Positions 1 through 64,000 of a stretch of DNA of 64,000 nt are shown here, piece after piece; within the stretch, counting starts at the first letter, position 1; each line of letters begins with the position of its first letter. The DNA is taken from positions 806,001-870,000 of the forward strand of contig NZ_BCNY01000015.1 of the NCBI RefSeq assembly GCF_001602375.1, in the 5' to 3' direction. This DNA is from Methanoculleus horonobensis. Its GTDB lineage: Archaea > Halobacteriota > Methanomicrobia > Methanomicrobiales > Methanoculleaceae. The notes under the pieces are model-generated. The model saw only the letters and a program-made list of their open reading frames with translations, was not told the origin of the DNA and did not search any database. Position numbers and translations under genes: made by a program.

Positions 1-1
1 G

Positions 2-553
2 ATGGGGCCTTCGGGCTCCGGGAAGTCGACACTCCTGAACCTGATGGGCTGCCTCGACGTCCCGACCACCGGGAAGATCTACCTCTCCGGGCAGGAGATC
101 TCTCAGATGAGCGACGACGACCTCACCCGGCTCCGGCGCGACCGCATCGGGTTCGTCTTCCAGCAGTTCAACCTGATTCCCCTCCTCTCGGCGGTCGAGA
201 ACGTCGAGTTTCCCATCGTTCTCACCACCGACCGGGAGGAGAGTCGGCGCCGGGCGATCGAGGTCATGCGGGCGATGCACCTCAACGACGCCCTCTTCAC
301 CCACAGGCCGGGCGAACTCTCGGGCGGCGAGCAGCAGCGGGTCGCGATCGCCCGGGCGCTCGTGAACGACCCCGATCTCCTCCTCTGCGACGAACCGACC
401 GGGAACCTGGACACGAAGACAGGGACGGCGATCATGGAGATCCTCGCGGAGGAGAACCGGGAGGGCAAGACGGTCGTCATGGTCACCCACGATCCGGGAG
501 TCGCCGCGTACGCCCGCCGCACGATCCGGATCGTGGACGGGAGGCTGGCGTAG
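2..553 (+). CDS. ABC transporter ATP-binding protein, MacB/LolD type (5' partial)
   Basis: ATPase subunit of a MacB/LolD/FtsE-type ABC exporter, hydrolysing ATP in the cytoplasm to drive the two permeases encoded directly downstream. The visible 183 residues begin at the Walker A motif (GPSGSGKST), followed by a Q-loop (FQQFNLIP), the signature LSGGEQQRVAIARAL, Walker B (LLLCDEPTGNLD) and the switch histidine (VTHD). About 35-40 N-terminal residues are missing because the gene starts before the window, so the ATG at position 2 is internal and not the true start. The stop TAG overlaps the GTG start of the next gene by one base, which indicates translational coupling. Substrate cannot be told from sequence; the family exports lipoproteins, peptides or antibiotics. 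Confidence 0.95.
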   Translation: MGPSGSGKSTLLNLMGCLDVPTTGKIYLSGQEISQMSDDDLTRLRRDRIGFVFQQFNLIPLLSAVENVEFPIVLTTDREESRRRAIEVMRAMHLNDALFTHRPGELSGGEQQRVAIARALVNDPDLLLCDEPTGNLDTKTGTAIMEILAEENREGKTVVMVTHDPGVAAYARRTIRIVDGRLA

Positions 554-1752
554 TGTTCTTCTCGTTCGCGGCGAGGAACCTCAAGCGGCACTGGGCACGC
601 TCAGGCCTCTCGATCATCGGGATCGTCATCGGGGTCGTCGCCATCGCTTCGATGGGGGTCATGGGCAACAGCATCAACCTCCTCGCCGCGAACATCATCA
701 CCGACGTCGGGGACACCGTCGTGGTCACGCCGCACACCGCGATCGGCGGAACCTTCGCCGGAGACCCGCGGACGGCCGTGGACGCCGCCATCCCCGCCCG
801 CGAGGTCGAGGAGATCCGGCGGGCGGCAAACCCGCACCGGACGATCCCGGTGCTCCAGGGAGCCGACGAGGTCGAGTTCGGCCGCGGCGAGAGCGGGTAT
901 GCCCAGATCATCGGGCTCGCATCGGACGATATCCCCGTCCTGCTCGAACTCGCGGAGGGGCAGCACCTCCGGCAGAACCAGGCGGGCGCGCTCGTCGGGA
1001 TCCACCTGGCCCGGGAGTACGGTATAGCCCCGGGTTCGAGGATCGTGATCGGGGGCGAGGACGTCCGGGTGGCGGGCGTGCTTGCGGAGCGGGGGATGGG
1101 GTTCGATATCAACCCGGACTATGCGATCGTCGTCTCCGAAGGCTGGTACGAGAGCCACTTCGGGGCGAAGGACTCCTATCCGCTGGTCATCGTCCGGGTG
1201 GGTGATGTCGACGAGATCGACGCCGTAAAGGATGCTATCGAGAGCCGGATCAACCGGCGCGAGGAGGTGGTCGACGTAGCCGACTCGCGCGAGATGCTCG
1301 GGCAGTACGAGGAGATCTATGGTCAGATAACGCTGTTTCTCCTCGGTATCGGCGGGATTGCACTCGTCGTCGCCGCCGTCAATATCCTGAATGTTATGTA
1401 CATCTCGGTGACCGAGCGCATCCGTGAGATCGGCGTCATGCGGAGCATCGGGGCGTTGCGCGGGGAGATCCTCCGGATGTTTCTGTATGAAGCGGTGATC
1501 CTCGGGCTCATCGGAAGCGTCGTCGGCGGTCTTCTGAGCACCGCCTTTGGGTACCTCATCAGCGTCGCCGCGATCGAGGTCGCCACGGCCGGGACGACCT
1601 TCGGCGAGAACTTCACGGTCTTCGACCAGAGCGCGATCGGGTTCATCGTCTTCGGGATGGCGTTCGGCATCGCAACCAGTATCGCCGCCGGGTTCTACCC
1701 GGCGTGGATTGCCTCGCACCTCGCCCCGGTCGATGCGATGAGGCAGAGATGA
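553..1752 (+). CDS. ABC transporter permease, MacB/FtsX type (first copy)
   Basis: Membrane subunit of the exporter, 399 residues with a GTG start overlapping the ATPase stop. One N-terminal membrane helix (about residues 20-45, IIGIVIGVVAIASMGVMG) precedes a large extracellular MacB-PCD-like domain (about 50-255). Three helices at the C-terminal end (about 260-395) form the FtsX domain, with the coupling segment VTERIREIGVMRSIGA, which is conserved in FtsX/MacB permeases and contacts the ATPase. It is clearly paralogous to the next gene over its whole length, so the pair probably forms a heterodimer. No separate membrane-fusion adaptor gene follows, as expected for an organism without an outer membrane. 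Confidence 0.93.
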   Translation: MFFSFAARNLKRHWARSGLSIIGIVIGVVAIASMGVMGNSINLLAANIITDVGDTVVVTPHTAIGGTFAGDPRTAVDAAIPAREVEEIRRAANPHRTIPVLQGADEVEFGRGESGYAQIIGLASDDIPVLLELAEGQHLRQNQAGALVGIHLAREYGIAPGSRIVIGGEDVRVAGVLAERGMGFDINPDYAIVVSEGWYESHFGAKDSYPLVIVRVGDVDEIDAVKDAIESRINRREEVVDVADSREMLGQYEEIYGQITLFLLGIGGIALVVAAVNILNVMYISVTERIREIGVMRSIGALRGEILRMFLYEAVILGLIGSVVGGLLSTAFGYLISVAAIEVATAGTTFGENFTVFDQSAIGFIVFGMAFGIATSIAAGFYPAWIASHLAPVDAMRQR

Positions 1753-1768
1753 AGAGGAGCGGCCGGGC

Positions 1769-2962
1769 ATGATCTTCATCGAGCTCGCGGTCAGGAATCT
1801 CAGGCGGCACAAAGTCCGTTCGGTTCTCGCAACGGTCGGCATCATCATCGGTGTCGTCGCCATCGCCTCCCTCGGCATCATGGGCAGCAGTCTCTCGACG
1901 CTTGTCGGGGGCATGGTCTCGGACGTGAGCGACACCGTTCTCGTCACCCCCCACCTCGCGGCATCGAGCGGCGACCCGTTCGATCCCCGAAACACCCTTG
2001 CCGCACGCATCTCCGAGAGGAACGTGGGGCTGGTAGAGAAGGCCGCCGGACAGCACCGCGTCGTCCCCATGATCGTCGCGTCCGATCGGCTTCGGGTACG
2101 GGATACGAGCGGCTACGCAACGATATACGCCATGCCTGCGGCCGATATCCCCTTCCTGCTCGAGCTGGAGGCGGGCCTCTACCCCCAGGGAAGATCTTCG
2201 GGGGTGATGGTGGGCTCGCTCCTTGCCGATGAGTTCGACCTCCATCCGGGGAGCCGCATCGAGGTCGGGGGCGAGAGCGTCCGCGTCATGGGGGTCGCGG
2301 CGGAGCGGGGGATGGGCATCGACATCAACCCCGATTACGCCATCATCGTCACGGAGGACTGGTACACGGAGCGGCACGGGGCGCAGGACTACAGCCGGGT
2401 CGTCGTGAAGGTCAGCGATCTCTCCGCTATCGAGGATGTCAAGGCCTCCATCGACCAGCAGATCAACCGCAGGAAGGAGGTCGTGGACATCCTCGACTCA
2501 CGCGAGATCCTGGAGATCTACTACGAGACGATTGACGCCATGAACGTCTTCCTCCTCGGTATCGGCGGGGTATCGCTCCTCGTCGCGAGCGTGAGCATCT
2601 TGAACGTCATGATCATATCGGTCACGGAGCGGACGGCGGAGATCGGGCTGATGCGGAGCATCGGGGCGCGAAGACGGGAGGTTCTCCGGATGTTCCTCTA
2701 CGAGAGCCTGATCCTCGGGGCCATGGGGAGCATCGTCGGCGGCACCATCAGCGCGGTGGTCGCCTACTACGCCTCTGCCTCCGTAGGAGACCTCTTCGCC
2801 GATTTTGCCGTCTCGGGAGAGGCCGGCATCCCCGTCTCCGTGGTGATCGGCTACGTCACCTTTGCGATGGCGTTCGGCATCGGGACAAGTGTCGTCGCCG
2901 GGTTCTACCCCTCGTGGAAGGCGGCGCAGTTGAACCCCATCGAAGCGCTCCGCTACGAGTGA
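1769..2962 (+). CDS. ABC transporter permease, MacB/FtsX type (second copy)
   Basis: Second permease of the exporter, 397 residues, beginning 16 bases after the first. It shows the same architecture: N-terminal helix (IIIGVVAIASLGIMG), extracellular domain with the shared segment GMGIDINPDYAI, and C-terminal FtsX helices with VTERTAEIGLMRSIGA. High similarity to the preceding gene points to tandem duplication followed by divergence. The ATPase and two permeases form one operon; the next gene starts 100 bases later and has its own ribosome binding site. Substrate is unknown. Confidence 0.93.
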   Translation: MIFIELAVRNLRRHKVRSVLATVGIIIGVVAIASLGIMGSSLSTLVGGMVSDVSDTVLVTPHLAASSGDPFDPRNTLAARISERNVGLVEKAAGQHRVVPMIVASDRLRVRDTSGYATIYAMPAADIPFLLELEAGLYPQGRSSGVMVGSLLADEFDLHPGSRIEVGGESVRVMGVAAERGMGIDINPDYAIIVTEDWYTERHGAQDYSRVVVKVSDLSAIEDVKASIDQQINRRKEVVDILDSREILEIYYETIDAMNVFLLGIGGVSLLVASVSILNVMIISVTERTAEIGLMRSIGARRREVLRMFLYESLILGAMGSIVGGTISAVVAYYASASVGDLFADFAVSGEAGIPVSVVIGYVTFAMAFGIGTSVVAGFYPSWKAAQLNPIEALRYE

Positions 2963-3061
2963 CGAGTTCCCCCGGGGGAGGGAGGAGGCCGCCCCACGGC
3001 ACTGCCCCCCTGGAAGCCGTCGCGAGGCCGGGGGTGGCGAAGCCCCTTCCGGGGTGAGACC

Positions 3062-4372
3062 ATGCGTAATTTCATAGCCCTGGAGACCGGAAACTCTATG
3101 AGCACTTATAGGATGATAGAGTTCTCTGTCAGGAAGTGCTCTGACCTCCATCGGGTCCTCAATACGATAACAATACCCGGCTGTGTGAAACGAATGTTGC
3201 AAATGATTACGTGGCTCGACAAAAACTTCAGCTCGCTCCAGCCGACGCGGGCGATCATCATGAGAGCGCTGCGCCACCTGCGCCCTGCGGATCGAAAAAA
3301 GCTCTTCTCCGAAGACATCCCCGAGATGCGGACCGCCGAAGGGCGGTGGTTCGAGGCGATCGTTTATGAGATGATCCTCGATCTCTCCCGGCAGACCAAC
3401 CTCATCCGCTCCGTCGTGGCCCGGGGTGCCGACGGGCCCGCCAAAGTCCGGCGTGCGCAACTCGGTCAGAACGGACTCTTCTACTCGAACATCGGGGATA
3501 TCAAAGTCCGGGGAAACGGCCAGGATCTCGCCGAGGTCGATCTCGTGCTCGTCGACCATACCGGAGCACTGACGTTCGGGGAGATCATCACGTCTCCTGC
3601 CGACTTAAAAGAGTTCGAGGCGGAGATCCGCTACAAAAAACAACTCTTCGGCTATCTCTACGGGCAGCCGACCGTGCCGTTCCTTCTCATCTCCTCGGTC
3701 GATATCTCCCGGACGGCCGTCGTCCGCCGCCTCCTCAAGGAACCCGACAACGTCCTCCTCACCACCCCGACCTGCGAGGACTTAAAGGCCCTTATCCGGC
3801 AGCGAGACCTGAAACGAGGTCCTACCGGCCGGGTAAAGCATGAGAGGCTGGTATCCATCAAGGACATTCCGCCCCGCCGGCCGTTCGACTACAAGAAATT
3901 GCACGACGAACGGCTGCAGAGCATAATCTCCACCGTCACCTCGAAGAAAGGCGTCGTGGAACTCGGTACCCCGGACGAGATCCCGCCGATCGTGAAGAAG
4001 GTTCTCTTCGGAGGACTCTACCCCTCCGCCGTCCGGATGCTCGATGCCCGATACCCCATCCGCATCAAGGGAAAGACCTACGACCCGGATACGATTCAGA
4101 AACAGTTCTCGAAGGTCATTCTCGCCGTGAACATCCCGGAGTACCGGCCGATCATCTATCTCCGGGCCCGGAACAAGAAGGAGTACCTCAAGATGGTGCC
4201 GAACAAGACTGGCGGGTTCAAGTTCGAGAGCCGGCGGACGCCTCATATGGCAGGCTTCTTCCTCTGGCTCGAGTCCGTTCAGCCGTCGCTCGGGGCCGAG
4301 TTGACGCGGGAACTCCTCGATGCGTTCCCCACGATTCATGTCCCGGATGCGATCGCGGACGGGAAACCGTAA
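3062..4372 (+). CDS. Conserved hypothetical protein, possible PD-(D/E)XK-like nuclease fold
   Basis: I do not recognise this 436-residue protein. It is soluble and basic, with no signal peptide or membrane segments. Around residues 155-175 there is a strand-loop-strand pattern (AEVDLVLVDHTGALTFGEI) that resembles the D...ExK core of restriction-like nuclease folds, but the usual lysine is replaced by isoleucine, so catalysis is doubtful. The ATG is supported by GGGGTGAG about 5-10 bases upstream. An alternative start is the ATG at 3098. It stands alone between the ABC operon and a small membrane protein. Function is not assigned; the nuclease idea is inference. Confidence 0.75.
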   Translation: MRNFIALETGNSMSTYRMIEFSVRKCSDLHRVLNTITIPGCVKRMLQMITWLDKNFSSLQPTRAIIMRALRHLRPADRKKLFSEDIPEMRTAEGRWFEAIVYEMILDLSRQTNLIRSVVARGADGPAKVRRAQLGQNGLFYSNIGDIKVRGNGQDLAEVDLVLVDHTGALTFGEIITSPADLKEFEAEIRYKKQLFGYLYGQPTVPFLLISSVDISRTAVVRRLLKEPDNVLLTTPTCEDLKALIRQRDLKRGPTGRVKHERLVSIKDIPPRRPFDYKKLHDERLQSIISTVTSKKGVVELGTPDEIPPIVKKVLFGGLYPSAVRMLDARYPIRIKGKTYDPDTIQKQFSKVILAVNIPEYRPIIYLRARNKKEYLKMVPNKTGGFKFESRRTPHMAGFFLWLESVQPSLGAELTRELLDAFPTIHVPDAIADGKP

Positions 4373-4426
4373 GATACGTATGCCGGCCCCAGGTGACCTC
4401 ATGAACTCGGACGGCGGTGATCCGGA

Positions 4427-4702
4427 ATGAGCCCGGTGGCGGAGATCGCCGGGTTCGTGGGGATTGCCCTGGTCGCTGTCTTCCTCGGGATCGCCGCGGC
4501 TCTCGGGGTCTCGTACGTCGGGATGCTCTACGGCCCCCGCATATTCGCCTTCATCGGGGAAGGAGGGCTCAGGGTCGTTCCGAAACTGATGGCGGTCATC
4601 GTTCTTGCGATAGCCATCCAGTTCATCATCCGCGGAATCGCGGAGGCGATGCCCCAGCTGCTGGCGAATGTCGAGTTCGGTGGGGATGCGGGTACGGAAT
4701 GA
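4427..4702 (+). CDS. Small membrane protein resembling the C-terminal half of MarC (UPF0056)
   Basis: A 91-residue protein with two hydrophobic segments (about residues 8-35 and 55-75). The order of features, ending in a stretch with VPKLMAVIVLAIAIQFIIRG, resembles the C-terminal half of the MarC/UPF0056 family of roughly 200 residues, where a similar R-x-MG-LIL-A-IAVQFI segment occurs. The upstream bases leave no room for the other half, so this is a half-length homologue or a relic with its own start. A GGTGATC-like ribosome binding site lies just upstream. Its TGA overlaps the next ATG (ATGA), so it is translationally coupled to the PAP2 phosphatase. Confidence 0.6.
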   Translation: MSPVAEIAGFVGIALVAVFLGIAAALGVSYVGMLYGPRIFAFIGEGGLRVVPKLMAVIVLAIAIQFIIRGIAEAMPQLLANVEFGGDAGTE

Positions 4703-5664
4703 CGGATGTTCAGATCGCTCTCATCCAGGCGCTCCAGGCCCACGCGGCGTGGCTCGAAGTGCCGATGCTCGCCTTCTCGTTCCTCGGGGAGCCGGAGTTC
4801 TACCTGCTCGTCATTGCGGCCCTCTACTGGTGCTGGGACACGCGCCTCGGGCTTCGTCTGGCCCTCCTGATGGGGATCACCGGCGGGGTCAACGAGGCCC
4901 TCAAGGTCGCGTTCCACCTTCCCCGCCCCTACTGGGTCTGTCCGGAGATCAGGGCGCTTGGAAGTCATCCGTCGTTCGGGCTGCCGTCGGCGCACGCCCA
5001 GGGGTCGGCGTCGTTCTGGGGACTGCTCGCCGCCGACGTCCGGTGGAAGTGGTTCACCGTCTTCGCCGTCGGAATGGCCTTTCTCATCGGCGCATCAAGG
5101 ATCTTCCTCGGGGTTCACTTCCCGACCGATGTTCTTGCGGGCTGGGCGATCGGCGCCGCCGTCCTCCTGGGGTTCCTTGCTCTCGAGAGGCCGGTAGGCC
5201 GCCGGATCGCCGCCCTCCCCCTCTCAGGGCAGGTGCTTGCCGCATTCATAGGATCGCTTGCCCTGGGGCTGGCCTCGTTTGGTGCTCTCGCGGCCCTCGG
5301 GGACTGGGAGGTCCCCGCCTCCTGGGCGGCGGGGGCGCTCGAGCAGTCCGGGGAGGCGATCCACCCGCTCGATCTCCTGGACGCGGTCATGGCCTCGGGC
5401 CTCTTCTTCGGGTTCGCGGCCGGTGCGGCGGCAGACCGCCATCCGGGGAGCATCTGCGCCGAAGGGAAGGGATCGGTCCGGCTGTTTCGCTACGTCTTCG
5501 GGCTCGCCGTGGCCGGGGCGATCTGGTACGGGCTCGGGCTTCTTTCCCCGCAGGGTGCCGTTCCCGCCGCCTACCTCTTCCAGTACCTCCGGGCCGCCGT
5601 CGCCGGTGCCTGGGTCTCGTTCGGCGCCCCGGCGTTCTTCGCCCGGTATTGCCCGGGCGCGTAA
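4699..5664 (+). CDS. PAP2 superfamily membrane phosphatase
   Basis: Integral membrane phosphatase of the type-2 phosphatidic acid phosphatase family, 321 residues. These enzymes dephosphorylate lipid phosphates or polyprenyl diphosphates at the membrane surface. All three motifs are present: K69 with RP at 75-76 (KVAFHLPRP), PSAH at 96-99 (variant of PSGH, keeping the histidine), and SRIFLGVHFPTD at about 133-144 with the catalytic His140 and Asp144. Several hydrophobic segments follow to the C-terminus, giving extra helices beyond the core. The start at 4699 overlaps the previous stop as ATGA; a longer in-frame extension to 4417 exists but would overlap the upstream gene. The substrate, perhaps a dolichyl or archaeol phosphate, is inference. 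Confidence 0.9.
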   Translation: MTDVQIALIQALQAHAAWLEVPMLAFSFLGEPEFYLLVIAALYWCWDTRLGLRLALLMGITGGVNEALKVAFHLPRPYWVCPEIRALGSHPSFGLPSAHAQGSASFWGLLAADVRWKWFTVFAVGMAFLIGASRIFLGVHFPTDVLAGWAIGAAVLLGFLALERPVGRRIAALPLSGQVLAAFIGSLALGLASFGALAALGDWEVPASWAAGALEQSGEAIHPLDLLDAVMASGLFFGFAAGAAADRHPGSICAEGKGSVRLFRYVFGLAVAGAIWYGLGLLSPQGAVPAAYLFQYLRAAVAGAWVSFGAPAFFARYCPGA

Positions 5665-5671
5665 CGCAGGA

Positions 5672-5679
5672 GTATATAT
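5672..5679 (+). promoter_or_regulatory. TATA box, probable leaderless promoter
   Basis: The sequence GTATATAT is centred about 26 bases before the ATG at 5702. Archaeal transcription normally starts about 25 bases downstream of the box, so the message would begin at or next to the start codon. Confidence 0.6.
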
Positions 5680-5701
5680 CCCCTGCAGGCGAGGATCCAG
5701 T

Positions 5702-6313
5702 ATGGATTCGGCGGACGGTGGTTTCACGGTGCTCGAAGGTCTCATCCTCTGCATCGTGGCGGTCCTGCTTGCCGTGCTTGCGGCCCACGCCCTGAACGCT
5801 CCCCCCGGCCATCCGGCGGGCTTCGTCTACTCCGCCCTCGAGGAGACCGGGGGATGCCTGATGGTCTCCGGCGATGTTTACGGCTACGCGCTCGGCGGCG
5901 GAACCGTCGACGGCGTCGCCCTCGTCTGCGACCGGCCCGACCTATCACGGATGGGATCGGTCTCCTGCAGCATCCGCCTCTTCGTCGGCGATATGGGGAG
6001 CGTCGATATCGGCCGCGCCGTGGTCGAGGTCGCCACCCCCGAAGGAACCGAGCGCCTCGATAGAACTGCCGGAGCGCCGGTATCGCCCGGGAACTGGACG
6101 ATCGTCCGGATGGGGCACACGATCCCGTTTCTGCAGGCGGACGACGACACGCTCCTCGAGCCTGGAGAGCAGTTCGACCTGGTCATCTATCCCTCCCGGC
6201 CGTTTGCGCCCGGCGAGAGGTTCCTGATCCGCATCGCCCCGCCCGGCGGCGTTCCGCTCACGATGGAGCGGGTCGTGCCGCCCCGGATCACGCCGGTGAT
6301 GGATCTCGGCTGA
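5702..6313 (+). CDS. Archaellin/type IV pilin-like protein
   Basis: A 203-residue protein with an N-terminus typical of archaeal class III signal peptides: a short charged leader (MDSADGG), then FTVLEGLILCIVAVLLAVLA as the hydrophobic polymerisation helix with the conserved glutamate shortly after the expected cleavage site. The remaining 165 residues are extracellular beta-rich sequence ending in a segment typical of archaellins, with a low lysine content. It is likely processed by FlaK/PibD-type peptidase and assembled into a filament or used as a minor pilin. No archaellum motor genes (flaI, flaJ) are nearby, so it is an orphan filament gene. Minor pilin versus archaellin cannot be decided from sequence. 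Confidence 0.7.
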   Translation: MDSADGGFTVLEGLILCIVAVLLAVLAAHALNAPPGHPAGFVYSALEETGGCLMVSGDVYGYALGGGTVDGVALVCDRPDLSRMGSVSCSIRLFVGDMGSVDIGRAVVEVATPEGTERLDRTAGAPVSPGNWTIVRMGHTIPFLQADDDTLLEPGEQFDLVIYPSRPFAPGERFLIRIAPPGGVPLTMERVVPPRITPVMDLG

Positions 6314-6331
6314 AAACACCCTTCAGCAGAC

Positions 6332-6339
6332 TTTTATAG
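6332..6339 (+). promoter_or_regulatory. TATA box for the NfeD-slipin operon
   Basis: TTTTATAG is centred about 25 bases before the ATG at 6361, predicting a leaderless transcript for the nfeD-slipin pair. Confidence 0.6.
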
Positions 6340-6360
6340 CCGAAAGCCGACTCACTCTCT

Positions 6361-6819
6361 ATGCTTGCAGAGGGGATCGCTCTCGGCTGGATTCTGATCG
6401 TGCTCGGGGCGGTGCTGCTCCTGGTGGAGGTCTACCAGCCCGGTTTCTTCATCGCCGTCCCCGCGACGGTGATGGTCATTCTCGGGGTTCTCCTCCTCCT
6501 CGGCGTCGACATCCTCACGTCCCCCTGGGGCCTCGTCGTCGGGGTCCTGGCGGCAATCGTGGCGGCCTCGGTCACCGTGTGGCTCTACGGCCGCCTCACG
6601 CCCGGTCAGGAACCGCCGACGACCCTCTCCCGCGACTCGCTCGTCGGTCTCGAGGGAACGGTGGTCGTCCCGGTCGATCCGGAGACGCTCGTGGGGAAGG
6701 TGCGGCTCGGGAGCATGGAGTGGAGCGCCCGATCTGAATCGGGAGAGATCCCGGTCGGGAGAAAAGTTATCGTCGTTCGCTCCGAAGGGGTGCACGTCGT
6801 CGTGAAGGAGGTAGTTTAA
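6361..6819 (+). CDS. NfeD-like membrane protein
   Basis: A 152-residue protein of the short NfeD type. Two to three hydrophobic segments (about residues 5-80, including LILVGAVLLLVEVYQPGF-like and ILGVLLLLGVDIL stretches) are followed by a C-terminal OB-fold domain (about 90-152) with the family pattern LVGLEGTVVVPVDPETLVGKVRLGSMEWSA. NfeD proteins are partners of stomatin/slipin proteins and help organise membrane microdomains. The slipin gene follows after one base, which strongly supports the assignment. It lacks the ClpP-like protease domain of long NfeD proteins. Confidence 0.9.
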   Translation: MLAEGIALGWILIVLGAVLLLVEVYQPGFFIAVPATVMVILGVLLLLGVDILTSPWGLVVGVLAAIVAASVTVWLYGRLTPGQEPPTTLSRDSLVGLEGTVVVPVDPETLVGKVRLGSMEWSARSESGEIPVGRKVIVVRSEGVHVVVKEVV

Positions 6820-6820
6820 G

Positions 6821-7912
6821 ATGCTTTTTACTGGAGAGGGCCCGTTGACCGGGCTCATCACGGTCTTTCTTATCATCGTCATCATCATCATCTTCGCCCG
6901 TGGCGTGGTGATCGTACAGCCGTACGAGCAGGGACTTCAGATCCGCCTGGGACGCTACATCGGGAGGATGAACCCCGGCTTTCGGTGGGTCGTCCCGCTG
7001 ATTACGGTAGTCAAGAAACTCGACCTCCGGACAGAGGTGATGGACGTCCCGCGGCAGGAGGTGATCACGAAGGACAACTCCCCGACGAACGTCGACGCGA
7101 TCGTCTATGTCCGAATAATCGATCCCGAGAAGGCCTACTTCGAGGTGATGAACTACCGGTCGGCGACGGTGGCGCTGGCGCAGACGAGTCTCCGCGGGAT
7201 CATCGGCGACATGGAACTCGACGAGGTCCTCTACAACCGGGACATCATCAACGCCCGCCTCAGGGATATTCTGGACCGTGAGACCGATGCCTGGGGCGTC
7301 AAAGTCGAGCGAGTGGAGATCAAGGAGGTCGACCCGGTGGGTGCGGTCAAGCAGGCGATGACCGAGCAGACCGCGGCCGAGCGTGAGCGGCGTGCGGCGA
7401 TCCTCCGTGCGGACGGCGAGAAGCGGGCGGCGATCCTCAAGGCGGAGGGGAGCCGGCAGAGCATCATCCTGGAGGCCGAGGGCGAGCGGCAGAGCAAGAT
7501 CCTGCGGGCCGAGGGTGAACGGCTATCGAAGATCCTGCAGGCGCAGGGCGAGGCGCAGGGGCTGCGCATCCTCTCGGTCGGCGCCCGGCCGCTTGATAAG
7601 CGGGCGATCACGGTCCTCTCCCTCGACGCCTTGAAGAAGATGGCCGAGGGCCAGGCGACGAAGATCATATTCCCCTTCGAGCTCTCGAGCATTGTGAAGC
7701 AGGCCGCGGAGTACCTCGGCGCCACGACCGAGGCACCCGAAGTTCCGGAAGGAGGAGAACTGCCCCCGGAGGATATCCTCGGGGAGATCCCGGGACGGGA
7801 TGTGGTCAGAACCGCTGAGGAGGCGGTAAAGAGCATCGATACCGATATCGGCGTGGAGATGCAGAAGAAGTCGCGGGACCTGATCAGCAAGGGAGACCAG
7901 GAGGAACTGTGA
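6821..7912 (+). CDS. Slipin/stomatin-like SPFH (band 7) protein
   Basis: A 363-residue membrane-anchored SPFH protein. One hydrophobic segment at the N-terminus (about 12-28) is followed by the band-7 domain (about 35-190, with PGFRWVVPL, DVPRQEVITKDN and GVKVERVEIKEV). Then comes a long Ala/Glu/Arg-rich coiled coil (about 195-265) with repeated AEGERQSKILRAEGER-type units typical of slipins. The C-terminal 110 residues include an acidic linker. These proteins oligomerise on membranes and work with NfeD. The gene is co-transcribed with nfeD, and a hairpin terminator follows its stop. Confidence 0.95.
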   Translation: MLFTGEGPLTGLITVFLIIVIIIIFARGVVIVQPYEQGLQIRLGRYIGRMNPGFRWVVPLITVVKKLDLRTEVMDVPRQEVITKDNSPTNVDAIVYVRIIDPEKAYFEVMNYRSATVALAQTSLRGIIGDMELDEVLYNRDIINARLRDILDRETDAWGVKVERVEIKEVDPVGAVKQAMTEQTAAERERRAAILRADGEKRAAILKAEGSRQSIILEAEGERQSKILRAEGERLSKILQAQGEAQGLRILSVGARPLDKRAITVLSLDALKKMAEGQATKIIFPFELSSIVKQAAEYLGATTEAPEVPEGGELPPEDILGEIPGRDVVRTAEEAVKSIDTDIGVEMQKKSRDLISKGDQEEL

Positions 7913-7940
7913 GGCTTCGCACCTTCGGCCCGTCGCCCTC

Positions 7941-7972
7941 CCGGCCGCTCTCGGCCGGATCTCACCTTTTTT
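7941..7972 (+). terminator. Hairpin plus T-run after the slipin gene
   Basis: A perfect 7-bp G+C stem (7941-7947 with 7952-7958, loop CTCT) is followed by six T residues at 7967-7972. This would end the nfeD-slipin transcript. Confidence 0.6.
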
Positions 7973-8066
7973 CACTGGCCTGAACCGTCCCGGTTACAGT
8001 CCACGATACCGTCTGCCTCCCTGTCGGAGCAGGCTTATCGGAACGCTTTTTCTGGCGAAAGAGCAC

Positions 8067-8093
8067 CTCCTGAGCTCCTGTCCGGAGCAGGAG
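8067..8093 (+). other. Stem-loop upstream of the binding-protein gene
   Basis: CTCCT and GCTCC (8067-8078, with a two-base bulge) pair with GGAGCAGGAG (8084-8093) around a five-base loop. It lies about 95 bases before the next start codon. A role in RNA control is possible but not shown; the rest of 7973-8185 holds no gene that I can support. Confidence 0.3.
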
Positions 8094-8185
8094 ATGCCTG
8101 GTGGGGGGTTGATTCCTGTAAATCTCCTGTACCCCTCCTGATACAGAAACGAAACGGTTATTCCCGTTATCGTGAAGTAAATTGT

Positions 8186-9451
8186 ATGAGAATGGTCTCA
8201 TCAGCATTCGTGCTTATCATCCTCGCGGCGATCGTCTTCGTTTGCGGGTGCACCGGAACAGAGACCGGTCCCGGACAGCAGGGCGGGGCGGTGCAGGATA
8301 TCGTCGTCGGCGCCCTTCTGCCGCTTTCCGGCGATTACGCCGGGGGCGGGGAGGCGAGCCGGGTCGCCCTCGAGGTGGCGGCCGGGGAGATCAACGACTA
8401 CTTTGTCTCGATCGGATCGGACTACCGTGTCGGAATCATCATCGAGGACACGAAGGCCGATCCTGCAACAGCGCTCGCGAAACTCCAGACGCTCGAAGGT
8501 CAGGGGGCTACGGTTGTTATCGGGCCCAGTACCAGCGCCGAACTTGAGGCGATCCGGACGTATGCCGACGATCACGGGATCCTGATCGTCAGCACCATGA
8601 GCACGGCGCCGTCGCTTGCGATTGCGGGCGACAACGTCTACCGGTTCGTGCCGCCGGACACCTACCGGGCCGACGTCATGGCATACTACCTGAGGGAGCA
8701 GGGAGTAACGGCGATTGTACCGGTCTGGCGCGGCGACGTCTGGGGCGACGAACTGGAGAAACTGACGGCGGCGGCGTTTGCGAGGAGGGGCGGAAAAGTA
8801 CTCGACGGCGTCCGGTACACGCCGGATCTGGAGGGGTATGACGCGATTGCGGCGGATCTCGATGCCCGGGTGGCCGGGGCGGTCGCGGCGCACGGGAAAG
8901 AGCGGGTCGCCGTCTACCTGGTCAGCCTCGACGAGGCGGACAGGATGATGGAGGCGGCTCTCGCGACAGAGAACCTGCCGAAGGTCCGGTGGTACGGGTG
9001 CGACGGCAATGTCCTCCTCGACTCGCTTGCGACAGGAGAGCCCGCCCGCTTCGCGGAGCAGACGAAGTTCACCTGTCCGGCGCTCTGGAACCAGAAGAGC
9101 GTCGCGTCGAACACGGCCACCATCCAGAAGATGCGGGAACTCCTCGGGAGACATCCCGACGGTTACGGCCTCGCGACCTACGATGCCCTCTGGATCGTCA
9201 CCATGGCCAGGACACAGACCGGCACCGCGGACGTCGCCATGCTGAAGACCGCGCTTGAGAAGACCGCAGGGGAGTCCGGCGGCCCCCTCTTCGGGCCGGC
9301 GCACCTGAACGGTGCCGGCGACCGATCGAACGCGCACTACACCTTCTGGACGGTGAATGCCGACGGCGATGCCTACCGGTGGGTGCCGATCGTCCAGTAC
9401 GGTATCGCGTCGGCCGGCGCCACCCCGGAACTCGAGTGGGTCGGCGCCTGA
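8186..9451 (+). CDS. ABC-type amino-acid/amide substrate-binding lipoprotein (Peripla_BP_6)
   Basis: Extracellular solute-binding lipoprotein, 421 residues, of the Leu/Ile/Val-binding type I periplasmic fold. The N-terminus has a hydrophobic signal (about 5-20) and a lipobox-like end VCGC, giving lipidation at Cys22 or so, then a Gly/Gln linker. The mature domain starts with DIVVGALLPLSGDYAGGGEA and contains the family segments GATVVIGPSTSAE (about 110-120) and YATYDALWIV-like sequence near 330. No permease or ATPase genes follow, so its transporter is elsewhere or it acts as a sensor. A hairpin terminator follows directly. Confidence 0.9.
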   Translation: MRMVSSAFVLIILAAIVFVCGCTGTETGPGQQGGAVQDIVVGALLPLSGDYAGGGEASRVALEVAAGEINDYFVSIGSDYRVGIIIEDTKADPATALAKLQTLEGQGATVVIGPSTSAELEAIRTYADDHGILIVSTMSTAPSLAIAGDNVYRFVPPDTYRADVMAYYLREQGVTAIVPVWRGDVWGDELEKLTAAAFARRGGKVLDGVRYTPDLEGYDAIAADLDARVAGAVAAHGKERVAVYLVSLDEADRMMEAALATENLPKVRWYGCDGNVLLDSLATGEPARFAEQTKFTCPALWNQKSVASNTATIQKMRELLGRHPDGYGLATYDALWIVTMARTQTGTADVAMLKTALEKTAGESGGPLFGPAHLNGAGDRSNAHYTFWTVNADGDAYRWVPIVQYGIASAGATPELEWVGA

Positions 9452-9454
9452 ATG

Positions 9455-9483
9455 CCGGGGCACTCCCCCGGTTCTTTTCTTTA
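9455..9483 (+). terminator. Hairpin plus T-rich tract
   Basis: CCGGGG (9455-9460) pairs with CCCCGG (9466-9471) around CACTC, followed by TTCTTTTCTTT. It lies four bases after the binding-protein stop. From here to 9690 I see only a 23-codon open frame (9592-9663) that I would not call a gene. Confidence 0.6.
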
Positions 9484-9693
9484 GCATCGTGCCGGTTCAG
9501 TTTCATCCCCCGCACGGCGCACTTTAATGGTCGAAGCGGAAAACATGACGGTGCAGGTGTGAAGTTGCCCTCGTGGCGACGGGAACCGCCCATGAGCGAA
9601 CGTGATGGTGTTCACGTCGTGCCCGCAAAACTACTGGGGAGGAACTTCGGTGCGGTTATGTAATAAGGGATATTAATCATAGAAACAGTGGCC

Positions 9694-10710
9694 ATGAGTT
9701 CAAGACCATTTCATCCGCCGGGAACGTTCCCCGTTGTTGCCGAGAGACAGTTTTTTATCAATAAGACCGGGCAGGATCAGCCGCTGGAGGACTACGTGCC
9801 GGCCGAGATCTTTGAAGTGGTCAGGACTGATGGGCAGCGGGCCATCCCGAAGATAGCAAAGGATCTCTCACTGATAAAAGAGATCGAGGCCATCTCCGGC
9901 AACCTGCCGACGAACCACCGTTTTGTAAATGCGGATAGCCGCGAGCTTGCATTTCTTCCCGATGAGAGTGTTCACCTGGTCGTGACGTCGCCTCCCTACT
10001 GGACTCTGAAAAAATATCCCGATAAGGACGAGCAACTCGGGCAGATTGAGGACTACGAGACCTTTTTAGAGGAACTTGACAGGGTCTGGAGGCATATCTA
10101 CCGGGTTCTCGTTCCGGGGGGCCGTCTGGTCATCGTTGTCGGGGATGTCTGCCTCCCCCGGCGGGAGGCCGGGCGCCATGTTGTCATGCCCCTCCACGCG
10201 AGCATCCAGGAGCACTGCCGGAAGATTGGTTTTGACAATCTGGCGCCGATCATCTGGTACAAGATCGCCAATGCCTGCTTTGAGGCAGATTCGCCTGGGT
10301 CGTTTCTGGGTAAACCCTACGAACCCAACGGGATCGTCAAGAACGATATCGAATACATCCTATTCCAGAGAAAGCCCGGCGGGTACCGGAAGCCCTCGCT
10401 CGAGGCACGGCTGCTCTCGGTCATATCCGAGGAGAACCAGAAGGCATGGTTCCGGCAGGTCTGGGATCTCAAAGGAGCATCGACAAAAGAGCACCCTGCA
10501 CCATATCCCCAGGAACTCGCCGAGAGGCTTGTGCGGATGTTTTCTTTCGTGGGCGACACCGTTCTCGACCCATTCGGTGGTACCGGGACAACTGCCCTCG
10601 CCGCAGCACGGTGGGGTCGAAACAGTATCAGCGTCGAGATAGAAGAAAAATACTTTGTCATGGAGGTTGAACGGTTTACTCATCAGGCAAAACAGTCCCG
10701 GTTGTTCTGA
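9694..10710 (+). CDS. Site-specific DNA methyltransferase, beta class (TSPPYW)
   Basis: Modification enzyme of a type II restriction-modification locus, about 338 residues, transferring a methyl group from S-adenosylmethionine to DNA. The catalytic motif TSPPYW (about residue 96) precedes the AdoMet-binding motif DPFGGTGTT (about residue 288), which is the beta-class order; TSPPY usually indicates N4-cytosine, though N6-adenine is not excluded. A GTG two codons upstream (9688) is an alternative start. The gene is followed after 13 bases by a broken XhoI/PaeR7I-like endonuclease gene. Known PaeR7I/XhoI methyltransferases are N6-adenine enzymes, so this pairing is unusual. Recognition of CTCGAG is inferred only from the endonuclease. 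Confidence 0.88.
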   Translation: MSSRPFHPPGTFPVVAERQFFINKTGQDQPLEDYVPAEIFEVVRTDGQRAIPKIAKDLSLIKEIEAISGNLPTNHRFVNADSRELAFLPDESVHLVVTSPPYWTLKKYPDKDEQLGQIEDYETFLEELDRVWRHIYRVLVPGGRLVIVVGDVCLPRREAGRHVVMPLHASIQEHCRKIGFDNLAPIIWYKIANACFEADSPGSFLGKPYEPNGIVKNDIEYILFQRKPGGYRKPSLEARLLSVISEENQKAWFRQVWDLKGASTKEHPAPYPQELAERLVRMFSFVGDTVLDPFGGTGTTALAAARWGRNSISVEIEEKYFVMEVERFTHQAKQSRLF

Positions 10711-10723
10711 TTGAGGTAGATTC

Positions 10724-11490
10724 ATGGTAAGCAAGAGAATTCTCCGGAAACTTTCTCGGGAGGACTATTTTTCCAGTGCGGTGCAGTACTTCTGGGATAA
10801 GAGAGCATCACAGGCGAAAGATCAGAATGACCGTGGTGTAAGAGATCAGGGCTTTCGTTCGGAGGCGACGGGCGGAAAGCATATGGATGGATTCTTCTCG
10901 CTGATCCGAAGTCTGCTCGTGGATATCGGAGTTCCCGAGGATGATATCTGCACGCAGAAGAGATCGCTCGATCTTCCAGGATACTTCCGTGCTGAAAACA
11001 GTGGGATCTTATCGTCATCAAGCACTATCCCGACGGGAAGAGGGAACTTGTTGCCGTCCTTGAACTGAAATCCCAGAAGGGGCCTTCGTTCGGGAACAAC
11101 ATCAATAACCGGACCGAGGAGGTTTTAGGGAGCGCATACGATCTCTGGACTGCCTACCGCGAGGGAGCGTTCAGGACATCTCCCTCTCCCTGGTTAGGGT
11201 ATATGCTGCTGCTTGAGGATTGCGAGGGGTCTCGAAGGAGCGTGAGGAACAATGAACCGCACTTTGAGGTATTTCCGGAGTTTAAGGGCGCTTCTTACAT
11301 CGAACGCTATCGACAGACCTGTCTCAGGCTGGTGCGCGAAAGAGTCTATTCCGAGGTCTGCTACTTGCTTGCGAAGGAAGAGGATAGGGCGAAACCACGG
11401 AACTATTCCGAACCAGACGAGATTTTATCGGGATACCGGTTCCTGCGCTCCCTGTGTTCCCACCTGAGCAACTTTTACGAGATCGCGTAA
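10724..11490 (+). pseudogene. XhoI/PaeR7I-like restriction endonuclease, frameshifted
   Basis: Remnant of a type II endonuclease of the XhoI/PaeR7I family, whose members cut CTCGAG. The first frame (10724-11068) carries the N-terminal part ending with LDLPGYFRAE. Adding one A in the run at 10995-10998 restores a single frame of about 255 residues, close to the 246 of PaeR7I. It reads on through QWDLIVIKHYPDGKRELVAV, the catalytic ELK (D...ExK), GPSFGNNINNRTEE and LVRERVYSEVCYLL to 11490. Without the correction the protein stops before the catalytic residues, so the enzyme should be inactive unless the shift is a sequencing error or is bypassed. It begins 13 bases after the methyltransferase, in the same operon. 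Confidence 0.85.
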
Positions 11491-11582
11491 CGCTGTCTCT
11501 GACCCGTTGCCGTCAGCGGATCGGTTGCGGTCGCGTCAGCACCCGGAGTCATTGATCGGAGAGCGCACGAAGATGGGGGTCT

Positions 11583-12917
11583 CTACCCCATCGCCAGCAC
11601 GAACCGTAGCGCCGCGACGATCATCGGCATCGTGATGAGGAGGATCAGCAGCACCGTCACGAATCCGCTGATCGAGGCGACGACCCGCTGTGCGTACTGC
11701 GACCAGCCCCGCCGCTCGAAGAACCGTTCCACGCCTTCCTTCATCATGTAGCCGCCGTCGAGCGGGACGATCGGTATGGCGTTGAACATCCCGACCAGCA
11801 GGTTGAACCACCCCGTCCAGAAGAGGAGGTGAACCGTGCCCCAGAAGAGGGGGAACGGCTCTTCCCAGGCCATCTGCTCGGGGGTGTCGGTGAGCAGGAT
11901 CCCGAGCTGCTGGGTGTTGCCCTGGATGAAGGCGTCGATCGGGGCTATCGTCAGGTAGAGCGGCGCAAGAAGCCCGAGATCCGCGATCTTCCCGATATGC
12001 TCCTTCACGGCAGGTGCGCTGTAGTAGTAGACCCCCATGAACCCGGAGTCCCGGTCGCCGTCGAGCTCTTCCGGCCACCCGGAGAGGGTGAGCGTATACG
12101 TGCTCTCGACCCCGTCTTTTGTTGCCGTCAGCGTGACCGTCTCTCCCGACCGCGTCCCGTCCATGATCGCCGCAATCTCTTCCTGGCTTGCCACGGGAAC
12201 GCCGTTTATGCTCGTGATGACCGAGTAGCCGGGAAGTCCCGCGTCGGCCGCGGGGTAGTCCTGGTAGACTCCCTGGACGAGCGGGACGGCAAGGGGCGTC
12301 GCCATCCCGAAGAGAAGGAACATCGCCGCAAAGCACGCGAGCCCGAAGACGATGTTGTTCGTGATCCCGGCGCCGAACATCCGGATCTTCGGCATCCCCT
12401 TCGCAGCTTCCACGTCCTCCTCATCGGGCTCGACGAACGCCCCTATCGGGACGACGGCGATGAGGAGGCCCATGCTTTTTACCCGCATATCCTCGACCCG
12501 GGCAAGGATGGCGTGGCCGAACTCGTGGATGACGATTGTCAGGAGGAGGCCGAGGAAGACGGCCGCGGTGATCGGGATCGCCTGGTTGACGCCCGGTATC
12601 GCGAGGAGGTTTCTCGGGTCGTAGATCCCGGTCGGCTCCGGGGTGTGAACCAGAAGCTGGGGCACCGCGACGAGCAGGGCGAGTGTCATGAAGGCCGAGA
12701 CCACGACGACCAGCAAGACCCCGAGCGTCGCATACGCCCGGAGTATCGTCCTGAACTTCTGGAACCAGTCGAAGAAACCGACCCGCTCGGTCTTGATGGC
12801 GAGGATCGGGCCGAAGAACATGACGTGATCCTTGAACAGCCCTCGTTCGCGGATGTAGTAGGCTATCAGGAGGTATGCCGCAACGAGGAGAAGGAGTATC
12901 TGGAGCCAGTTCATCAC
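11583..12917 (-). CDS. Site-2 protease family (M50) intramembrane metalloprotease with PDZ domain
   Basis: A 444-residue membrane zinc protease of the S2P/RseP type, which cuts substrates within the membrane during regulated proteolysis. The zinc motif HEFGH is at 131-135 in a hydrophobic segment, and the second motif with the third ligand, PLDGG (Asp387), lies in a C-terminal helix. A PDZ-like domain sits between them (about 220-290, with PAADAGLPGYSVITSINGVPV). N-terminal helices at about 3-22 and 62-90 and C-terminal helices complete the protein. It is the last gene before the RNase HII gene on the same strand and is separated from the upstream restriction pseudogene by about 90 bases. Confidence 0.93.
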   Translation of the reverse strand: MMNWLQILLLLVAAYLLIAYYIRERGLFKDHVMFFGPILAIKTERVGFFDWFQKFRTILRAYATLGVLLVVVVSAFMTLALLVAVPQLLVHTPEPTGIYDPRNLLAIPGVNQAIPITAAVFLGLLLTIVIHEFGHAILARVEDMRVKSMGLLIAVVPIGAFVEPDEEDVEAAKGMPKIRMFGAGITNNIVFGLACFAAMFLLFGMATPLAVPLVQGVYQDYPAADAGLPGYSVITSINGVPVASQEEIAAIMDGTRSGETVTLTATKDGVESTYTLTLSGWPEELDGDRDSGFMGVYYYSAPAVKEHIGKIADLGLLAPLYLTIAPIDAFIQGNTQQLGILLTDTPEQMAWEEPFPLFWGTVHLLFWTGWFNLLVGMFNAIPIVPLDGGYMMKEGVERFFERRGWSQYAQRVVASISGFVTVLLILLITMPMIVAALRFVLAMG

Positions 12918-12951
12918 TCAGGGTTAGGGCGCGCGAGGCATAAATTCTTGG

Positions 12952-13611
12952 TCAGGCGAAATCCTGCATCGTCGTCTGGCAGAGGTTCGTCACTGTCTTC
13001 CAGCTCCGGCGGGCGCAGGGCGGCGGGCTCCCGTGAGAGCGGATGTAGCCCCGGAGGAACTCGATGGTCACCGGGTCGGAGGGGTAACCGCTCCCGAGCG
13101 TACCATACTGCCCCTCGAGTTCCCGGATCGCCCGGTCGCGGGTGACTTTCGCGACGACGCTTGCCGCGCCGACGATCTTGTGCCGGGCGTCGGCGTGGTG
13201 CTCGGCGACGATCTCGCAGGGGAAGTCGAGGAGCCCCGCCACCGTCCGCCCGTAGCGCTCCGCGTTCACGTCGCAGGCGTCCACGTAGGCGTACTCCGGC
13301 TGGAGCCCCCTGATCGCTTCGGCGTGAAGCTCGGCCACGCAGGTGTTCATGCTCATCCTGCTCCGGGCATCGTCGATCCCGGCGGCATCGATGGTGACGA
13401 TCGCTATCGAAAAGTCGCGGAAGAGAACCTCGTAGAGTGCCTCGCGCTGTTTCGGCCGGAGCACCTTCGAGTCCCGTATGGGAAGTGCCGCAAGATCCTC
13501 GATCTCGCGGCACCCGATGGCGGCAACTACCATCGGGCCGAGAACCGAGCCCTTCCCTGCTTCGTCCACCCCGCAGATCACACAAGGTGGTTTATTCGCA
13601 AGGTATTTCAA
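12952..13611 (-). CDS. rnhB: Ribonuclease HII
   Basis: Removes RNA from RNA-DNA hybrids and single ribonucleotides from DNA. The protein is 219 residues, the usual length. Active-site acidic residues are in GVDEAGKGSVLGP (Asp and Glu near residues 14-15) and YVDACD (near 113), with a later DRAIRELE segment (near 160). The start at 13611 is only 23 bases from the TrkA start on the other strand, so the two genes share a short divergent promoter region. The gene is 34 bases upstream of the site-2 protease gene and may be transcribed with it. Confidence 0.95.
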   Translation of the reverse strand: MKYLANKPPCVICGVDEAGKGSVLGPMVVAAIGCREIEDLAALPIRDSKVLRPKQREALYEVLFRDFSIAIVTIDAAGIDDARSRMSMNTCVAELHAEAIRGLQPEYAYVDACDVNAERYGRTVAGLLDFPCEIVAEHHADARHKIVGAASVVAKVTRDRAIRELEGQYGTLGSGYPSDPVTIEFLRGYIRSHGSPPPCARRSWKTVTNLCQTTMQDFA

Positions 13612-13634
13612 TGCTGACGGTTGAATCCAGATGG

Positions 13635-14300
13635 ATGTACACGATCATCATCGGCCTTGGCGGAATCGGCCGGAACCTGACTGCGATCGCCGTGAACGCC
13701 GGCGACTCCGTGGTGGTGATCGACCAGGACGAGGAGCGCGCGAGCGATATTCTGGAGCACTACGACGTTCTCGCCATCACCGGGAACGCAACCGACAAAT
13801 CGGTGCTCGAGGACGCGGGGATCGACCGGGCCGATGCGCTGGTCGCCACGACGAGCGACGACGCCGTGAACCTGATGACCTGCTGGCTCGCGAAACGCTA
13901 CGAGGTCGGCAACGTCGTCTCGATCGTCAACCAGAAAGAGCACTCCGACCTCTTCAACGAGGTCGGCGTCCGGATCAGCGAGAATCCCGACGAACTGGTG
14001 GCGACCCGTCTCTACTACTGGGCGAAGAGCCCGAACCTCCAGCAGGTCGCCTCGATCCCCGGCGGCACCATCTTCGAGATCGTCGCCGACGAGGGCGCTC
14101 CCATCGTCGATCACGAGATCCGCGAACTCGAAGTCCGGGACTTCGTCTTCATCGCCATCCGGCGTGCCGGGGGCGATCTCATCATCCCGAGCGGCACCGT
14201 CCGTATCCGGCCGGGCGACGTCATCACGGTCTTCACGAAAAAAGAGGCGGAAGCGGAGACCTTAAAGACCCTCAACAAGCAGTTAATACGCTCAGGATAG
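13635..14300 (+). CDS. TrkA-family potassium channel/transport regulator (RCK_N + RCK_C)
   Basis: Cytosolic NAD(H)-binding regulator of potassium uptake, 221 residues. The N-terminal Rossmann RCK_N domain begins [15 protein letters not shown] with the dinucleotide-binding GxGxxG and a following acidic residue in VVVIDQDEE (about residue 30). The RCK_C domain occupies about 135-215 (with IVDHEIREL and [10 protein letters not shown]). The start was chosen because family members begin at this strand; an in-frame ATG at 13611 would add 8 residues. No membrane TrkH gene is adjacent. Its 3' end overlaps the convergent reductase gene by 9 bases. Confidence 0.9.
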
Positions 14301-15488
14301 CGTATCTTTCAGCGCTTTGAGTTCGAGGAGCAGTTTCGGGTTCCGCTTGATCAGTTCCTTGACGAGAGCCAGGACCGAGAACTCATCGAAGCTGATGCTT
14401 GCGATCGAGTCCGCGAGGGTGTTGAGTTTTGTATCGTCGAGCGTGACGAAGTACTCTTTGACCTTGTAGTTCCGCTCGATGGTCGCACCCATCTTCGATG
14501 CCCGCCACTCCGCGTCGTAGGGCCTCAGGGCCTCCTTCGAGCAGTTGCCCGCCTCGATGCATCTTGAGGCAACCTGGGCCGCGAGCCGTCCCGTGTACAT
14601 GGCGTTCCCTATCCCGCCGCCGGTGATGGGATCGACGACCCTCGCCGCGTCGCCGGCGACGAGAAGGCCGTCCCCGACCGTGCAGGGAAGCGGTCGGCAG
14701 ACGGGAACCCCGCCGACGATCATCTCGATCGTCTTTCCATCGGGGAAGTTCTTTGCGACGAATCGGTCCAGGTAGTCCTTTGCCCGGGCACCGTCGTGGC
14801 TCTTTCTTCCGGTGATCCCGATCCCGACGTTCGCCGTCCGGTCGCCCTTCGGGAAGACCCAGAGGTAGCCTTCGGGCGCGATCTCGTTGCCCAGGTAGAA
14901 GTCGGTGCAGCCCGCGCCGATATCGATATCCGTCATCACGTACTGAGCGCAGCTCATCATCTCGCGGAGAGGAACCGTGGTGTCGAGACCTGCCCGGCGG
15001 GCGAACTGCGCCTCCGTGCCGTCTGCGGCGATGACGACCTCGGCCCGGATATCTGCCGGCGTCCCGGCAGAGAGCACCTTCGCGCCCCGGACTGCTCCGT
15101 TCTCCATGATCGGCTCGGTCGCCCGGGTCTTGACGATGACGTCCGCCCCGGCCTCGGCCGCCTGCCAGACGAGCTCCCGGTCAAAGACCTTCCGGTCCAG
15201 GACGTAGCCGACCTCGTTCCCCGCCCGGGCCTGATCGAGGCAGATGGCGGTGCCGTTCGGGGCGATGATCCGGGCACTCTCGATATCGGCGGAGATCCAG
15301 CGGGGATCGGGCCTGATGAACTCTTTCAGGAGTTCTTTGCCGATTCCCTCCGCGCACCGGACGGGCGTGCCGATGGCAGGACGCTTCTCGACGATGCAGA
15401 CCGAGTTTCCGGCTTCTGCTGCCGTCCTCGCCGCAAGAGCGCCGGCGGGACCGCCCCCGATGATGAGGATATCGTACTTACTCTTCAT
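14292..15488 (-). CDS. Geranylgeranyl reductase family protein
   Basis: FAD enzyme that saturates the isoprenoid chains of archaeal membrane lipids (digeranylgeranylglycerophospholipid reductase type). The 398-residue protein starts [20 protein letters not shown] with the FAD-binding GxGxxG; the RCAEG segment around 45 and the later [19 protein letters not shown] motif (about 285) are typical of the family. A longer open frame to 15557 overlaps the ferredoxin gene, so I place the start at 15488. It overlaps the upstream ferredoxin gene by 11 bases. The Methanosarcina acetivorans reductase is known to need a ferredoxin, which fits this arrangement. Confidence 0.92.
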
Positions 15489-15654
15489 GGACGACCTCCA
15501 GTGCTCCGAGCGGGCACGCCCGTGCGCAGATACCGCAGGCGATGCACTCCCGCTCAAGGCTGAGGTAGGCGTCGATCAGCTCGAGCGCATCCTCGGGACA
15601 GACTGCGACGCAGGTGCCGCAGTATCCACACTTGTCTCGGTTTATCCTGAGCAT
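15478..15654 (-). CDS. Two-cluster 4Fe-4S ferredoxin, partner of the reductase
   Basis: A 58-residue ferredoxin with two cluster motifs: [12 protein letters not shown] and [12 protein letters not shown]. It probably carries electrons to the overlapping geranylgeranyl reductase. I use the ATG at 15654 (MLRINRDKC); an alternative ATG at 15663 (MCTM) would fit a leaderless message from the TATA-like element at 15687-15694. Longer upstream extension is unlikely because it adds unrelated sequence. The two genes form a coupled operon. Confidence 0.9.
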
Positions 15655-15686
15655 TGTACACATAATGTCTTTTGTCTTGCAAAAAC

Positions 15687-15694
15687 CTTTATGC
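15687..15694 (-). promoter_or_regulatory. TATA-like element for the ferredoxin-reductase operon
   Basis: On the minus strand GCATAAAG followed by a T-rich stretch lies about 27 bases before the ATG at 15663 and about 36 before that at 15654. The match to the archaeal box is moderate. Confidence 0.4.
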
Positions 15695-15807
15695 TCCTTG
15701 CTTGAGTTGCAGCACCAGAGTCTCTCTTTCTGATGCCGGATCGGTGGCCGATCATTGCGGGCCGCCCTGACCCCGGCGATGAGGCGGCCCACTACGCTAT
15801 TTAATAG

Positions 15808-16374
15808 ATGTTAACACAAATTTATCCGGGTAACGTGAACGCTATGGGATTGAGGGGTGGACCAACACAGGACGAGGTCATGGCCGTCTCGCTCGCAAAA
15901 CTCGGCATCCGTCCGGGCGACCGGGTGGTTGATATCGGGTGCGGGACGGGGAAGATCTCCGTCGCTCTCTCGGAGACGGCGGAGCGGGTCTACGCGATCG
16001 ACCGCCGATCGGAGGCGATCGCGTATGCCCGGGCCGAGGCGGCTCGCGCCGGCAGGGGCAACATCGAGTTCTTCGAGGGCGACGCGGCGGAGATCCTCCC
16101 GGGGCTGGACCGTCTCGACGCCGCCTTCGTCGGCGGATCGCGCCGCCTGCCGGAGGTTCTCGATCTCCTCGCCGACCGGGTGCGGGGAAAGATCGTCGTG
16201 AACGCGGTGATGGTCGGGACGCTTCATGAGGCGATAGAAAGCATGCAGCGCCTCGGGATCTTCGTCGAGGCTGTCCACCTCCAGGTCTCGCGGTCGGCCG
16301 GGATCGCCGGCGGGACGATGTTCAAACCGATCAATCCCGTCTACATCGTCGTCGGGGGTGCCGGATGCTCGTAG
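15808..16374 (+). CDS. cbiT: Cobalt-precorrin-6B/7 C15-methyltransferase (decarboxylating)
   Basis: Methylates C15 and decarboxylates the C12 acetate during anaerobic corrin synthesis. The 188-residue protein is a class I AdoMet methyltransferase: the family N-terminal GGPTQDEV is followed by VVDIGCGTGKISVAL (motif I, about 40-55), VYAIDRRSEAI (acidic end of strand 2) and GGSRRLPEVLDLL, all typical of CbiT. Starts at 15835 (GTG) or 15844 (ATG) would also leave the GGPT segment intact. First gene of an eight-gene cbi operon; its end overlaps the cbiL start by 10 bases. Confidence 0.93.
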   Translation: MLTQIYPGNVNAMGLRGGPTQDEVMAVSLAKLGIRPGDRVVDIGCGTGKISVALSETAERVYAIDRRSEAIAYARAEAARAGRGNIEFFEGDAAEILPGLDRLDAAFVGGSRRLPEVLDLLADRVRGKIVVNAVMVGTLHEAIESMQRLGIFVEAVHLQVSRSAGIAGGTMFKPINPVYIVVGGAGCS

Positions 16375-16982
16375 GCGTGGGGCTCGGGCCCGGCGACCGG
16401 GAACTCCTGACCCTGCGGGCGGTCAGGCTCCTTGGCGAAGCCGCAGCGGTCTTTGTCCCCGGAAACCTTGCCTATGATCTGGTGAAGCCCTACCGGCCCG
16501 ATGCTGTCGTCCTCAACTTCCCGATGACGAGCGACGAGGATTACATCCGAAGGTGCATGGAAGAGAACGCCGACCGGATTGCGCCGCACGCAGAGGATGG
16601 GCTTACCGTATTCGGGATCATCGGCGACCCGAACTTCTACTCGACCTTCTCGCGGCTCTGCGAGGTGATCGCGGAGCGCTATCCCGGGATAACGTTTGCA
16701 ACCGAGCCCGGGATCAGTTCCATCACCGCGTTCGCCTCGGTCGCAAACGTCCCGGTTTCCGGCGGGTTTCTTGTCTCGGACGGGAACGGGCCGGAATCAA
16801 GGATCTTCATGAAAGTCAGGAAGCCGGCGGCGCTCGCGGCCTCCCTCTCGGAGGAGGGCTACTCGGAGTTCGTCCTCGTCGAGCGGATGTTCATGCCGGA
16901 GCAGCGGGTCTACCGGGGGGTTGATCTCCCTGAAAAAAGCGACTACTTCTCGATCCTCTTTGCGAGGCGGCCGCATGCATAA
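16365..16982 (+). CDS. cbiL: Cobalt-factor II / precorrin-2 C20-methyltransferase
   Basis: Adds the C20 methyl group in the anaerobic cobalamin pathway. The 205-residue protein has the tetrapyrrole methylase fold: MLVGVGLGPGDRELLTLRAV at the start, GIIGDPNFYSTFSRL (about 85-100), and the ATEPGISSITAFASVA segment (about 110-125), which is characteristic of CbiL/CobI. It overlaps cbiT at its start and cbiF at its end by 8 bases, so translation of the run is coupled. Confidence 0.93.
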   Translation: MLVGVGLGPGDRELLTLRAVRLLGEAAAVFVPGNLAYDLVKPYRPDAVVLNFPMTSDEDYIRRCMEENADRIAPHAEDGLTVFGIIGDPNFYSTFSRLCEVIAERYPGITFATEPGISSITAFASVANVPVSGGFLVSDGNGPESRIFMKVRKPAALAASLSEEGYSEFVLVERMFMPEQRVYRGVDLPEKSDYFSILFARRPHA

Positions 16983-17691
16983 GTTTTACATCGTGGGCGC
17001 GGGGCCGGGGGCGCCCGATCTCATCACCGTCCGGGGGATGGATCTCCTCCGGCGGGCGGACGTCCTCATCTACGCGGGTTCGCTCGTGAACCCGGCGCTT
17101 GTCGCGGAGTCGGGAGCCGGCGTGAGACTCGACAGCTGGGGGATGACCCTTGACGAGATCGTCGATGCCGTCGAAGAAAACGTCCGGGCCGGCAAACTCG
17201 TCGTCCGGCTCCACTCCGGCGATCCGGCGCTCTACGGCGCGATCGTCGAGCAGATGACGGAACTCGAGCGGCGCGGGATCGAGGCCGAGATCGTCCCGGG
17301 GGTCTCGTCGCTCTTCGCGGCCGCTGCGGCCTTGAAGACCCAGTTCACCCTCCGCGACGTCTCCGAGAGCCTGATCGTCACCCGCCCGGCGGGGGCGACG
17401 CTTGAGGCCGACCTGATCCCCGAGTTCTCCCGGCTCGGGCAGACGATGGTGGTCTTCCTCGGAACCGAGCGGATGGAAGAGGTTCTCGCCCGGGTGGAGT
17501 GCCCGCCCGATACCCCGGCGGCGGTCGTCTACCACGCTTCGTGGCCCGACCAGAAGATCGTCTTAGGGACGGTTGCCGACATTGCGTCAAAGGCCCGGGC
17601 GGCCGGGATCGAGCGGACGGCGCTGATCGTCATCGGGCGAGTGGTGGACCCGGCTACGTCCGGGTTCGGGAGGTCGGTTCTCTACTCATGA
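16975..17691 (+). CDS. cbiF: Cobalt-precorrin-4 C11-methyltransferase
   Basis: Methylates C11 of cobalt-precorrin-4. The protein has 238 residues and begins MHKFYIVGAGPGAPDLITVRG, the tetrapyrrole methylase signature 1. It continues with VRLHSGDPALYGAI (about 75-90) and EIVPGVSSLFAAAAAL (about 103-118), both diagnostic for CbiF/CobM. The ATG at 16975 is chosen because the longer open frame (16921) would add unrelated residues. Its TGA overlaps the next ATG. Confidence 0.95.
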   Translation: MHKFYIVGAGPGAPDLITVRGMDLLRRADVLIYAGSLVNPALVAESGAGVRLDSWGMTLDEIVDAVEENVRAGKLVVRLHSGDPALYGAIVEQMTELERRGIEAEIVPGVSSLFAAAAALKTQFTLRDVSESLIVTRPAGATLEADLIPEFSRLGQTMVVFLGTERMEEVLARVECPPDTPAAVVYHASWPDQKIVLGTVADIASKARAAGIERTALIVIGRVVDPATSGFGRSVLYS

Positions 17692-18560
17692 CCGGGACTG
17701 TCGTGATCGCGCTCGAACGGTTCCTCCCCGACGCCCGCCGGATCGCGGACGCTCTCGGTGCCGACGTCCTTCCCTACGGCCGGGACGTCTTCCGGACGGC
17801 GTTTGCCGGCTACGGCCGGATCGTCGCCCTGATGTCGGCCGGGATCGCCGTCCGGGGGATCGCGCCCCTCCTCACCGACAAGTGGCGCGACCCGGCGGTG
17901 GTGGTGATCGGGCCGGACCTCCGCTACGCCGTCCCGGTCGTCGGCGGGCACCACGGCGGAAACGACCTTGCCCGGGAACTCGCTGCTCTCGGGATTGAAG
18001 CGGTGATCACGACCGCGACCGAGACCCGGGGCCGGGAGTCGGTCGAGGGGATCGCCGCCCGGAGAGGCTGCGATGTCGTGAACCGCGACTCCACCCGGGC
18101 GGTGAACGCCGCGATGCTGGACGCCGATCTGCCCCTCTACGCCGTCACCGGCCCCGGGATCGTCGTCGCGGGCCCGGCCGTCTCCCTCCTCGTCCGGGAG
18201 GGGGAGTACGTCGTCGGCGTCGGGTGCAGAAAGGACGCCGACGCGGCCGAGGTTGAAGAAGCCGTCCAGCGGGCGCTTCGTGAGGCCGGGATCCGCCCGG
18301 AAGAGGTGCTCGTCTACGCGACGACCATGAAGAAGCGCAACGAGACGGGGCTCATTGACGCCGTCGCGGAACTCGGCGGCAATCTTGTCTTTTTAGACGA
18401 CGGGACATTGAACGCACAGGAGGCTCCGTCGCCCTCGCGTGCCTCCCTCATAGGGCTCGCCGGGGTCGCGGAACCCGCGGCTCTCGCGATCGCGAAGCGC
18501 AAAGTTCTGGTTCTTGTCAAACAGACGTATGGTGGTGTCACTGTTGCAATCGCGCGATAA
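17688..18560 (+). CDS. cbiG: Cobalt-precorrin-5A hydrolase
   Basis: Opens the ring-A delta-lactone of cobalt-precorrin-5A, releasing acetaldehyde. The 290-residue protein starts at the ATGA overlap with cbiF. The family central segment is seen at about 45-100 (MSAGIAVRGIAPLL, then VPVVGGHHGGNDLARELA). The C-terminal CbiG_C domain follows from about 170 (VVGVGCRKDADAAEVEEAV), ending VKQTYGGVTVAIAR. The next gene starts within its last 11 codons. Confidence 0.93.
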   Translation: MTGTVVIALERFLPDARRIADALGADVLPYGRDVFRTAFAGYGRIVALMSAGIAVRGIAPLLTDKWRDPAVVVIGPDLRYAVPVVGGHHGGNDLARELAALGIEAVITTATETRGRESVEGIAARRGCDVVNRDSTRAVNAAMLDADLPLYAVTGPGIVVAGPAVSLLVREGEYVVGVGCRKDADAAEVEEAVQRALREAGIRPEEVLVYATTMKKRNETGLIDAVAELGGNLVFLDDGTLNAQEAPSPSRASLIGLAGVAEPAALAIAKRKVLVLVKQTYGGVTVAIAR

Positions 18561-19323
18561 TGGAGGAAGGCTGTACATCGTCGGCACCGGCCCCGGTGAC
18601 CTGCTGCAGATGACGCCCCGCGCCTTAAAAGCCCTCGGCGAGGCGGACTGCGTCGTCGGCAACGGGTTCTACCTTGATCTCGTCGAGCCGATGCTCGCCG
18701 GGAAAGAGGTCGTCCGGAGCAGCATGGGCAAGGAGGTCGACCGGGCGGCAAAGGCGCTCGACCTCGCGCGCGACCGGGTCGTCGCGATGGTGAGCGGCGG
18801 CGACGCCGGGGTCTACGGGATGGCGAGCATCGTCCTCGAGGTGGCCGAACGGTCGGGCTCGACGGTCGCGGTCGAGGTCGTCCCCGGGATCACGGCAGCG
18901 GTCTCGGCGGCGGCACGGCTCGGTTCGCCGCTCTCGGGCGACTACGTCACGATGAGCCTCTCGGATCTCCTGACCCCCTGGGAGGAGATCGAGCGGAGGC
19001 TCGACCTCGCGTTCCGGATGCGGGTGCCGGTCGTCCTCTACAACCCCCGTTCAAGGGGAAGGCCGCACAACCTTGATGCAGCGGTCGCGATCGCCCGCCG
19101 CCACCTCCCGGAGACGACGCCGGTCGGGGTGATCAAGAACGCCTACCGGAAGGGTGAAGAGCGGCTGATCACGACGCTTGGAGAGTTCATAGACCACTTC
19201 GCCTTCGTGGACATGCATTCGATCGTTTTTATCGGCGGAGAAGAGACCAGGATCTGGAGGGATGAGCATGGTGCGAGAGGAATCGTCACGCCCCGGGGAT
19301 ACCACCGGAAGTACGTATACTGA
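18529..19323 (+). CDS. cbiH: Cobalt-precorrin-3 C17-methyltransferase
   Basis: Carries out C17 methylation and ring contraction of cobalt-factor III/precorrin-3. The protein has about 264 residues. Motifs: LYIVGTGPGDLLQMTPRALKA near the start, MVSGGDAGVYGMAS (about 83-96), VEVVPGITAAVSAAARLG (about 110-127) and VVLYNPRSRGRP (about 170), typical of CbiH/CobJ. I use the ATG at 18529, which overlaps the end of cbiG by 32 bases; a TTG at 18514 is possible but less likely. A conventional start nearer the family beginning would be a GTG a few bases on. Confidence 0.92.
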   Translation: MVVSLLQSRDNGGRLYIVGTGPGDLLQMTPRALKALGEADCVVGNGFYLDLVEPMLAGKEVVRSSMGKEVDRAAKALDLARDRVVAMVSGGDAGVYGMASIVLEVAERSGSTVAVEVVPGITAAVSAAARLGSPLSGDYVTMSLSDLLTPWEEIERRLDLAFRMRVPVVLYNPRSRGRPHNLDAAVAIARRHLPETTPVGVIKNAYRKGEERLITTLGEFIDHFAFVDMHSIVFIGGEETRIWRDEHGARGIVTPRGYHRKYVY

Positions 19324-19951
19324 CCTCGCGGCGGTCACGCCGGAGGCCTACGCGATAGCGAGCGCGAGCCGGAACCTGGCCCGGGAACGGGTGGGGAACG
19401 TCACCCTCGAAGACCGGATCCGGCAGCGGTGCTCGGTGGCGGTCGGCGACTTTGCGATGGCCGATCTCATGCGCTTTTCCGGCGACCCGGTCGAGGCCGG
19501 GGTTGCCGCGCTTGCCCGCCGGGCACCGATTATCGTCGATATCCGGATGGTGCAGGCGGGCATCCTGAAACGCGGGCATGCAAGCGAGGTCGTCTGCGCC
19601 CTCGACTACGGCGAGGATATCGCCCGCGAGCGCGGGATCACCCGGACGTCGGCGGGATTTCTCGCCCTGCGCGACCGTCTTGAAGGGGCGGTCGTGGTGA
19701 TCGGGAACGCTCCTTCAGCGCTTCTCGTCGTCTGCGAGATGATCCGCGAAGGGGTCCGGCCGGCGCTGGTCGTTGGAACCCCGGTGGGGTTCGTGAACGC
19801 CGCGGAGTCGAAGGGGATACTACGCACCATCGACGTGCCGTCGGTCTCGAACGCCGGCACCCGGGGCGGGACGCCGGTCGCGGTAGCGGCGATGAACGAG
19901 ATCATCACGATTCATGCCGAGCGTGAAGGTCATGCGGGACCCGGTTACTGA
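19262..19951 (+). CDS. cbiC: Cobalt-precorrin-8 methylmutase
   Basis: Moves the methyl group from C11 to C12 to give cobyrinate. The 229-residue protein contains the family patterns: PEAYAIASASRNLARERV (about 27-44), GDFAMADLMRF (about 62-72), VDIRMVQAGI (about 91-100), and VVVIGNAPSALLVV followed by VGTPVGFVNAAESK (about 141-185). Its start lies 62 bases inside cbiH in another frame, a long overlap for this operon; an in-frame ATG at 19268 is also possible. It overlaps cbiD by 38 bases. Confidence 0.92.
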   Translation: MSMVREESSRPGDTTGSTYTDLAAVTPEAYAIASASRNLARERVGNVTLEDRIRQRCSVAVGDFAMADLMRFSGDPVEAGVAALARRAPIIVDIRMVQAGILKRGHASEVVCALDYGEDIARERGITRTSAGFLALRDRLEGAVVVIGNAPSALLVVCEMIREGVRPALVVGTPVGFVNAAESKGILRTIDVPSVSNAGTRGGTPVAVAAMNEIITIHAEREGHAGPGY

Positions 19952-20945
19952 CTTCGAGTATCCCGGGGCATGGGTGGCGGCCTGCCGCTCCCCGGAACTT
20001 CTCGACGACGTCCGGAGAGGGCTTGCGGTTCTGACCGCATCGGGAACTGTCCTCCGCCGGGGGTTCACGACCGGGACGACTGCGGCCGCGGCCTGCAAGG
20101 CTGCGGTTCTCTCGCTCGTCCTCGACACCGTCCGGGAGGTGGACGTCACCCTCCCCTGCGGCATCACGGTCCTGCTCCCGGTCGACGGCTACCGCGGGCA
20201 GGCATCCTGCCGGAAGGACGCCGGCGACTACACCACCGACGTAACGGGGGGGCTTGAGTTCGTCGCGATGGCGACCCCCTCCCTCTCGGGCGGTGTCCAG
20301 TTCGTCCCCGGCGAGGGCATCGGGAGCTTCGCCCGCGACACCCCCCGTCACCGGCAGGGAACGCCCGCGATCAGTGATCCGGCGCTCGACTGCATCCGGC
20401 GTGCTATCGATGAGGCGGTGGAGGAGGCGGACCTATCCGGGACGACGGTCATCCTGACGATCCCCCGGGGGGCGGAGGTGGCACAGAAGACGCTGAATCC
20501 CCGGGTAGGGGTGCACGGGGGAATATCCGTCCTCGGGACGACCGGGTTCGTGGAGCCCTGGGACGATCACGTGACGGAGGGGGTGATCGACCGGATCGCC
20601 CACGCTCCCGGGGCGATCGTGCTGACGACCGGCAGGCTCGGCCTGCGCTACTCCCGCCTCCTCTTCCCGGAGCACGAGGCGATCCTGATCGGGAACCGTC
20701 TCGCCGAAGCGCTCCCGGCGGTCGACGGCGACGCGGTCATCTGCGGGCTGCCCGGCCTGATCCTGAAGTTCATGAACCCCGATGTCCTCGAAGGCACCGG
20801 GTGCGCGACGGTGGAGGAACTCTCGGCGACCCCGCTCTGGGAGGAGACGGTCTGCCGGGAGATTGCAGCGTTTTGTGCCCGTTACCCCCGTATCAGGGTC
20901 GTGATCGTCGACCGCGACGGCCGGATCGTCGGTGAGTCGCCATGA
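19914..20945 (+). CDS. cbiD: Cobalt-precorrin-5B C1-methyltransferase
   Basis: Methylates C1 of the corrin ring in the anaerobic route. The 343-residue protein carries the CbiD hallmark LRRGFTTGTTAAAACKAA (about 47-64), a Cys in VTLPCGITVLLP, RKDAGDYTTDVTGG (about 99-112), and LTTGRLGLRYSRLLFPEHEA (about 240). The ATG at 19914 is used; the ATG at 19932 is an alternative. It ends with a 4-base overlap with cbiE. Confidence 0.94.
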   Translation: MPSVKVMRDPVTDFEYPGAWVAACRSPELLDDVRRGLAVLTASGTVLRRGFTTGTTAAAACKAAVLSLVLDTVREVDVTLPCGITVLLPVDGYRGQASCRKDAGDYTTDVTGGLEFVAMATPSLSGGVQFVPGEGIGSFARDTPRHRQGTPAISDPALDCIRRAIDEAVEEADLSGTTVILTIPRGAEVAQKTLNPRVGVHGGISVLGTTGFVEPWDDHVTEGVIDRIAHAPGAIVLTTGRLGLRYSRLLFPEHEAILIGNRLAEALPAVDGDAVICGLPGLILKFMNPDVLEGTGCATVEELSATPLWEETVCREIAAFCARYPRIRVVIVDRDGRIVGESP

Positions 20946-21514
20946 AGATCGTCGGGGTGGGCTGCGGCCCCGGTCTGCTGACCGCGGAGGCGGCGAGGGT
21001 CATCGCGGGTGCGAAGCTCGTCTACGGCTCCGCACGGGCGATCGCGCTTGCCCGCGACGCCATCCCGCCGGGCTCTGAGGTGCACGAGATCGAGGATTAC
21101 CAGAGCCTCCGCTCCCTCCCGGCCCATGCGGTCGTCCTCTCGACGGGCGACCCGATGCTTGCGGGGCTCGGCTACCTTCCGGGCGAGGTCGTCCCCGGGA
21201 TCTCCTCGCTCCAGGTCGCGTTTGCCCGTCTGAAGGTTCCGCTGGCGCGGGCCGCGGTCGTCTCCGCCCACGGGAAGGATCACGCCCGGGCGATAACCGA
21301 GGCCCGGGAGGAGGTCGTCCGGGGGAAGGTCGTCTTCCTCGTCGCCGACCCGGCCTTCGACGTCGGGGTGCTCGCGGCCGCCCTCCCGGCGGAGACCCGG
21401 CTTGCCGTCTGCGAAGACCTCGGCTACCCGGCGGAGAGAATCGCCGTCGGGACGGCGGCAGAGTTCCCGGCGCCGCTGGGCGAACTCTATGTGGTGGTGG
21501 CGGGGGCGTTTTAG
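20942..21514 (+). CDS. cbiE: Cobalt-precorrin-7 C5-methyltransferase
   Basis: Adds the C5 methyl group; in many organisms CbiE is fused to CbiT, here the two are at opposite ends of the operon. The 190-residue protein has MKIVGVGCGPGLLTAEAARV at the start, LSTGDPMLAGLGYL (about 65-78) and EVVPGISSLQVAFARL (about 81-96). It closes the cbiTLFGHCDE run. No cbiJ reductase gene is present in the run or elsewhere in this window. Confidence 0.93.
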   Translation: MKIVGVGCGPGLLTAEAARVIAGAKLVYGSARAIALARDAIPPGSEVHEIEDYQSLRSLPAHAVVLSTGDPMLAGLGYLPGEVVPGISSLQVAFARLKVPLARAAVVSAHGKDHARAITEAREEVVRGKVVFLVADPAFDVGVLAAALPAETRLAVCEDLGYPAERIAVGTAAEFPAPLGELYVVVAGAF

Positions 21515-21826
21515 AGGGTGTCTCCAGCACCTTATCTCCAAGTCATCCCCCCTTAAGTGGCTGGTCGCAGACGAGCACTGTCCTATCTTCACTTAACGCC
21601 CCTCTTGCTGGTACAAACAGCAGATAAACCCGGATCCACTGGAGTGAGTTATTCGCAGGTTTCTTTTGACCTCGTTGGAGGAGGCCGAATTGCTCCTGAG
21701 AATATGAATAGACGAATCTTTTACCAGATATTAACCCGGGGAGATCAGCATCCGGGCAGGAGAGCGTCGCATCGATAGAGACGATAATTGCATAAGTATT
21801 TAGTTATTTATGATAATAGTGCTCTG
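21515..21826. other. Intergenic segment at a sharp drop in G+C
   Basis: Between cbiE and the AlbA_2 gene the composition shifts from G+C-rich to A+T-rich. A possible 73-codon frame (21557-21778) has no recognisable features and I do not call it. TATA-like stretches at 21795-21812 lie about 20-28 bases before the start at 21827 and may be the promoter of the next gene. The compositional step marks the left side of a probable acquired island. Confidence 0.5.
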
Positions 21827-23287
21827 ATGTCTGTTGATGCTTTTTGGCGCGATTTCGTCGATAAAGTGAGGGCCGCGCCTGCTGAGACGGAATGGATTGA
21901 GTTTAAGTTGAGTTATGCGAATCCCCAAAGAATTGGCGAATATATTTCAGCTATAAGTAACTCTGCAAGTCTGAATGGGCAGAAAGCAGGCTATATTATC
22001 TGGGGGATAGATGATAAAACTCATGAGATCGTCGGAACAAATTTCCGACCAAGGATTTGCAAAGGAAAAGGTAACGAAGATCTGGAACCCTGGCTTCTCC
22101 GCGGTCTAAATCCCGCTGTAGATGTTAAAATTGTAGAATTAGGCTATGATGTTGGGTCTGTCGTTGTTTTCCAGGTAACCGCTGCCCGAAACCAGCCAGT
22201 TTGCTTTTACTCTAAAGCATATATCCGGATCGGCTCTACAACACACTCCTTATCGAAGTTTCCAGAAAAAGAGAGAAGAATCTGGCACATGGATAATACC
22301 ATGCTTTTTGAAAATGATGTCGCATTACCAAACCTATCATCGGATGATGTTCTTGCAAAGATTAACTACCCTGCCGTTTTCGATCTGCTGAAACATCCTT
22401 TTCCAGATAATCGGGCAGGTATTTTGAATTTTCTTGAGAACGAGGGAATAATTGAACAGTGTGACTCAGCGTATGCTATCACGAATCTTGGGGCAGTCTT
22501 GTTTGCAAAAGATTTCCGCATGTTTCCCTCCCTTGAGCGAAAAGCGGTGCGGGTTGTATATTATAAGGGTAATGATCGTCTCCAGGCCCTTAAAGAGGAT
22601 GTGTCCTATGAGGGATACGCTGTTACGTTCGAGGCACTAATTGACCGAATATGGGATCAATTGCCTGCAAATGAGGTCATTAAAGATGCACTTCGCGTAG
22701 AAGAGAAGATGTATCCAAAACTGGCCATCCGCGAGATTGTTGCGAATGCCTTGATCCACCAAGATTTCTTTATACGTGGAACAGGCCCGCTCGTCGAGAT
22801 CTTTTCCTGCCGTATGGAAATAACCAATCCTGGGAAACCGCTGATCGAACCGATCAGATTTATCGACCATCCCCCACAATCTCGGAATGAGAAACTGGCC
22901 TCGCTGATGCGGAGGATGAACATCTGCGAAGAGCGGGGTTCGGGTATCGATCGTGCGATAGGAGAGGTCGAAGTATATCAACTTCCTGCTCCTGAATTTC
23001 AGGCTGAAAACGATTTTATGCGGGTAACCTTATTCTCACACCGCACGCTGAGTGGTATGGATCGGAAAGATCGGGTCAGAGCCTGCTATCAACATTGCTG
23101 CCTGCGTTACATCTGTCATGATTACATGACCAATACCTCTTTGAGGAAACGCCTGGGCATTAAGGACAGAAATTACTCGATAGCATCACGTATCATCAAA
23201 GATACAATTGATAGCGCCCTGATCAAAGTGTCAGATCCGGATAACAAATCACCACGGGATAGGAAATACGTCCCCTTCTGGGCTTGA
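21827..23287 (+). CDS. AlbA_2/Schlafen-type DNA-binding protein with C-terminal ATP-binding domain
   Basis: A 486-residue protein of the divergent-AAA/AlbA_2 group often annotated as transcriptional regulator or ATP-dependent helicase-like. The N-terminal AlbA_2 domain (about 15-130) shows TEWIEFKLSYANP, EYISAISNSASLNGQKAGYIIWGI and RPRI; the HATPase_c_4-like domain (about 305-420) shows LAIREIVANALIHQDF, ITNPG and CEERGSGIDRAI. Codon use is A+T-rich compared with neighbours, a sign of transfer. The ATG at 21827 is preferred over an upstream TTG (21788). Such proteins are common next to mobile or defence genes; the actual role is unknown. Confidence 0.85.
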   Translation: MSVDAFWRDFVDKVRAAPAETEWIEFKLSYANPQRIGEYISAISNSASLNGQKAGYIIWGIDDKTHEIVGTNFRPRICKGKGNEDLEPWLLRGLNPAVDVKIVELGYDVGSVVVFQVTAARNQPVCFYSKAYIRIGSTTHSLSKFPEKERRIWHMDNTMLFENDVALPNLSSDDVLAKINYPAVFDLLKHPFPDNRAGILNFLENEGIIEQCDSAYAITNLGAVLFAKDFRMFPSLERKAVRVVYYKGNDRLQALKEDVSYEGYAVTFEALIDRIWDQLPANEVIKDALRVEEKMYPKLAIREIVANALIHQDFFIRGTGPLVEIFSCRMEITNPGKPLIEPIRFIDHPPQSRNEKLASLMRRMNICEERGSGIDRAIGEVEVYQLPAPEFQAENDFMRVTLFSHRTLSGMDRKDRVRACYQHCCLRYICHDYMTNTSLRKRLGIKDRNYSIASRIIKDTIDSALIKVSDPDNKSPRDRKYVPFWA

Positions 23288-23592
23288 AGTTTGCCCAGTG
23301 TGTACTATATACCACTTTCGTGACTGATATGTGATCCAGACGAATGTGATGAGACTGGCTTCGCGACACCTGTGCTTTGAATTCGAAAATCTATTAGAAT
23401 CGCTCGAATCCTCGTATCATATGTATGTGACGGATATGTGATTGATGGATAATGGCCATCTGGCTTTGAATCGCGACGTTCCATCCGGAACGGAGCGTAA
23501 GAAGCCATCTCACTTCGAATCGCGAAGAACGCGAAGAGATCTGTGAAATACTGGACGTCGCGCTATTTCGCGGGTGGCTGGAGCTACATGCA
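23288..23592. other. Gene-free segment with short repeats
   Basis: No gene is supported here. GATATGTGAT occurs twice (near 23327 and 23432) and GAATCGCGA occurs twice (near 23469 and 23517), with other G+A/T patches. It may be debris of insertion or deletion between the AlbA_2 gene and the transposase remnant. Confidence 0.4.
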
Positions 23593-23907
23593 CTACACTG
23601 CGGAAGCCGCGAGATCCGCCGCGGCGCTCTCCTTCTTCCGAAACTCGTAGCCCGACCGGAGGAGATCGAGGAAGATCGCCTGGTACGCCCCCCGCCTGCA
23701 GAGTTCGAGGTGGTAGCGGTGCACCGTCGACTTTGTCCCGTACTTCGCCGGCACGTCGCTCCAGGCGCATCCGGTGGTGAGGACGTAGAGAACCCCGTTG
23801 AAGAGGTGTCGGGGGTCGCGCCTTGGTCTCCCGATATGGGGCTTCTGGGGCGGGAGGTGTCTACTGACGATCTCCCAGAGGTCGTCGTTGATCTCCCGAA
23901 ACGTCAT
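23593..23907 (-). mobile_element. IS5-type transposase N-terminal fragment (DUF4096/IS402-like)
   Basis: A 104-residue protein matching the N-terminal part (OrfA) of IS5-family transposases of the IS427/IS1031 type: INDDLWEIVSRHLPPQKPHIGRPRRDPRHLFNGVLYVL, then TTGCAWSDVPAKYG and HRYHLELCRRGAY. The second part with the DDE catalytic domain is absent from either frame downstream, and I see no clear terminal inverted repeats. It is therefore a remnant or a solo OrfA. It lies 25 bases after the end of the Dam-like gene on the same strand. Confidence 0.75.
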
Positions 23908-23932
23908 GAACGCTGCATACCGCGGTGAGACC

Positions 23933-24880
23933 TTATAGTTTTGGGACGGTTCGGGCTCCCGGGGATTCGTAGTTCATGACGATGATCTCGCGAACCTCTC
24001 CGCGTTTCGTCCCGTCGCAGTTGATTGCCCTTCTTGCCGGAACCCGGTCGATACGGTAGTTGGCGTAGAGGTCGTCGAAGAACCCGTCGTTCGGATCGAC
24101 GTTTCTCGGATCGGAGTTGCTCAGCATCAGCCTCGCGCCCTTTGCGTCGCATTGTGCGTAGAATGCCCCAAGGCGCCTCTGCTCCTCATCCGAGAACCTG
24201 TTCTTCGAGTACTGCGTGAACGACGACGTCCGGTTCAGCGGCCGGTAGGGCGGGTCGAAGTAGACGAAGGTCTCCTCTGCGATATACGGCTCCGCCTGCG
24301 TGAAGTCGCCGAGATGGATGGTCGTGTTCCGGAACGCGAGCGAGTCGGCTAAAAGAACCTCTTCGTGCAGGATCTTCGGCGTTTTGTACCTGCCGAACGG
24401 GACGTTGAACCCGCCCCGGGAGTTCACCCGGTAGAGGCCGTTGAAGCCCGTCCTGTTGAGGAAGATGAACCGTCCCGCCCGTTCGATCCACGCGTCGCCG
24501 TACCCGGTAAAATCGATCTCTCTCTTCTCGCGGTTGAACGCGTCCCGGACGGCGTAGTAGTAGTCCTTCCGCCCGGCATCGTCTTTTGCGAGGAACTCGC
24601 TCTCGACGTCGCGGAGGTACTCGATGAGAGCGGAGACGTCGTTTTTTACGACGGTGTAGGCGAGGACGAGATCCTCGTTGATGTCGAAGAGGTGGCACTC
24701 CCTGAACGCAAACGTGCTGTTGAAGTGAAAGTAGACGGCTCCGCCGCCCATGAACGGTTCGACGAAGACCGGAAGGCTTCCCTCGGCGAGTTCCCGCGGA
24801 ACCCGTGCAGTGAACGCATCGAGCAGTTGCGCCTTGCCGCCTGCCCACTTGAGGAACGGTCGTGCGGTGGGTGTTGCCAT
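23933..24880 (-). CDS. Dam-family (D12 class) DNA adenine methyltransferase
   Basis: N6-adenine DNA methyltransferase of the D12/DpnM type, 315 residues. AdoMet motif I is FLKWAGGKAQLL (about 9-20) with VEPFMGGGAVYF (about 40-51); the catalytic DPPY lies in YFDPPYRPLNRTSSF (about 213). The target is probably GATC by analogy to Dam/DpnM. It follows a second, DpnA-like methyltransferase by 84 bases on the same strand, so the two likely form one operon. No endonuclease gene is next to them. Confidence 0.92.
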   Translation of the reverse strand: MATPTARPFLKWAGGKAQLLDAFTARVPRELAEGSLPVFVEPFMGGGAVYFHFNSTFAFRECHLFDINEDLVLAYTVVKNDVSALIEYLRDVESEFLAKDDAGRKDYYYAVRDAFNREKREIDFTGYGDAWIERAGRFIFLNRTGFNGLYRVNSRGGFNVPFGRYKTPKILHEEVLLADSLAFRNTTIHLGDFTQAEPYIAEETFVYFDPPYRPLNRTSSFTQYSKNRFSDEEQRRLGAFYAQCDAKGARLMLSNSDPRNVDPNDGFFDDLYANYRIDRVPARRAINCDGTKRGEVREIIVMNYESPGARTVPKL

Positions 24881-24964
24881 CGGTCTCTTCCGTCGTGGTG
24901 AATGCTGAAGGAAAGGTTGGTCTTGAAGGGCATTAGCGTTGTCCGTATCCGCCGGGTTCAGGGA

Positions 24965-25957
24965 CTACCGCCTGTTCGAGCATCCTGATTGTTTCAGCAT
25001 CTTCTCGATTGCCCACCGGCCCCGGCCGAGTTCTCCTCCCAGGATCTCGACCGCCCTCTTCTTCGTCTCGCCGGACTCGATGAGCGCGGCGAACCGGGAG
25101 ACCAGGATCTCGCGGTCGGTCTCCGTCCAGGGCTTGCCCCGGTTCGCCGGCTCTCCGGTCTCCGGTCTCCTGAGCGTGGGAAGCAGGCAGCCCGGGAGGA
25201 TATCCCGCAGTTCCGTGACCTTCAGGTCGAAGGCCTGCTCTGAGGCCTCGAACCCGGTCGCCCGCCGGTTGAGGCCGATAGCCGCCTTTGCCGTCGAAAA
25301 GCCGCCGAGAAACATGTCGCAGACGAGATCGCCCTCGTTGCTGCTGTACTGGAGCATCTTGACGAGCAGTTCCGTCGGCAGTTCGTTCTTGTTCTTCGCC
25401 TGCCCCGGTTTGTACTCGCGGTTGATGCACCAGACGTCTTCGCGGTCGCGATAGTTCAGCGACCCGTTCTTCGGCCCCCTCTCCCCGGCGCCATAGCGCG
25501 ACTCCAGATTGAACGTCCGCTCGCCGCCGGGTTTCTCGTAGAAGAGGATGTGGTAGTGGGAGGAGACATACTTCCTGCTCGTGTAGACGCCGAAGTTGTA
25601 GCGCCATATGATATGGTTGACCTCGCGAAGGCGTGTTCCGCGCAGCGCGTGGAGGATGTGGTAGAGGTTCGTGTAGCCCGAGACGATGTAGATCGACCCG
25701 CCCGGCCTTAATATCCGTTCGGCTTCCCGGATCCAGTCTCTGCTGAACGTCCCGTAATCAGATGCGGCGACCTCGATATAGCCGTCGACGACGAACGCCT
25801 CGTCGCGGTTGTAGTGCTGGTGCAACCGGTCGCCGTTGATGCCGTAGGGGGGGTCGGTGACGATCAGGTCGACCGAGTCGTCGGGGATATGCGCTCTTGC
25901 CCCCGCGATGCAGTCGCCGTTGTAGAAGATGTTGCTGTTGACCTCCTCTAACCTCAT
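24965..25957 (-). CDS. DpnA-like DNA methyltransferase with SANT/HTH-like C-terminal tail
   Basis: Beta-class methyltransferase of about 330 residues. Catalytic TDPPYG (about 32-37) comes before motif I (VCDMFLGGFSTAKAAIGL, about 212). The arrangement and a NGDCI segment near the start resemble the second methyltransferase of DpnII-type systems (DpnA), which can act on single-stranded GATC DNA. After about 265 there is an added segment with WTETDREILVSRFAALIESG and AVEILGGELGRGRWAIEKML, which looks like a SANT/Myb-type helical domain. Start at 25957 (MRLEEVNSN); an upstream ATG (25987) is possible. Confidence 0.88.
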   Translation of the reverse strand: MRLEEVNSNIFYNGDCIAGARAHIPDDSVDLIVTDPPYGINGDRLHQHYNRDEAFVVDGYIEVAASDYGTFSRDWIREAERILRPGGSIYIVSGYTNLYHILHALRGTRLREVNHIIWRYNFGVYTSRKYVSSHYHILFYEKPGGERTFNLESRYGAGERGPKNGSLNYRDREDVWCINREYKPGQAKNKNELPTELLVKMLQYSSNEGDLVCDMFLGGFSTAKAAIGLNRRATGFEASEQAFDLKVTELRDILPGCLLPTLRRPETGEPANRGKPWTETDREILVSRFAALIESGETKKRAVEILGGELGRGRWAIEKMLKQSGCSNRR

Positions 25958-26122
25958 GCTATTCCCTGCAGGCTGCAACGTATTCACGTTGGTCGTAGGA
26001 GCATAAGATACTCGTTATGGCCCTGCCCCTCTCCGCCCCGCCTACCGGGAGGTAGCATTAATACGATTAAAACAAACGAAAAACTGACTGCCAGCAGTAC
26101 AACAGCCCCGGGAGTTTGGATC

Positions 26123-28477
26123 GTGGCATATTCGGAGGACTCAGAGAGTGCGTTACGCACCGCGGCGCAGGATCGGGAGGGTCATGAACGCGTGGCACAC
26201 CTTCTGGCCGAGAACGAGGCGCTCCGGCGGGAGAATGCCGCGCTGCAGTCCGTAAAGGACGCCCTGCAGGAGAGCGAGGAGCGTTACCGGCGCCTCTTCG
26301 AGGACGACCTCACCGGGGATGTTGTCGTCGCCGCGGATGGTCGGATACTCTCCTGCAACCCGGCGTTCGCAAGGATATTCGGGTTCGCCTCGAGGGAAGA
26401 GGCTCTGGATACCGATGTCCGGGATCTCTTCGAGGATCCCGGGGAACTGAACCGGATCGTCGCAAGTCTCCGGAAGGAAGGAAAGATAGAGAACGTGGGC
26501 CGGACACGGAGACGCCGGGACGGAACCCGCATCCATATCGTGGAGAATGTGGTCGGGCGTTTCGGTTCCGGCGGCGAACTGTTCGAGATCCAGGGCTACA
26601 TCTACGACGACTCGGAGCGCAAGCGGGCGGAAGAAACCCTCCGGGAGAACATGGAGTGGTACCGCCAGGCGCTCGACAACCCGCTCATCGGCTACGCACA
26701 CTGCGAGATCGTCGTCGATGCCGCCGCAAGACCCGTTGATTACATATATCTGGAGGTCAACCGGGCGTTTGAACTCTTTACCGGACTCAGAAGGGAAGAT
26801 GTCGTGAACCGGCGGGTGACTGAAGTTCTCCCTCCTGATGAGGCTGCCGGAATCATTGCGATCTATGGAGACGTGGCGCTGACAGGAGAATCCGCAGCGT
26901 TTCAGTATCCTTTGCCGAGCCTTTCGAAATGGTTCGAGGTCACCGCGTTTTCACATCAACGGGGACGCGTCACGACCTTCTTCACCGAGATCACCGAGCG
27001 CAAACGGGCGGAGGAGGCTCTCCGGGAGAGCGAGGAGCGTTACCGGCGGCTTTTCGAGGACGATCTCACCGGAGACTTCCTCACCACCGCGGATGGCCTG
27101 ATACTCGCCTGCAACCCGGCATTCGTCAGAATATTCGGGTTTGCTTCCATAGAAGAAGCACTGAATACCAATATCCGGGACCTCTATGAAGATCCCCGTG
27201 ACCGGGACGCGCTCCTCACGCGCCTGCAGAGAGATGGGAAGGCCGAGAACGAGGGGAGGATCCGGAAGCGCCGGGACGGGACGCGCATCCACGTCGTAGA
27301 GAACGTGGTCGGACGCTTCAGCGCGGACGGCAAACTCCTGGAGACCCAGGGCTACATCTACGATGATTCGAGGCGCAAACAGGTGGAGGAAGCCCTGCGC
27401 GAGAGCGAGGAACGGTTCCGTGCGGTTCTCGAGAACTCGCTCGACGCTGCCTACCGGCGCAACCTCCAGGCCGACCGCTACGATTACATGAGCCCGGTCA
27501 TCGAGGAGATCCTCGGCTTCACCCCCGAGGAGATGGCTGTGATGAGCCTTGAGGATGTCATGGAGCGCATCCACCCCGACGACCGGCCGGCGGTCGTGGC
27601 GGAACTGAACGCCGCGGCCGCTTCGGGGAGAGGCCTCCTCCTCTACCGGTTTCTGGCGAAGAACGGGGAGTACCGCTGGCTTGAGGATCACCTCATGGTG
27701 ATCCGCGATCCCGGCGGCCGGCCGCTCTACCGGGGCGGCATGGTTCGCGACGTCACCGGGCGGAAGGAAGCCGAGGCGGAGCTCGCCCGGGTGCACCGGG
27801 ATCTCCGGTCTGCTCACCGGGAGGCAAACCTCTACCTCGATATCCTGACCCACGACATCGGGAACACCGAGAACGTCTCGAACCTCTATGCCGAACTGCT
27901 GCTCGAGATGCTCGACGGCGAGGTGGCAGGATACGCGGCGAACCTGAAGCGGAGCATAGCAAAGAGCATCGAGATCCTCGGCATCGTCTCCAAGATCCGG
28001 CGGATTCATGCCGGACCTCCCGCGCTCCGGTCGACCGAGATCGATGCGGTCATCCGGACCGAGATCGACCACTTTCCGTCCGTACCCACCAGTTATGAGG
28101 GCGCATCGTGCGAGGTCGTTGCCGACGATCTCCTCTGCGAGGTCTTCACGAACCTGATCGGCAACGCCGTCAAGCACGGGGGTCCCGGGGTCACCGTAAC
28201 CATACGGGTCGAGCCTGAGGAGGGCGGGTTCGTCCGGGTGACGGTCGCGGATACCGGCCGGGGCGTCCCGGACGACCGGAAGGAGGAGATCTTCCACCGC
28301 TACGAGAAGCAGCAGCGGGGCGTGGGCGAGGGGCTCGGGCTGTATCTCGTGCAGATCCTGATCGACCGCTACGGCGGCCGGATCTGGGTGGAAGACCGGG
28401 TGCCCGGCCGTCCCGGGGAGGGGGCGGCGTTCGTATTCCTGCTCCGGAAAGCGGCCGACGTGCCGGTACGTCCGTGA
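26123..28477 (+). CDS. Multi-PAS sensor histidine kinase
   Basis: Soluble sensor kinase of 784 residues with a GTG start. A short coiled coil (about 10-50) leads into four PAS/PAC units (about 50-170, 175-290, 300-420, 425-550). Units 1 and 3 are near copies of each other (ESEERYRRLFEDDLTGD in both). A dimerisation/H-box region (about 565-640) contains the likely phosphorylated His in LDILTHDIGN (near 575). The ATPase domain (about 665-780) has the N-box NLIGNAVKHGG, DTGRGVPDD and GLGLYLVQ. No membrane segment and no receiver gene next door, so its response partner is elsewhere. Signals are presumably cytosolic redox or ligand cues. Confidence 0.93.
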   Translation: MAYSEDSESALRTAAQDREGHERVAHLLAENEALRRENAALQSVKDALQESEERYRRLFEDDLTGDVVVAADGRILSCNPAFARIFGFASREEALDTDVRDLFEDPGELNRIVASLRKEGKIENVGRTRRRRDGTRIHIVENVVGRFGSGGELFEIQGYIYDDSERKRAEETLRENMEWYRQALDNPLIGYAHCEIVVDAAARPVDYIYLEVNRAFELFTGLRREDVVNRRVTEVLPPDEAAGIIAIYGDVALTGESAAFQYPLPSLSKWFEVTAFSHQRGRVTTFFTEITERKRAEEALRESEERYRRLFEDDLTGDFLTTADGLILACNPAFVRIFGFASIEEALNTNIRDLYEDPRDRDALLTRLQRDGKAENEGRIRKRRDGTRIHVVENVVGRFSADGKLLETQGYIYDDSRRKQVEEALRESEERFRAVLENSLDAAYRRNLQADRYDYMSPVIEEILGFTPEEMAVMSLEDVMERIHPDDRPAVVAELNAAAASGRGLLLYRFLAKNGEYRWLEDHLMVIRDPGGRPLYRGGMVRDVTGRKEAEAELARVHRDLRSAHREANLYLDILTHDIGNTENVSNLYAELLLEMLDGEVAGYAANLKRSIAKSIEILGIVSKIRRIHAGPPALRSTEIDAVIRTEIDHFPSVPTSYEGASCEVVADDLLCEVFTNLIGNAVKHGGPGVTVTIRVEPEEGGFVRVTVADTGRGVPDDRKEEIFHRYEKQQRGVGEGLGLYLVQILIDRYGGRIWVEDRVPGRPGEGAAFVFLLRKAADVPVRP

Positions 28478-28515
28478 GACGGGAGAGGGTTGTGAATCCC
28501 CTCTCGCCGGTAGGT

Positions 28516-29730
28516 TTAGCTGGCCGTCGCGTTCTCCGCTCCTGCGTAGGATACCCGGTAGATCACGCCGTTGGTATCATCACCCACGAGCAGCGAACCG
28601 TCCTCTGCAATCGCAAGTCCGCAGAGCCGGGCGGAGAAAGCCGTTTCGTTGTTGTGCAGGAACCCGGTCATGAAGTCCTCGAACCCCTCGGGCTCGCCCG
28701 CGTCATTGAACTGAACCCGCACCACCTTGTAGCCGACCGGCGGGTAGCGGTTCCACGACCCGCGGAGGGTTAAGAAGGCGTCGTTCCGGTACTCTTCCGG
28801 GAACTGCGTCTCGTTGTAGAAGACAAACTGCATCGGCGAGCTGTGCGCCTGGTACTCGAGCACCGACGGGACGCTCATGGCGCAGAACTCTTCGCGGGTC
28901 ATGTTCGGGGGCTCCTGTGCGATGACCGTGTCGATCTGCTGCTTCCCGTAACACCACGGCCACCCGTAGTTTCCTCCTTCCTCGATCCGGTTCAGCTCCT
29001 CAGGGGGCAGATCCGGGCCCCGCCAGTCGGATCCCTGGTCGAATGCCCAGAACTCGCCGGTCTCGGGGTGCCAGTCGAAGCCGATGGTGTTTCGGAGCCC
29101 TTCGGCATAGATGCGGCGCTCGCTGCCGTTGATCTGGAGCATGGTTGCATGTTCGGGGTTCGGCTCCGGGCAGGCGTTGCAGCTGCTCCCCACCGAGAGA
29201 TAGAGCCGGCCGTCGGGGCCGAAGCGGAGCGTGCGGTTCGGGTGCTGCCCTCCGTCGGGCAGTCCGCCGACGAGGAGTTCGGCGTCGCCGACACTGCCGT
29301 TCGGGCCGACTGCGGCGACGTAGACCTCTGTCGGCGTCGCGAGGTAGAGGCTGTCGTTATGATAGGCGATCCCGTGCAGGTAACCGATCCCGGAGACGAC
29401 GACCTCCTCTTCATCGGCCGCGCCGTCGCCGTCCGTGTCGCGGAGGGCAGTTGTCTGATTCTCCTCCGGCTGCGTGACATAGACCGTGCCGTCATCCCCG
29501 ACGGTTATGATCCTCGGGTTCACGAGATCACGTGCAAAAACGTTCACTTCAAAGCCCTCGGGGAGGTTAAGGTCGTCCAGCAGGTCTTCGCTGAACTCCA
29601 GGCGTTCCGGCACGAAACTGGAGCCGTTGACCTGCACCACGTCCTCGGCCTGGGCGAGCACCCCTGCCGGGAGAAGGCAGAGGAGAACCAGAGCAGCCGC
29701 GAGCACAAAATGTTCCGGTGCGTACTTCAT
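28516..29730 (-). CDS. Secreted PQQ-type glucose/sorbosone dehydrogenase family protein
   Basis: A 404-residue exported beta-propeller protein. The signal peptide (about 1-27, FVLAAALVLLCLLPAGVLAQA) precedes LPEGFEVNVFARDLVNPRII, typical of the GSDH family, and repeated blade motifs such as FGPDGRLYLSVGSS, YAEGLRNTIGFDWHP, and GGNYGWPWCYG follow. A calcium-type DTDGDGAADEEE segment is near residue 93. Whether it oxidises sugars in a methanogen is uncertain because PQQ synthesis is not expected; a structural or binding role is possible. It lies between two signalling genes on the other strand. Confidence 0.85.
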   Translation of the reverse strand: MKYAPEHFVLAAALVLLCLLPAGVLAQAEDVVQVNGSSFVPERLEFSEDLLDDLNLPEGFEVNVFARDLVNPRIITVGDDGTVYVTQPEENQTTALRDTDGDGAADEEEVVVSGIGYLHGIAYHNDSLYLATPTEVYVAAVGPNGSVGDAELLVGGLPDGGQHPNRTLRFGPDGRLYLSVGSSCNACPEPNPEHATMLQINGSERRIYAEGLRNTIGFDWHPETGEFWAFDQGSDWRGPDLPPEELNRIEEGGNYGWPWCYGKQQIDTVIAQEPPNMTREEFCAMSVPSVLEYQAHSSPMQFVFYNETQFPEEYRNDAFLTLRGSWNRYPPVGYKVVRVQFNDAGEPEGFEDFMTGFLHNNETAFSARLCGLAIAEDGSLLVGDDTNGVIYRVSYAGAENATAS

Positions 29731-29983
29731 CTCTCAAACACCTCAAGATGCCGCAGGCTGGCGCCTGCACCGTCGGCCCGATAGTCCCGGCGGCTCGGAG
29801 TTCCGGGTCGGCGGGTCAGAGTTGTCCCACCTGACCGGCGGCGCCGGTGGGATCACGGAGCGAGTTATAGGTTTGGGTGAGTGCGAGATCCGTTCCCTGC
29901 TGCCGTCCGGGGCCCGCCTGTCCGGCAGGGATGGACGATTCAATCCAGCATGCCTTATCTCCTTTACCGGAGCAATCTTAGTG
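29731..29983. other. Divergent promoter region
   Basis: This segment separates the dehydrogenase gene from the phosphatase gene. GAGTTATAGG near 29863 is a TATA-like element that could start the phosphatase mRNA with a leader of about 95 bases. Repeated GGCGG/CCGCC patches may fold, but no defined operator is visible. Confidence 0.4.
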
Positions 29984-32125
29984 ATGAGCGAGAGTGAGCC
30001 GGAGCGCCGCCGGATCCGGATCCCGGTCAGAACCAAGTTCCTCCTCGCATTCCTGGGCCTCTCGACGGTCGCCCTTCTTCTCGCCGGTTCTCTTGCATTC
30101 ACGCAGATGAACGATGTCGGCAGCTATGCCCTTGACCGGAGCACCGATCTCGGAATCCGCGCGATGAACGACAGCACAGCTGCGCTTGAGCGCAACGCCG
30201 AGGAGTCGCTTCTCCGGCTCGCGCAGGATCAGGCCTATATCAGCAACATCGTCTTTGAGCAGGTGAGCGGGGACCTTGAGGTGATGGAGCGCTACGCGAC
30301 GACCCTCCAGGGGAACCCATCCATGGTTCGGCCGCGGCACTTCTACCTGCAGGACGAGGAGCCGGCAGACCGGCGTTCGACCTCGGTTCTCTTCCTCTCG
30401 CCCGGCATCGATGCCGGCCTTCTCAGCGAAGAGCGGAACGCCGCAGGGATGATGGACGATATCTTCATTCCCATCTCCGCAACGAACCGGCACCTGGCGA
30501 ACGTCTACGTCGGGACTGGGTCCGGGATGGCGATGATCTATCCCTGGACGGCCGGGCTTGACGCCACGTGCGATCCCCGGCTCAGGAGCTGGTTCGTGCA
30601 GGCGAACGGGGCCGGAGGAGCGGTCTGGTCCGAGCCGTACGTCGACCTCATCGGCCACGGCCTGATGGTGACATGTTCGCGGCCGGTTTACACCTCCGGG
30701 AGAGACTGGGTCTGGGTGGTCGGTGCGGACGTCACGATCGAGACGATCAACCAGCAGATCATCGGCACCCAGGTGGGCGACCGGGGCTATGCCATGCTGA
30801 TCGACTCGCATGGAAACGTCATCAGCCGACCCGGCCTCACCTCGGGCGATCTGCGGTGGGACGAGTCGTTCGTCACCGAGAACCTGCTCGCGAGCGAGAA
30901 CCCGGATCTCGTCGCGGTCGCCGGGAAGATGACCGCGGGGGAGAGCGGGGTCGCCAGGGTCGGGTTTGACGACGGCGAGCGATTCATCGCGTATGCCCCT
31001 GTCCGGAGCGTGAACTGGAGCGTCGGCGTCGTGATGCCGGTCGATGAGGTGCTCGCGCCGATAGAGGAGACCCGGACGAGCATCTTCCAGGCGTCGGAGG
31101 ATACCGTCCAGCACATCAGCGGTCAGCAGGAGACGATGAAGGCCGTCTTTACCGGAACCTTCCTCGGCCTGCTCGCCGTCGTCGCCCTCCTGACCCTCGT
31201 CGTCACCCGCCACATCACCCGGCCGATCGAGGAGTTGCAGAGAGGCTCGGAGGCCATAGGGCGGGGCGACCTCGATCACCGGGTGGAGGTGGCGACCGGG
31301 GACGAGTTCGAAGATCTCGCCTGCTCGTTCAATAAGATGGCGGCCGATCTGAAGGGGCATGTCGAGGATCTCCGCCGAACTACCGCGGAGAAGGAGCGGG
31401 TTGCAAAAGAGCTCGAGATCGCGAAGGAGATCCAGCAGAGCATCCTCCCGGAGTCGGCTCCGGTGCTCCCCGGCTTCGACCTCGCGGGTTTCAACCTGCC
31501 TGCCCGCGAGGTGGGCGGGGACTTCTTCGATTACATCCCGGTCGGGGAAGGCTGCTGGGGCGTTGAGATTGCCGACGTCTCGGGGAAAGGCGTTCCTGCC
31601 GCACTCTTCATGGCGCTCTCCCGCACCCTCGTCCGGGCGAGCGCCTCGGAGAACCCGGATCCCGCCGGGTCGATCCTTGAGGCGAACCGATACATCTGCA
31701 TGGACTCAAAGACCTGCATGTTCGTCACGCTCTTCTACGGGATCCTCGATACCCGGAAGGGAACCTTCACCTACGTAAACGCAGGCCACAACCCTCCCCT
31801 CCTCTTCAGGAAAGGCTCGACCGTTGCGGAACTACTCCAGGGGAAGGGGATCGCGCTCGGGATCTTTGACGATATCGAGCTCGAACTCGTGGAGCTCCGG
31901 TTGAATTCCGGCGATACGGTGGTCTTCTACACCGACGGAGTGACCGAGGCCACGAATGAGCGCGACGAGGAGTACGGCACGGAGCGGCTTACAACGCTCA
32001 TCCCGAAACTGGTCGGCCTCGGGGCACGGGAGATGATCGCGGCGATCGTGGAGGATGTCACCACCCACGCAGGAAGTCAGCCTCAGTTCGACGACATCAC
32101 GCTCGTGGTCCTGAAGGTCGGGTAA
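29984..32125 (+). CDS. Membrane sensor with dCache and HAMP domains and a SpoIIE-type PP2C phosphatase
   Basis: A 713-residue transmembrane signalling protein. Helix 1 (about 20-42) and helix 2 (about 388-410) flank an extracellular double-Cache sensor (about 45-370, with GVWVVGAD-like and YAMLIDSHGNVISRP segments). A HAMP linker (about 405-465, ITRPIEELQRGSEAIGRGDL) and coiled coil lead to the PP2C/SpoIIE serine phosphatase (about 485-713): GGDFFDYIPV, DVSGKGVPAALFMA, YVNAGHNPPLL and FYTDGVTEATN carry the metal-binding aspartates. In bacteria such enzymes control anti-sigma partners; archaea lack sigma factors, so the target here is unknown. The ATG at 29984 is selected because earlier in-frame codons precede the promoter region. 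Confidence 0.93.
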   Translation: MSESEPERRRIRIPVRTKFLLAFLGLSTVALLLAGSLAFTQMNDVGSYALDRSTDLGIRAMNDSTAALERNAEESLLRLAQDQAYISNIVFEQVSGDLEVMERYATTLQGNPSMVRPRHFYLQDEEPADRRSTSVLFLSPGIDAGLLSEERNAAGMMDDIFIPISATNRHLANVYVGTGSGMAMIYPWTAGLDATCDPRLRSWFVQANGAGGAVWSEPYVDLIGHGLMVTCSRPVYTSGRDWVWVVGADVTIETINQQIIGTQVGDRGYAMLIDSHGNVISRPGLTSGDLRWDESFVTENLLASENPDLVAVAGKMTAGESGVARVGFDDGERFIAYAPVRSVNWSVGVVMPVDEVLAPIEETRTSIFQASEDTVQHISGQQETMKAVFTGTFLGLLAVVALLTLVVTRHITRPIEELQRGSEAIGRGDLDHRVEVATGDEFEDLACSFNKMAADLKGHVEDLRRTTAEKERVAKELEIAKEIQQSILPESAPVLPGFDLAGFNLPAREVGGDFFDYIPVGEGCWGVEIADVSGKGVPAALFMALSRTLVRASASENPDPAGSILEANRYICMDSKTCMFVTLFYGILDTRKGTFTYVNAGHNPPLLFRKGSTVAELLQGKGIALGIFDDIELELVELRLNSGDTVVFYTDGVTEATNERDEEYGTERLTTLIPKLVGLGAREMIAAIVEDVTTHAGSQPQFDDITLVVLKVG

Positions 32126-32270
32126 CGGAGTGCCCGGCGAGCGGTGCCGGGATTCCGGCGCCCTCGTTCCGCTCCGCCACAGTTCATCCCGAATGCTGCC
32201 GCGGCAGAGTCCGCAGGAGGACAGGCAGACCCATCAGAAAAATGAGGGCACGGATGCCCTTATCTCGCTT

Positions 32271-33110
32271 CTACTCAACCGCCCGGATCACCGCCACTCT
32301 CCACTCTACCCCGTGGAGTCCGGCGGTCGTCCAGGTGATCTCCTTCTGCACCGCCTCACCGCCGTCAGTGAACCCATAGGTCGCGGTGCCGTAACGCTCA
32401 CCGGCGACCCGGCGGGCCACGTCGAGCAGATCCGGGTAGTCGACATAGAGCGGGTCTTCAAACGTCATCTTCCCGATCTGGGCCGGGTCGGTGTCGTAGA
32501 TCACCCGTCCGTCCGTCTGGACGACCATCACCTGGTACGGGGTGCCGTTCGCCGCCGGGCCGGCGATGCCTCCGATCAGAACCTCCGGCCGGAAGACGAT
32601 GGAGGAGAACCCGACAAACAGCCCTTCGTTCGTGAAGACGGGTGCTACGATGACCGCCGCCGGGATCTCCTCCGCGACCGTGATCGTCTCGCTCATGATC
32701 GGCCGCTTCGTCGCGAGGATGTGCCGGACATGGGCCTGGCCACCGATCTCCATGCCCTCGACGTCGCGGTACGCCGCCGGTTCGACGGCGAGGATCGTGC
32801 CGTTCGCGTTGCTGACCGTGCAGTCGATGATCGACGGGTCGGTTGCGGAGAGGTTCGCGAGGGTTCCGCGAGCGGCGGCGCCGGAGAGATCGGTCTTCCC
32901 GAGTTCGAACGCGGCATGGCTCAAGTGGCCGTCCAGGGCCTCGAGCGCCGCTGTGATATCGGACTGCAGGTGGATGAGGAGCGTCGCAGCATCTCCATCG
33001 GTCACGGAGGCAGGCGGCGGTGCCTGCTGGTTCAATGCGGCAAAACCGGCGCCGACAGCGATCAGAACCGCCAGCATGGCAACGATCCACGGGTATAATT
33101 GAGAATTCAT
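32271..33110 (-). CDS. Membrane-anchored Cache-domain protein
   Basis: A protein of about 279 residues with one N-terminal helix (about 8-27) and an extracellular single-Cache-like sensor fold (about 40-279; segments VFTNEGLFVGFSSIVF, VMVVQTDGRVIYDTDPAQIG). It has no kinase, HAMP or methyl-accepting domain, so it is a free-standing sensor or binding protein. It converges on the SpoIIE-type phosphatase gene, which carries a related sensor, suggesting a shared signalling role (inference). A start three codons earlier (33119) is possible. Confidence 0.75.
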   Translation of the reverse strand: MNSQLYPWIVAMLAVLIAVGAGFAALNQQAPPPASVTDGDAATLLIHLQSDITAALEALDGHLSHAAFELGKTDLSGAAARGTLANLSATDPSIIDCTVSNANGTILAVEPAAYRDVEGMEIGGQAHVRHILATKRPIMSETITVAEEIPAAVIVAPVFTNEGLFVGFSSIVFRPEVLIGGIAGPAANGTPYQVMVVQTDGRVIYDTDPAQIGKMTFEDPLYVDYPDLLDVARRVAGERYGTATYGFTDGGEAVQKEITWTTAGLHGVEWRVAVIRAVE

Positions 33111-33183
33111 AGAAACCACTCAGTACAGGAGAAAGGGGGGCGCGGGAAATTTAAGGCCTGCGGAATTGCCCTTAGGTATGCCG

Positions 33184-33900
33184 TCACCGGGGAGTCCGTT
33201 CCCGGAGCCGCCCTTGGTGTATTCGCCATCCCACAAAGGCGGCCAGAACGGCGACGACGATCGCGACCAGGATGCCGATCCCGAGCGCGGGGTCATGCCG
33301 GTAGATATCCAGGAGCGCGTCGGACCCGAGGGCGATGACGAGGCTGGAGGCAAGCGACCCGGTGCAGACGCAGGCGAAGACCCTGGCCTTCTCCAGCCCC
33401 AGCAGCCGGCCGAGGATCGCCCCGTTCATCGCCCCTGTTCCCTGGAGCGGGAAGAAGACGAAGAGGGCAAGCCCTATCGTCGAGAACCGCCGGAGCCAGG
33501 GCCGGGCATCGGTGTAGTTCCGGCCCGCGGTCATCCCGCTCTCGAGCAGGCGGCCGACGAGCGGGATCTTCAGCGCCAGATCGAAGTTCCAGACGACGAA
33601 GAGGGAGACGGCCACGTCGAGGAGGAAGATTGCGAGGGTGATGAGCCACCAGGGGTAGCCCATCACGATCGCTATGGGAATGATCGACTCCTTTCCGGCC
33701 GGGGGGACAAAGTAGGCGGCGAGCAGCCCCGAGATGACGAGGAACTGCTGGTAGGGCTCGATCAGGTAAAGTCCCGCGAAAAGGGCCAGCGCGATGACGA
33801 ACGGGAGAACGAATTTTATGGGGCCGGCAAGGCAGGGGCTTGCGAAGAGGTTCCAGTAGCCCTCGGGTCTGGGTATATTGTTCGTATCGTCTGTGCTCAT
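33184..33900 (-). CDS. Small multidrug export family membrane protein (PF06695)
   Basis: A 238-residue membrane protein with about five to six hydrophobic segments (starting KFVLPFVIALALFAGLYLI). The conserved middle part, PPAGKESIIPIAIVMGYPWW, and the later VFFPLQGTGAMNGAILGRLLGL agree with the Sm_multidrug_ex family. Transport activity is a family label and not tested. The C-terminal tail is short and basic. It is transcribed away from the following small gene. Confidence 0.75.
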   Translation of the reverse strand: MSTDDTNNIPRPEGYWNLFASPCLAGPIKFVLPFVIALALFAGLYLIEPYQQFLVISGLLAAYFVPPAGKESIIPIAIVMGYPWWLITLAIFLLDVAVSLFVVWNFDLALKIPLVGRLLESGMTAGRNYTDARPWLRRFSTIGLALFVFFPLQGTGAMNGAILGRLLGLEKARVFACVCTGSLASSLVIALGSDALLDIYRHDPALGIGILVAIVVAVLAAFVGWRIHQGRLRERTPR

Positions 33901-34011
33901 GGGCCGATCTCCGGCGAGGAGATACTCAATTCAGATTGGGGTTTTTTAGTTAATACGTTATCTGCAGAGGTTCCAGCAGGTTCAAGTTCATGAAGCGCAA
34001 GGATAGGGTGC

Positions 34012-34278
34012 ATGACCCCTGTTCCCGTTACCCGGCCACCCCGTTCTCTCCCCGTTGTCGATGCCGGCACCCGGGAGAGCGCTTTATGCACGATCGCGAA
34101 CGTCGCGACCGCGCTCGAGACATTGCGCGAGGTGAGGAAGCACGTTCGCGGCGACCACAAGCGGCGCCTCGACGACGTCGCGGTGATCCTCCGTGTCGTT
34201 GCGCTCGATGCCCAGGCTACCTACGCGATCACCGACGAAGAGGCCCGGTCGTTCATTCGGGACTGTCGGCCGAGGTGA
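34012..34278 (+). CDS. Small hypothetical protein
   Basis: An 88-residue, mostly helical protein that I do not recognise; central sequence TALETLREVRKHVRGDHKRRLDDVA. A TATA-like TTAGTTAATACG lies about 60 bases upstream. It overlaps the convergent metallopeptidase-like gene by 26 bases at its 3' end. Other frames on both strands are open here, so this call is tentative. Confidence 0.45.
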   Translation: MTPVPVTRPPRSLPVVDAGTRESALCTIANVATALETLREVRKHVRGDHKRRLDDVAVILRVVALDAQATYAITDEEARSFIRDCRPR

Positions 34279-35518
34279 GGTCGCCGGGCAGCACCGGTTC
34301 GGTGAGGGTGTGAACGAAGCGTTCCCACCGGTCGTCGCCGTCCCCGACGTAGTCCCGGACGATCCGGTAACCCTGAGCGAGAGCCACCGGGTACGCCCGG
34401 AACTCCTCGATGAACCGGAGGCGTATCCGTGCCGCCTCCGCCTCGAGGAACAGGACGTCCTGGAGGAGCCGGCTCGCCTCCTCCCGCGACAGCGTGCCGC
34501 CGAGGTATCCGCGGGCCACCCGGGCGTTTCCCATGAGGTTCAGGGCCGCGGACGCGGTAACGACGGCATCGAAGCGATCGACATTCTCCGTCTCGAGCCC
34601 GGCCAGGGGAAAGAGAACCTCCTCGAAGAACCGCGCGCGCTCGTGACCGGAGAAGATCATCTCCTCTCCGAGCATGGCTGCTCCTTCGGCGACCGTCGCG
34701 AGTGGCGACGCGAGGGTGACGACCGAGTGCTCGATCCAGCCCCGGGCACGGACGAGCGCCGCCTCCCGGATCGCCCGCATCGTGTGGTGACCGGGGTAAC
34801 CCTCGTGGCAGGCGTAGGTAAGTGCCCGATCGACGGTGATCGGCAGATCGGCGTTCACCCGGACGAGGCTCGTTCCGTCTCCCAGGTAGCGGATGAAAGC
34901 CTCCCACGGCTCCCCGGTGGCGTAGCCGATCTCAAGCCGCTCCCCTGCCGGGAGCGGCAGGTGTTCGGCAGTTCTGCGGCGGCTTTCGGCAAATGCCGCC
35001 GCAAAGACTGGTCCCAGCCGGTCGAACGGGATGACGAATGAGTCCATGAACGCCCGGTAACGGACGGAGAGGTCGCCGTCTCCAGGAAGATGGAGATCGA
35101 GCGCTGCATGGAGTTCGCCGTACCAGTCGGGATCATCCCTCATCACCGCGATCCCATAGAGCGCCTCGGCCTCGGCATCGAAGACGAGGCTCTCCCCCGT
35201 GAGGATTCCGGCACGTGCTTCAAGCGTCCGGATCATCTCCCGGAGGTGGGTGTGGCGGATGCGTCCGGCCTCCTCCAGGCGGTCGGGTTCGATCCTGTCC
35301 AGGGTGGCAAGGAGGTCGGCGGCGTATCCGGCGATGCGATCCGGCGGGACCGTAACCGTGAGCGCCTCCTCCTTCACCGCCGCCGGGCCGAAATAGGCGT
35401 CCACGAAGACCGGATCGTGCACCCCGAGCCAGAGTGCGCATTTGACATAAAATCGTGCGACGGCGTCCATATCTCGGGCTTCGGCAGCGTTATTTCCGGT
35501 ATAGGCTGAAGGCTCCAT
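34253..35518 (-). CDS. DUF885-like metallopeptidase-type protein
   Basis: A 421-residue soluble protein. The central CHEGYPGHHT (about 240) matches the zinc-binding HEGxPGHH of DUF885-type carboxypeptidase-like proteins, with a downstream GEEMIFSGHERARFFEE segment whose Glu and His could complete the site. Overall helix-rich architecture fits. Start at 35518 (MEPSAY); an internal ATG (MDAVARF) at about 35470 is also plausible. It is divergent from the polyprenol-kinase-like gene. Substrate unknown. Confidence 0.7.
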   Translation of the reverse strand: MEPSAYTGNNAAEARDMDAVARFYVKCALWLGVHDPVFVDAYFGPAAVKEEALTVTVPPDRIAGYAADLLATLDRIEPDRLEEAGRIRHTHLREMIRTLEARAGILTGESLVFDAEAEALYGIAVMRDDPDWYGELHAALDLHLPGDGDLSVRYRAFMDSFVIPFDRLGPVFAAAFAESRRRTAEHLPLPAGERLEIGYATGEPWEAFIRYLGDGTSLVRVNADLPITVDRALTYACHEGYPGHHTMRAIREAALVRARGWIEHSVVTLASPLATVAEGAAMLGEEMIFSGHERARFFEEVLFPLAGLETENVDRFDAVVTASAALNLMGNARVARGYLGGTLSREEASRLLQDVLFLEAEAARIRLRFIEEFRAYPVALAQGYRIVRDYVGDGDDRWERFVHTLTEPVLPGDLTSADSPE

Positions 35519-35617
35519 CCATCACCTCCTGCTGAAATATGCGCTCCCCGGCTACTTAACCGCCATGATCCGCATCCGCCGACAGAGGGTTTAACCGGTT
35601 TTGAGCCAACCTCTGGA

Positions 35618-36169
35618 GTGATGCACGAGTCGCTCCGGCAGATCGTCCACCTCACCTTCGGTCTCGGGATCGCAGGTTTCGTCCTCCTCTTCGACCGCGA
35701 CCTCGTCCTCTCCGTCCTCGTGCTCGCTCTCTTCGCGGGGTTCATCCTCTCCGACGCCATCTCCCGGGGCTACACCATCCCGGTCGTCTCGCCGATCATC
35801 GCGGGACTCGAGCGGCGCGACGCCGCCCCCGGAAAAGGAGCGCTCTTCTTTGCGCTCGGGGCTCTCTTCTGCGTTGCTTTCTTTGCAAAAGAGATCGCAT
35901 TCGTCGGGCTCGTCGCGCTCTCGTTCCTCGACAGCGTCACCACCCTTGTCGGTGTCCGGTTCGGCAGAACCCGGATCTATAACCACAAATCGCTCGAAGG
36001 CACACTCGCCGGGTTCGCGGCGACGGCGGTCGTGCTCTCCCTCCTCGTCCCGCCCGGGGTAGCCCTCGCGACAGCGGTTGTCGCGGCCGTCGCCGAACTG
36101 GCGAGCCCTGTGGATGATAACCTCGTCGTCCCGGTCGTGGCCTCCCTCGCCCTCACGATACTGCTCTGA
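35618..36169 (+). CDS. Diacylglycerol/polyprenol (dolichol) kinase-like membrane protein
   Basis: A 183-residue integral membrane protein with about six hydrophobic segments. The conserved HLTFGLGIAGF near the start and FGRTRIYNHKSLEGTLAGF (about 122-140) match the CTP-dependent polyprenol/phytol kinase family (SEC59/VTE5/CTP_transf_1). Such an enzyme would make dolichyl or isoprenoid phosphates for lipid or glycan synthesis. Length agrees with archaeal members. It is followed by a promoter for the next gene. Confidence 0.8.
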   Translation: MMHESLRQIVHLTFGLGIAGFVLLFDRDLVLSVLVLALFAGFILSDAISRGYTIPVVSPIIAGLERRDAAPGKGALFFALGALFCVAFFAKEIAFVGLVALSFLDSVTTLVGVRFGRTRIYNHKSLEGTLAGFAATAVVLSLLVPPGVALATAVVAAVAELASPVDDNLVVPVVASLALTILL

Positions 36170-36197
36170 GAGCGTTGAACCGCCAGGTTCAATCATT

Positions 36198-36205
36198 GTA
36201 TATAC
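36198..36205 (+). promoter_or_regulatory. TATA box for the secreted hypothetical gene
   Basis: GTATATAC is about 43 bases before the ATG at 36245. A strong ribosome binding site AGAGGTGAGG (36231-36240) sits five bases before the start, so this gene has a short leader of about 15-20 bases. Confidence 0.55.
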
Positions 36206-36244
36206 GTCTGTTCCCGATCTCTCTTCCACCAGAGGTGAGGATCG

Positions 36245-36913
36245 ATGAAACGCATCATTGCAGCAGTCATGATTGTCTTCCTCTTCCTCCCCGGGTTTGC
36301 AGCGGCCGCTTCCGGCGGCTATGGCGGTCCGGGGGGAGCACAGGCGGGGTATGGCGCGGTAAACGCGACGCCCGCCGGAGAAGAAGACGGTGCCGGGCTC
36401 ATTCCGGCACCGGGAAGAGGGCAGCAGGTGGGGACGGAAGAAGGAGACGAGATCCCCGGGGAGCGAGTGCAACAGCGGACCGTAGAGCACACGCCCCTCC
36501 AGCCGGGAGATGGGGCTCCCGATCGGAACCGTGTCCGGCTCGCTGTCCATGCCCTGCTCGGCGCCGAGAACCGGACCGGCGGCATAGGAGAGAACGTCTC
36601 CGCCATCGCCCGGGAGTTTAATAACTCCGTCGAGAAGACTATCCGGGCCGAGGAGCAGATCCGGGCCCGGCACGCCTTCACGCGGTTCCTCTTCGGCGGC
36701 GATGCAGAAGCCGCCCGGTTGATCGAGGAGGAAGCGCAGCGGAACCGGGAGCGGGTCACAGAACTCCGGGGCCTGATTGGAAACTGCACCTGCGACGACG
36801 CAACCCGGACGATGCTCCGAGAGCAGGTCCGGACGATCGAGCAGGAACAGGACCGGCTCGAGACCCTTGCAAGCGAGGAGATGCAGGTTCGCGGCCTCTT
36901 CTCCTGGCGGTAA
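36245..36913 (+). CDS. Secreted hypothetical protein with helical C-terminus
   Basis: A 222-residue exported protein. A signal peptide (about 1-24, IIAAVMIVFLFLPGFAAAASG) is followed by a Gly/Pro/Glu-rich stretch (about 25-85). The C-terminal half is helical, charged and coiled-coil-like (about 140-215), with two close cysteines (NCTCDD, about 182). No family recognised. It probably sits outside the cell or is released. Confidence 0.65.
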   Translation: MKRIIAAVMIVFLFLPGFAAAASGGYGGPGGAQAGYGAVNATPAGEEDGAGLIPAPGRGQQVGTEEGDEIPGERVQQRTVEHTPLQPGDGAPDRNRVRLAVHALLGAENRTGGIGENVSAIAREFNNSVEKTIRAEEQIRARHAFTRFLFGGDAEAARLIEEEAQRNRERVTELRGLIGNCTCDDATRTMLREQVRTIEQEQDRLETLASEEMQVRGLFSWR

Positions 36914-36922
36914 GTCCCCTTT

Positions 36923-37906
36923 TTACTCCCTTTCTTTATCTTTCCCGCAGAGCGCGGGCCGGTCGCACCCCGGGCAGGTGGTGAAGATCCCGCAGTCGGA
37001 GCAGTCCTCGCCGGTGCAGGGCTGAACCCGGATCGTGACGCTCGTCCGGGGGAACTCCCGCCGGACATCGTCTTCCACCTGTTTCACGATGCCGTACGCC
37101 GCTTCGAGGGTTGCGGTCCGCGGGACGACCAGGTGAAAGTCCACGAACCGGTTTGGTCCCGATCGGCGGGTCCGGAGCCGGTGGAAACCGATGGCGTCCG
37201 AGCAGTGCCCACTGACGATCTCCCGGATCCGGTTCTCCTCGTCGACGGGAAGGCTCCTGTCCACGAGATCCTCGAACGCGCGCCGGATGAGATCGTAGGC
37301 CGCCCGGAGGATGATGGCGGCGACTGCGAGCGCGATGAGCGAGTCGAGCACCACAAGACCGGTCAGCCGGATCAGGACGAGCCCTACGACGACCCCGACG
37401 GAGGTGTAGACGTCCGTCCGGAGGTGCCAGGCGTCGCTCTCGAGTGCGATCGACTCGGTCTTCTTCGCCACCGTCATCAACCGGGAGGAGACATACACGT
37501 TCACCCCGGCCGAGAGCAGCATGACGGCGATACCGAGCCCGAGCCCCTCGATGTTCAGCGTCTCCTCGCCGCCGAGGAGGTTTCTCGCCGCCTCGTTGAT
37601 GATCAGGATAGCCGCCGCGAGGATCAGGACCGCTTCAAGAAGCCCCGATATGCTCTCGTACTTCCCGTGCCCGAAGGTGTGGCACTCGTCGGGCGGCCGG
37701 GCCGACTGGCGAACAGAAACGTAGGCGATTGCCGCGGCGATGAGGTCGATGGCGGAGTGGATCGCCTCGGATATGATCCCGACCGATCCGATGGATATGC
37801 CGACGGCAAGTTTCGTCGCGACAAGAAGCGTGTTCGACGCGACCGAGAGGCGTGCGGTCTTCTCTTTGAGCGCACTCTCCTGTTCTCCCGGAATGACCGT
37901 CTCCAT
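36923..37906 (-). CDS. Cation diffusion facilitator (CDF) metal transporter with Cys-rich tail
   Basis: Metal/proton antiporter, 327 residues, about six helices. The two metal-site motifs, HSAID (about 50) and HLRTD (about 160), mark the CDF family; HTFGHGKYE (about 77-85) is the conserved loop. The cytosolic C-terminal domain (about 215-295) has DFHLVVPRTATLE. After it comes an extra tail with six cysteines within about 25 residues (CTGEDCSDCGIFTTCPGC...), not usual in the family and likely to bind metal or an Fe-S cluster. Zn or Fe substrate is probable but not proven. Confidence 0.92.
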   Translation of the reverse strand: METVIPGEQESALKEKTARLSVASNTLLVATKLAVGISIGSVGIISEAIHSAIDLIAAAIAYVSVRQSARPPDECHTFGHGKYESISGLLEAVLILAAAILIINEAARNLLGGEETLNIEGLGLGIAVMLLSAGVNVYVSSRLMTVAKKTESIALESDAWHLRTDVYTSVGVVVGLVLIRLTGLVVLDSLIALAVAAIILRAAYDLIRRAFEDLVDRSLPVDEENRIREIVSGHCSDAIGFHRLRTRRSGPNRFVDFHLVVPRTATLEAAYGIVKQVEDDVRREFPRTSVTIRVQPCTGEDCSDCGIFTTCPGCDRPALCGKDKERE

Positions 37907-38015
37907 ACCTGATGAGTGGTTAACTCTCCTCCGGGATAGGGTTTGTGTGCCGGAGGCCGCTCTCCCGGAGGGAGGGGCTCGCAGGATCCCCGAAAGGTGC
38001 AGCCGGCTCGCCGTC

Positions 38016-39515
38016 TCAATCGACGGTGAGGATGATGAGCGAGTCGGTTCCTTCGCGTCCGGGAGATACCCCCTCGGTCAGCACCACACGCTCGCCGGGC
38101 GTGATCAGCCCCGAGTCCCGGATCGAGTCGAGGATCGCCCCGTGCCAGTACTCCTTCTCGCTCCGGATCAGGAACGGGCTGACCCCGTAGGAGAACGCCA
38201 GGAACTTGAAGGTGCTCGGGTTTCGGGTGAACGCGAGGATCCAGGCCCCGGGCTTGAACCGGGAGATGTTTCGCGCGGTGCTTCCGGAGCGGGTAGGGGT
38301 CAGCACGTACCGGATGCCGAGCGCGTCCAGCGCCTCGATGACGTTTAGGGAGACGACGTCGTTGACGGTGATCTCCTCGCGTCCTTTCCCACGCCGGAAA
38401 TATTCGAGCGGGGTGCATCCGGCCCCGACGATCGAGCGCTTCTCCTCGGTCGAACGGGCGATCTTCGCCATCATCGCCACTGTCTCGGCCGGGTACTTCC
38501 CGATGGACGTCTCCTCGGAGAGCATGACGGCGTCGGTGCCGTCGAGGATGGCGTTCGCGACATCGGTCACCTCCGCACGGGTGGGCCGGATGTTGTCGGT
38601 CATCGACATCAGCATCTGGGTGGCGGTGATCGCCGGTCGGCCGAGGATGTTGGCCTTCTGGATGATCCGCTTCTGCACCGCGGGGACCTCCTCGATGGGT
38701 GTCTGGACACCGAGATCGCCCCTGGCGATCATCACCCCGTCGGCCTCCCGGAGGATCTCGTCGAGGTTTGCGAGCGCCTCCTGCCGCTCGATCTTTGCAA
38801 TCACCCGGATGGTCTTCCCGGACCGGGCGGCGTATTCCCGGGCCCTCAGGATGTCCTCCGCCCGCTGGATGAAGGATATGCTGAAGGTGTCGAGCCCCTC
38901 GGCAAGCCCGAACTCGATGCACTCGAGGTCTCTCTCCGTCAGGGCGCTGACCGCGAGGATCCCCTCGCCACCCACGAGGCTCATCCCCTTGCGCGAGAGG
39001 AGGGGGCCGCCGATGATCACCGTCGCCCGGACGTCTCTTTCGCCGACATCGTCGACCCGTATCTGGAGGAATCCGTCGTTGAGAAAGATGGTGCTCCCCG
39101 GTGAGACCAGCTGCGGGAACTGCTTGAAGTCGACGGGGATCAGGGAGGGGTCGCTCGACGCCGGGGCGGGGATAAGGGTGATGGTTTCGCCTTTCTGGAG
39201 CATCATGGGCTCTTCTGCGAGGACGCCGACCCGGATCTTCGGTCCCGGCAGATCGAGCAGGATCGTGACCGGGAGGTCCGTATCCTCCGCGGCGGTCCGG
39301 ATGTTTCGGATGTTCTCCCGGTGCTCGTCGAACGATCCGTGGGAGAGGTTGAGCCGGGCGACGTTCATGCCGGCGAGGAGCATCCGGCCGAGCACCTCCC
39401 GGGAGCGCGATGCGGGCCCGATGGTACAGACAATCTTTGTTTTATGGTCGGGCAGGCTCATCCGCTTCCGTTTCGCCTGCTCGGATATCCGGTGCAGCAC
39501 CTCTTCGAGCATCAT
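38016..39515 (-). CDS. pyk: Pyruvate kinase
   Basis: Converts phosphoenolpyruvate and ADP to pyruvate and ATP, the last glycolytic step. The 499-residue protein has KIVCTIGPASRSREVL (about 26-41), NVARLNLSHG (about 51-60), IARGDLGVQTP with the catalytic region (about 260), and the MLSEETSIGKYPAETV segment (about 330) near the C-terminal domain. The ATG at 39515 has an AGGG-like site upstream; the ATG at 39461 (MSLPDHKTK) matches the usual beginning better and may be the real start. Stands alone on the minus strand before the cbiMNQO operon. Confidence 0.94.
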   Translation of the reverse strand: MMLEEVLHRISEQAKRKRMSLPDHKTKIVCTIGPASRSREVLGRMLLAGMNVARLNLSHGSFDEHRENIRNIRTAAEDTDLPVTILLDLPGPKIRVGVLAEEPMMLQKGETITLIPAPASSDPSLIPVDFKQFPQLVSPGSTIFLNDGFLQIRVDDVGERDVRATVIIGGPLLSRKGMSLVGGEGILAVSALTERDLECIEFGLAEGLDTFSISFIQRAEDILRAREYAARSGKTIRVIAKIERQEALANLDEILREADGVMIARGDLGVQTPIEEVPAVQKRIIQKANILGRPAITATQMLMSMTDNIRPTRAEVTDVANAILDGTDAVMLSEETSIGKYPAETVAMMAKIARSTEEKRSIVGAGCTPLEYFRRGKGREEITVNDVVSLNVIEALDALGIRYVLTPTRSGSTARNISRFKPGAWILAFTRNPSTFKFLAFSYGVSPFLIRSEKEYWHGAILDSIRDSGLITPGERVVLTEGVSPGREGTDSLIILTVD

Positions 39516-39606
39516 ACGTACCCTTCGGGCACCGGCACCGGATTAACCTTCTCCCGGGGGGGCAGGGGGATGCCGGAAAAACAGACGTGGAGCGTCGGCA
39601 CGCCCG

Positions 39607-40815
39607 TCAGGAGGGGATGCGCTCGTTGTTCGGAGGAGGGATCTCCTCCGTCTCCCAAACCGGGATCACCGCAAGCGCCCGTCCGCTCTCGGCGCTGTAA
39701 TCCCCGATACGGCGATGGACGTGCTCGACCATGCCCCCGGTGGTGATGATGAGCGAGTTCTCCCCGATGAGCGCTTTTAGAATACATTTGTCGATGACGC
39801 CGTAGGTGTAGTCGAGGAGGATCCGTTCCCGGTTGGCGAACTCCTTCGCGCGGGTGCCCATCGCCCCGACGTGGTCGACCGTCCCGCGCTCCACGAGCGC
39901 CCGCACCTCGTCGCCCCCGGTTCTGTCGGCGTTGCAGAGGTAGATCCTCCCGCCCCCGTCCCCTGCCGGGGCGTGGCCGTGTATCGCCTGCTCGATCCGG
40001 TCGGTGAACTCGAGCACGCTCTTTGGAGGAACGTCCCGGTCGATGATGCCCCGGAGGCCGAGCTCGTTGTAGAGGTCGAGGAGAGCGGGAGGTTTCAGCC
40101 TGGCTGACGCGAGGAGGCCGTGGTCGGAGAAGACCTCCTCCGGCGGCCCCCGGGCGAGGACGCCCCCCCGCTCCATGAGGACGATCGAGTCGGCCCAGCG
40201 GTAGGCGAGTTCGACGTCGTGGGTGGAGACGAGCACCGTCCGGCCGCCCGAGGCGAGTTCGTCGAGGAGTTCCATCACCTCCTCCGAACTTGCAGGGTCG
40301 AGCGCGGAGGTCGGCTCGTCGAAGACAAGAACCGCAGGTTCCATTGCGAGGATGCCTGCGATGGCGACCCGTTTCTTCTCGCCGCCGGAGAGGTGGTGGG
40401 GCGGCCGCTTCTCGTAGCCCCGGAGCCCGACGTAGCCGAGCGCGTCTCGCACCGCTCGCCGGACGGCGTCGGGAGGGAGGCCGAGATTCACCGGCCCGAA
40501 GGCCACGTCCGCTTCAACGGTCGGGGCGATTATCTGGACATCGGGGTTCTGGAAGACGAACCCGACCCGCCGCCGGAGTTCGCGGAGGCTCCGGTTGTCG
40601 TAGGCGAGCGGCCTGCCGTCGAAGCGGATCACGCCTGAGGCCGGCCGGAGCATGCCGTTGAGCATCAGAAGAAGCGTCGACTTCCCGGCGCCGTTCGGCC
40701 CGACGAGAGCGGTCTTTGAGCCGGCCTCGATCCGGATGCTCACCCCGGCGAGGGCGGCGGGGCCGTTCGGATAGGTGTAGGCGATGTTCTCGGCTTCAAG
40801 CAGCGGTTCCGTCAT
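39607..40815 (-). CDS. cbiO: ECF cobalt/nickel transporter ATPase CbiO with C-terminal extension
   Basis: Energy-providing ATPase of the CbiMNQO metal importer. The first 265 residues form a normal CbiO: TALVGPNGAGKSTLLL (Walker A), VFQNPDVQIIAPTV (Q-loop, ECF type), HLSGGEKKRVAIAGIL (signature), LVFDEPTSALDP (Walker B). It then carries about 137 more residues (about 266-402) with GRIYLCNADRTGGDEVRALV, DHVGAMGTRAKEFANRERIL and LIITTGGMVEHVHRRIGDY, which I do not recognise. ATG at 40815 overlaps the cbiQ stop (4 bases). Usual CbiO is about 270-280 residues, so the tail is a fused domain of unknown role. Confidence 0.93.
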   Translation of the reverse strand: MTEPLLEAENIAYTYPNGPAALAGVSIRIEAGSKTALVGPNGAGKSTLLLMLNGMLRPASGVIRFDGRPLAYDNRSLRELRRRVGFVFQNPDVQIIAPTVEADVAFGPVNLGLPPDAVRRAVRDALGYVGLRGYEKRPPHHLSGGEKKRVAIAGILAMEPAVLVFDEPTSALDPASSEEVMELLDELASGGRTVLVSTHDVELAYRWADSIVLMERGGVLARGPPEEVFSDHGLLASARLKPPALLDLYNELGLRGIIDRDVPPKSVLEFTDRIEQAIHGHAPAGDGGGRIYLCNADRTGGDEVRALVERGTVDHVGAMGTRAKEFANRERILLDYTYGVIDKCILKALIGENSLIITTGGMVEHVHRRIGDYSAESGRALAVIPVWETEEIPPPNNERIPS

Positions 40816-41588
40816 ACGAGCACCACCCCCCCGGTGAAGAGCGAGACACCGAGGACTGCCGAGAGGTAGAGGAGGCCGCCTGCGAGCGCGAGAACCGAGA
40901 TCGGCCGGGTGTCGCCGGGAATCCCGAGCCTGCCGTCGTAGCAGCGTGCGTCCATCGCAAGAACCAGCGCTTCGCCGCTCTCCCAGGTTCTTATGAAGAG
41001 CGCCCCGGCGAGCATCCCGAAAGACCGCACCGACTCCCGGAACTTTCCGTAGCCGAGCCGCATCACCTGCGAGCGGTAGACCTGGCCCGCCTCCTCGATC
41101 AGGATGAAGATGAACCGGTAGGTGAGCATGGAAAGGTCGATGAGGACGGCGGGAACCCGGAGTCTCCGGAGGAGATCGAAGATCTCGGTCATGGGCGTCG
41201 TGAGCGCGATGAAGTAGAGCGAGCACATGCCCCCGAAGACCCGCGCGAGGAGGAGAAGGGCGAGGTTCGCACCGTCTGCCGTGATTGCGAGAGGGAGACC
41301 GGGAACCTGCAGGAGCACCGCCCCTCCGCCGGTGATGAAGAGGATCACGACGATGCTCATCGCTGCAAACGAGACCGGAACCAGGAGGAGTTTCGCGTAG
41401 AACCGTGCCGGTATCTTCGCGAGGGCGAGGACGGCGGCGCTCATCGAGGCCGCGACGAGCAGGGGGGCGACGGGGCCCGGCGACGAGACGCATAAAAGGA
41501 TGCTTGCAAGCCCGATGAAGAGTTTGAGCTCCACACTCGTCTCCCGGAGGTTATTGGTCTGGGCATAGTCTTCAAGCACCTCGTACAT
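40812..41588 (-). CDS. cbiQ: ECF transporter transmembrane subunit CbiQ
   Basis: Scaffold membrane subunit of the cobalt/nickel importer, 258 residues. Five to six hydrophobic segments and the ECF-T coupling motifs with Ala-Arg-Gly-like sequence are represented by YRSQVMRLGYG and VLAMDARCYDG (about 170-220), which contact the CbiO ATPase. It follows cbiN by 39 bases and overlaps cbiO. Family: CbiQ/NikQ. Confidence 0.93.
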   Translation of the reverse strand: MYEVLEDYAQTNNLRETSVELKLFIGLASILLCVSSPGPVAPLLVAASMSAAVLALAKIPARFYAKLLLVPVSFAAMSIVVILFITGGGAVLLQVPGLPLAITADGANLALLLLARVFGGMCSLYFIALTTPMTEIFDLLRRLRVPAVLIDLSMLTYRFIFILIEEAGQVYRSQVMRLGYGKFRESVRSFGMLAGALFIRTWESGEALVLAMDARCYDGRLGIPGDTRPISVLALAGGLLYLSAVLGVSLFTGGVVLV

Positions 41589-41627
41589 TGCGTCTCCCCC
41601 TATCTCTTTGCGGGACTGCCGGAATAA

Positions 41628-41927
41628 TCAGGCGGCCTTCCTGTTGCCCTGCCAGTAGCCGAAGACGTAACCGATGATCACGGCGCCGATGGCAGCCTGC
41701 AGGGCGAAGAGGAGCGACTCGATCTCGCCGCTCGGGGGCTCCCAGAACGGCTCGATCCACGGCTCGTAGCCGGAGGCTTCGATGAGCCCGGCGGCCTCGC
41801 CGTCGGCCCCGCCCCAGGCTTCCTCCCCGTCGCCGAGGGTTGCCTGTATCGCGGCGTCCTGAAAGAGAAAGACGGCGGCGAAGATGACGATGAGCGCGGC
41901 GACCGCAAGCTCCATGCCGTGCTTCAT
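41628..41927 (-). CDS. cbiN: ECF cobalt/nickel transporter small subunit CbiN
   Basis: A 99-residue membrane protein with helices at about 6-24 and 70-92 linked by an acidic extracellular loop. The hallmark [19 protein letters not shown] (about 64-82) is characteristic of CbiN. It helps CbiM load metal. Its start overlaps cbiM by four bases (ATGA). Confidence 0.93.
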
Positions 41928-42616
41928 GCCGCGGCCTCCCGGAGTTTCTGGACGGTGCTCTCGGAGAGGAGGTTCAAGCGCGTGAGGATCTCGGGCTTGA
42001 GCTGGACGATGTACTTGAAGACGAGCATGATGACCGCGCCCTCGATGATGGCAAGCGGCACCTGGGTGACGGCGAAGACCGCGGCGAATGCCGAGAACGC
42101 CCCGAAGAACCCGGCGGTTCCCGGGAAGGCGAGCGCGAGCTGAACCGAGGTGACGACGTAGGTGACGAGATCCGCGAGGGCTGCGGCGATAAAGACCGTC
42201 GCGTAGGTGTTTGCGCCCGCCCGGGTACCGGCCTTATAGACGAGGTAGGCGACGGCCGGCCCCGCGATCCCCATCGAGAAGACGTTCGCGCCGAGGGTGG
42301 TGATCCCGCCGTGTGCGAGGAAGACCGCCTGGAAGACCAGGACGATCAGCCCGAGGACGGCGGCGATGCAGGGGCCGAAGAGGATACCCCCGAGCCCTGT
42401 CCCCGTGGGATGGGAGCAGCTCCCGTTGAACGAGGGGATCTTGAGCGAGGAGAGGACGAAGACGAAGGCGCCTGCGACCGCGAGGAGCGGCAGGGTTTCC
42501 CGCCTCTCCCGTACAAGTCTGTTCAGCTGGTACAGTCCGATGGCCACGAAGGGCAGGGAGATGAGAATCCAGATCTCCCACCAGGGGCTTGGTAAGAATC
42601 CTTCCATGATGTGCAT
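41924..42616 (-). CDS. cbiM: ECF cobalt/nickel transporter specificity subunit CbiM
   Basis: Metal-binding membrane subunit, 230 residues. The N-terminal MHIMEGFLP supplies the amino group, His2 and further His for Co/Ni coordination, as in known CbiM/NikM; the family segment [22 protein letters not shown] (about 56-77) is also present. About seven hydrophobic segments. First gene of cbiMNQO; the 128-base region up to cbiA is a shared divergent promoter. Cobalt is favoured by the nearby cobalamin context, nickel is not excluded. Confidence 0.95.
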
Positions 42617-42744
42617 GATATCACCGCTGCCGCCGTAGAGGCGAGCAGAACAAATACAGTTTATCTAAGGCAAACTAATTTGATGTAACCTGGTTATCTC
42701 CGGTCATATTTATCTTCTGCGGTATTCAACACTAGAGGAACGTT
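42617..42744. promoter_or_regulatory. Divergent cbiM/cbiA promoter region
   Basis: A+T-rich segment between the importer and the amidase. CATATTTATC (around 42705) is a likely TATA box for cbiA; on the minus strand TTAGATAAACTG is a weaker candidate for cbiM. A small palindrome CAAACTAATTTG at 42671-42682 could be an operator. No clear NikR site or cobalamin riboswitch is visible. Confidence 0.45.
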
Positions 42745-44076
42745 ATGCGCCATATTCCAGTGATTGTCGTCGCGGGAACCCACAGCGGCTGCGGCAAGAC
42801 CACGCTTGCAAGCGGCCTGATGGCGGCGCTCGCCGCCCGGGGACTTGCCGTCCAGCCCTTCAAGGTGGGCCCGGACTTCATCGATCCCACCCACCATTCG
42901 GCTATCTGCGGCCGGACGTCCCGCAACCTCGACCCGTTCATGATGGGGGAGGCAGGGGTGCGGGAGACGTTCGTCCGTGCCTCTGCCGGGGCCGAGATCG
43001 CCGTCGTCGAGGGTGCGATGGGGCTCTTCGACGGGCTCGAAGGAACCGATACCGCGAGCACGGCGCACGTCGCAAAGATCCTCGATGCTCCGGTTCTTCT
43101 CGTGGTTGACGCAGGGGGCGCGTCACGGAGCGTCCACGCCATGGTTCAGGGCTACGCAGGGTTCGATCCGGCCGTCCGGGTCGCCGGAACCATCTTCAAC
43201 CGGATCGGGAGCCCCCGCCACCTTGCCATGATCCGGGAGACGAAGAGCCTCCCCATCTACGGGGGAATCCCGCGACGAAAGGATCTCGTGGTCGAAAGCC
43301 GGCATCTCGGGCTCGAGATGGCGGCCGAGACGGGGATGATGGCGCGGTTCGGCGCAGTTGTCGAGGAGACGTGCGATCTACCCGGGATCATCGACCTCGC
43401 CCGGTCGGCCCCGCCCCTCCCGGCGCCGGCGGGGACCCCCGCCCGGCCGGAGGGCGGGGTGCGGATCGGTGTCGCGAACGACGCGGCATTCTGTTTTTAC
43501 TACGCGGACAACCTCGATACGCTCGTGCGGGCCGGGGCGGATCTGGTCTTCTTCTCGCCGATGACCGACCGGCTCCCGGACGTGGACGCCCTCTATCTCG
43601 GGGGCGGCTACCCGGAGCTCCACGCGGAAGCGCTCTCCTCATCCCGGTGCCGGGAAGACGTCCGCCGGGCGGCCGATGACGGGATGCCCATCTACGCCGA
43701 GTGCGGCGGGCTCGTCTATCTCACCGACCGGCTCACGACCGATGAGGTCGATTACCCGATGGCCGGCGTCCTCCCGGCGGCGGCGGAGATGACTGGCCGT
43801 ATCCAGGCCCTCGGGTACGTCGAGGCCCGGGTTTCCGGGTCTGCACCGCTCCTTGCCCCGGGCTCGGCCTTCCGCGGCCACGAGTACCACTATTCCCGGC
43901 TCGACTGTTCCCGTGATGCCCGGTTCGCCCTGGAACTCCTCCGGGGGCGGGGTATCGACGGCGGCCGCGACGGGCTTACCGTGCAGAACACGATCGGGCA
44001 GTATACCCACGCTTATTTCCCGGACGGTTTCGCCGAGAGATTGGTCGAGGCGGCCGGAGCGTACCGGCGGACGTAA
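42745..44076 (+). CDS. Cobyrinate / Ni-sirohydrochlorin a,c-diamide synthase
   Basis: ATP- and glutamine-dependent amidase of 443 residues, class I glutamine amidotransferase type with an N-terminal P-loop NTPase. GTHSGCGKTTLASGL (about 11-25) is the P-loop, FKVGPDFIDPTHHS (about 39-52) and the GAMGLFDG segment (about 90) are typical of CbiA. The C-terminal amidotransferase half has LYLGGGYPELHA and YAECGGLVYL with the catalytic Cys (about 322), and a GHEYHYS segment. In methanogens the same fold serves cobalamin (CbiA) and F430 (CfbB, Ni-sirohydrochlorin); I cannot decide which, or whether both. Confidence 0.94.
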   Translation: MRHIPVIVVAGTHSGCGKTTLASGLMAALAARGLAVQPFKVGPDFIDPTHHSAICGRTSRNLDPFMMGEAGVRETFVRASAGAEIAVVEGAMGLFDGLEGTDTASTAHVAKILDAPVLLVVDAGGASRSVHAMVQGYAGFDPAVRVAGTIFNRIGSPRHLAMIRETKSLPIYGGIPRRKDLVVESRHLGLEMAAETGMMARFGAVVEETCDLPGIIDLARSAPPLPAPAGTPARPEGGVRIGVANDAAFCFYYADNLDTLVRAGADLVFFSPMTDRLPDVDALYLGGGYPELHAEALSSSRCREDVRRAADDGMPIYAECGGLVYLTDRLTTDEVDYPMAGVLPAAAEMTGRIQALGYVEARVSGSAPLLAPGSAFRGHEYHYSRLDCSRDARFALELLRGRGIDGGRDGLTVQNTIGQYTHAYFPDGFAERLVEAAGAYRRT

Positions 44077-44117
44077 GGGGATGCTGCTCCCCTACGGCCG
44101 CCGGCGCAAAAAAAGTT

Positions 44118-44717
44118 TCAGGGGGTGACGATGATCGTCCCGGTGATCCCGGTCGTCTGCGACTGGTAGGTGTAGTTGTCTGCGGCGTTGAAGGTGTAAC
44201 TATAGGAGTCGCCCGGCGCAAGCAATCCGGAGTCGAAGAACCCCGTTGCCCCGGTCGCCGATACGGTCTGGTTTGAGGACGCGTCGTTGGTCCATCCCAC
44301 CGTGGTGCCGACAGGTACGGTGAGCATGTCGGGCACGTACCCGCTTTCGGTGATGGAGACGGTCTCGTCAGCGACGAGGGCCGCCGGCGTTCCCGGCGGG
44401 GTTTCGGTCACTCCCGCGGCAACGGTCGTTGTGGTTGCTGCCGGTGTCTCCGTCCCCATCGGGGTCTCCGTTGTCATCGTGGTTGTGGTTGCCGCCGGCG
44501 TTTCTGTCTCCATCGGTGTCTCGGTCTCCATCGGAGTCTCCGTCTCCATTGGGGTCTCTGTCATTGCCGGCGTCTCCTCTTCTGTCTCCATCGGGGTCTC
44601 GGTGAGTCCCGGTGTCGTACCGGGTGTCACCGTCTCGTTGCCCGCTGGCTGCACACATCCTGCAATCATGATGCTCGCAATGACCATGAGAGCAAGGATA
44701 CCAAACATCCTCTTCAT
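44118..44717 (-). CDS. Cupredoxin-like lipoprotein lacking copper ligands
   Basis: A 199-residue secreted lipoprotein. Signal peptide with lipobox IAGC (about 17-20), then a Thr/Glu/Pro-rich linker with four or more METETP-type repeats (about 40-105), likely O-glycosylated and surface-exposed. The C-terminal 95 residues have the plastocyanin/azurin-like fold pattern (SITESGYVPDMLTVPVGTTV, WTNDASS, SATGATGFFDSGLLAPGDSY, YTF, GTIIVTP). The ligand positions are replaced: the first His by Gln (SNQTVS) and the Cys-His-Met cluster by Ser/Thr/Gly residues (YTYQSQTTGITG). So it probably does not bind copper; structural or other-ligand function is inferred. Confidence 0.8.
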   Translation of the reverse strand: MKRMFGILALMVIASIMIAGCVQPAGNETVTPGTTPGLTETPMETEEETPAMTETPMETETPMETETPMETETPAATTTTMTTETPMGTETPAATTTTVAAGVTETPPGTPAALVADETVSITESGYVPDMLTVPVGTTVGWTNDASSNQTVSATGATGFFDSGLLAPGDSYSYTFNAADNYTYQSQTTGITGTIIVTP

Positions 44718-44956
44718 GTGGTGGACGATGCGTCTTGGCGTAGATAAACTTTACCCCTTGCCTGAAAACCGAAATGCAAGGCGTAAAACGGACGTAGCAG
44801 CGCCACGCCCGGTGATACCGGCATCGGAGTTTTCGGAAAAAGGCTCCGGTCAAAAGGGCCCCTGAAGGCTTCTATACAATCTAACAGGGGTTTTTCGGAA
44901 CGTATTGGGAGCCGCAACGCATCATCCGGATCGTGCCGGGGCCGGCGGCCGTCCGG

Positions 44957-45310
44957 TCAACCCGCGGTGCTGTCGTCCTCCCATAGGCCGAGCTGGTTTT
45001 GCTCGGTATCCTCGAAGATGGTGAAGTACCCCCGGCCGGGTACCGGTCTCTTCGCAACAACGACCACTCCTCCGGCCCTTTCGATCCGGGCCGCATACTC
45101 CTCGATGGAAGGGACGCCGATGAAGACCGTCACCGCCTCGCCCGGCCGGGCCCGCGGGAAGATTTCGCCGTCTACTCCTCCGGTCGTCACCAGAAAGGCG
45201 CTTTCCATCCCCGGAAACGGTTCTACCGTCCAGGCAAAGACCGCCTCGTAGAAGGCCCGCGCCCGCTCGGTCTCGGCGGCCGGTATATTGAACCAGGTGA
45301 TCGTCGGCAT
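44957..45310 (-). CDS. VOC (glyoxalase/bleomycin resistance) family protein
   Basis: A 117-residue protein of the vicinal oxygen chelate fold, starting MPTITWFNIPAAETERARAFYEAVFAW, the typical beta-alpha-beta start. It continues with PSIEEYAARIERAGG and ends GYFTIFEDTEQNQLGLWE, where the metal-binding glutamate (FEDTEQNQLGLWE) lies. Metal ligand positions are only partly conserved. The long open frame that extends to 47554 in this register is mostly antisense to the genes beyond and was rejected. Enzymatic substrate unknown. Confidence 0.82.
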   Translation of the reverse strand: MPTITWFNIPAAETERARAFYEAVFAWTVEPFPGMESAFLVTTGGVDGEIFPRARPGEAVTVFIGVPSIEEYAARIERAGGVVVVAKRPVPGRGYFTIFEDTEQNQLGLWEDDSTAG

Positions 45311-45375
45311 ATGCCTACCTCGGGCCCCCGACGACGGCCGGCCGCATAACCCTTTCCCCGGTTCCGTGCTCAAAA

Positions 45376-45383
45376 TTTTTATA
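45376..45383 (+). promoter_or_regulatory. TATA box, probable leaderless promoter
   Basis: TTTTTATA lies about 27 bases before the ATG at 45407 of the aldo/keto reductase gene. This spacing decides for ATG 45407 over the GTG at 45398. Confidence 0.55.
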
Positions 45384-45406
45384 CGCGAGCCTGGATAGTG
45401 TGGCCC

Positions 45407-46255
45407 ATGGCGGGGCTCACGAAGCAGAGGTTCGGAAAGACGGGACGCGAGGTCACCCGGGTGGGCCTCGGAGGAGAGGGCATTCTCAGGACATACGGGC
45501 AGCATGCCGGGGCAAACGCTGTCATCATGGAAGCGCTTGATCAGGGGATCACCTACTTCGACTCGGCAAAGGTCTACGCCGGGAGCGAGGAGTACTACGG
45601 CGAGGTCTGGCGGAACCGCCCCGACCTCCGGGAACCGGTCTTCCAGGCAAGCAAGTCGGCGTGTCGGGGACACGCGGACGCCGAGACGGACCTTCAAGAG
45701 ACTCTCCAGAGGATGGGCATCGAGACCCTCGACCTCTGGCAGATCCACGATATCCGGTCTTTCCCCGATATACGGGAGGTTGAAGGGCCGTCCGGTGCGC
45801 TCGAGGCGTTTATCGAGGCGCGGGAGTCCGGCGTCGTCCGGCATATCGGGGTGACGGGGCATCACGACCCGGACGTCCTCGCACACGCGGTCGAGAACTG
45901 GCCGGTCGACGCCGTGATGATGCCCGTAAACCCCGTTGAGGGGGCGCTCGGGGGGTTTCTCGATGGGGTGCTCACGACCGCGAGGGCGCAGGGGGTCGCG
46001 GTCATCGGGATGAAGGTGCTCGGCGGGTCGAACTACCTCGTCCCCGATGCCGGGGTGACGCCTGAGGTTCTTGTCCGATACGCCCTCGCACAGGAGATCT
46101 CCGTCGCGATCGTCGGCTGCTCGACGCCCGCGGAGGTGCAGGCGCTTGCCGCTGCCGGCCGGAGCGGCCCTCTGCCCGACGACGAGGCGGCGGCGCTCGT
46201 CGAGGCGTTCCGGCCCCATGCCCGCGAGCTTGCCTACTATCGCGGAATCCGGTGA
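45407..46255 (+). CDS. Aldo/keto reductase
   Basis: NAD(P)H-dependent oxidoreductase with a TIM-barrel fold, 282 residues. Catalytic tetrad pattern: Asp and Tyr in YFDSAKVYAGSE (about 50-60), Lys in QASKSACRG (about 81) and His in LWQIHDI (about 113). The C-terminal cofactor loop region (SVAIVGCSTPAEVQALAAA) agrees with the family. Substrate unknown; an archaeal iron-sulphur variant is not seen because the usual cysteines are missing at the C-terminus. ATG 45407 is preferred. Confidence 0.9.
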   Translation: MAGLTKQRFGKTGREVTRVGLGGEGILRTYGQHAGANAVIMEALDQGITYFDSAKVYAGSEEYYGEVWRNRPDLREPVFQASKSACRGHADAETDLQETLQRMGIETLDLWQIHDIRSFPDIREVEGPSGALEAFIEARESGVVRHIGVTGHHDPDVLAHAVENWPVDAVMMPVNPVEGALGGFLDGVLTTARAQGVAVIGMKVLGGSNYLVPDAGVTPEVLVRYALAQEISVAIVGCSTPAEVQALAAAGRSGPLPDDEAAALVEAFRPHARELAYYRGIR

Positions 46256-46348
46256 GGCGGCCCCGGCAAAATCTTCTTCTGCAACCGATATAACCCGGCG
46301 GCGCGAACCTACGAAGGAGAGCAGTTCTCTATAGGGAGATGAGTCAGC

Positions 46349-47560
46349 ATGACGACCGAAAGACCGCATCGGCTCCGCACCTTCCGGAGCCGTATCGCCG
46401 CATCGCCGGACGCGATCCTCGTGCTGGTCGTGCTCGTCATCTTCATGGACATGCTGATCTACGGTCTCCTCATCCCGGTCTTCCCCCAGTATGCCCCCCG
46501 GCTCGGTGTGGGAGAATCGGTCATCGGGATCATCTTCGGGATCTACGCCGCCATGCTCCTCCTCTTCTCCATCCCGATGGGCCTCCTCTCCGACCGGGTG
46601 GGCCGCCGCCATCTCATCGTCGCCGGGATGCTTCTCCTTGCTCTCGCGACGGCTCTCTTCGGTTTCTCGACCACGATCACCCACCTGATCGCCGCCCGGA
46701 TGGTTCAGGGGGTCTCGGCCGCGGCCACCTGGTCGGCGGGGCTTGCGCTCCTCGCCGACACCTGCGAACCCGCCCGGCTCGGGGAGAAGATGGGCGTCGC
46801 GCTCTCGGCGGTCGGGGTCGGGACGATCCTCGGGCCGGTCGCCGGCGGGCTGCTCTTTGAGTATGCGGGCTACACCACCACCTTCCTCGTCCCGGCAGTG
46901 CTGGCGGCCGCTGTCGGCCTCGCGGTCCTCGCAATACCGGTGCGCACCTGCAGGCGGGAGAGCGGCCCGCACCGCTCCTCGATGCTGCCCCGGGGCGCCC
47001 TCCTCCCGCTCGGAGCCTGTTCGGTCGTGATCGTCGCGGTCTCCGGGACGTACGGCGTCTTCGACCCCTATCTCCCGGTTTACCTGCATGCGGTCTTCGC
47101 CGCGTCCCCGGCGACGATCGGGGTCGTCTTTGCGGTTCTGGCGGTTGCGGCCATCCTCGCCCAGCCGGCTGCAGGAAGGATCTACGACCGGTACGGCGGC
47201 AGCCGCTACCTCATCGGCGGCGGCCTTCTCCTCGCGGGGGGTGCGACTGTCGCCGCCATGCAGGCGGGCTCTCTCCCGCTCACCGCCGCCGCCGTCTTCG
47301 TGCTGGGGGTCGCGCTGAGCTGCGCCCTGGTGCCGACGATGCCGCTCCTCGCCGATATCTACCGCGACCGCGGCTCGCAGGGCGCCGCATACGGCATGTA
47401 CAACACTTTCTTCGCCGTAGGGCTCTCGGCAGGGCCGTTTGCAGGAGCCGTCCTCGCGGGCCGGTGGCCGCTGCCGGCGATCTTCCTCGGGCTGGCGGCG
47501 TTCCTCGGGGTTATGGGAATCCTGAGCGGGCTTGCCTTCGGGAGACTTACGCAACGGTGA
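46349..47560 (+). CDS. MFS transporter
   Basis: Major facilitator superfamily membrane transporter, 403 residues with about 12 helices. Motif A-like loop LLSDRVGRRHLIVAG (about 72-86) between helices 2 and 3 and a second one, RIYDRYGGSRYLIGGG (about 275) in the C-half, are typical. AGGGAGATGA upstream is a good ribosome binding site. Likely a drug or metabolite efflux pump; substrate cannot be read. The CPBP protease follows within 40 bases and may be in the same operon. Confidence 0.92.
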   Translation: MTTERPHRLRTFRSRIAASPDAILVLVVLVIFMDMLIYGLLIPVFPQYAPRLGVGESVIGIIFGIYAAMLLLFSIPMGLLSDRVGRRHLIVAGMLLLALATALFGFSTTITHLIAARMVQGVSAAATWSAGLALLADTCEPARLGEKMGVALSAVGVGTILGPVAGGLLFEYAGYTTTFLVPAVLAAAVGLAVLAIPVRTCRRESGPHRSSMLPRGALLPLGACSVVIVAVSGTYGVFDPYLPVYLHAVFAASPATIGVVFAVLAVAAILAQPAAGRIYDRYGGSRYLIGGGLLLAGGATVAAMQAGSLPLTAAAVFVLGVALSCALVPTMPLLADIYRDRGSQGAAYGMYNTFFAVGLSAGPFAGAVLAGRWPLPAIFLGLAAFLGVMGILSGLAFGRLTQR

Positions 47561-47596
47561 GATACGTTCTTGATGCCACCGGTTGATGGTATTCCA

Positions 47597-48742
47597 ATGT
47601 TACCGGAGTTCTTCCGTCGGTACGCACCCGAACTGCTGATCGCCTTCTTCGGCCTCATCTTTCTGGTTGGGGCCTTCTGCGGGATCGGCGGGGAAGCAGG
47701 AGCGTTCCTCACCTCGGCGCTCGATGTGGCGCTCTTCGTCATCCTTGCCATGCTTGTGTATCTCGCAACCCGGCACCCTGCGTTCCGGTGGATCGCCGTC
47801 TTCTGGCTCCTGATCATGGTGGCCGGGCTTGCGGCCCTCGCGGTGGGGTTCGGGGCGATAGCGATCCTGCCGGCCGAGATGCTCGAGACTGAGGAGATCG
47901 ATCCGGAGACGGTCGACCTTGCTATGGCCGTGGAAATTGCGCTTCTCCTCCTCGGCGCCCTCGTCGCGGGATTTGCAAGCCTCGTCGGGCTTTCACGCCG
48001 GTTCAGGGTATGGCTCGCGGGGTATCTCCCGTTCGACCCTGACTCGCTCCTCCATACGGTCGCGCTCGTGGTCATCCTCGCCATGATCCTCATCCCTCCC
48101 ATACCGCTCCTTGTCACGGGTGTTCCGCCCTTCCTCTCGGAGCAGTTCCTCGGCCTCCTGCTTGAGTCCGGGGATCTGCTCGCGAACACCGTCACGCTGG
48201 ATGCCTATACCCTCTTCTGGACGCTCGTCGGCTCGTTCTTCATCGCCGGGGCGTTCGTCTGGCGGACGGGGCGCGAGACCCTGGAGCGGCTCGGCCTCGT
48301 CCGCCCGACGGGCCGGCAGGTTGTTCTCGCCGTCGTCGCGGCTCTCGCGCTCGTCGCCGCCTTCCACTTCATCGACCTGGCGCTCGCCATGCTTATGGGC
48401 TGGCTCGGCATCCCGGTCACCGACGAGGATGCCGTCAACCTGCTCTTTGCCGGCGCGCTCACGCTCCCCGGGGTCATCATGGCATCCGTCGCGGCGGGGT
48501 TCGGCGAGGAGGTGAGCATCCGCGGCCTGCTCCAGCCCCGGTTCGGCATCCTCCTCCCGGCACTCCTCTTCGCGTCGCTTCATGCGTTCCAGTACAGCTG
48601 GGACGGCCTCGTCTCGGTCTTCTTTGCGGGGATTATATTCGCCTATATCCGGCGGTATACGAACACAACGACGTCGGCGATCACGCACACCGTCTACGAC
48701 CTGGTGCTCTTCTCGATGATGCTGGTCGGGATGTCGATCTGA
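47597..48742 (+). CDS. CPBP-family intramembrane glutamic metalloprotease
   Basis: Membrane protein of about 381 residues with about ten hydrophobic segments. The CPBP (Rce1-like) catalytic motifs are all at the C-terminal end: GFGEEVSIRGLLQPRFG (Glu-Glu...Arg), ASLHAFQY (His), and a third THTVYDL with His. It might cleave prenylated or other substrates in the membrane; many archaeal members have unknown substrates. ATG 47597 or ATG 47573 is possible; I use 47597 because of the adjacent GGTTGAT site. A T-rich run at 48758-48763 follows. Confidence 0.88.
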   Translation: MLPEFFRRYAPELLIAFFGLIFLVGAFCGIGGEAGAFLTSALDVALFVILAMLVYLATRHPAFRWIAVFWLLIMVAGLAALAVGFGAIAILPAEMLETEEIDPETVDLAMAVEIALLLLGALVAGFASLVGLSRRFRVWLAGYLPFDPDSLLHTVALVVILAMILIPPIPLLVTGVPPFLSEQFLGLLLESGDLLANTVTLDAYTLFWTLVGSFFIAGAFVWRTGRETLERLGLVRPTGRQVVLAVVAALALVAAFHFIDLALAMLMGWLGIPVTDEDAVNLLFAGALTLPGVIMASVAAGFGEEVSIRGLLQPRFGILLPALLFASLHAFQYSWDGLVSVFFAGIIFAYIRRYTNTTTSAITHTVYDLVLFSMMLVGMSI

Positions 48743-48984
48743 GGAGCAGAACACCTATTTTTTCCAGCACGTCAGTGTTTGCTGTGCACACTTGATCGGT
48801 GGCCAGCTTCCACCGCGACGGTCAGAAGTTGGTCGCCGGACCAATTCAAAATAGCACGGCCTCTTCCAACTCGAAGCAAGGAGAGAGTTTTTTTTCTGTC
48901 GGAGGTATCCCGTATTTACGCTGCACGCCGAAAGACTCGGTATACTCTCTTGAATGCCGATCGAAGTTCATGAAAAACAAGAAG
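48743..48984. other. Intergenic segment between the CPBP gene and tRNA-Ser
   Basis: No gene is supported. The segment contains a T-run (48758-48763) that could end the CPBP transcript and another T-run (48890-48897). A small 60-codon frame here lacks a ribosome binding site and family match. Confidence 0.4.
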
Positions 48985-49071
48985 CGCTGAGGGGGAGATT
49001 TGAACTCCCGAGGGGCTCAACGCCCCACGGGCTTTCCAGGCCCGCGCCCTACCGGTCTAGACTACCTCAGC
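48985..49071 (-). tRNA. tRNA-Ser (anticodon GGA)
   Basis: An 87-base class II tRNA on the minus strand. The acceptor stem GCTGAGG pairs with CCTCAGC, discriminator G. The anticodon arm is CGGGC-CTGGAAA-GCCCG with GGA, reading serine UCC/UCU. The long variable arm (GGGGCGTTGAGCCCC) and T-arm GGGAG-TTCAAAT-CTCCC confirm the type. The CCA end is not encoded. Confidence 0.95.
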
Positions 49072-49108
49072 AATGTGCATCATTAGTTGGCGGTGTATTC
49101 TATTAATA

Positions 49109-50017
49109 TTAGCTCTTGGCGTGCGCTTTCCAGCCGCGGGGATAGGTGCCGGGCTGCATCAGGATGGTGGTGGGCGCGACGACGAACCCCGGTTCCCCGG
49201 GCTTCAGCGCCGACGAATTGACGAGGCCCTTCCCGAGCCCGACGAGTTCGCCGCGCTCGGTCACGATCGCGACCGTCTCGCCCTTTGCAAACCCGCCTTC
49301 CTTCCCGACGACCCCGACCCCGGCGAGCACCGCACCGTGGCAGACGGCGTCGACGGCGGTGTCGCGGACGACGACCTTCGCGAGATCGGCGACGGCGGTC
49401 GCCGGGGGGAGGATCATCCCCTGCAGGGGTTCAGGGTTGCCCTCCCGGGCGGTTGCAGCGGCATCGGCGAGTTCGTGGAGCGTGACGACAGCGGTCTCGT
49501 CAAACGATCCCGAGCGTATCCTCCTGAGTTCCGCCATGTGGGCGCAGACCCCGAGCGCGTAGCCCAGGTGAACGCAGAGCGTCCGGATGTAAGTCCCGGC
49601 GTCGCACCTGACCCGGAAGAGGACGAGCCTGCCGTCCATATCCAGGATCTCGATCTCCTGGATCTTCCTGATCCGGAGGTTTCGTTTCACCGCGCTCTTT
49701 CTCGGCGGGCGCTGGTATATCCGGCCGGTGAACTCCTCTGCCACCCGCTCCACGGCCTCCCGGGAGGCGTCGCCGTGAAGACGCATCAGGCAGACGTACT
49801 CTTTGTTGTGCGAGAGGAGGACGGGGGCGAGCCGGACCGCGCCGCCGAACATGACGATGAGCACCCCGGAGACCTGCGGGTCGAGCGTTCCGGCGTGGCC
49901 CACCCGGCGCCCGAGGATATCCCCGACCCAGGCGGTCACCTGATGGCTGCTTGGTCCACGGGGCTTGTCGACGACGACGATCCCGGATTCCGGGATGAAA
50001 TAATCCTGGTCGGTCAT
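49109..50017 (-). CDS. RNA-guided pseudouridine synthase catalytic subunit Cbf5
   Basis: Archaeal Cbf5/TruB-type pseudouridine synthase, catalytic part of H/ACA ribonucleoproteins that modify rRNA. 302 residues. The catalytic Asp46 is in VGHAGTLDPQVSGVL; later family segments are YVCLMRLHGDASRE and VRCDAGTYIRTLCVHLG. The C-terminal part (about 220-300, AVCHGAVLAGVGVV and VAIVTERGELVGLG) is the PUA RNA-binding domain. Located between tRNA-Ser and hemD; its start is five bases from the hemD end, so the pair is coupled. Confidence 0.95.
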   Translation of the reverse strand: MTDQDYFIPESGIVVVDKPRGPSSHQVTAWVGDILGRRVGHAGTLDPQVSGVLIVMFGGAVRLAPVLLSHNKEYVCLMRLHGDASREAVERVAEEFTGRIYQRPPRKSAVKRNLRIRKIQEIEILDMDGRLVLFRVRCDAGTYIRTLCVHLGYALGVCAHMAELRRIRSGSFDETAVVTLHELADAAATAREGNPEPLQGMILPPATAVADLAKVVVRDTAVDAVCHGAVLAGVGVVGKEGGFAKGETVAIVTERGELVGLGKGLVNSSALKPGEPGFVVAPTTILMQPGTYPRGWKAHAKS

Positions 50018-50021
50018 CTCC

Positions 50022-50702
50022 TCACCTGCCTTCCATGTAGTGGTTCAGCGCCTCAAGCGTTCCCGCAAGCGATCCGTCCCCGGTGACCGCCGGGGGATGC
50101 CCGCCGGCCCGCATGGCATCGGCGGTGATCTCGCCGATGGCGACGAGGAGCAGGTCGTCGCGGGGCTGCCAGCGGGCTTCCCGGTAGGACATGGCGCTCG
50201 TGAAGAGGACGGCGTCGGCGGCGTCAAGCGCGAGTTTCACACCCGTGGGGATGAGGGCGTAGACCCGCTCCTCCCGGACCGTTCCCCCGGCCGCGGCGAT
50301 CGCCTCAAGAAGACCCGGGTTCGGGACGTCGGCCCGCGGGATGCCGACCGTCCGGCCGCGGAGCCAGTCCCCGAGGTAGGGGACGAAGTCCCGGGAGTAG
50401 AACGTGGGGAGAACCTCCGCCTCGATCCCGAACCCCCTGAGGACTTCGGCGGTCTTCGGCCCGATCGCGATCACCCGCGGCCACCGCTCGAGTTTCGGCC
50501 CGACGACCGCGGCGGGGAGGGCGCTTGAGAAGAAGAGGCAGTCGAACTCGCCGCGGTGGACGGCCTCGACGAACGTATCGACCCGGTCGGGCCGGAGCTC
50601 CGCCCGGAGCGGCGAGACCGTGTAGCAGTCGTGACCATACGTAGCGCAGAGGGCGTGGTCTCCCGCCGCCTTGTTCTCGAGCCGGGTGATGGCGATCTTC
50701 AT
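50022..50702 (-). CDS. hemD: Uroporphyrinogen-III synthase
   Basis: Closes the linear tetrapyrrole to uroporphyrinogen III, the branch point for heme-like, siroheme, cobalamin and F430 synthesis. The protein is about 226 residues (start ATG 50702, MKIAITRLENKAAGD). The two-lobed HemD fold gives weak conservation, but DCLFFSSALPAAVV, VIAIGPKTAEVLRGFG, and LLLVAIGEITADAMRAGG match the family. It supplies the precursor for the cbi operon. A longer open frame to 50750 is rejected because it runs into the divergent gene. Confidence 0.88.
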   Translation of the reverse strand: MKIAITRLENKAAGDHALCATYGHDCYTVSPLRAELRPDRVDTFVEAVHRGEFDCLFFSSALPAAVVGPKLERWPRVIAIGPKTAEVLRGFGIEAEVLPTFYSRDFVPYLGDWLRGRTVGIPRADVPNPGLLEAIAAAGGTVREERVYALIPTGVKLALDAADAVLFTSAMSYREARWQPRDDLLLVAIGEITADAMRAGGHPPAVTGDGSLAGTLEALNHYMEGR

Positions 50703-50728
50703 CGCTACAACCTTCGTCCCGGAGGAAT

Positions 50729-52003
50729 ATGACTGTATCGGGGGACGCAATCCGGTTGGTTTATCCCCGACCGCCCCGACCGTTAATTATCGTGCTCTCC
50801 GGTATCGTGCTCGGGGCCGCCGTCGGCATCGGTTGCGGCGCCGTGAGCGGCCTCGTTCCCGGCATCCATGCAAACACCGTGGCGGGAGTCCTCCTCTCGC
50901 TCCAGGCGCTCCTGCTCGCCTGGTTCGACCCGGTCTTCGTCGCTGCCGCGATCTTTTCCACCCTTGTTACGCACACGTTCCTCGACAACGTCCCGAGCAC
51001 CTTCCTCGGCATCCCCGACGCCGATACCTCGCTTGCGGTCCTTCCCGCGCACGCCCTCTGCCTCGAAGGGCGGGGAGAGGAGGCCGTCCGGATATCGGCT
51101 CTCGGGAGCGCCGCAGGTGTCGCCCTCTCCCTCCCGCTCGCGGTGGGTTTCATCCTCTTCCTCCCCACCCTCCAGCCGGCGATCGACTGGGGTATCGGTC
51201 TTGTCATCCTCGCTGTCGCCGGCTACCTCATCGTCGTCTCCGAATCCCCCGGGTGGGCGCTCGCGGTCTTCTCGGTGTCCGGGCTCCTCGGGCTCTTCTC
51301 GCTCGGCTACTCCTTCCTCGCCTGGCCGACGGGCGGCGAGTCCGGGGTGCTGATGCCCCTCCTCTCCGGGCTCTTCGGGATCGCGGTTCTCCTCAAGGCC
51401 TCGCACGGTGTGATGCCGGAGCAGCACTTCTCGGGGTTCGATCTTCCCGCAGGCGCTCTTTCCCGGGGATCCCTGCTCGGTTCGGCCGCCGGCGCTCTCG
51501 TCGGCTGGCTCCCGGGCCTCTCGAGCGCCACGGCGAACGCACTGCTCACCTCGGTCGTCGGCTACGACTCCAACCCCCGGGAGTATATCCTCGCGACCAG
51601 CGCTGCGAACACCGTCAACGCCTTCCTCGGGCTTGCGGCCTTCTACGCTATATCCCGGACGCGGAGCGGCGTGATGGCGGCGATCGGTGCGCTCGAGGAG
51701 ATCCCGCCGGCAACCGCCATTCTTCTTGCGGGTGCGCTGGCCGCGCTCGGTGCCTACCTCCTGACCGTTCGCCTCTCGTCGACGGCTGCGTGGTTCTCCG
51801 GTGTGAACATCACGAGACTCAACCATGCCGTCATCGTCTTCGTCGCCATCCTCTCCCTCTTCCTCTGCGGCCCGTTCGGGGGACTCGTCCTGCTCCTCGC
51901 AACGGCGGTCGGCTACGTTCCGTCCCTCGTCAACGTCCGCCGGGTCTACTGCATGGGCGCGATCATGGTTCCCGTGATGGCCTACTCCTTCGGTCTTGCC
52001 TGA
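50729..52003 (+). CDS. TctA-like (tripartite tricarboxylate transporter permease family) membrane protein
   Basis: A 424-residue membrane protein with about 11-12 hydrophobic segments and the family motif GAVSGLVPGIHANTVAGVL (about 36-54) plus FLDNVPSTFLGIPDADTSL (about 84-102), and a second inverted-repeat segment GALVGWLPGLSSATANALL (about 252-270). These resemble PF01970/DUF112 proteins. The bacterial TctB and TctC partners are absent, as in other archaeal members, so the substrate is unknown. Start is 26 bases from hemD, divergent. Confidence 0.8.
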   Translation: MTVSGDAIRLVYPRPPRPLIIVLSGIVLGAAVGIGCGAVSGLVPGIHANTVAGVLLSLQALLLAWFDPVFVAAAIFSTLVTHTFLDNVPSTFLGIPDADTSLAVLPAHALCLEGRGEEAVRISALGSAAGVALSLPLAVGFILFLPTLQPAIDWGIGLVILAVAGYLIVVSESPGWALAVFSVSGLLGLFSLGYSFLAWPTGGESGVLMPLLSGLFGIAVLLKASHGVMPEQHFSGFDLPAGALSRGSLLGSAAGALVGWLPGLSSATANALLTSVVGYDSNPREYILATSAANTVNAFLGLAAFYAISRTRSGVMAAIGALEEIPPATAILLAGALAALGAYLLTVRLSSTAAWFSGVNITRLNHAVIVFVAILSLFLCGPFGGLVLLLATAVGYVPSLVNVRRVYCMGAIMVPVMAYSFGLA

Positions 52004-52007
52004 CGTT

Positions 52008-52015
52008 CTTATATC
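52008..52015 (+). promoter_or_regulatory. TATA box, probable leaderless promoter of nop5-fibrillarin
   Basis: CTTATATC is about 26 bases before the ATG at 52038. This supports that start over an earlier in-frame codon at 51996. Confidence 0.55.
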
Positions 52016-52037
52016 GACTGCCTCCCAATACCGTACC

Positions 52038-52898
52038 ATGCTACAGCGCTACTGGTTCGGGGACATCGACGAGGAGGGGTGCCGGCCGGCCGGCACCGAT
52101 CCGGCCGCGCTCGCGGAGCGGGCGGCCGAGCTCCGCACCGGTATGGATTCCTTTGTTCCCATCGACTGGGAGATTGCCCGGGACTGCGGGGTCGTCCGGA
52201 CACGGGAGGAGTACGTCGACCTGCTCCGTTCCGTCTGCACCGCCCTTGCCCGGCAAAAGATCGCCCGGGCTTACCAGGGCCGGGACGTCGAGCTCCTCCA
52301 GATGGTCAGGATGCTCGACGAACTCGACAACGTCATCAATCTTCTTCAGGAGCGTGCGGCGGAGTGGTACCAGGTCACGAATCCGTCCTTCTCCCGGAAG
52401 TATCGCTCTCTTCCGGCGAAGAAGATGCTCGGGATTGTCCGAAAAGGGGCGCGGGGCGGGCTCTCCGACGTCGCCGACGAGATTGAGCGGCTTACCGGGA
52501 CGCGGAGCCGCCTGATGCGGGAGGTCTCGGCCCGTGCCGATGAGGTGATGCCGAATACGAGCGCGCTCATCGGCGGGCTGGTCGCGGCCCGGCTCCTCTC
52601 CCGAGCGGGGGGGCTTCCTGCACTCGCGAGGATGCCGGGGAGCACCATTCAGGTTCTCGGCTCGGAACGCGCCCTCTTCTCGCACCTCCGGGGCGGGACG
52701 CCGCCGCCGAAGCACGGGATCATCTTCCAGCACCGGCGGGTTCACAACGCCCCGAGACCCGTGCGGGGGCGGGTGGCCCGGGTGCTCGCGGCGAAACTCG
52801 CCATCGCCGCCCGGCTCGACTATTACCGGGGCGAGGCGGTGCCGGAGTTCCTCAAAGACGCCCAGGCGCGGATCGACGATGCGGGGGTCGAGGCATGA
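52038..52898 (+). CDS. Nop5/Nop56-like C/D box RNP protein
   Basis: Archaeal Nop5 of C/D-box methylation complexes, about 286 residues (start MLQRYWFGD). A helical N-terminal part and a central coiled-coil (about 80-130) precede the Nop domain. The conserved VMPNTSALIGGLVAARLLSRAGGLPALARMPGSTIQVLG block (about 165-205) and KHGIIFQHRRVHNAPRPVRGRVARVLAAKLAIAARLDYY are diagnostic. It bridges L7Ae and fibrillarin; the fibrillarin gene follows with a four-base overlap. Confidence 0.94.
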   Translation: MLQRYWFGDIDEEGCRPAGTDPAALAERAAELRTGMDSFVPIDWEIARDCGVVRTREEYVDLLRSVCTALARQKIARAYQGRDVELLQMVRMLDELDNVINLLQERAAEWYQVTNPSFSRKYRSLPAKKMLGIVRKGARGGLSDVADEIERLTGTRSRLMREVSARADEVMPNTSALIGGLVAARLLSRAGGLPALARMPGSTIQVLGSERALFSHLRGGTPPPKHGIIFQHRRVHNAPRPVRGRVARVLAAKLAIAARLDYYRGEAVPEFLKDAQARIDDAGVEA

Positions 52899-53497
52899 TC
52901 CGGCTCGGGAACGTGCTGGTCTCGCCCGGAGAGGGCGGAGTCTACGGGGAGCGGACGCTCGACGGTTACCGGGTCTGGGACCCCTACCGGAGCAAGCTCG
53001 CGGCGCTCTACACCCTCGGCGGCGGGGTGGAACTCACTCCTGAGATGCGGGTGCTCTATCTCGGTGCGGCGAACGGGACCACGGTCTCGCACGTCGCCGA
53101 CTACGTCGAGACCGTCTACGCGGTGGAGTTTGCGCCCCGGCCGATGCAGGATCTCCTCGAGGTAGCCCGCCGGAGGCGGAACATCGTCCCGATCATGGCC
53201 GACGCGAACCGCCCTGAGGAGTATGCGCCGTTCATGGAGGCGGTCGACCTCCTCTATCAGGACGTGGCGCAGCCGAACCAGGTCGAGATCGCCGAGAAGA
53301 ACCTCGTCTTCCTCAAACCGGGAGGTCATCTCATTCTGATGCTCAAGACCCGGAGCGTGGATGTCCGGCAGGAGCCGGTAGAGGTGCTCGCCGGGGCGCG
53401 GGCCGGGCTCGAGCGGCGCCTCGATATCGCGGATGTCCGGTGGCTCGACCCCTACCACCACGATCACGCCGCGATCGTCTGCACCCTCCGGGAGTAG
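52895..53497 (+). CDS. flpA: Fibrillarin-like rRNA/tRNA 2'-O-methyltransferase
   Basis: Catalytic subunit of the C/D-box complex, 200 residues, slightly shorter than the typical 225-230. The AdoMet-binding segment VLYLGAANGTTVSHVADYV (about 51-69) and VYAVEFAPRPMQDLLEVARRRRNIVPIMADANRP are classic for fibrillarin; DLLYQDVAQPNQ (about 117-128) carries the catalytic Asp. Encoded with nop5 in the arrangement conserved throughout archaea. Confidence 0.95.
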   Translation: MIRLGNVLVSPGEGGVYGERTLDGYRVWDPYRSKLAALYTLGGGVELTPEMRVLYLGAANGTTVSHVADYVETVYAVEFAPRPMQDLLEVARRRRNIVPIMADANRPEEYAPFMEAVDLLYQDVAQPNQVEIAEKNLVFLKPGGHLILMLKTRSVDVRQEPVEVLAGARAGLERRLDIADVRWLDPYHHDHAAIVCTLRE

Positions 53498-53501
53498 CAT
53501 A

Positions 53502-53509
53502 TTATATAT
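53502..53509 (+). promoter_or_regulatory. TATA box, probable leaderless promoter
   Basis: TTATATAT is centred about 28 bases before the ATG at 53534. Confidence 0.55.
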
Positions 53510-53533
53510 TAGAGGGGAGGGCGACTCCTTGAC

Positions 53534-54268
53534 ATGGACCGGGTAGTCTTCAACCCCTTCTCCCCGCTGATGATTCTCTTCTTCTTCGGACTGCTCGTTC
53601 TCTTTCTCCTCGCCGTCATCGTCTTTCCGATCCTCTTCCTCTCGGCGATCGGAGCGACTTTCACGCGGCTCGGGTTCTCCTGGTGGCAGGCGCTCCTCAT
53701 CCTCTTCCTGACGCTTATCGGGAGTTTCATCAATATCCCGGTGAGGACGCTTGAGGGTCGGCCGGGGGTGCCGGCCTACGACCGCTACGCCGTGATGTAT
53801 GGACGGCTCTACCGCATCCCGCAGCAGGCGCCGCGAACCGTCCTCGCGGTCAACGCCGGCGGCGCCCTCATCCCGGTGGCGATATCGCTCTACCTGCTTT
53901 ATGAGTCGGTCGTGATCAGCGAAGGTTACCTGCTCTTCGCCCTCGCGCTTGTCGGGGTCGCGGTCGTGACCGTCGTAACGAAACTCGTCGCCCGCCCGGT
54001 GCCGGGGCTCGGGATCGCGACGCCGTTCTTCATCCCGCCGCTCGCGGCGCTTTTTGCGGCGCTGATCCTCTCGCTCTTTGCGGGCGGCGTCCCGGGCTCG
54101 TCGGTGATCATCGCCTACGTGAGCGGGACACTCGGCACCCTGATCGGGGCGGACCTCTTGAACCTCCACCATATCGCGGAACTGGGAGCGCCGACGGCGA
54201 GCATCGGCGGGGCGGGGACGTTCGACGGGATCTTTTTAACCGGGATCATCGCGGCGCTTCTAGCGTGA
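53534..54268 (+). CDS. DUF1614 membrane protein
   Basis: A 244-residue membrane protein with about seven hydrophobic segments (start NPFSPLMILFFFGLLVLFLLAVI). The segments FINIPVRTLEG (about 65-75) and the C-terminal TASIGGAGTFDGIFLTGIIAALLA match the DUF1614 family known in archaea and some bacteria. Function unknown. It has its own promoter and stands alone. Confidence 0.8.
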   Translation: MDRVVFNPFSPLMILFFFGLLVLFLLAVIVFPILFLSAIGATFTRLGFSWWQALLILFLTLIGSFINIPVRTLEGRPGVPAYDRYAVMYGRLYRIPQQAPRTVLAVNAGGALIPVAISLYLLYESVVISEGYLLFALALVGVAVVTVVTKLVARPVPGLGIATPFFIPPLAALFAALILSLFAGGVPGSSVIIAYVSGTLGTLIGADLLNLHHIAELGAPTASIGGAGTFDGIFLTGIIAALLA

Positions 54269-54376
54269 ACTCCATCACTATATGGGCGGGGTCTCCCGGT
54301 TAGAGTGAATCCCCAGGCTCGACGGCGCTCATCCGGGTTCTGCCGGTACGGATTGCCGTATCCCGGATCCCTCCCG

Positions 54377-54763
54377 TCACGTCATCGCCTCCTTGCCGAT
54401 GTAGTCGTATAACCGGTGCTTAAAATCGTCGAATTCCCGGATCGTTCGGTACGCAACATCATAGAGGAAACGCTCGTCGAGACAGTAGATCACCGTTCCG
54501 CGGAGGACTTCCGTCCGGAGATAGAGCGGCAGGTGGGAGAAGATCTGGATGTCATAGCGGTCGTCGGCGAGTTCGGAGAGCGCCGCAAACCTGAACCGGG
54601 CTGCTTCCTCGCGGTCTCCGTCGTAGTAGACGCAGAGGTCGATGTCGGATCTCTCTCTCGCCCGCCCTTCGGCAACGGAGCCGTAAAGAATGATGAAGCG
54701 GACCTTCTCGAAGCCCTCGATGGTTCCCATCCGCTCCAGTGCGTGCCGGACAAAATGATTCAC
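54377..54763 (-). CDS. Orphan minimal nucleotidyltransferase (MNT-like, toxin-antitoxin type)
   Basis: A 128-residue protein of the DNA polymerase-beta-like nucleotidyltransferase superfamily. The catalytic pattern GSVAEGRARERSDIDLCVYY (about 28-47) has GS and the two aspartates of D-x-D. Such proteins are antitoxins or AMP-transferases paired with HEPN toxins (HepT). No HEPN gene lies on either side here, so it is an orphan. The neighbouring stretch of 196 bases up to hicA has no clear gene. Confidence 0.8.
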   Translation of the reverse strand: MNHFVRHALERMGTIEGFEKVRFIILYGSVAEGRARERSDIDLCVYYDGDREEAARFRFAALSELADDRYDIQIFSHLPLYLRTEVLRGTVIYCLDERFLYDVAYRTIREFDDFKHRLYDYIGKEAMT

Positions 54764-54822
54764 TCGCTCTCACCCCCCGGGGCGCGCCCGGAAGTTCTGT
54801 AGGTTCTAGATGGGGATCGCTC

Positions 54823-54939
54823 TCACATTAACGTTTCCTGCAGTGCGGGGCCGAATAGGGCTGGTCGTCGGTCCAATTCCCCCACAATGTCAATATCAAT
54901 ATTCGGGATCCCCGGAAAGTCGTTCAACCCCACAACCAC
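54823..54939 (-). other. Possible tiny ORF downstream of hicA
   Basis: An open frame starting with GTG encodes about 38 residues ending FPGIPNIDIDIVGELDRRP and PALFGPALQETLM. It directly follows hicA on the same strand without a visible ribosome binding site. It might be a decayed protein end. The rest of 54764-54959 shows nothing else. Confidence 0.25.
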
Positions 54940-54959
54940 AAAATAGGTGACATAGACCG

Positions 54960-55190
54960 CTACCCGGCGAGCCGGCTCCATTCTTCACGGGATACGCCCG
55001 CCTGCCGGAGAATGCGCACGAGCAGGTCGACGCTGATCTCTCTACCGTGCGGGTTTGGGATGGTCAGAACGAGATCTCCTTTCACCATGAACGGGTGTCT
55101 GCCTCCCTGGCACGGCCCCTCGAATCCCAGGGCCTGAAGATTCTTAACAAGTTGGTTCCATGAGACGGGTCTGATCCTATGCTCCGGCAC
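54960..55190 (-). CDS. hicA: HicA-like mRNA interferase toxin
   Basis: A 76-residue protein of the HicA fold (double-stranded RNA-binding-like). Conserved pieces: VKNLQALGFEG, then GGRHPFMVKGDLVLTIPNPHGREISVDLLVRILRQAGVSREEW with the usual catalytic His in RHPF. It would cleave mRNA unless bound by HicB. The probable start is the GTG at 55190 because upstream sequence in this frame is not HicA-like; it overlaps hicB by 14 bases. Encoded after HicB in the same operon. Confidence 0.88.
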   Translation of the reverse strand: MPEHRIRPVSWNQLVKNLQALGFEGPCQGGRHPFMVKGDLVLTIPNPHGREISVDLLVRILRQAGVSREEWSRLAG

Positions 55191-55449
55191 CCGTATCAAC
55201 CCTGACGACCTCTTCCACCGTGCGGCCGGCGATCGGAGGTATCGGGAGGCCGCGCCGGAGTCGTATAACCAACCATTCGTCGATGACGCCGGCAAGGTTC
55301 CTCCTGCACTCTTCGAGCGTCCTGCCGGTTGCAAAGACTCCGGGAAGTTCCGGGATCTCTCCGTAATACGGTTCATCGTCCTCGATGATCTCGTAGCGGG
55401 CGTGTTCGAGTGCCGCGTTGATATACTCAAGGATCATTATATACTTCAA
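55177..55449 (-). CDS. hicB: HicB-like antitoxin
   Basis: A 90-residue antitoxin with the HicB partial RNase-H-like fold: ILEYINAALEHARYEII, YYGEIPELPGVFATGRTLEECRRNLAGVIDEWLVIRLRRG. It should bind HicA and autoregulate the operon. No separate DNA-binding helix-turn-helix is visible at the C-terminus, so regulation might be by another protein. First gene of the hicBA pair. Confidence 0.9.
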   Translation of the reverse strand: MKYIMILEYINAALEHARYEIIEDDEPYYGEIPELPGVFATGRTLEECRRNLAGVIDEWLVIRLRRGLPIPPIAGRTVEEVVRVDTGAGA

Positions 55450-55557
55450 TGGGATTGCCCCCGCATATAGGATTTTGCTTTCCCTGACCCGGCGGGATTA
55501 CGACTGCTGTTGTCGGGCCGATTCTTCGGGGCGGCTCCGATGTGCTACGGGTGCGAT

Positions 55558-56388
55558 TCACTCCCCGGCACGGTCTTTCCAGAGCCCGGCAAAGACCTTC
55601 ACCTGCCGGGCGTAGACATCCGCAGAGTCCTCCTTGTACTCGAGTGTCGTCGGGACGGCGGGGTGCCGCCGCAGCCGGGCAAAGACCGCTGTGAGGTCGA
55701 GGCCGCCGTCGGGACGGTCGAGTTCGAGGTGCTCGTCGGTGATCGAGGCAAGCCGGATGTTCGAGAGGTGGTGGAGAACCACGTCGAGGTCTTCGAACTT
55801 ATTCAACTCATCCGCAAACGAGAGGCGGCGGTAGTTCGTGGTGCAGGCAAGATGGGGGAAGTCGAGACAGAACCGGGTGATCCTGATGCCTGCAAGCGCC
55901 GCGAGTTCTTCGGCGGTGTTCCCGAGGAGGGGGTAGCCGGCGTAGACCGCGGGAAGGTTCTCGAGGGCAAGGCGGGGATCGGCGTGGCGGTCGAGGAAGT
56001 GGGCGAATGCCTCCACGGCGGCGAGCCGCCCGCCCGGCTCGTACCGGCCGGCGTGGAGGACGATCGTCTCTGCCCCGAGGGTGTCGGCGGCTTCGAGCGT
56101 CCGGGTCATCATCTCCTCGATGTACTCCTCGATCTCCGTGAGCGGACGATCGTCATAGGCGGCGGGGGCGCAGGGGTTGACGCCGTGGTTGTGGTGGGGC
56201 GCGTGGATGACGGCCGGGATGCCGGACGCGGCGATCCGGTCGAGGCGTTCGAGGAAGAACTGCCGGGGCAGGGGGACGGCCTGCACCTGGATGTGGCGGA
56301 TTGCGCCGTCGTCGTAGAGGCCCGCGAGCAGGGCAAGCGTCTCTTCGTCGTCGAGGCGCACGGTGCCGCCGAGATTGTGATCAATCAT
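55558..56388 (-). CDS. TIM-barrel protein, sugar phosphate isomerase/epimerase-like
   Basis: A 276-residue protein of the xylose isomerase-like (AP endonuclease 2) TIM-barrel superfamily. Segments IPAVIHAPHHNHGVNP, ETIVLHAGRYEPGG (about 100-113), RLALENLP (about 140) and CLDFPHLACT (about 173) supply His, Glu and Asp likely to bind a metal. Sugar isomerase, epimerase or endonuclease-IV-like activity cannot be chosen. Between HicBA and tRNA-Gln. Confidence 0.8.
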   Translation of the reverse strand: MIDHNLGGTVRLDDEETLALLAGLYDDGAIRHIQVQAVPLPRQFFLERLDRIAASGIPAVIHAPHHNHGVNPCAPAAYDDRPLTEIEEYIEEMMTRTLEAADTLGAETIVLHAGRYEPGGRLAAVEAFAHFLDRHADPRLALENLPAVYAGYPLLGNTAEELAALAGIRITRFCLDFPHLACTTNYRRLSFADELNKFEDLDVVLHHLSNIRLASITDEHLELDRPDGGLDLTAVFARLRRHPAVPTTLEYKEDSADVYARQVKVFAGLWKDRAGE

Positions 56389-56436
56389 ATACCACCCTCC
56401 GGTGTATGCCGTTTGTAGACGGAGAAAAAGATTGAG

Positions 56437-56509
56437 TAGCCCGGAGCAGATTCGAACTGCTGTCGCGAGATCCAGAGTCTCACATGATTGACCGCTACAC
56501 TACCGGGCT
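56437..56509 (-). tRNA. tRNA-Gln (anticodon CTG)
   Basis: A 73-base tRNA on the minus strand. Acceptor AGCCCGG pairs with CCGGGCT; discriminator A. The anticodon loop CTCTGGA sits in the stem TGAGA/TCTCG and gives CTG, reading glutamine CAG. The T-arm is CAGCAGTTCGAATCTGCTC-like. CCA is not encoded. Confidence 0.95.
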
Positions 56510-56561
56510 ATTGGGCTCTAAAATGTTGTTTGTGAATCTTAATTAAAGTGACGGCCGGGGT

Positions 56562-57287
56562 TTATGCCCCGGACGAGCGCGGGCACTTTCCGCAGGCCCT
56601 GCAGACTTCGGCAACAGGCCGGATCTCGGCGCCTGATCTACAAAACGGCTCGATATCGTTGATATCCCGGCGGTAGTAAACGTGGGGGACGAGCGCGATG
56701 TGGGTGTAGCGCCCGCAGGGCACGCCGAGCCTGTCCGCGATCATCTTCTGGAGGCGGACGAGCGCATACATATTGGAGCCGGCGGCGGAGAGGATGTCGT
56801 TGCTCCTGAAGACGACCTTCATCTGGAGTTTCCCGTCCCGCACCAGGCACTGGACGAGCTGGAGGCAGGGGCAGTCGTCCAGGTTCTCGTCGACGACGGG
56901 GTTCCAGGTGATCGCGACCGCCCGCCGGGAGTTCGGGGCTTGCCTGAGTTTCCGGGCGATGTAGTCGATCTGGTCGACGTGGACGTCCTCGCCGTTCACC
57001 GTGAGGGTCTCGCCCCAGTCGAAGAGCCGCCGGTGGTAGTCGTACTCGAACTTCGCGTCGGAACCCTTGAGGAGGTTCTCGGCGTAGACGTCCAGGAACC
57101 GTTGCTGGAACCTTGAGGCGGGGCTTGCCATCGGCTCGCTCTCCGGCGACTCCACCTCCAGCGCGAGTACCTCGCACTCGATCGTCGCCTCGTCGTTCTC
57201 GGTATCCAGCACCCATCCTTTCTCGAGGACGGTCCTGACCGCCAGTTCGTGTGCCCGTGCGAGCGTAGGCGCCCGAATGATCCGCAT
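56562..57287 (-). CDS. thyA: Thymidylate synthase, archaeal type
   Basis: Methylates dUMP to dTMP for DNA synthesis. The protein has 241 residues. The catalytic cysteine is in DCPCLQLVQCLV (about 145), followed by FRSNDILSAAGSNMYALVRLQ (about 157-180) with the phosphate-binding Arg-Ser and Asn/Asp, and GRYTHIALVPHVYYRRD (about 195-211) with the Tyr-His-x-His-Tyr pattern. This is the short archaeal form, which probably uses a tetrahydromethanopterin-type methylene carrier. A C-terminal CRACGKCP tail is an unusual addition. Confidence 0.9.
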   Translation of the reverse strand: MRIIRAPTLARAHELAVRTVLEKGWVLDTENDEATIECEVLALEVESPESEPMASPASRFQQRFLDVYAENLLKGSDAKFEYDYHRRLFDWGETLTVNGEDVHVDQIDYIARKLRQAPNSRRAVAITWNPVVDENLDDCPCLQLVQCLVRDGKLQMKVVFRSNDILSAAGSNMYALVRLQKMIADRLGVPCGRYTHIALVPHVYYRRDINDIEPFCRSGAEIRPVAEVCRACGKCPRSSGA

Positions 57288-57650
57288 AGAGAGTTGTTTG
57301 CAGGCCGGGGTAGAAAAGGCTCCCCACTGGGAACGGTCATGTATATACGTGCTCCGGTGGTGCCACCCGCCCCGGCGGTTGCCCCCGGTGGGGGCGGGGC
57401 GACCACCCGGACGGCGCCGTCCGGGCAGTGCAGGGCGCGTGCGGCACCGCGGAGAGTAAGCGCGGCAGGGTCGCGCAGGGAGCGCTGCCGGGGTCGGGAG
57501 TTCCCGCTAATCCGCGGAGTAAGATTTTTATCCTCGCGTATCTATGGACTCCGGTGATCCGGGAATGAAGTGTGATCCTGACGTATTCGGGGCGTTTTCC
57601 AGTATTGTGGTGCCTTTCGGGGGCGTCGGACACCCGGTCGACCACAAAGG

Positions 57651-57658
57651 ATATATTA
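57651..57658 (+). promoter_or_regulatory. TATA box of the S-layer gene
   Basis: ATATATTA preceded by AAAGG (BRE-like). Predicted transcription start is near 57680, giving a leader of about 100 bases, typical for strongly expressed surface-layer genes. Confidence 0.6.
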
Positions 57659-57665
57659 AGTGTTC

Positions 57666-57678
57666 CACAAATATTGTG
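57666..57678 (+). promoter_or_regulatory. Palindrome CACAA-ATA-TTGTG, possible operator
   Basis: A perfect inverted repeat (CACAA/TTGTG, 3-base spacer) located between the TATA box and the expected start site. Repressor binding here would block transcription; the regulator is unknown. Confidence 0.4.
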
Positions 57679-57783
57679 ACATATTCCGTGAATCGGAGTA
57701 TAGAGCGTGGTGAACCCGTATTCGACGTCTGTCGAGTACCTCGCGTTCACATTCCCTCATGTCATCACAAATGGAGGTATAGT

Positions 57784-60099
57784 ATGAAGAGTATGACAAA
57801 ATTGATGGTGGTCGCCATGATCCTCGCGGCTGCGCTGGTCGTTGCACCGGCTGCGGCACGGACGGTTGATTCGCTCAACACCACCATCTATGTAGGCGAA
57901 GAAGGCATAAACTTCGTAGGCAACTTCTCGGACATCCAGAGCCTTCGCCATTACAGTGGCGATACGGAAGACAATGTCATCACGGTCACCGATGCCAGCA
58001 GCTTCGATCTGACCGCATCTGACGTTGATGGGATATATGGCAGCTACAGGGTGTACAATGCCACTGCTGCTAACGGATCCGTCATCATCAGGGCGCCCTC
58101 AGTGACGGTTGACGTCATGCTGAACCAGTCCGGCAAGAACCCTTCCCAACTGAAGGACTCGGTGGGCGGCAAATCCATCACGCGCCAGAATGAGGTTATC
58201 TTCAAGCTGACCAACAACCTGGGCGGTTTCGCTGGATACGTCGGCCCCAAGAACAACATCAGCATTGATGTTACCCTGCCCGGCGGCGGTGTGGTCCGTC
58301 AGCTTAAGACCGTGAGCCTGGAGAACATCCCTGCAAACGGTACGAACTGGTATTCCGCTAATGTATCCATGGCCGGTCTCGAAGCAGGCACCTACACTGT
58401 CCAGGCGAACTGGCCTAGCGCGTCTGACTTCTACGGCAAGGGCTTTAACTCCAACACCGTGACCTTTGAGCTCCTCACCAAGTCACTTGCCGTCACGTCC
58501 AGCAAGGACAGCCTTGTTCGTGGCAACAGTTTCTCTGTGACGGTCACCGGTGAGTCGAAGGAGACATACCGGTTGTTCATCAAGCCCGACACAGCTCTTG
58601 GTCCCGATGAATACCCGTTTATCGTAGCCGGCCAGGCTGGCGTTGATTACACCAGTGCTAACCCAACCCGGAACGTAACTGTTGAGACCACCGCCGGCGG
58701 CGTGAGGTCTGTCCAGTTCAACACCAACACGACCACCGACGACCGGACGTACACTATCCGTGTCGAGAGTCTCACCGACCCGACCGGCACTTACGACGAG
58801 GTCAAGGTAAAGGTCGAGAAGGGAAGCGTTACCATCACGGCGTCCGGCACCGGTACCTACTACATCGGTGAGGAAGTCACTCTCTCCGGCACCTGCACCG
58901 ACAACGCCACGACGGTTCACCTCTTCATGACCGGTCCGAACCTTGCATCCGCAAACGGCGTCAACATCTTGACCCTACAGCCTGTGACGAACAACGCTAC
59001 CGGTACGTTCAAGACCGCGGATGTTGAGAGCGACGACACCTGGTCGCTCAAGTGGAACACCGGCGACATTGCGACACAGGGAGGCGCTCTTGATTCCGGC
59101 GGCTACACGATCTACGCTGTCTCGAAGCCCCTGGACAAGAGCAAACTCTCCGACGCCCAGTACGCCACGGCTTCTATCCAGCTCCGGTCCGGGTTCATCA
59201 CCGCGACCTCGAGCGGTGCAGTCGTTGCGAGGGGTGACGACCTGACGCTCACCGGAACCGCACAGGGCGACCCAGATTTCGTCAAGGTCTGGATCTTCGG
59301 CAAGAACAAGCAGATACTCGGGGATTCCGCAACCGTTGAGGATGACGGCAGCTTCGAGTATGAACTCAAGGGTGGCGATACCAGCAATCTCGCTGCAGGC
59401 CAGTACTTCGTGGTCATCCAGCACCCGATGATGAACAAGGAGTTCGACATAAACACTAATGCTACTGCTGGCTGGATCGTCGGCCGGGGTGTCTCCGGCT
59501 TTGCTCCTGTATATATCAGAGGGCTCCAGGCCTCCGATGCGGCGACCGCGCTGATCAACGCCCTTGACTCCCCGAACATCGACGACACCTACGTGAAGCT
59601 CACGTTCCTCGTCGAAGAGCCGAACATCTGGATCGACGCGATCGGCGACAAGGCTGCAGGCAGCACGTTCACGATCACCGGCACGACCAACCTCGCCGTC
59701 GGCGACACGCTGAACGTTGAGGTCACCTCCGCTGCGTTCCAGCCGACCTCCAAGAGCGAGGCCTCCGGCTTCGGCTCGGTTGCCGGCACAACGGAAGTCA
59801 AGCAGGGCGACGGTGCGAACACCTGGTCGTTCGAGGTTGACGGTGCGAGCTTCAAGCCCGACCAGTACATCGTCAAGATCGAGTCCATCGAGACCAGCAC
59901 GACTTCGACCGCGACCTTCAACGTAGTCGAGGCAGTCCCGACAACTCAGGCTACCCCGACCGCGACCGCGACCGGTGAGGTCACCCCGACCGCTACCACG
60001 ACCACTGAAGCTACCCCCACCCAGTCCCCCGGATTCGGAGCACTCCTTGCTCTGGCCGGCCTTGGTGCGGTTGCCTTCCTGGTCCTGCGTCGGGATTAA
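57784..60099 (+). CDS. S-layer glycoprotein with PGF-CTERM signal
   Basis: Major cell-envelope protein, 771 residues. A signal peptide (about 1-25, LMVVAMILAAALVVAPAAAR) is followed by repeated Ig-like/beta-rich domains and many NxS/T glycosylation sites (for example NTT, NFS, NAT, NGS, NQS). A Thr-rich, Pro/Ala linker (about 720-748) leads to the C-terminal PGF-CTERM: SPGFGALLALAGLGAVAFLVLRRD (hydrophobic helix and RR end), processed by archaeosortase ArtA and replaced by a lipid anchor. It resembles the Methanoculleus-type (MEMAR) S-layer glycoproteins. Strong promoter and GGAGGT site indicate high expression. ATG 57784 is chosen because it precedes the signal peptide; longer frames run into the leader. 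Confidence 0.93.
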   Translation: MKSMTKLMVVAMILAAALVVAPAAARTVDSLNTTIYVGEEGINFVGNFSDIQSLRHYSGDTEDNVITVTDASSFDLTASDVDGIYGSYRVYNATAANGSVIIRAPSVTVDVMLNQSGKNPSQLKDSVGGKSITRQNEVIFKLTNNLGGFAGYVGPKNNISIDVTLPGGGVVRQLKTVSLENIPANGTNWYSANVSMAGLEAGTYTVQANWPSASDFYGKGFNSNTVTFELLTKSLAVTSSKDSLVRGNSFSVTVTGESKETYRLFIKPDTALGPDEYPFIVAGQAGVDYTSANPTRNVTVETTAGGVRSVQFNTNTTTDDRTYTIRVESLTDPTGTYDEVKVKVEKGSVTITASGTGTYYIGEEVTLSGTCTDNATTVHLFMTGPNLASANGVNILTLQPVTNNATGTFKTADVESDDTWSLKWNTGDIATQGGALDSGGYTIYAVSKPLDKSKLSDAQYATASIQLRSGFITATSSGAVVARGDDLTLTGTAQGDPDFVKVWIFGKNKQILGDSATVEDDGSFEYELKGGDTSNLAAGQYFVVIQHPMMNKEFDINTNATAGWIVGRGVSGFAPVYIRGLQASDAATALINALDSPNIDDTYVKLTFLVEEPNIWIDAIGDKAAGSTFTITGTTNLAVGDTLNVEVTSAAFQPTSKSEASGFGSVAGTTEVKQGDGANTWSFEVDGASFKPDQYIVKIESIETSTTSTATFNVVEAVPTTQATPTATATGEVTPTATTTTEATPTQSPGFGALLALAGLGAVAFLVLRRD

Positions 60100-60113
60100 A
60101 CCCTAACCAACCC

Positions 60114-60139
60114 TAATTTTTTGTTTTGAGTCTATTTTT
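60114..60139 (+). terminator. T-rich terminator of the S-layer gene
   Basis: Three T-runs (60117-60122, 60124-60127, 60134-60139) follow the stop codon within 40 bases. Archaeal termination needs only such U-rich tracts. Confidence 0.6.
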
Positions 60140-60823
60140 CCGAAAGTTTTTCCGGGGACGGGACGGGATCGCGAGTCCGGGGATTGACGGCAGCGGACCG
60201 TTGTAACTGTAGTTCACGTCTCCTTCGCGCCAACGCGAGAGACTCTCTCATTTCCCTTCACTGCCGACTCACGCGAAGAGGCGTGGGTATTACGGCATGA
60301 AACGGTCTGCCCGATACTCCAGAGTTCTGGCCCCGTCGCGGCCGCCCTGGAGAGCCCTGTCCTGTCCTGGGGTAGTGCCCATGCCGTGGACTGTGGCAGG
60401 TATTCGCCCCGGGGAGGGATCTTCCCCTCCCCTGTCTCGCGCAAACGTCTCCCACCTTTTATCAACCCCACCCCACCCGCGCTTTCAGCGCTCCTCCCCC
60501 GCCCCTTGAGGGGCGGGGGCAGTCATGGCGATACCCTATGGAAAGCCGTATCTTGGACTGGCATGCAAACGGGAGCGCCCGGGTCTCAAAGCCGTTGTTT
60601 CGCAGGGCACTACCCTATCCTGGGCCGGACGGAGGAGAAAATCAATGTGATAGAGCCCGGCGTTTTCCCGACATCGCCCCCCAAACCTGCCGTTGCCGAA
60701 AGAAGCACCTATTGTCTATTGGTGGGCTGCTAGCCTTCATGCTCAGATGTCGAGGGCGATTGTGGAGGCGCAGAGAGAGTTTGCCCCGGGATCAAGAGAA
60801 ACCTATTTGAGGTATCCACGGTC
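60140..60823. other. Gene-poor stretch, possible mobile-element debris
   Basis: No gene is supported. Open frames on both strands (for example 60214-60471 minus, 60297-60509 plus) lack convincing homology or ribosome binding sites. Notable items are a strong hairpin at 60496-60519, a small inverted stem GCGCTTTCAGCGC just before it, and GGGTAGTGCCC at 60370 repeated in inverse orientation near 60607. These could be remains of an IS200/IS605-type element. Confidence 0.4.
60496..60519 (+). repeat. Perfect 10-bp hairpin, IS200/IS605 end-like
   Basis: CCCCCGCCCC pairs with GGGGCGGGGG around TTGA. Such hairpins mark right ends of IS200/IS605 elements and the 3' part of TnpB guide RNAs in archaea. 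No intact TnpA or TnpB lies nearby. Confidence 0.45.
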
Positions 60824-60850
60824 ATATTTCATATCTAGAGGTGCGTGACG

Positions 60851-60997
60851 ATGGCAAAACCAATCGAACTTGGGCTTACCCTTGAGGGCGAAGATGCCCG
60901 GCGCTTTCACGAATATATGGAGAGGCCCACCTATACTGACGACGCACGGAAACTGATCCGGCTTGCAGCACAGGACGCGCAAAACCGGCGCCTGTGA
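60851..60997 (+). CDS. Small antitoxin-like protein of a GNAT toxin pair
   Basis: A 48-residue charged protein with sequence KPIELGLTLEGEDARRFHEY, MERPTYTDDARKLIRLAAQD near its end. Position (its stop overlaps the start of a GNAT-type gene by one to four bases) and composition suggest the antitoxin half of a type II module. GAGGTG lies just upstream as ribosome binding site. A TATA-like CATATTTCATATC is at 60823-60835. The gene appears intact although its partner is broken. Family name is uncertain. Confidence 0.6.
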   Translation: MAKPIELGLTLEGEDARRFHEYMERPTYTDDARKLIRLAAQDAQNRRL

Positions 60998-61422
60998 ACA
61001 CAACATGCCTCTATGACGCTCCTTTTTTACCTCTTTCCAGGGACTCTGATTATCAACTTGCAGCTGCGGTCATGCTGTTCTGGACGAATTCCTGATCGAG
61101 GATTCGATGGAGTGATGGGAGACGAGGGTATCCTTACAGGAAGTATCCTGCAATCAAAATCGCCCGACTGGCAACATCAAAAACGCATCAGAGAAAAGGC
61201 ATTGGTTCTCTGATGCTCCGCGAGGTCCTGGCGCTCACAATAATGATATCCGGGTATGTCGGATGTAGGATCATCACGGTGGATGCAAAACCCGGCTCCG
61301 TGGGCTTTTACGAGAAATTTGGGTTCAAACGGGCAATGAGCAAACGTTCCGATCCTGTCCCTACTGTCCCTATGTACATGGACTATCATCGACTGCTGGA
61401 GGAGGAGCCCCGAATTGGGTGA
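60994..61422 (+). pseudogene. GNAT acetyltransferase toxin, disrupted
   Basis: Remains of a GNAT-fold N-acetyltransferase of the toxin type. The N-terminal part, from the GTG at 60994, reads LYDAPFLPLSRDSDYQLAAA and then stops after a frame change at about 61077-61095. A second frame gives VLDEFLIEDSME. From 61123 on a third segment reads YPYRKYPAIKIARLATSKTHQRKGIGSLML, the acetyl-CoA binding region, and VGCRIITVDAKPGSVGFYEKFGFKRA to the end. The middle, about 60 residues, is missing. So the enzyme is non-functional. It follows its antitoxin-like partner directly. Confidence 0.75.
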
Positions 61423-61492
61423 CCACACGCCCCGGGACTTCTGCCCAGAACCCGCCCTCTTCGGCCTTCTGGATCACAACCGTAAACTCCAT
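61370..61492 (-). pseudogene. HicB antitoxin remnant
   Basis: On the minus strand MEFTVVIQKAEEGGFWAEVP is a clear HicB N-terminus, with a GGAGGTG ribosome binding site at 61498-61504. After about 20 residues the homology breaks and the sequence runs into the 3' end of the GNAT remnant, so about 50-60 residues are lost. The break is near 61430, probably a deletion junction. Confidence 0.65.
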
Positions 61493-61538
61493 TTTTAGCA
61501 CCTCCATTTTAAAGCAATGCAAGCAACTCTTCCTCTGT

Positions 61539-61680
61539 TTATCCGGCTTTCTTTATTGCCGCCGTAAGAAGTCCGATCTTTAGCTCCTTTGACCAGGGCA
61601 GAGTTATAATCGCTCCGGACGGCATTTTGATGTCGCCGTGATCGCCTTTTACCTGCCGCATCACGCCGCTGCCCGTATGA
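61539..61680 (-). pseudogene. HicA toxin remnant (5' truncated)
   Basis: The minus frame ends RQVKGDHGDIKMPSGAIITL, then PWSKELKIGLLTAAIKKAG, which matches the C-terminal two thirds of HicA-like toxins (His in GDHGD, then KELKIGLL and KKAG). The N-terminal part is absent because the frame upstream is unrelated. It lies 40 bases before the HicB remnant. Confidence 0.55.
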
Positions 61681-61808
61681 TGGCCCGCACCGCCTCGTGG
61701 TCTTTGGTTCCCGAAGCATCCCCGAACCAGCCCCTCATCCTATAATAGCCCCACCAAAGGATATGCGTTCTGCAGGGGTTCAGCGCATCCTCGCCTCTCG
61801 GGCGAACC

Positions 61809-61816
61809 CTTATATC
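61809..61816 (+). promoter_or_regulatory. TATA box of mntA-hepT
   Basis: CTTATATC, about 40 bases before the ATG at 61853; the GGAGAGGG at 61840-61847 is the ribosome binding site. Confidence 0.55.
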
Positions 61817-61852
61817 CCCTGCTCCATAAGATCGATGCAGGAGAGGGTTTGA

Positions 61853-62143
61853 ATGAGTCTGCATGCGGAACTGCTCAAAAGAAGGGATGAGATCCTCGAG
61901 ATCGCAGCCAGACATGGTGCCCGCACCCTCAGAGTCTTTGGATCGGTGGCCCGGGGTGAGGAGACCCCGGCAAGCGACCTCGACCTCCTCGTCGAGTTCG
62001 AGCCCGGAAGGAGCCTCCTTGACCACATTGCCCTCGCCCAGGATCTGCAAGACCTGCTTGGCCGTGATGTCGACGTGGTGACCGAGAAAGGACTGCACTG
62101 GTATATCAGGGATCGCGTCTGCCGGGAGGCCGTGCCGCTGTGA
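61853..62143 (+). CDS. mntA: MntA-type nucleotidyltransferase antitoxin
   Basis: A 96-residue minimal nucleotidyltransferase with FGSVARGEETPASDLDLLVEF (about 28-48), the GS-x10-DxD motif. In MntA-HepT systems it AMPylates the HepT toxin at a tyrosine near the catalytic site. Directly coupled (TGA/GTG overlap) with the downstream HEPN protein gene. Confidence 0.9.
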   Translation: MSLHAELLKRRDEILEIAARHGARTLRVFGSVARGEETPASDLDLLVEFEPGRSLLDHIALAQDLQDLLGRDVDVVTEKGLHWYIRDRVCREAVPL

Positions 62144-62481
62144 GTGACGACTGCCTCTATCTCATCCATATCCTCGAGTCGATAGAGCGGATTGAGGATT
62201 ATACGCGAGAAGGGCGAGACGTGTTCATGAACTCCCCGATGGCACAGGACGCGGTGATACGGAACTTTGAGATTATCGGCGAGGCGGTGAAACAGATTCC
62301 GGTATTTCTGAAGGAGGAACATCCAGATATCCCGTGGCGCCGGATTGCGGGTCTTCGTGACGTCCTGATCCACCAGTACATGAGTGTGGACCTGGAGGCC
62401 GTTTGGGCTATCACCGGAGAAGATCTCCCTGAGTTCAAGCGGGCAGTTGCGGAGATCCTTGCTGGACTGCAGGGCCGCTGA
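62140..62481 (+). CDS. hepT: HepT-like HEPN ribonuclease toxin (DUF86)
   Basis: A 113-residue helical protein with the HEPN RNase motif R-x4-H: RDVLIHQY (about 85-92), where the following Tyr is the AMPylation site. Upstream RNFEIIGEAVKQIP is also typical for DUF86. With a GTG start overlapping mntA by four bases. Cleaves RNA, neutralised by MntA. The pair appears intact. Confidence 0.9.
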   Translation: MSDDCLYLIHILESIERIEDYTREGRDVFMNSPMAQDAVIRNFEIIGEAVKQIPVFLKEEHPDIPWRRIAGLRDVLIHQYMSVDLEAVWAITGEDLPEFKRAVAEILAGLQGR

Positions 62482-62707
62482 GCAGCCCGCCCGACCCCTC
62501 TCACTATAACCTCACCCAAGCGCCGTCTCGCCTGGATGAGGCGTAGCTCCCGGTCCGGTGCTTCGCCGGGATCTGTATCCACACCAAACGCCGCGAGAGA
62601 AGTCCGGGGAATGTTGGGCTCCGGGTAGATGCCGTCTGCCCGCTCCCCCGATCAGCCGTCCTTAAGTAGTACAAAACCTCAATTTCAGGTAGGATGGGGT
62701 TACACGT
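62482..62707. other. Intergenic segment before AMP phosphorylase
   Basis: No gene is supported. CCTTAAGTAGTAC near 62658-62670 is a weak TATA-like element about 45 bases before the start at 62708. Confidence 0.35.
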
Positions 62708-64000
62708 ATGAAACTGACCGTGAAACTACTCGACATCGCAAACCGTGGGGTTCTCCTCCACAGCACCGACGCCAGGAACATGCGGGTCCGCGACGGCGAC
62801 CGCGTTCTGGTCGCCGACGAGGCGACCGGAAAGACCGCCCAGGCCCACGTCGACACCACCGGCTCGCTCATCGAGCCGGGTGTCATCGGGGTCTACCGCC
62901 CGCTGAACGCGACGCTTGCCGTCGACGAAGGGGCCGTTGTCGTGGTCCGGAGTGCCGAGCGGCCCGCATCCCTCCGGCACATCAAGAAGAAGATGGACGG
63001 CGGCCGGTTCACCAAGGACGAGACCGTGGATATCGTCAGGGATATCGTCGACGACATCCTCTCGCCCGGCGAGATCACCGCCTACGTCACCGCGTCGTAC
63101 ATCAACGGCCTCGACATGGACGAGGTGGAGTACCTGACGAGGGCCACGGTCGAGACCGGGGAGCGCCTCCACTTCACCCGGCACCCCATCGTCGACAAGC
63201 ACTCCATCGGGGGCGTGCCCGGGAACAAGATCACCCTCCTGATCGCGCCGATCATCGCCGCGAGCGGCCTTTTGATCCCGAAGACCAGTTCCCGCGCCAT
63301 CACCGGCGCCGGCGGGACCGCCGACCTCATGGAAGTTCTCGCGCCGGTCTCATTCACGGCGACCGAGGTGCAGCAGATGACCGAGAAGGTCGGAGGTGTC
63401 ATCGTCTGGGGCGGCGCCACGAACATCGCCCCCGCTGACGACAAGATCATCACCTACGAGTACCCGCTCCGGATCGACGCCCGGGGCCAGATGATCGCGA
63501 GCGTCATGGCGAAGAAGTTTGCCGTCGGCGCCGACCTCGTGGTCATCGACATCCCGGTCGGTCGCAACACCAAGATCCCGGACCCCCAGGAGGGCCGGAA
63601 ACTCGCCCGGGAGTTCATCGAGATCGGGGAACGGCTCGGCATGCGGGTCGAGTGCGCGCTCAGTTATGGGGAGTCGCTCGTCGGCCACACCATCGGCCCG
63701 AACCTCGAGGTGCGTGAAGCCCTCGCCGTCCTCGAAGGCGCGACCGAACCGAGTTCCCTGGTCCAGAAGAGCCTCTCGCTCTCCGGGATTGCGCTCGAGA
63801 TGGCCGGGAAGGCCGCACAGGGGCAGGGGTACCAGGCGGCCGCAGAGCTACTCCGGAGCGGGAAGGCGCTCGAGAAGATGCGGCAGATCATCGAGATCCA
63901 GGGCGGTGATCCGACCGTGAAGGCCGAGGATATCGTTCCGGGCGAGTACCGGTTCGATGTCCGGGCGCCGCAGGACGGCTACGTCATCGAACTGAACAAC
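62708..64000 (+). CDS. deoA: AMP phosphorylase (3' partial)
   Basis: Converts AMP and phosphate to adenine and ribose-1,5-bisphosphate, the first step of the archaeal route that feeds type III RubisCO. 431 residues are visible of about 500; the C-terminal end is beyond the window. N-terminal domain [15 protein letters not shown], then the pyrimidine-nucleoside-phosphorylase fold: [37 protein letters not shown] (about 160-200) and [13 protein letters not shown]. The start ATG at 62708 agrees with the family. Confidence 0.94.

Follow-up and report, generated by a model that had tools for sequence, protein, structure and literature searches.

A cupredoxin fold without copper ligands in a predicted stalked lipoprotein of Methanoculleus

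Gene layout and fold of the head domain

What a cupredoxin-like domain devoid of copper ligands might do in a strict anaerobe is the question raised by one open reading frame of Methanoculleus horonobensis, located in the window analysed here (the whole 64,000-nucleotide stretch of DNA). The frame (44118..44717, minus strand) encodes 199 amino acids, its coordinates and strand being exactly those of the preliminary description of this locus. It begins with a signal peptide and the lipobox IAGC (44655..44717, minus strand), which is kept in orthologues and, judged from sequence, points to an archaeal lipoprotein lipidated at Cys21 and probably located at the cell surface. A low-complexity Thr/Glu/Pro/Met stalk with METETP repeats follows (44382..44654, minus strand; 91 residues, including 32 Thr, 16 Glu, 14 Pro and 7 Met), and the C-terminal part, residues ~116-199 (44121..44372, minus strand), forms the head domain. 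There is no His in the whole protein and only one Cys, that of the lipobox, and protein length ranges from 159 to 223 aa across orthologues. Upstream, the promoter-like, BRE/TATA-like element AAAGTTTATCTAC (44740..44752, minus strand) lies 23-35 bases from the ATG, indicating a very short leader. In an alignment of upstream DNA it is conserved in nearly all Methanoculleus orthologues, as is the element AAAGTTTATTTAC 5' of the ATG. Literature searches returned no published description of this lipoprotein. We also observe a short lipoprotein (L003:1471-1812; G000:C13, about 44700) consisting of a signal peptide, a lipobox and a long METP repeat run, i.e., a stalk without a head domain.

Profile matches of the head domain stay below their cut-offs: Pfam Copper-bind (PF00127) scores 15.4 bits with the full-length protein (E = 0.025) and 18.5 bits with the domain alone (E = 0.0028), short of the gathering cut-off of 21.2, and the NCBIfam plastocyanin match (E = 2.4e-4) is far under its own. 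A phmmer search against solved structures retrieves 9cck (8e-8), 5fc9 (4e-6) and plastocyanin 1bxu (1e-3). The AlphaFold2 model of the domain, built on an alignment of 65 sequences, has a mean pLDDT of 90.5 and a pTM of 0.80, and its best PDB matches are cupredoxins (Foldseek, 5fc9, E = 1e-8). VIA comparison of the model gives Z 14.0 with 5fc9 (1.6 Å over 82 residues), Z 13.4 with 1bxu (1.4 Å over 81 residues), Z 13.5 with 9cck and Z of about 13 with amicyanins. On the basis of this predicted model we confidently assign the C-terminal domain to the cupredoxins, and the modelled match to plastocyanin bears out the fold proposed in the preliminary description.

In both sequence and fold, the nearest proteins of solved structure are 5fc9, a purple cupredoxin of Nitrosopumilus maritimus, and 9cck, the C-terminal cupredoxin domain of an N. 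maritimus multicopper oxidase, both of which are described as copper cupredoxins, unlike the Methanoculleus domain. With amicyanin/plastocyanin-type cupredoxins (PF00127, PF13473) the domain has in common the fold, the W-x-N motif and the Y-x-Y approach to the copper loop, but it lacks all four ligands and its copper loop is one residue shorter.

The former copper site and its sequons

Aligned with 1bxu and 20 relatives carrying an intact His-Cys-His-Met set, the ligand columns are occupied by Gln150 (His1), Ser186 (Cys), a gap (His2) and Ile191 (Met). The former copper loop, Ser186 to Ile191 (44145..44162, minus strand), has thus exchanged Cys for Ser and Met for Ile, and is one residue shorter around the deleted His2. 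Since the fold search gave scores and no residue-level superposition, this placement comes from the sequence alignments, which are consistent with the fold match. MAFFT, run with the 20 intact sequences, and phmmer against 1bxu give concordant results, which rules out an alignment artefact, and ligands elsewhere in the domain are ruled out since it contains neither His nor Cys. Across the 34 aligned ligand-free domains, the His1 column holds Gln in 31 and Glu in 3, the Cys column Ser in 33 and Ala in 1, His2 is absent throughout (34/34), the Met column holds a Met in L041 alone, and 33 domains have no Cys at all. The sharing of this ligand-free state goes beyond chance. Judged from sequence, the redox function of a type 1 copper protein can be excluded. 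Structure, alignment and genus-wide survey all agree with the earlier suggestion of a cupredoxin fold that has lost its ligands; of the substitutions named at that stage, Gln for His1 and Ser for Cys were right, and the Met position, given as "Thr or Gly", is in fact Ile191, a small error.

We consider it probable that the protein is a non-redox, lipid-anchored, stalked and probably N-glycosylated surface module made from a repurposed cupredoxin, with the ligands lost before the genus split. Its ancestor would have been a secreted amicyanin/plastocyanin-like cupredoxin whose four copper ligands had all gone by the time Methanoculleus and its sister genus separated, the rigid beta-sandwich being retained as the head of a flexible lipid-anchored stalk. 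Such a lipoprotein would carry neither electrons nor copper and would most likely bind or space something in the S-layer or extracellular matrix, while in most species a glycan would sit on the face where a copper protein would pass electrons. The lipobox, the stalk and purifying selection on the gene support the anchored, stalked surface module put forward in the preliminary description; the adhesion role that it raised is plausible as a candidate, and a spacer or partner-binding role is likewise compatible.

The glycan component of this reading was earlier sought in the stalk, which has one conserved N-sequon, located at its base (N27-E-T; 44631..44639, minus strand; in 29/30 orthologues). 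Better placed are two sequons of the head domain, one at the lost copper site and one close to it. In the alignments, sequon 1 (N149-Q150-T151; 44265..44273, minus strand) is formed by Asn149 across Gln150, the residue at the His1 position, and the Asn of sequon 2 (N181-Y-T; 44169..44177, minus strand) precedes the Cys position by five residues. Sequon 1 (N-Q/E-T with its middle residue at the His1 column) is found in 27/34 ligand-free domains and in 1/31 other relatives; the corresponding counts for sequon 2 (N-Y-T/S at the same position) are 27/34 and 0/31. The Asn of sequon 1 aligns with a residue of the electron-transfer face of 1bxu, the Pro preceding its first copper His, and sequon 2 lies on the strand toward the former copper loop, off the copper site itself. 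The genome has an AglB/STT3 transferase gene and, together with the N-x-S/T sequons, this suggests at the gene level that the lipoprotein is N-glycosylated.

Neither of the two is indispensable: several separate species (L014, L018, L022, L023, L029, L036/L037) have lost sequon 1, and the L032-L037 group, with five members, has lost sequon 2. The repeated loss of sequon 1, the richness of the domain in Asn and Thr, and the fact that relatives often have a Thr after His1, so that one Asn change makes sequon 1, lend some weight to a different reading, which we nevertheless regard as rather unlikely: a non-redox scaffold without a glycan role, whose domain serves only as a spacer or compact head on its stalk and whose N-x-T motifs simply follow from a surface rich in Thr and Asn. 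Against this reading, sequons exceed the number expected from composition only in the ligand-free set, which has 78 against 41 expected (about 1.9-fold), whereas the other relatives have 24 against 28.5, both expectations coming from composition shuffles that ignore shared ancestry. Sequon 2, moreover, needs an Asn plus a Thr/Ser and reappears in the sister genus with its Asn two residues later (2 domains), and a paralogue separately has a sequon at His2.

This paralogue, encoded in the same genome (L002:814-1779; G000:C15, about 236000), is a secreted cupredoxin-fasciclin fusion (Fasciclin, E = 1e-31). Like the lipoprotein, it is a secreted, related cupredoxin with a sequon at a lost His; unlike the lipoprotein, it retains His1, Cys and Met and has a fasciclin domain attached. 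In every one of the 12 copies read, an Asn belonging to N-A-S or N-Q-S takes the place of His2 and the loop is longer, while the relative in another genus (L042) keeps His2. Returning to the preferred reading of a glycan-bearing surface module, it is conceivable, and we suggest it only tentatively, that a copper site became an N-glycosylation site in two separate cupredoxin lineages of Methanoculleus and its sister genus, across the lost His1 in the lipoprotein and in place of His2 in the fasciclin fusion. If true, a face once used for electron transfer would have come to bear glycans and to serve contacts with the S-layer or between cells.

Distribution, selection and age of the ligand loss

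The gene is present in 32/35 Methanoculleus genomes, and in 32/32 of these loci it adjoins a gene for a CbiA-like amidotransferase (42745..44076, plus strand). As this neighbour is convergent, we dropped a functional link and use it solely as a synteny marker. CbiM/N/Q/O-like cobalt or nickel transporter genes, named from sequence, stand beside it in the window (39607-44076). In the sister genus of the same family, two genomes have the lipoprotein gene ~2 kb from the CbiA-like gene. The gene is dispensable, since three Methanoculleus genomes lack it, two of them ~99% complete; in these two (G010 and G030, ~2 Mb) the CbiA-like gene is followed by an MFS transporter gene, and no remnant of the lipoprotein gene was seen. 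A second copy in one genome (L039 in G015, a 566-aa frame) gave no Pfam match when checked for domain fusions.

In the tree, the 34 aligned ligand-free domains all group together in a single clade (support 98/88; in 99% of bootstraps), which adjoins Methanomicrobiales domains that have lost Cys (to Asp) and kept His1. Beyond the order, His1 and the C..H..M loop persist in nearly all homologues. The single clade, its breadth in the genus and the intact ligands outside the order indicate that the ligand loss is derived, old and stable.

The lipoprotein gene is under purifying selection, with a median pairwise dN/dS of about 0.41 for the domain versus 0.19 for the CbiA-like neighbour; such constrained but fast evolution matches the expectation for a surface protein. 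The fold residues W33, N35, G60, F67 and Y75 (domain numbering) are invariant. Purifying selection and the conserved promoter argue for a repurposed domain rather than decay, and a pseudogene is ruled out by selection and conservation. That we are looking at a decaying, functionless cupredoxin heading for loss is very unlikely: the dN/dS is double the neighbour's value, the absence from the two ~99% complete genomes is clean and one copy is truncated, but the median dN/dS, the invariant fold residues and retention in 32 genomes with promoter and lipobox speak against it. The truncated copy (L035; G027:C104) has a domain frame that ends after about 70 residues, through a frameshift or an assembly error in a fragmented genome. 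Least likely of all is metal binding through a non-classical site, e.g., acidic residues or Gln/Ser, for which there is precedent in the axial Gln ligand of some cupredoxins (stellacyanin) and in 4hcg, a Cupredoxin_1 protein solved with zinc, but against which stand ligand positions devoid of His, Cys and Met (but for the one Met of L041), a protein without His and an alignment in which no replacement metal cluster was seen.

Parallels and partial losses

Ligand-free cupredoxins as such are already known in plants, where early nodulin-like proteins (ENODLs) are phytocyanins without copper ligands (PMC3184959). ENODLs are membrane-anchored and stalked, with a cupredoxin head thought to be copper independent, and by analogy they appear to be the closest functional parallel to the Methanoculleus lipoprotein, in which the absence of ligands is seen in the alignment and anchoring and glycosylation are predicted. 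The lipoprotein differs in being archaeal, in its N-terminal lipid anchor and a stalk that precedes the head, and in lacking a disulfide, with no Cys in the domain for an ENODL-type pair. We found no sequence relation between the two beyond the fold, and they are taken to be of independent origin. What is new here, as read from the sequences, is the placement of sequons across the lost His1 and before the lost Cys, as well as the His2-replacing sequon of the paralogue, which offers an easily tested prediction for glycoproteomics.

Among prokaryotes, the lipoprotein clearly exemplifies a redox-metal fold that tens of species have retained despite complete loss of its metal site, and its hosts are strict anaerobes, among which copper use is rare; an earlier survey of copper use counted no more than four cuproproteins in archaea, and plastocyanin was not one of them (PMC2147054). 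Such genes should not be annotated as plastocyanin or blue copper protein.

Separate partial losses occur elsewhere in the order, with ligand sets H-S-H-M (L061, L070), H-S-Y-V (L069), H-D-x-M (L056, L057) and H-S-x-M (L038). Losses of Cys only, of Cys and His2, and of His2 only within the same order make a stepwise loss testable. L061 and L070 (genus g10, family f6) represent a separate loss in which only Cys was exchanged, for Ser, with both His and Met retained. In family f5 (L056:956-1246, L057:1541-1783, L064), Cys is replaced by Asp and the second His is altered, some of these domains standing in tandem with intact copies. The third cupredoxin of one Methanoculleus genome (L038; G029:C2:449248-451502) sits on a long branch, keeps His1 and Met and has Ser for Cys, and is possibly an intermediate in ligand loss.
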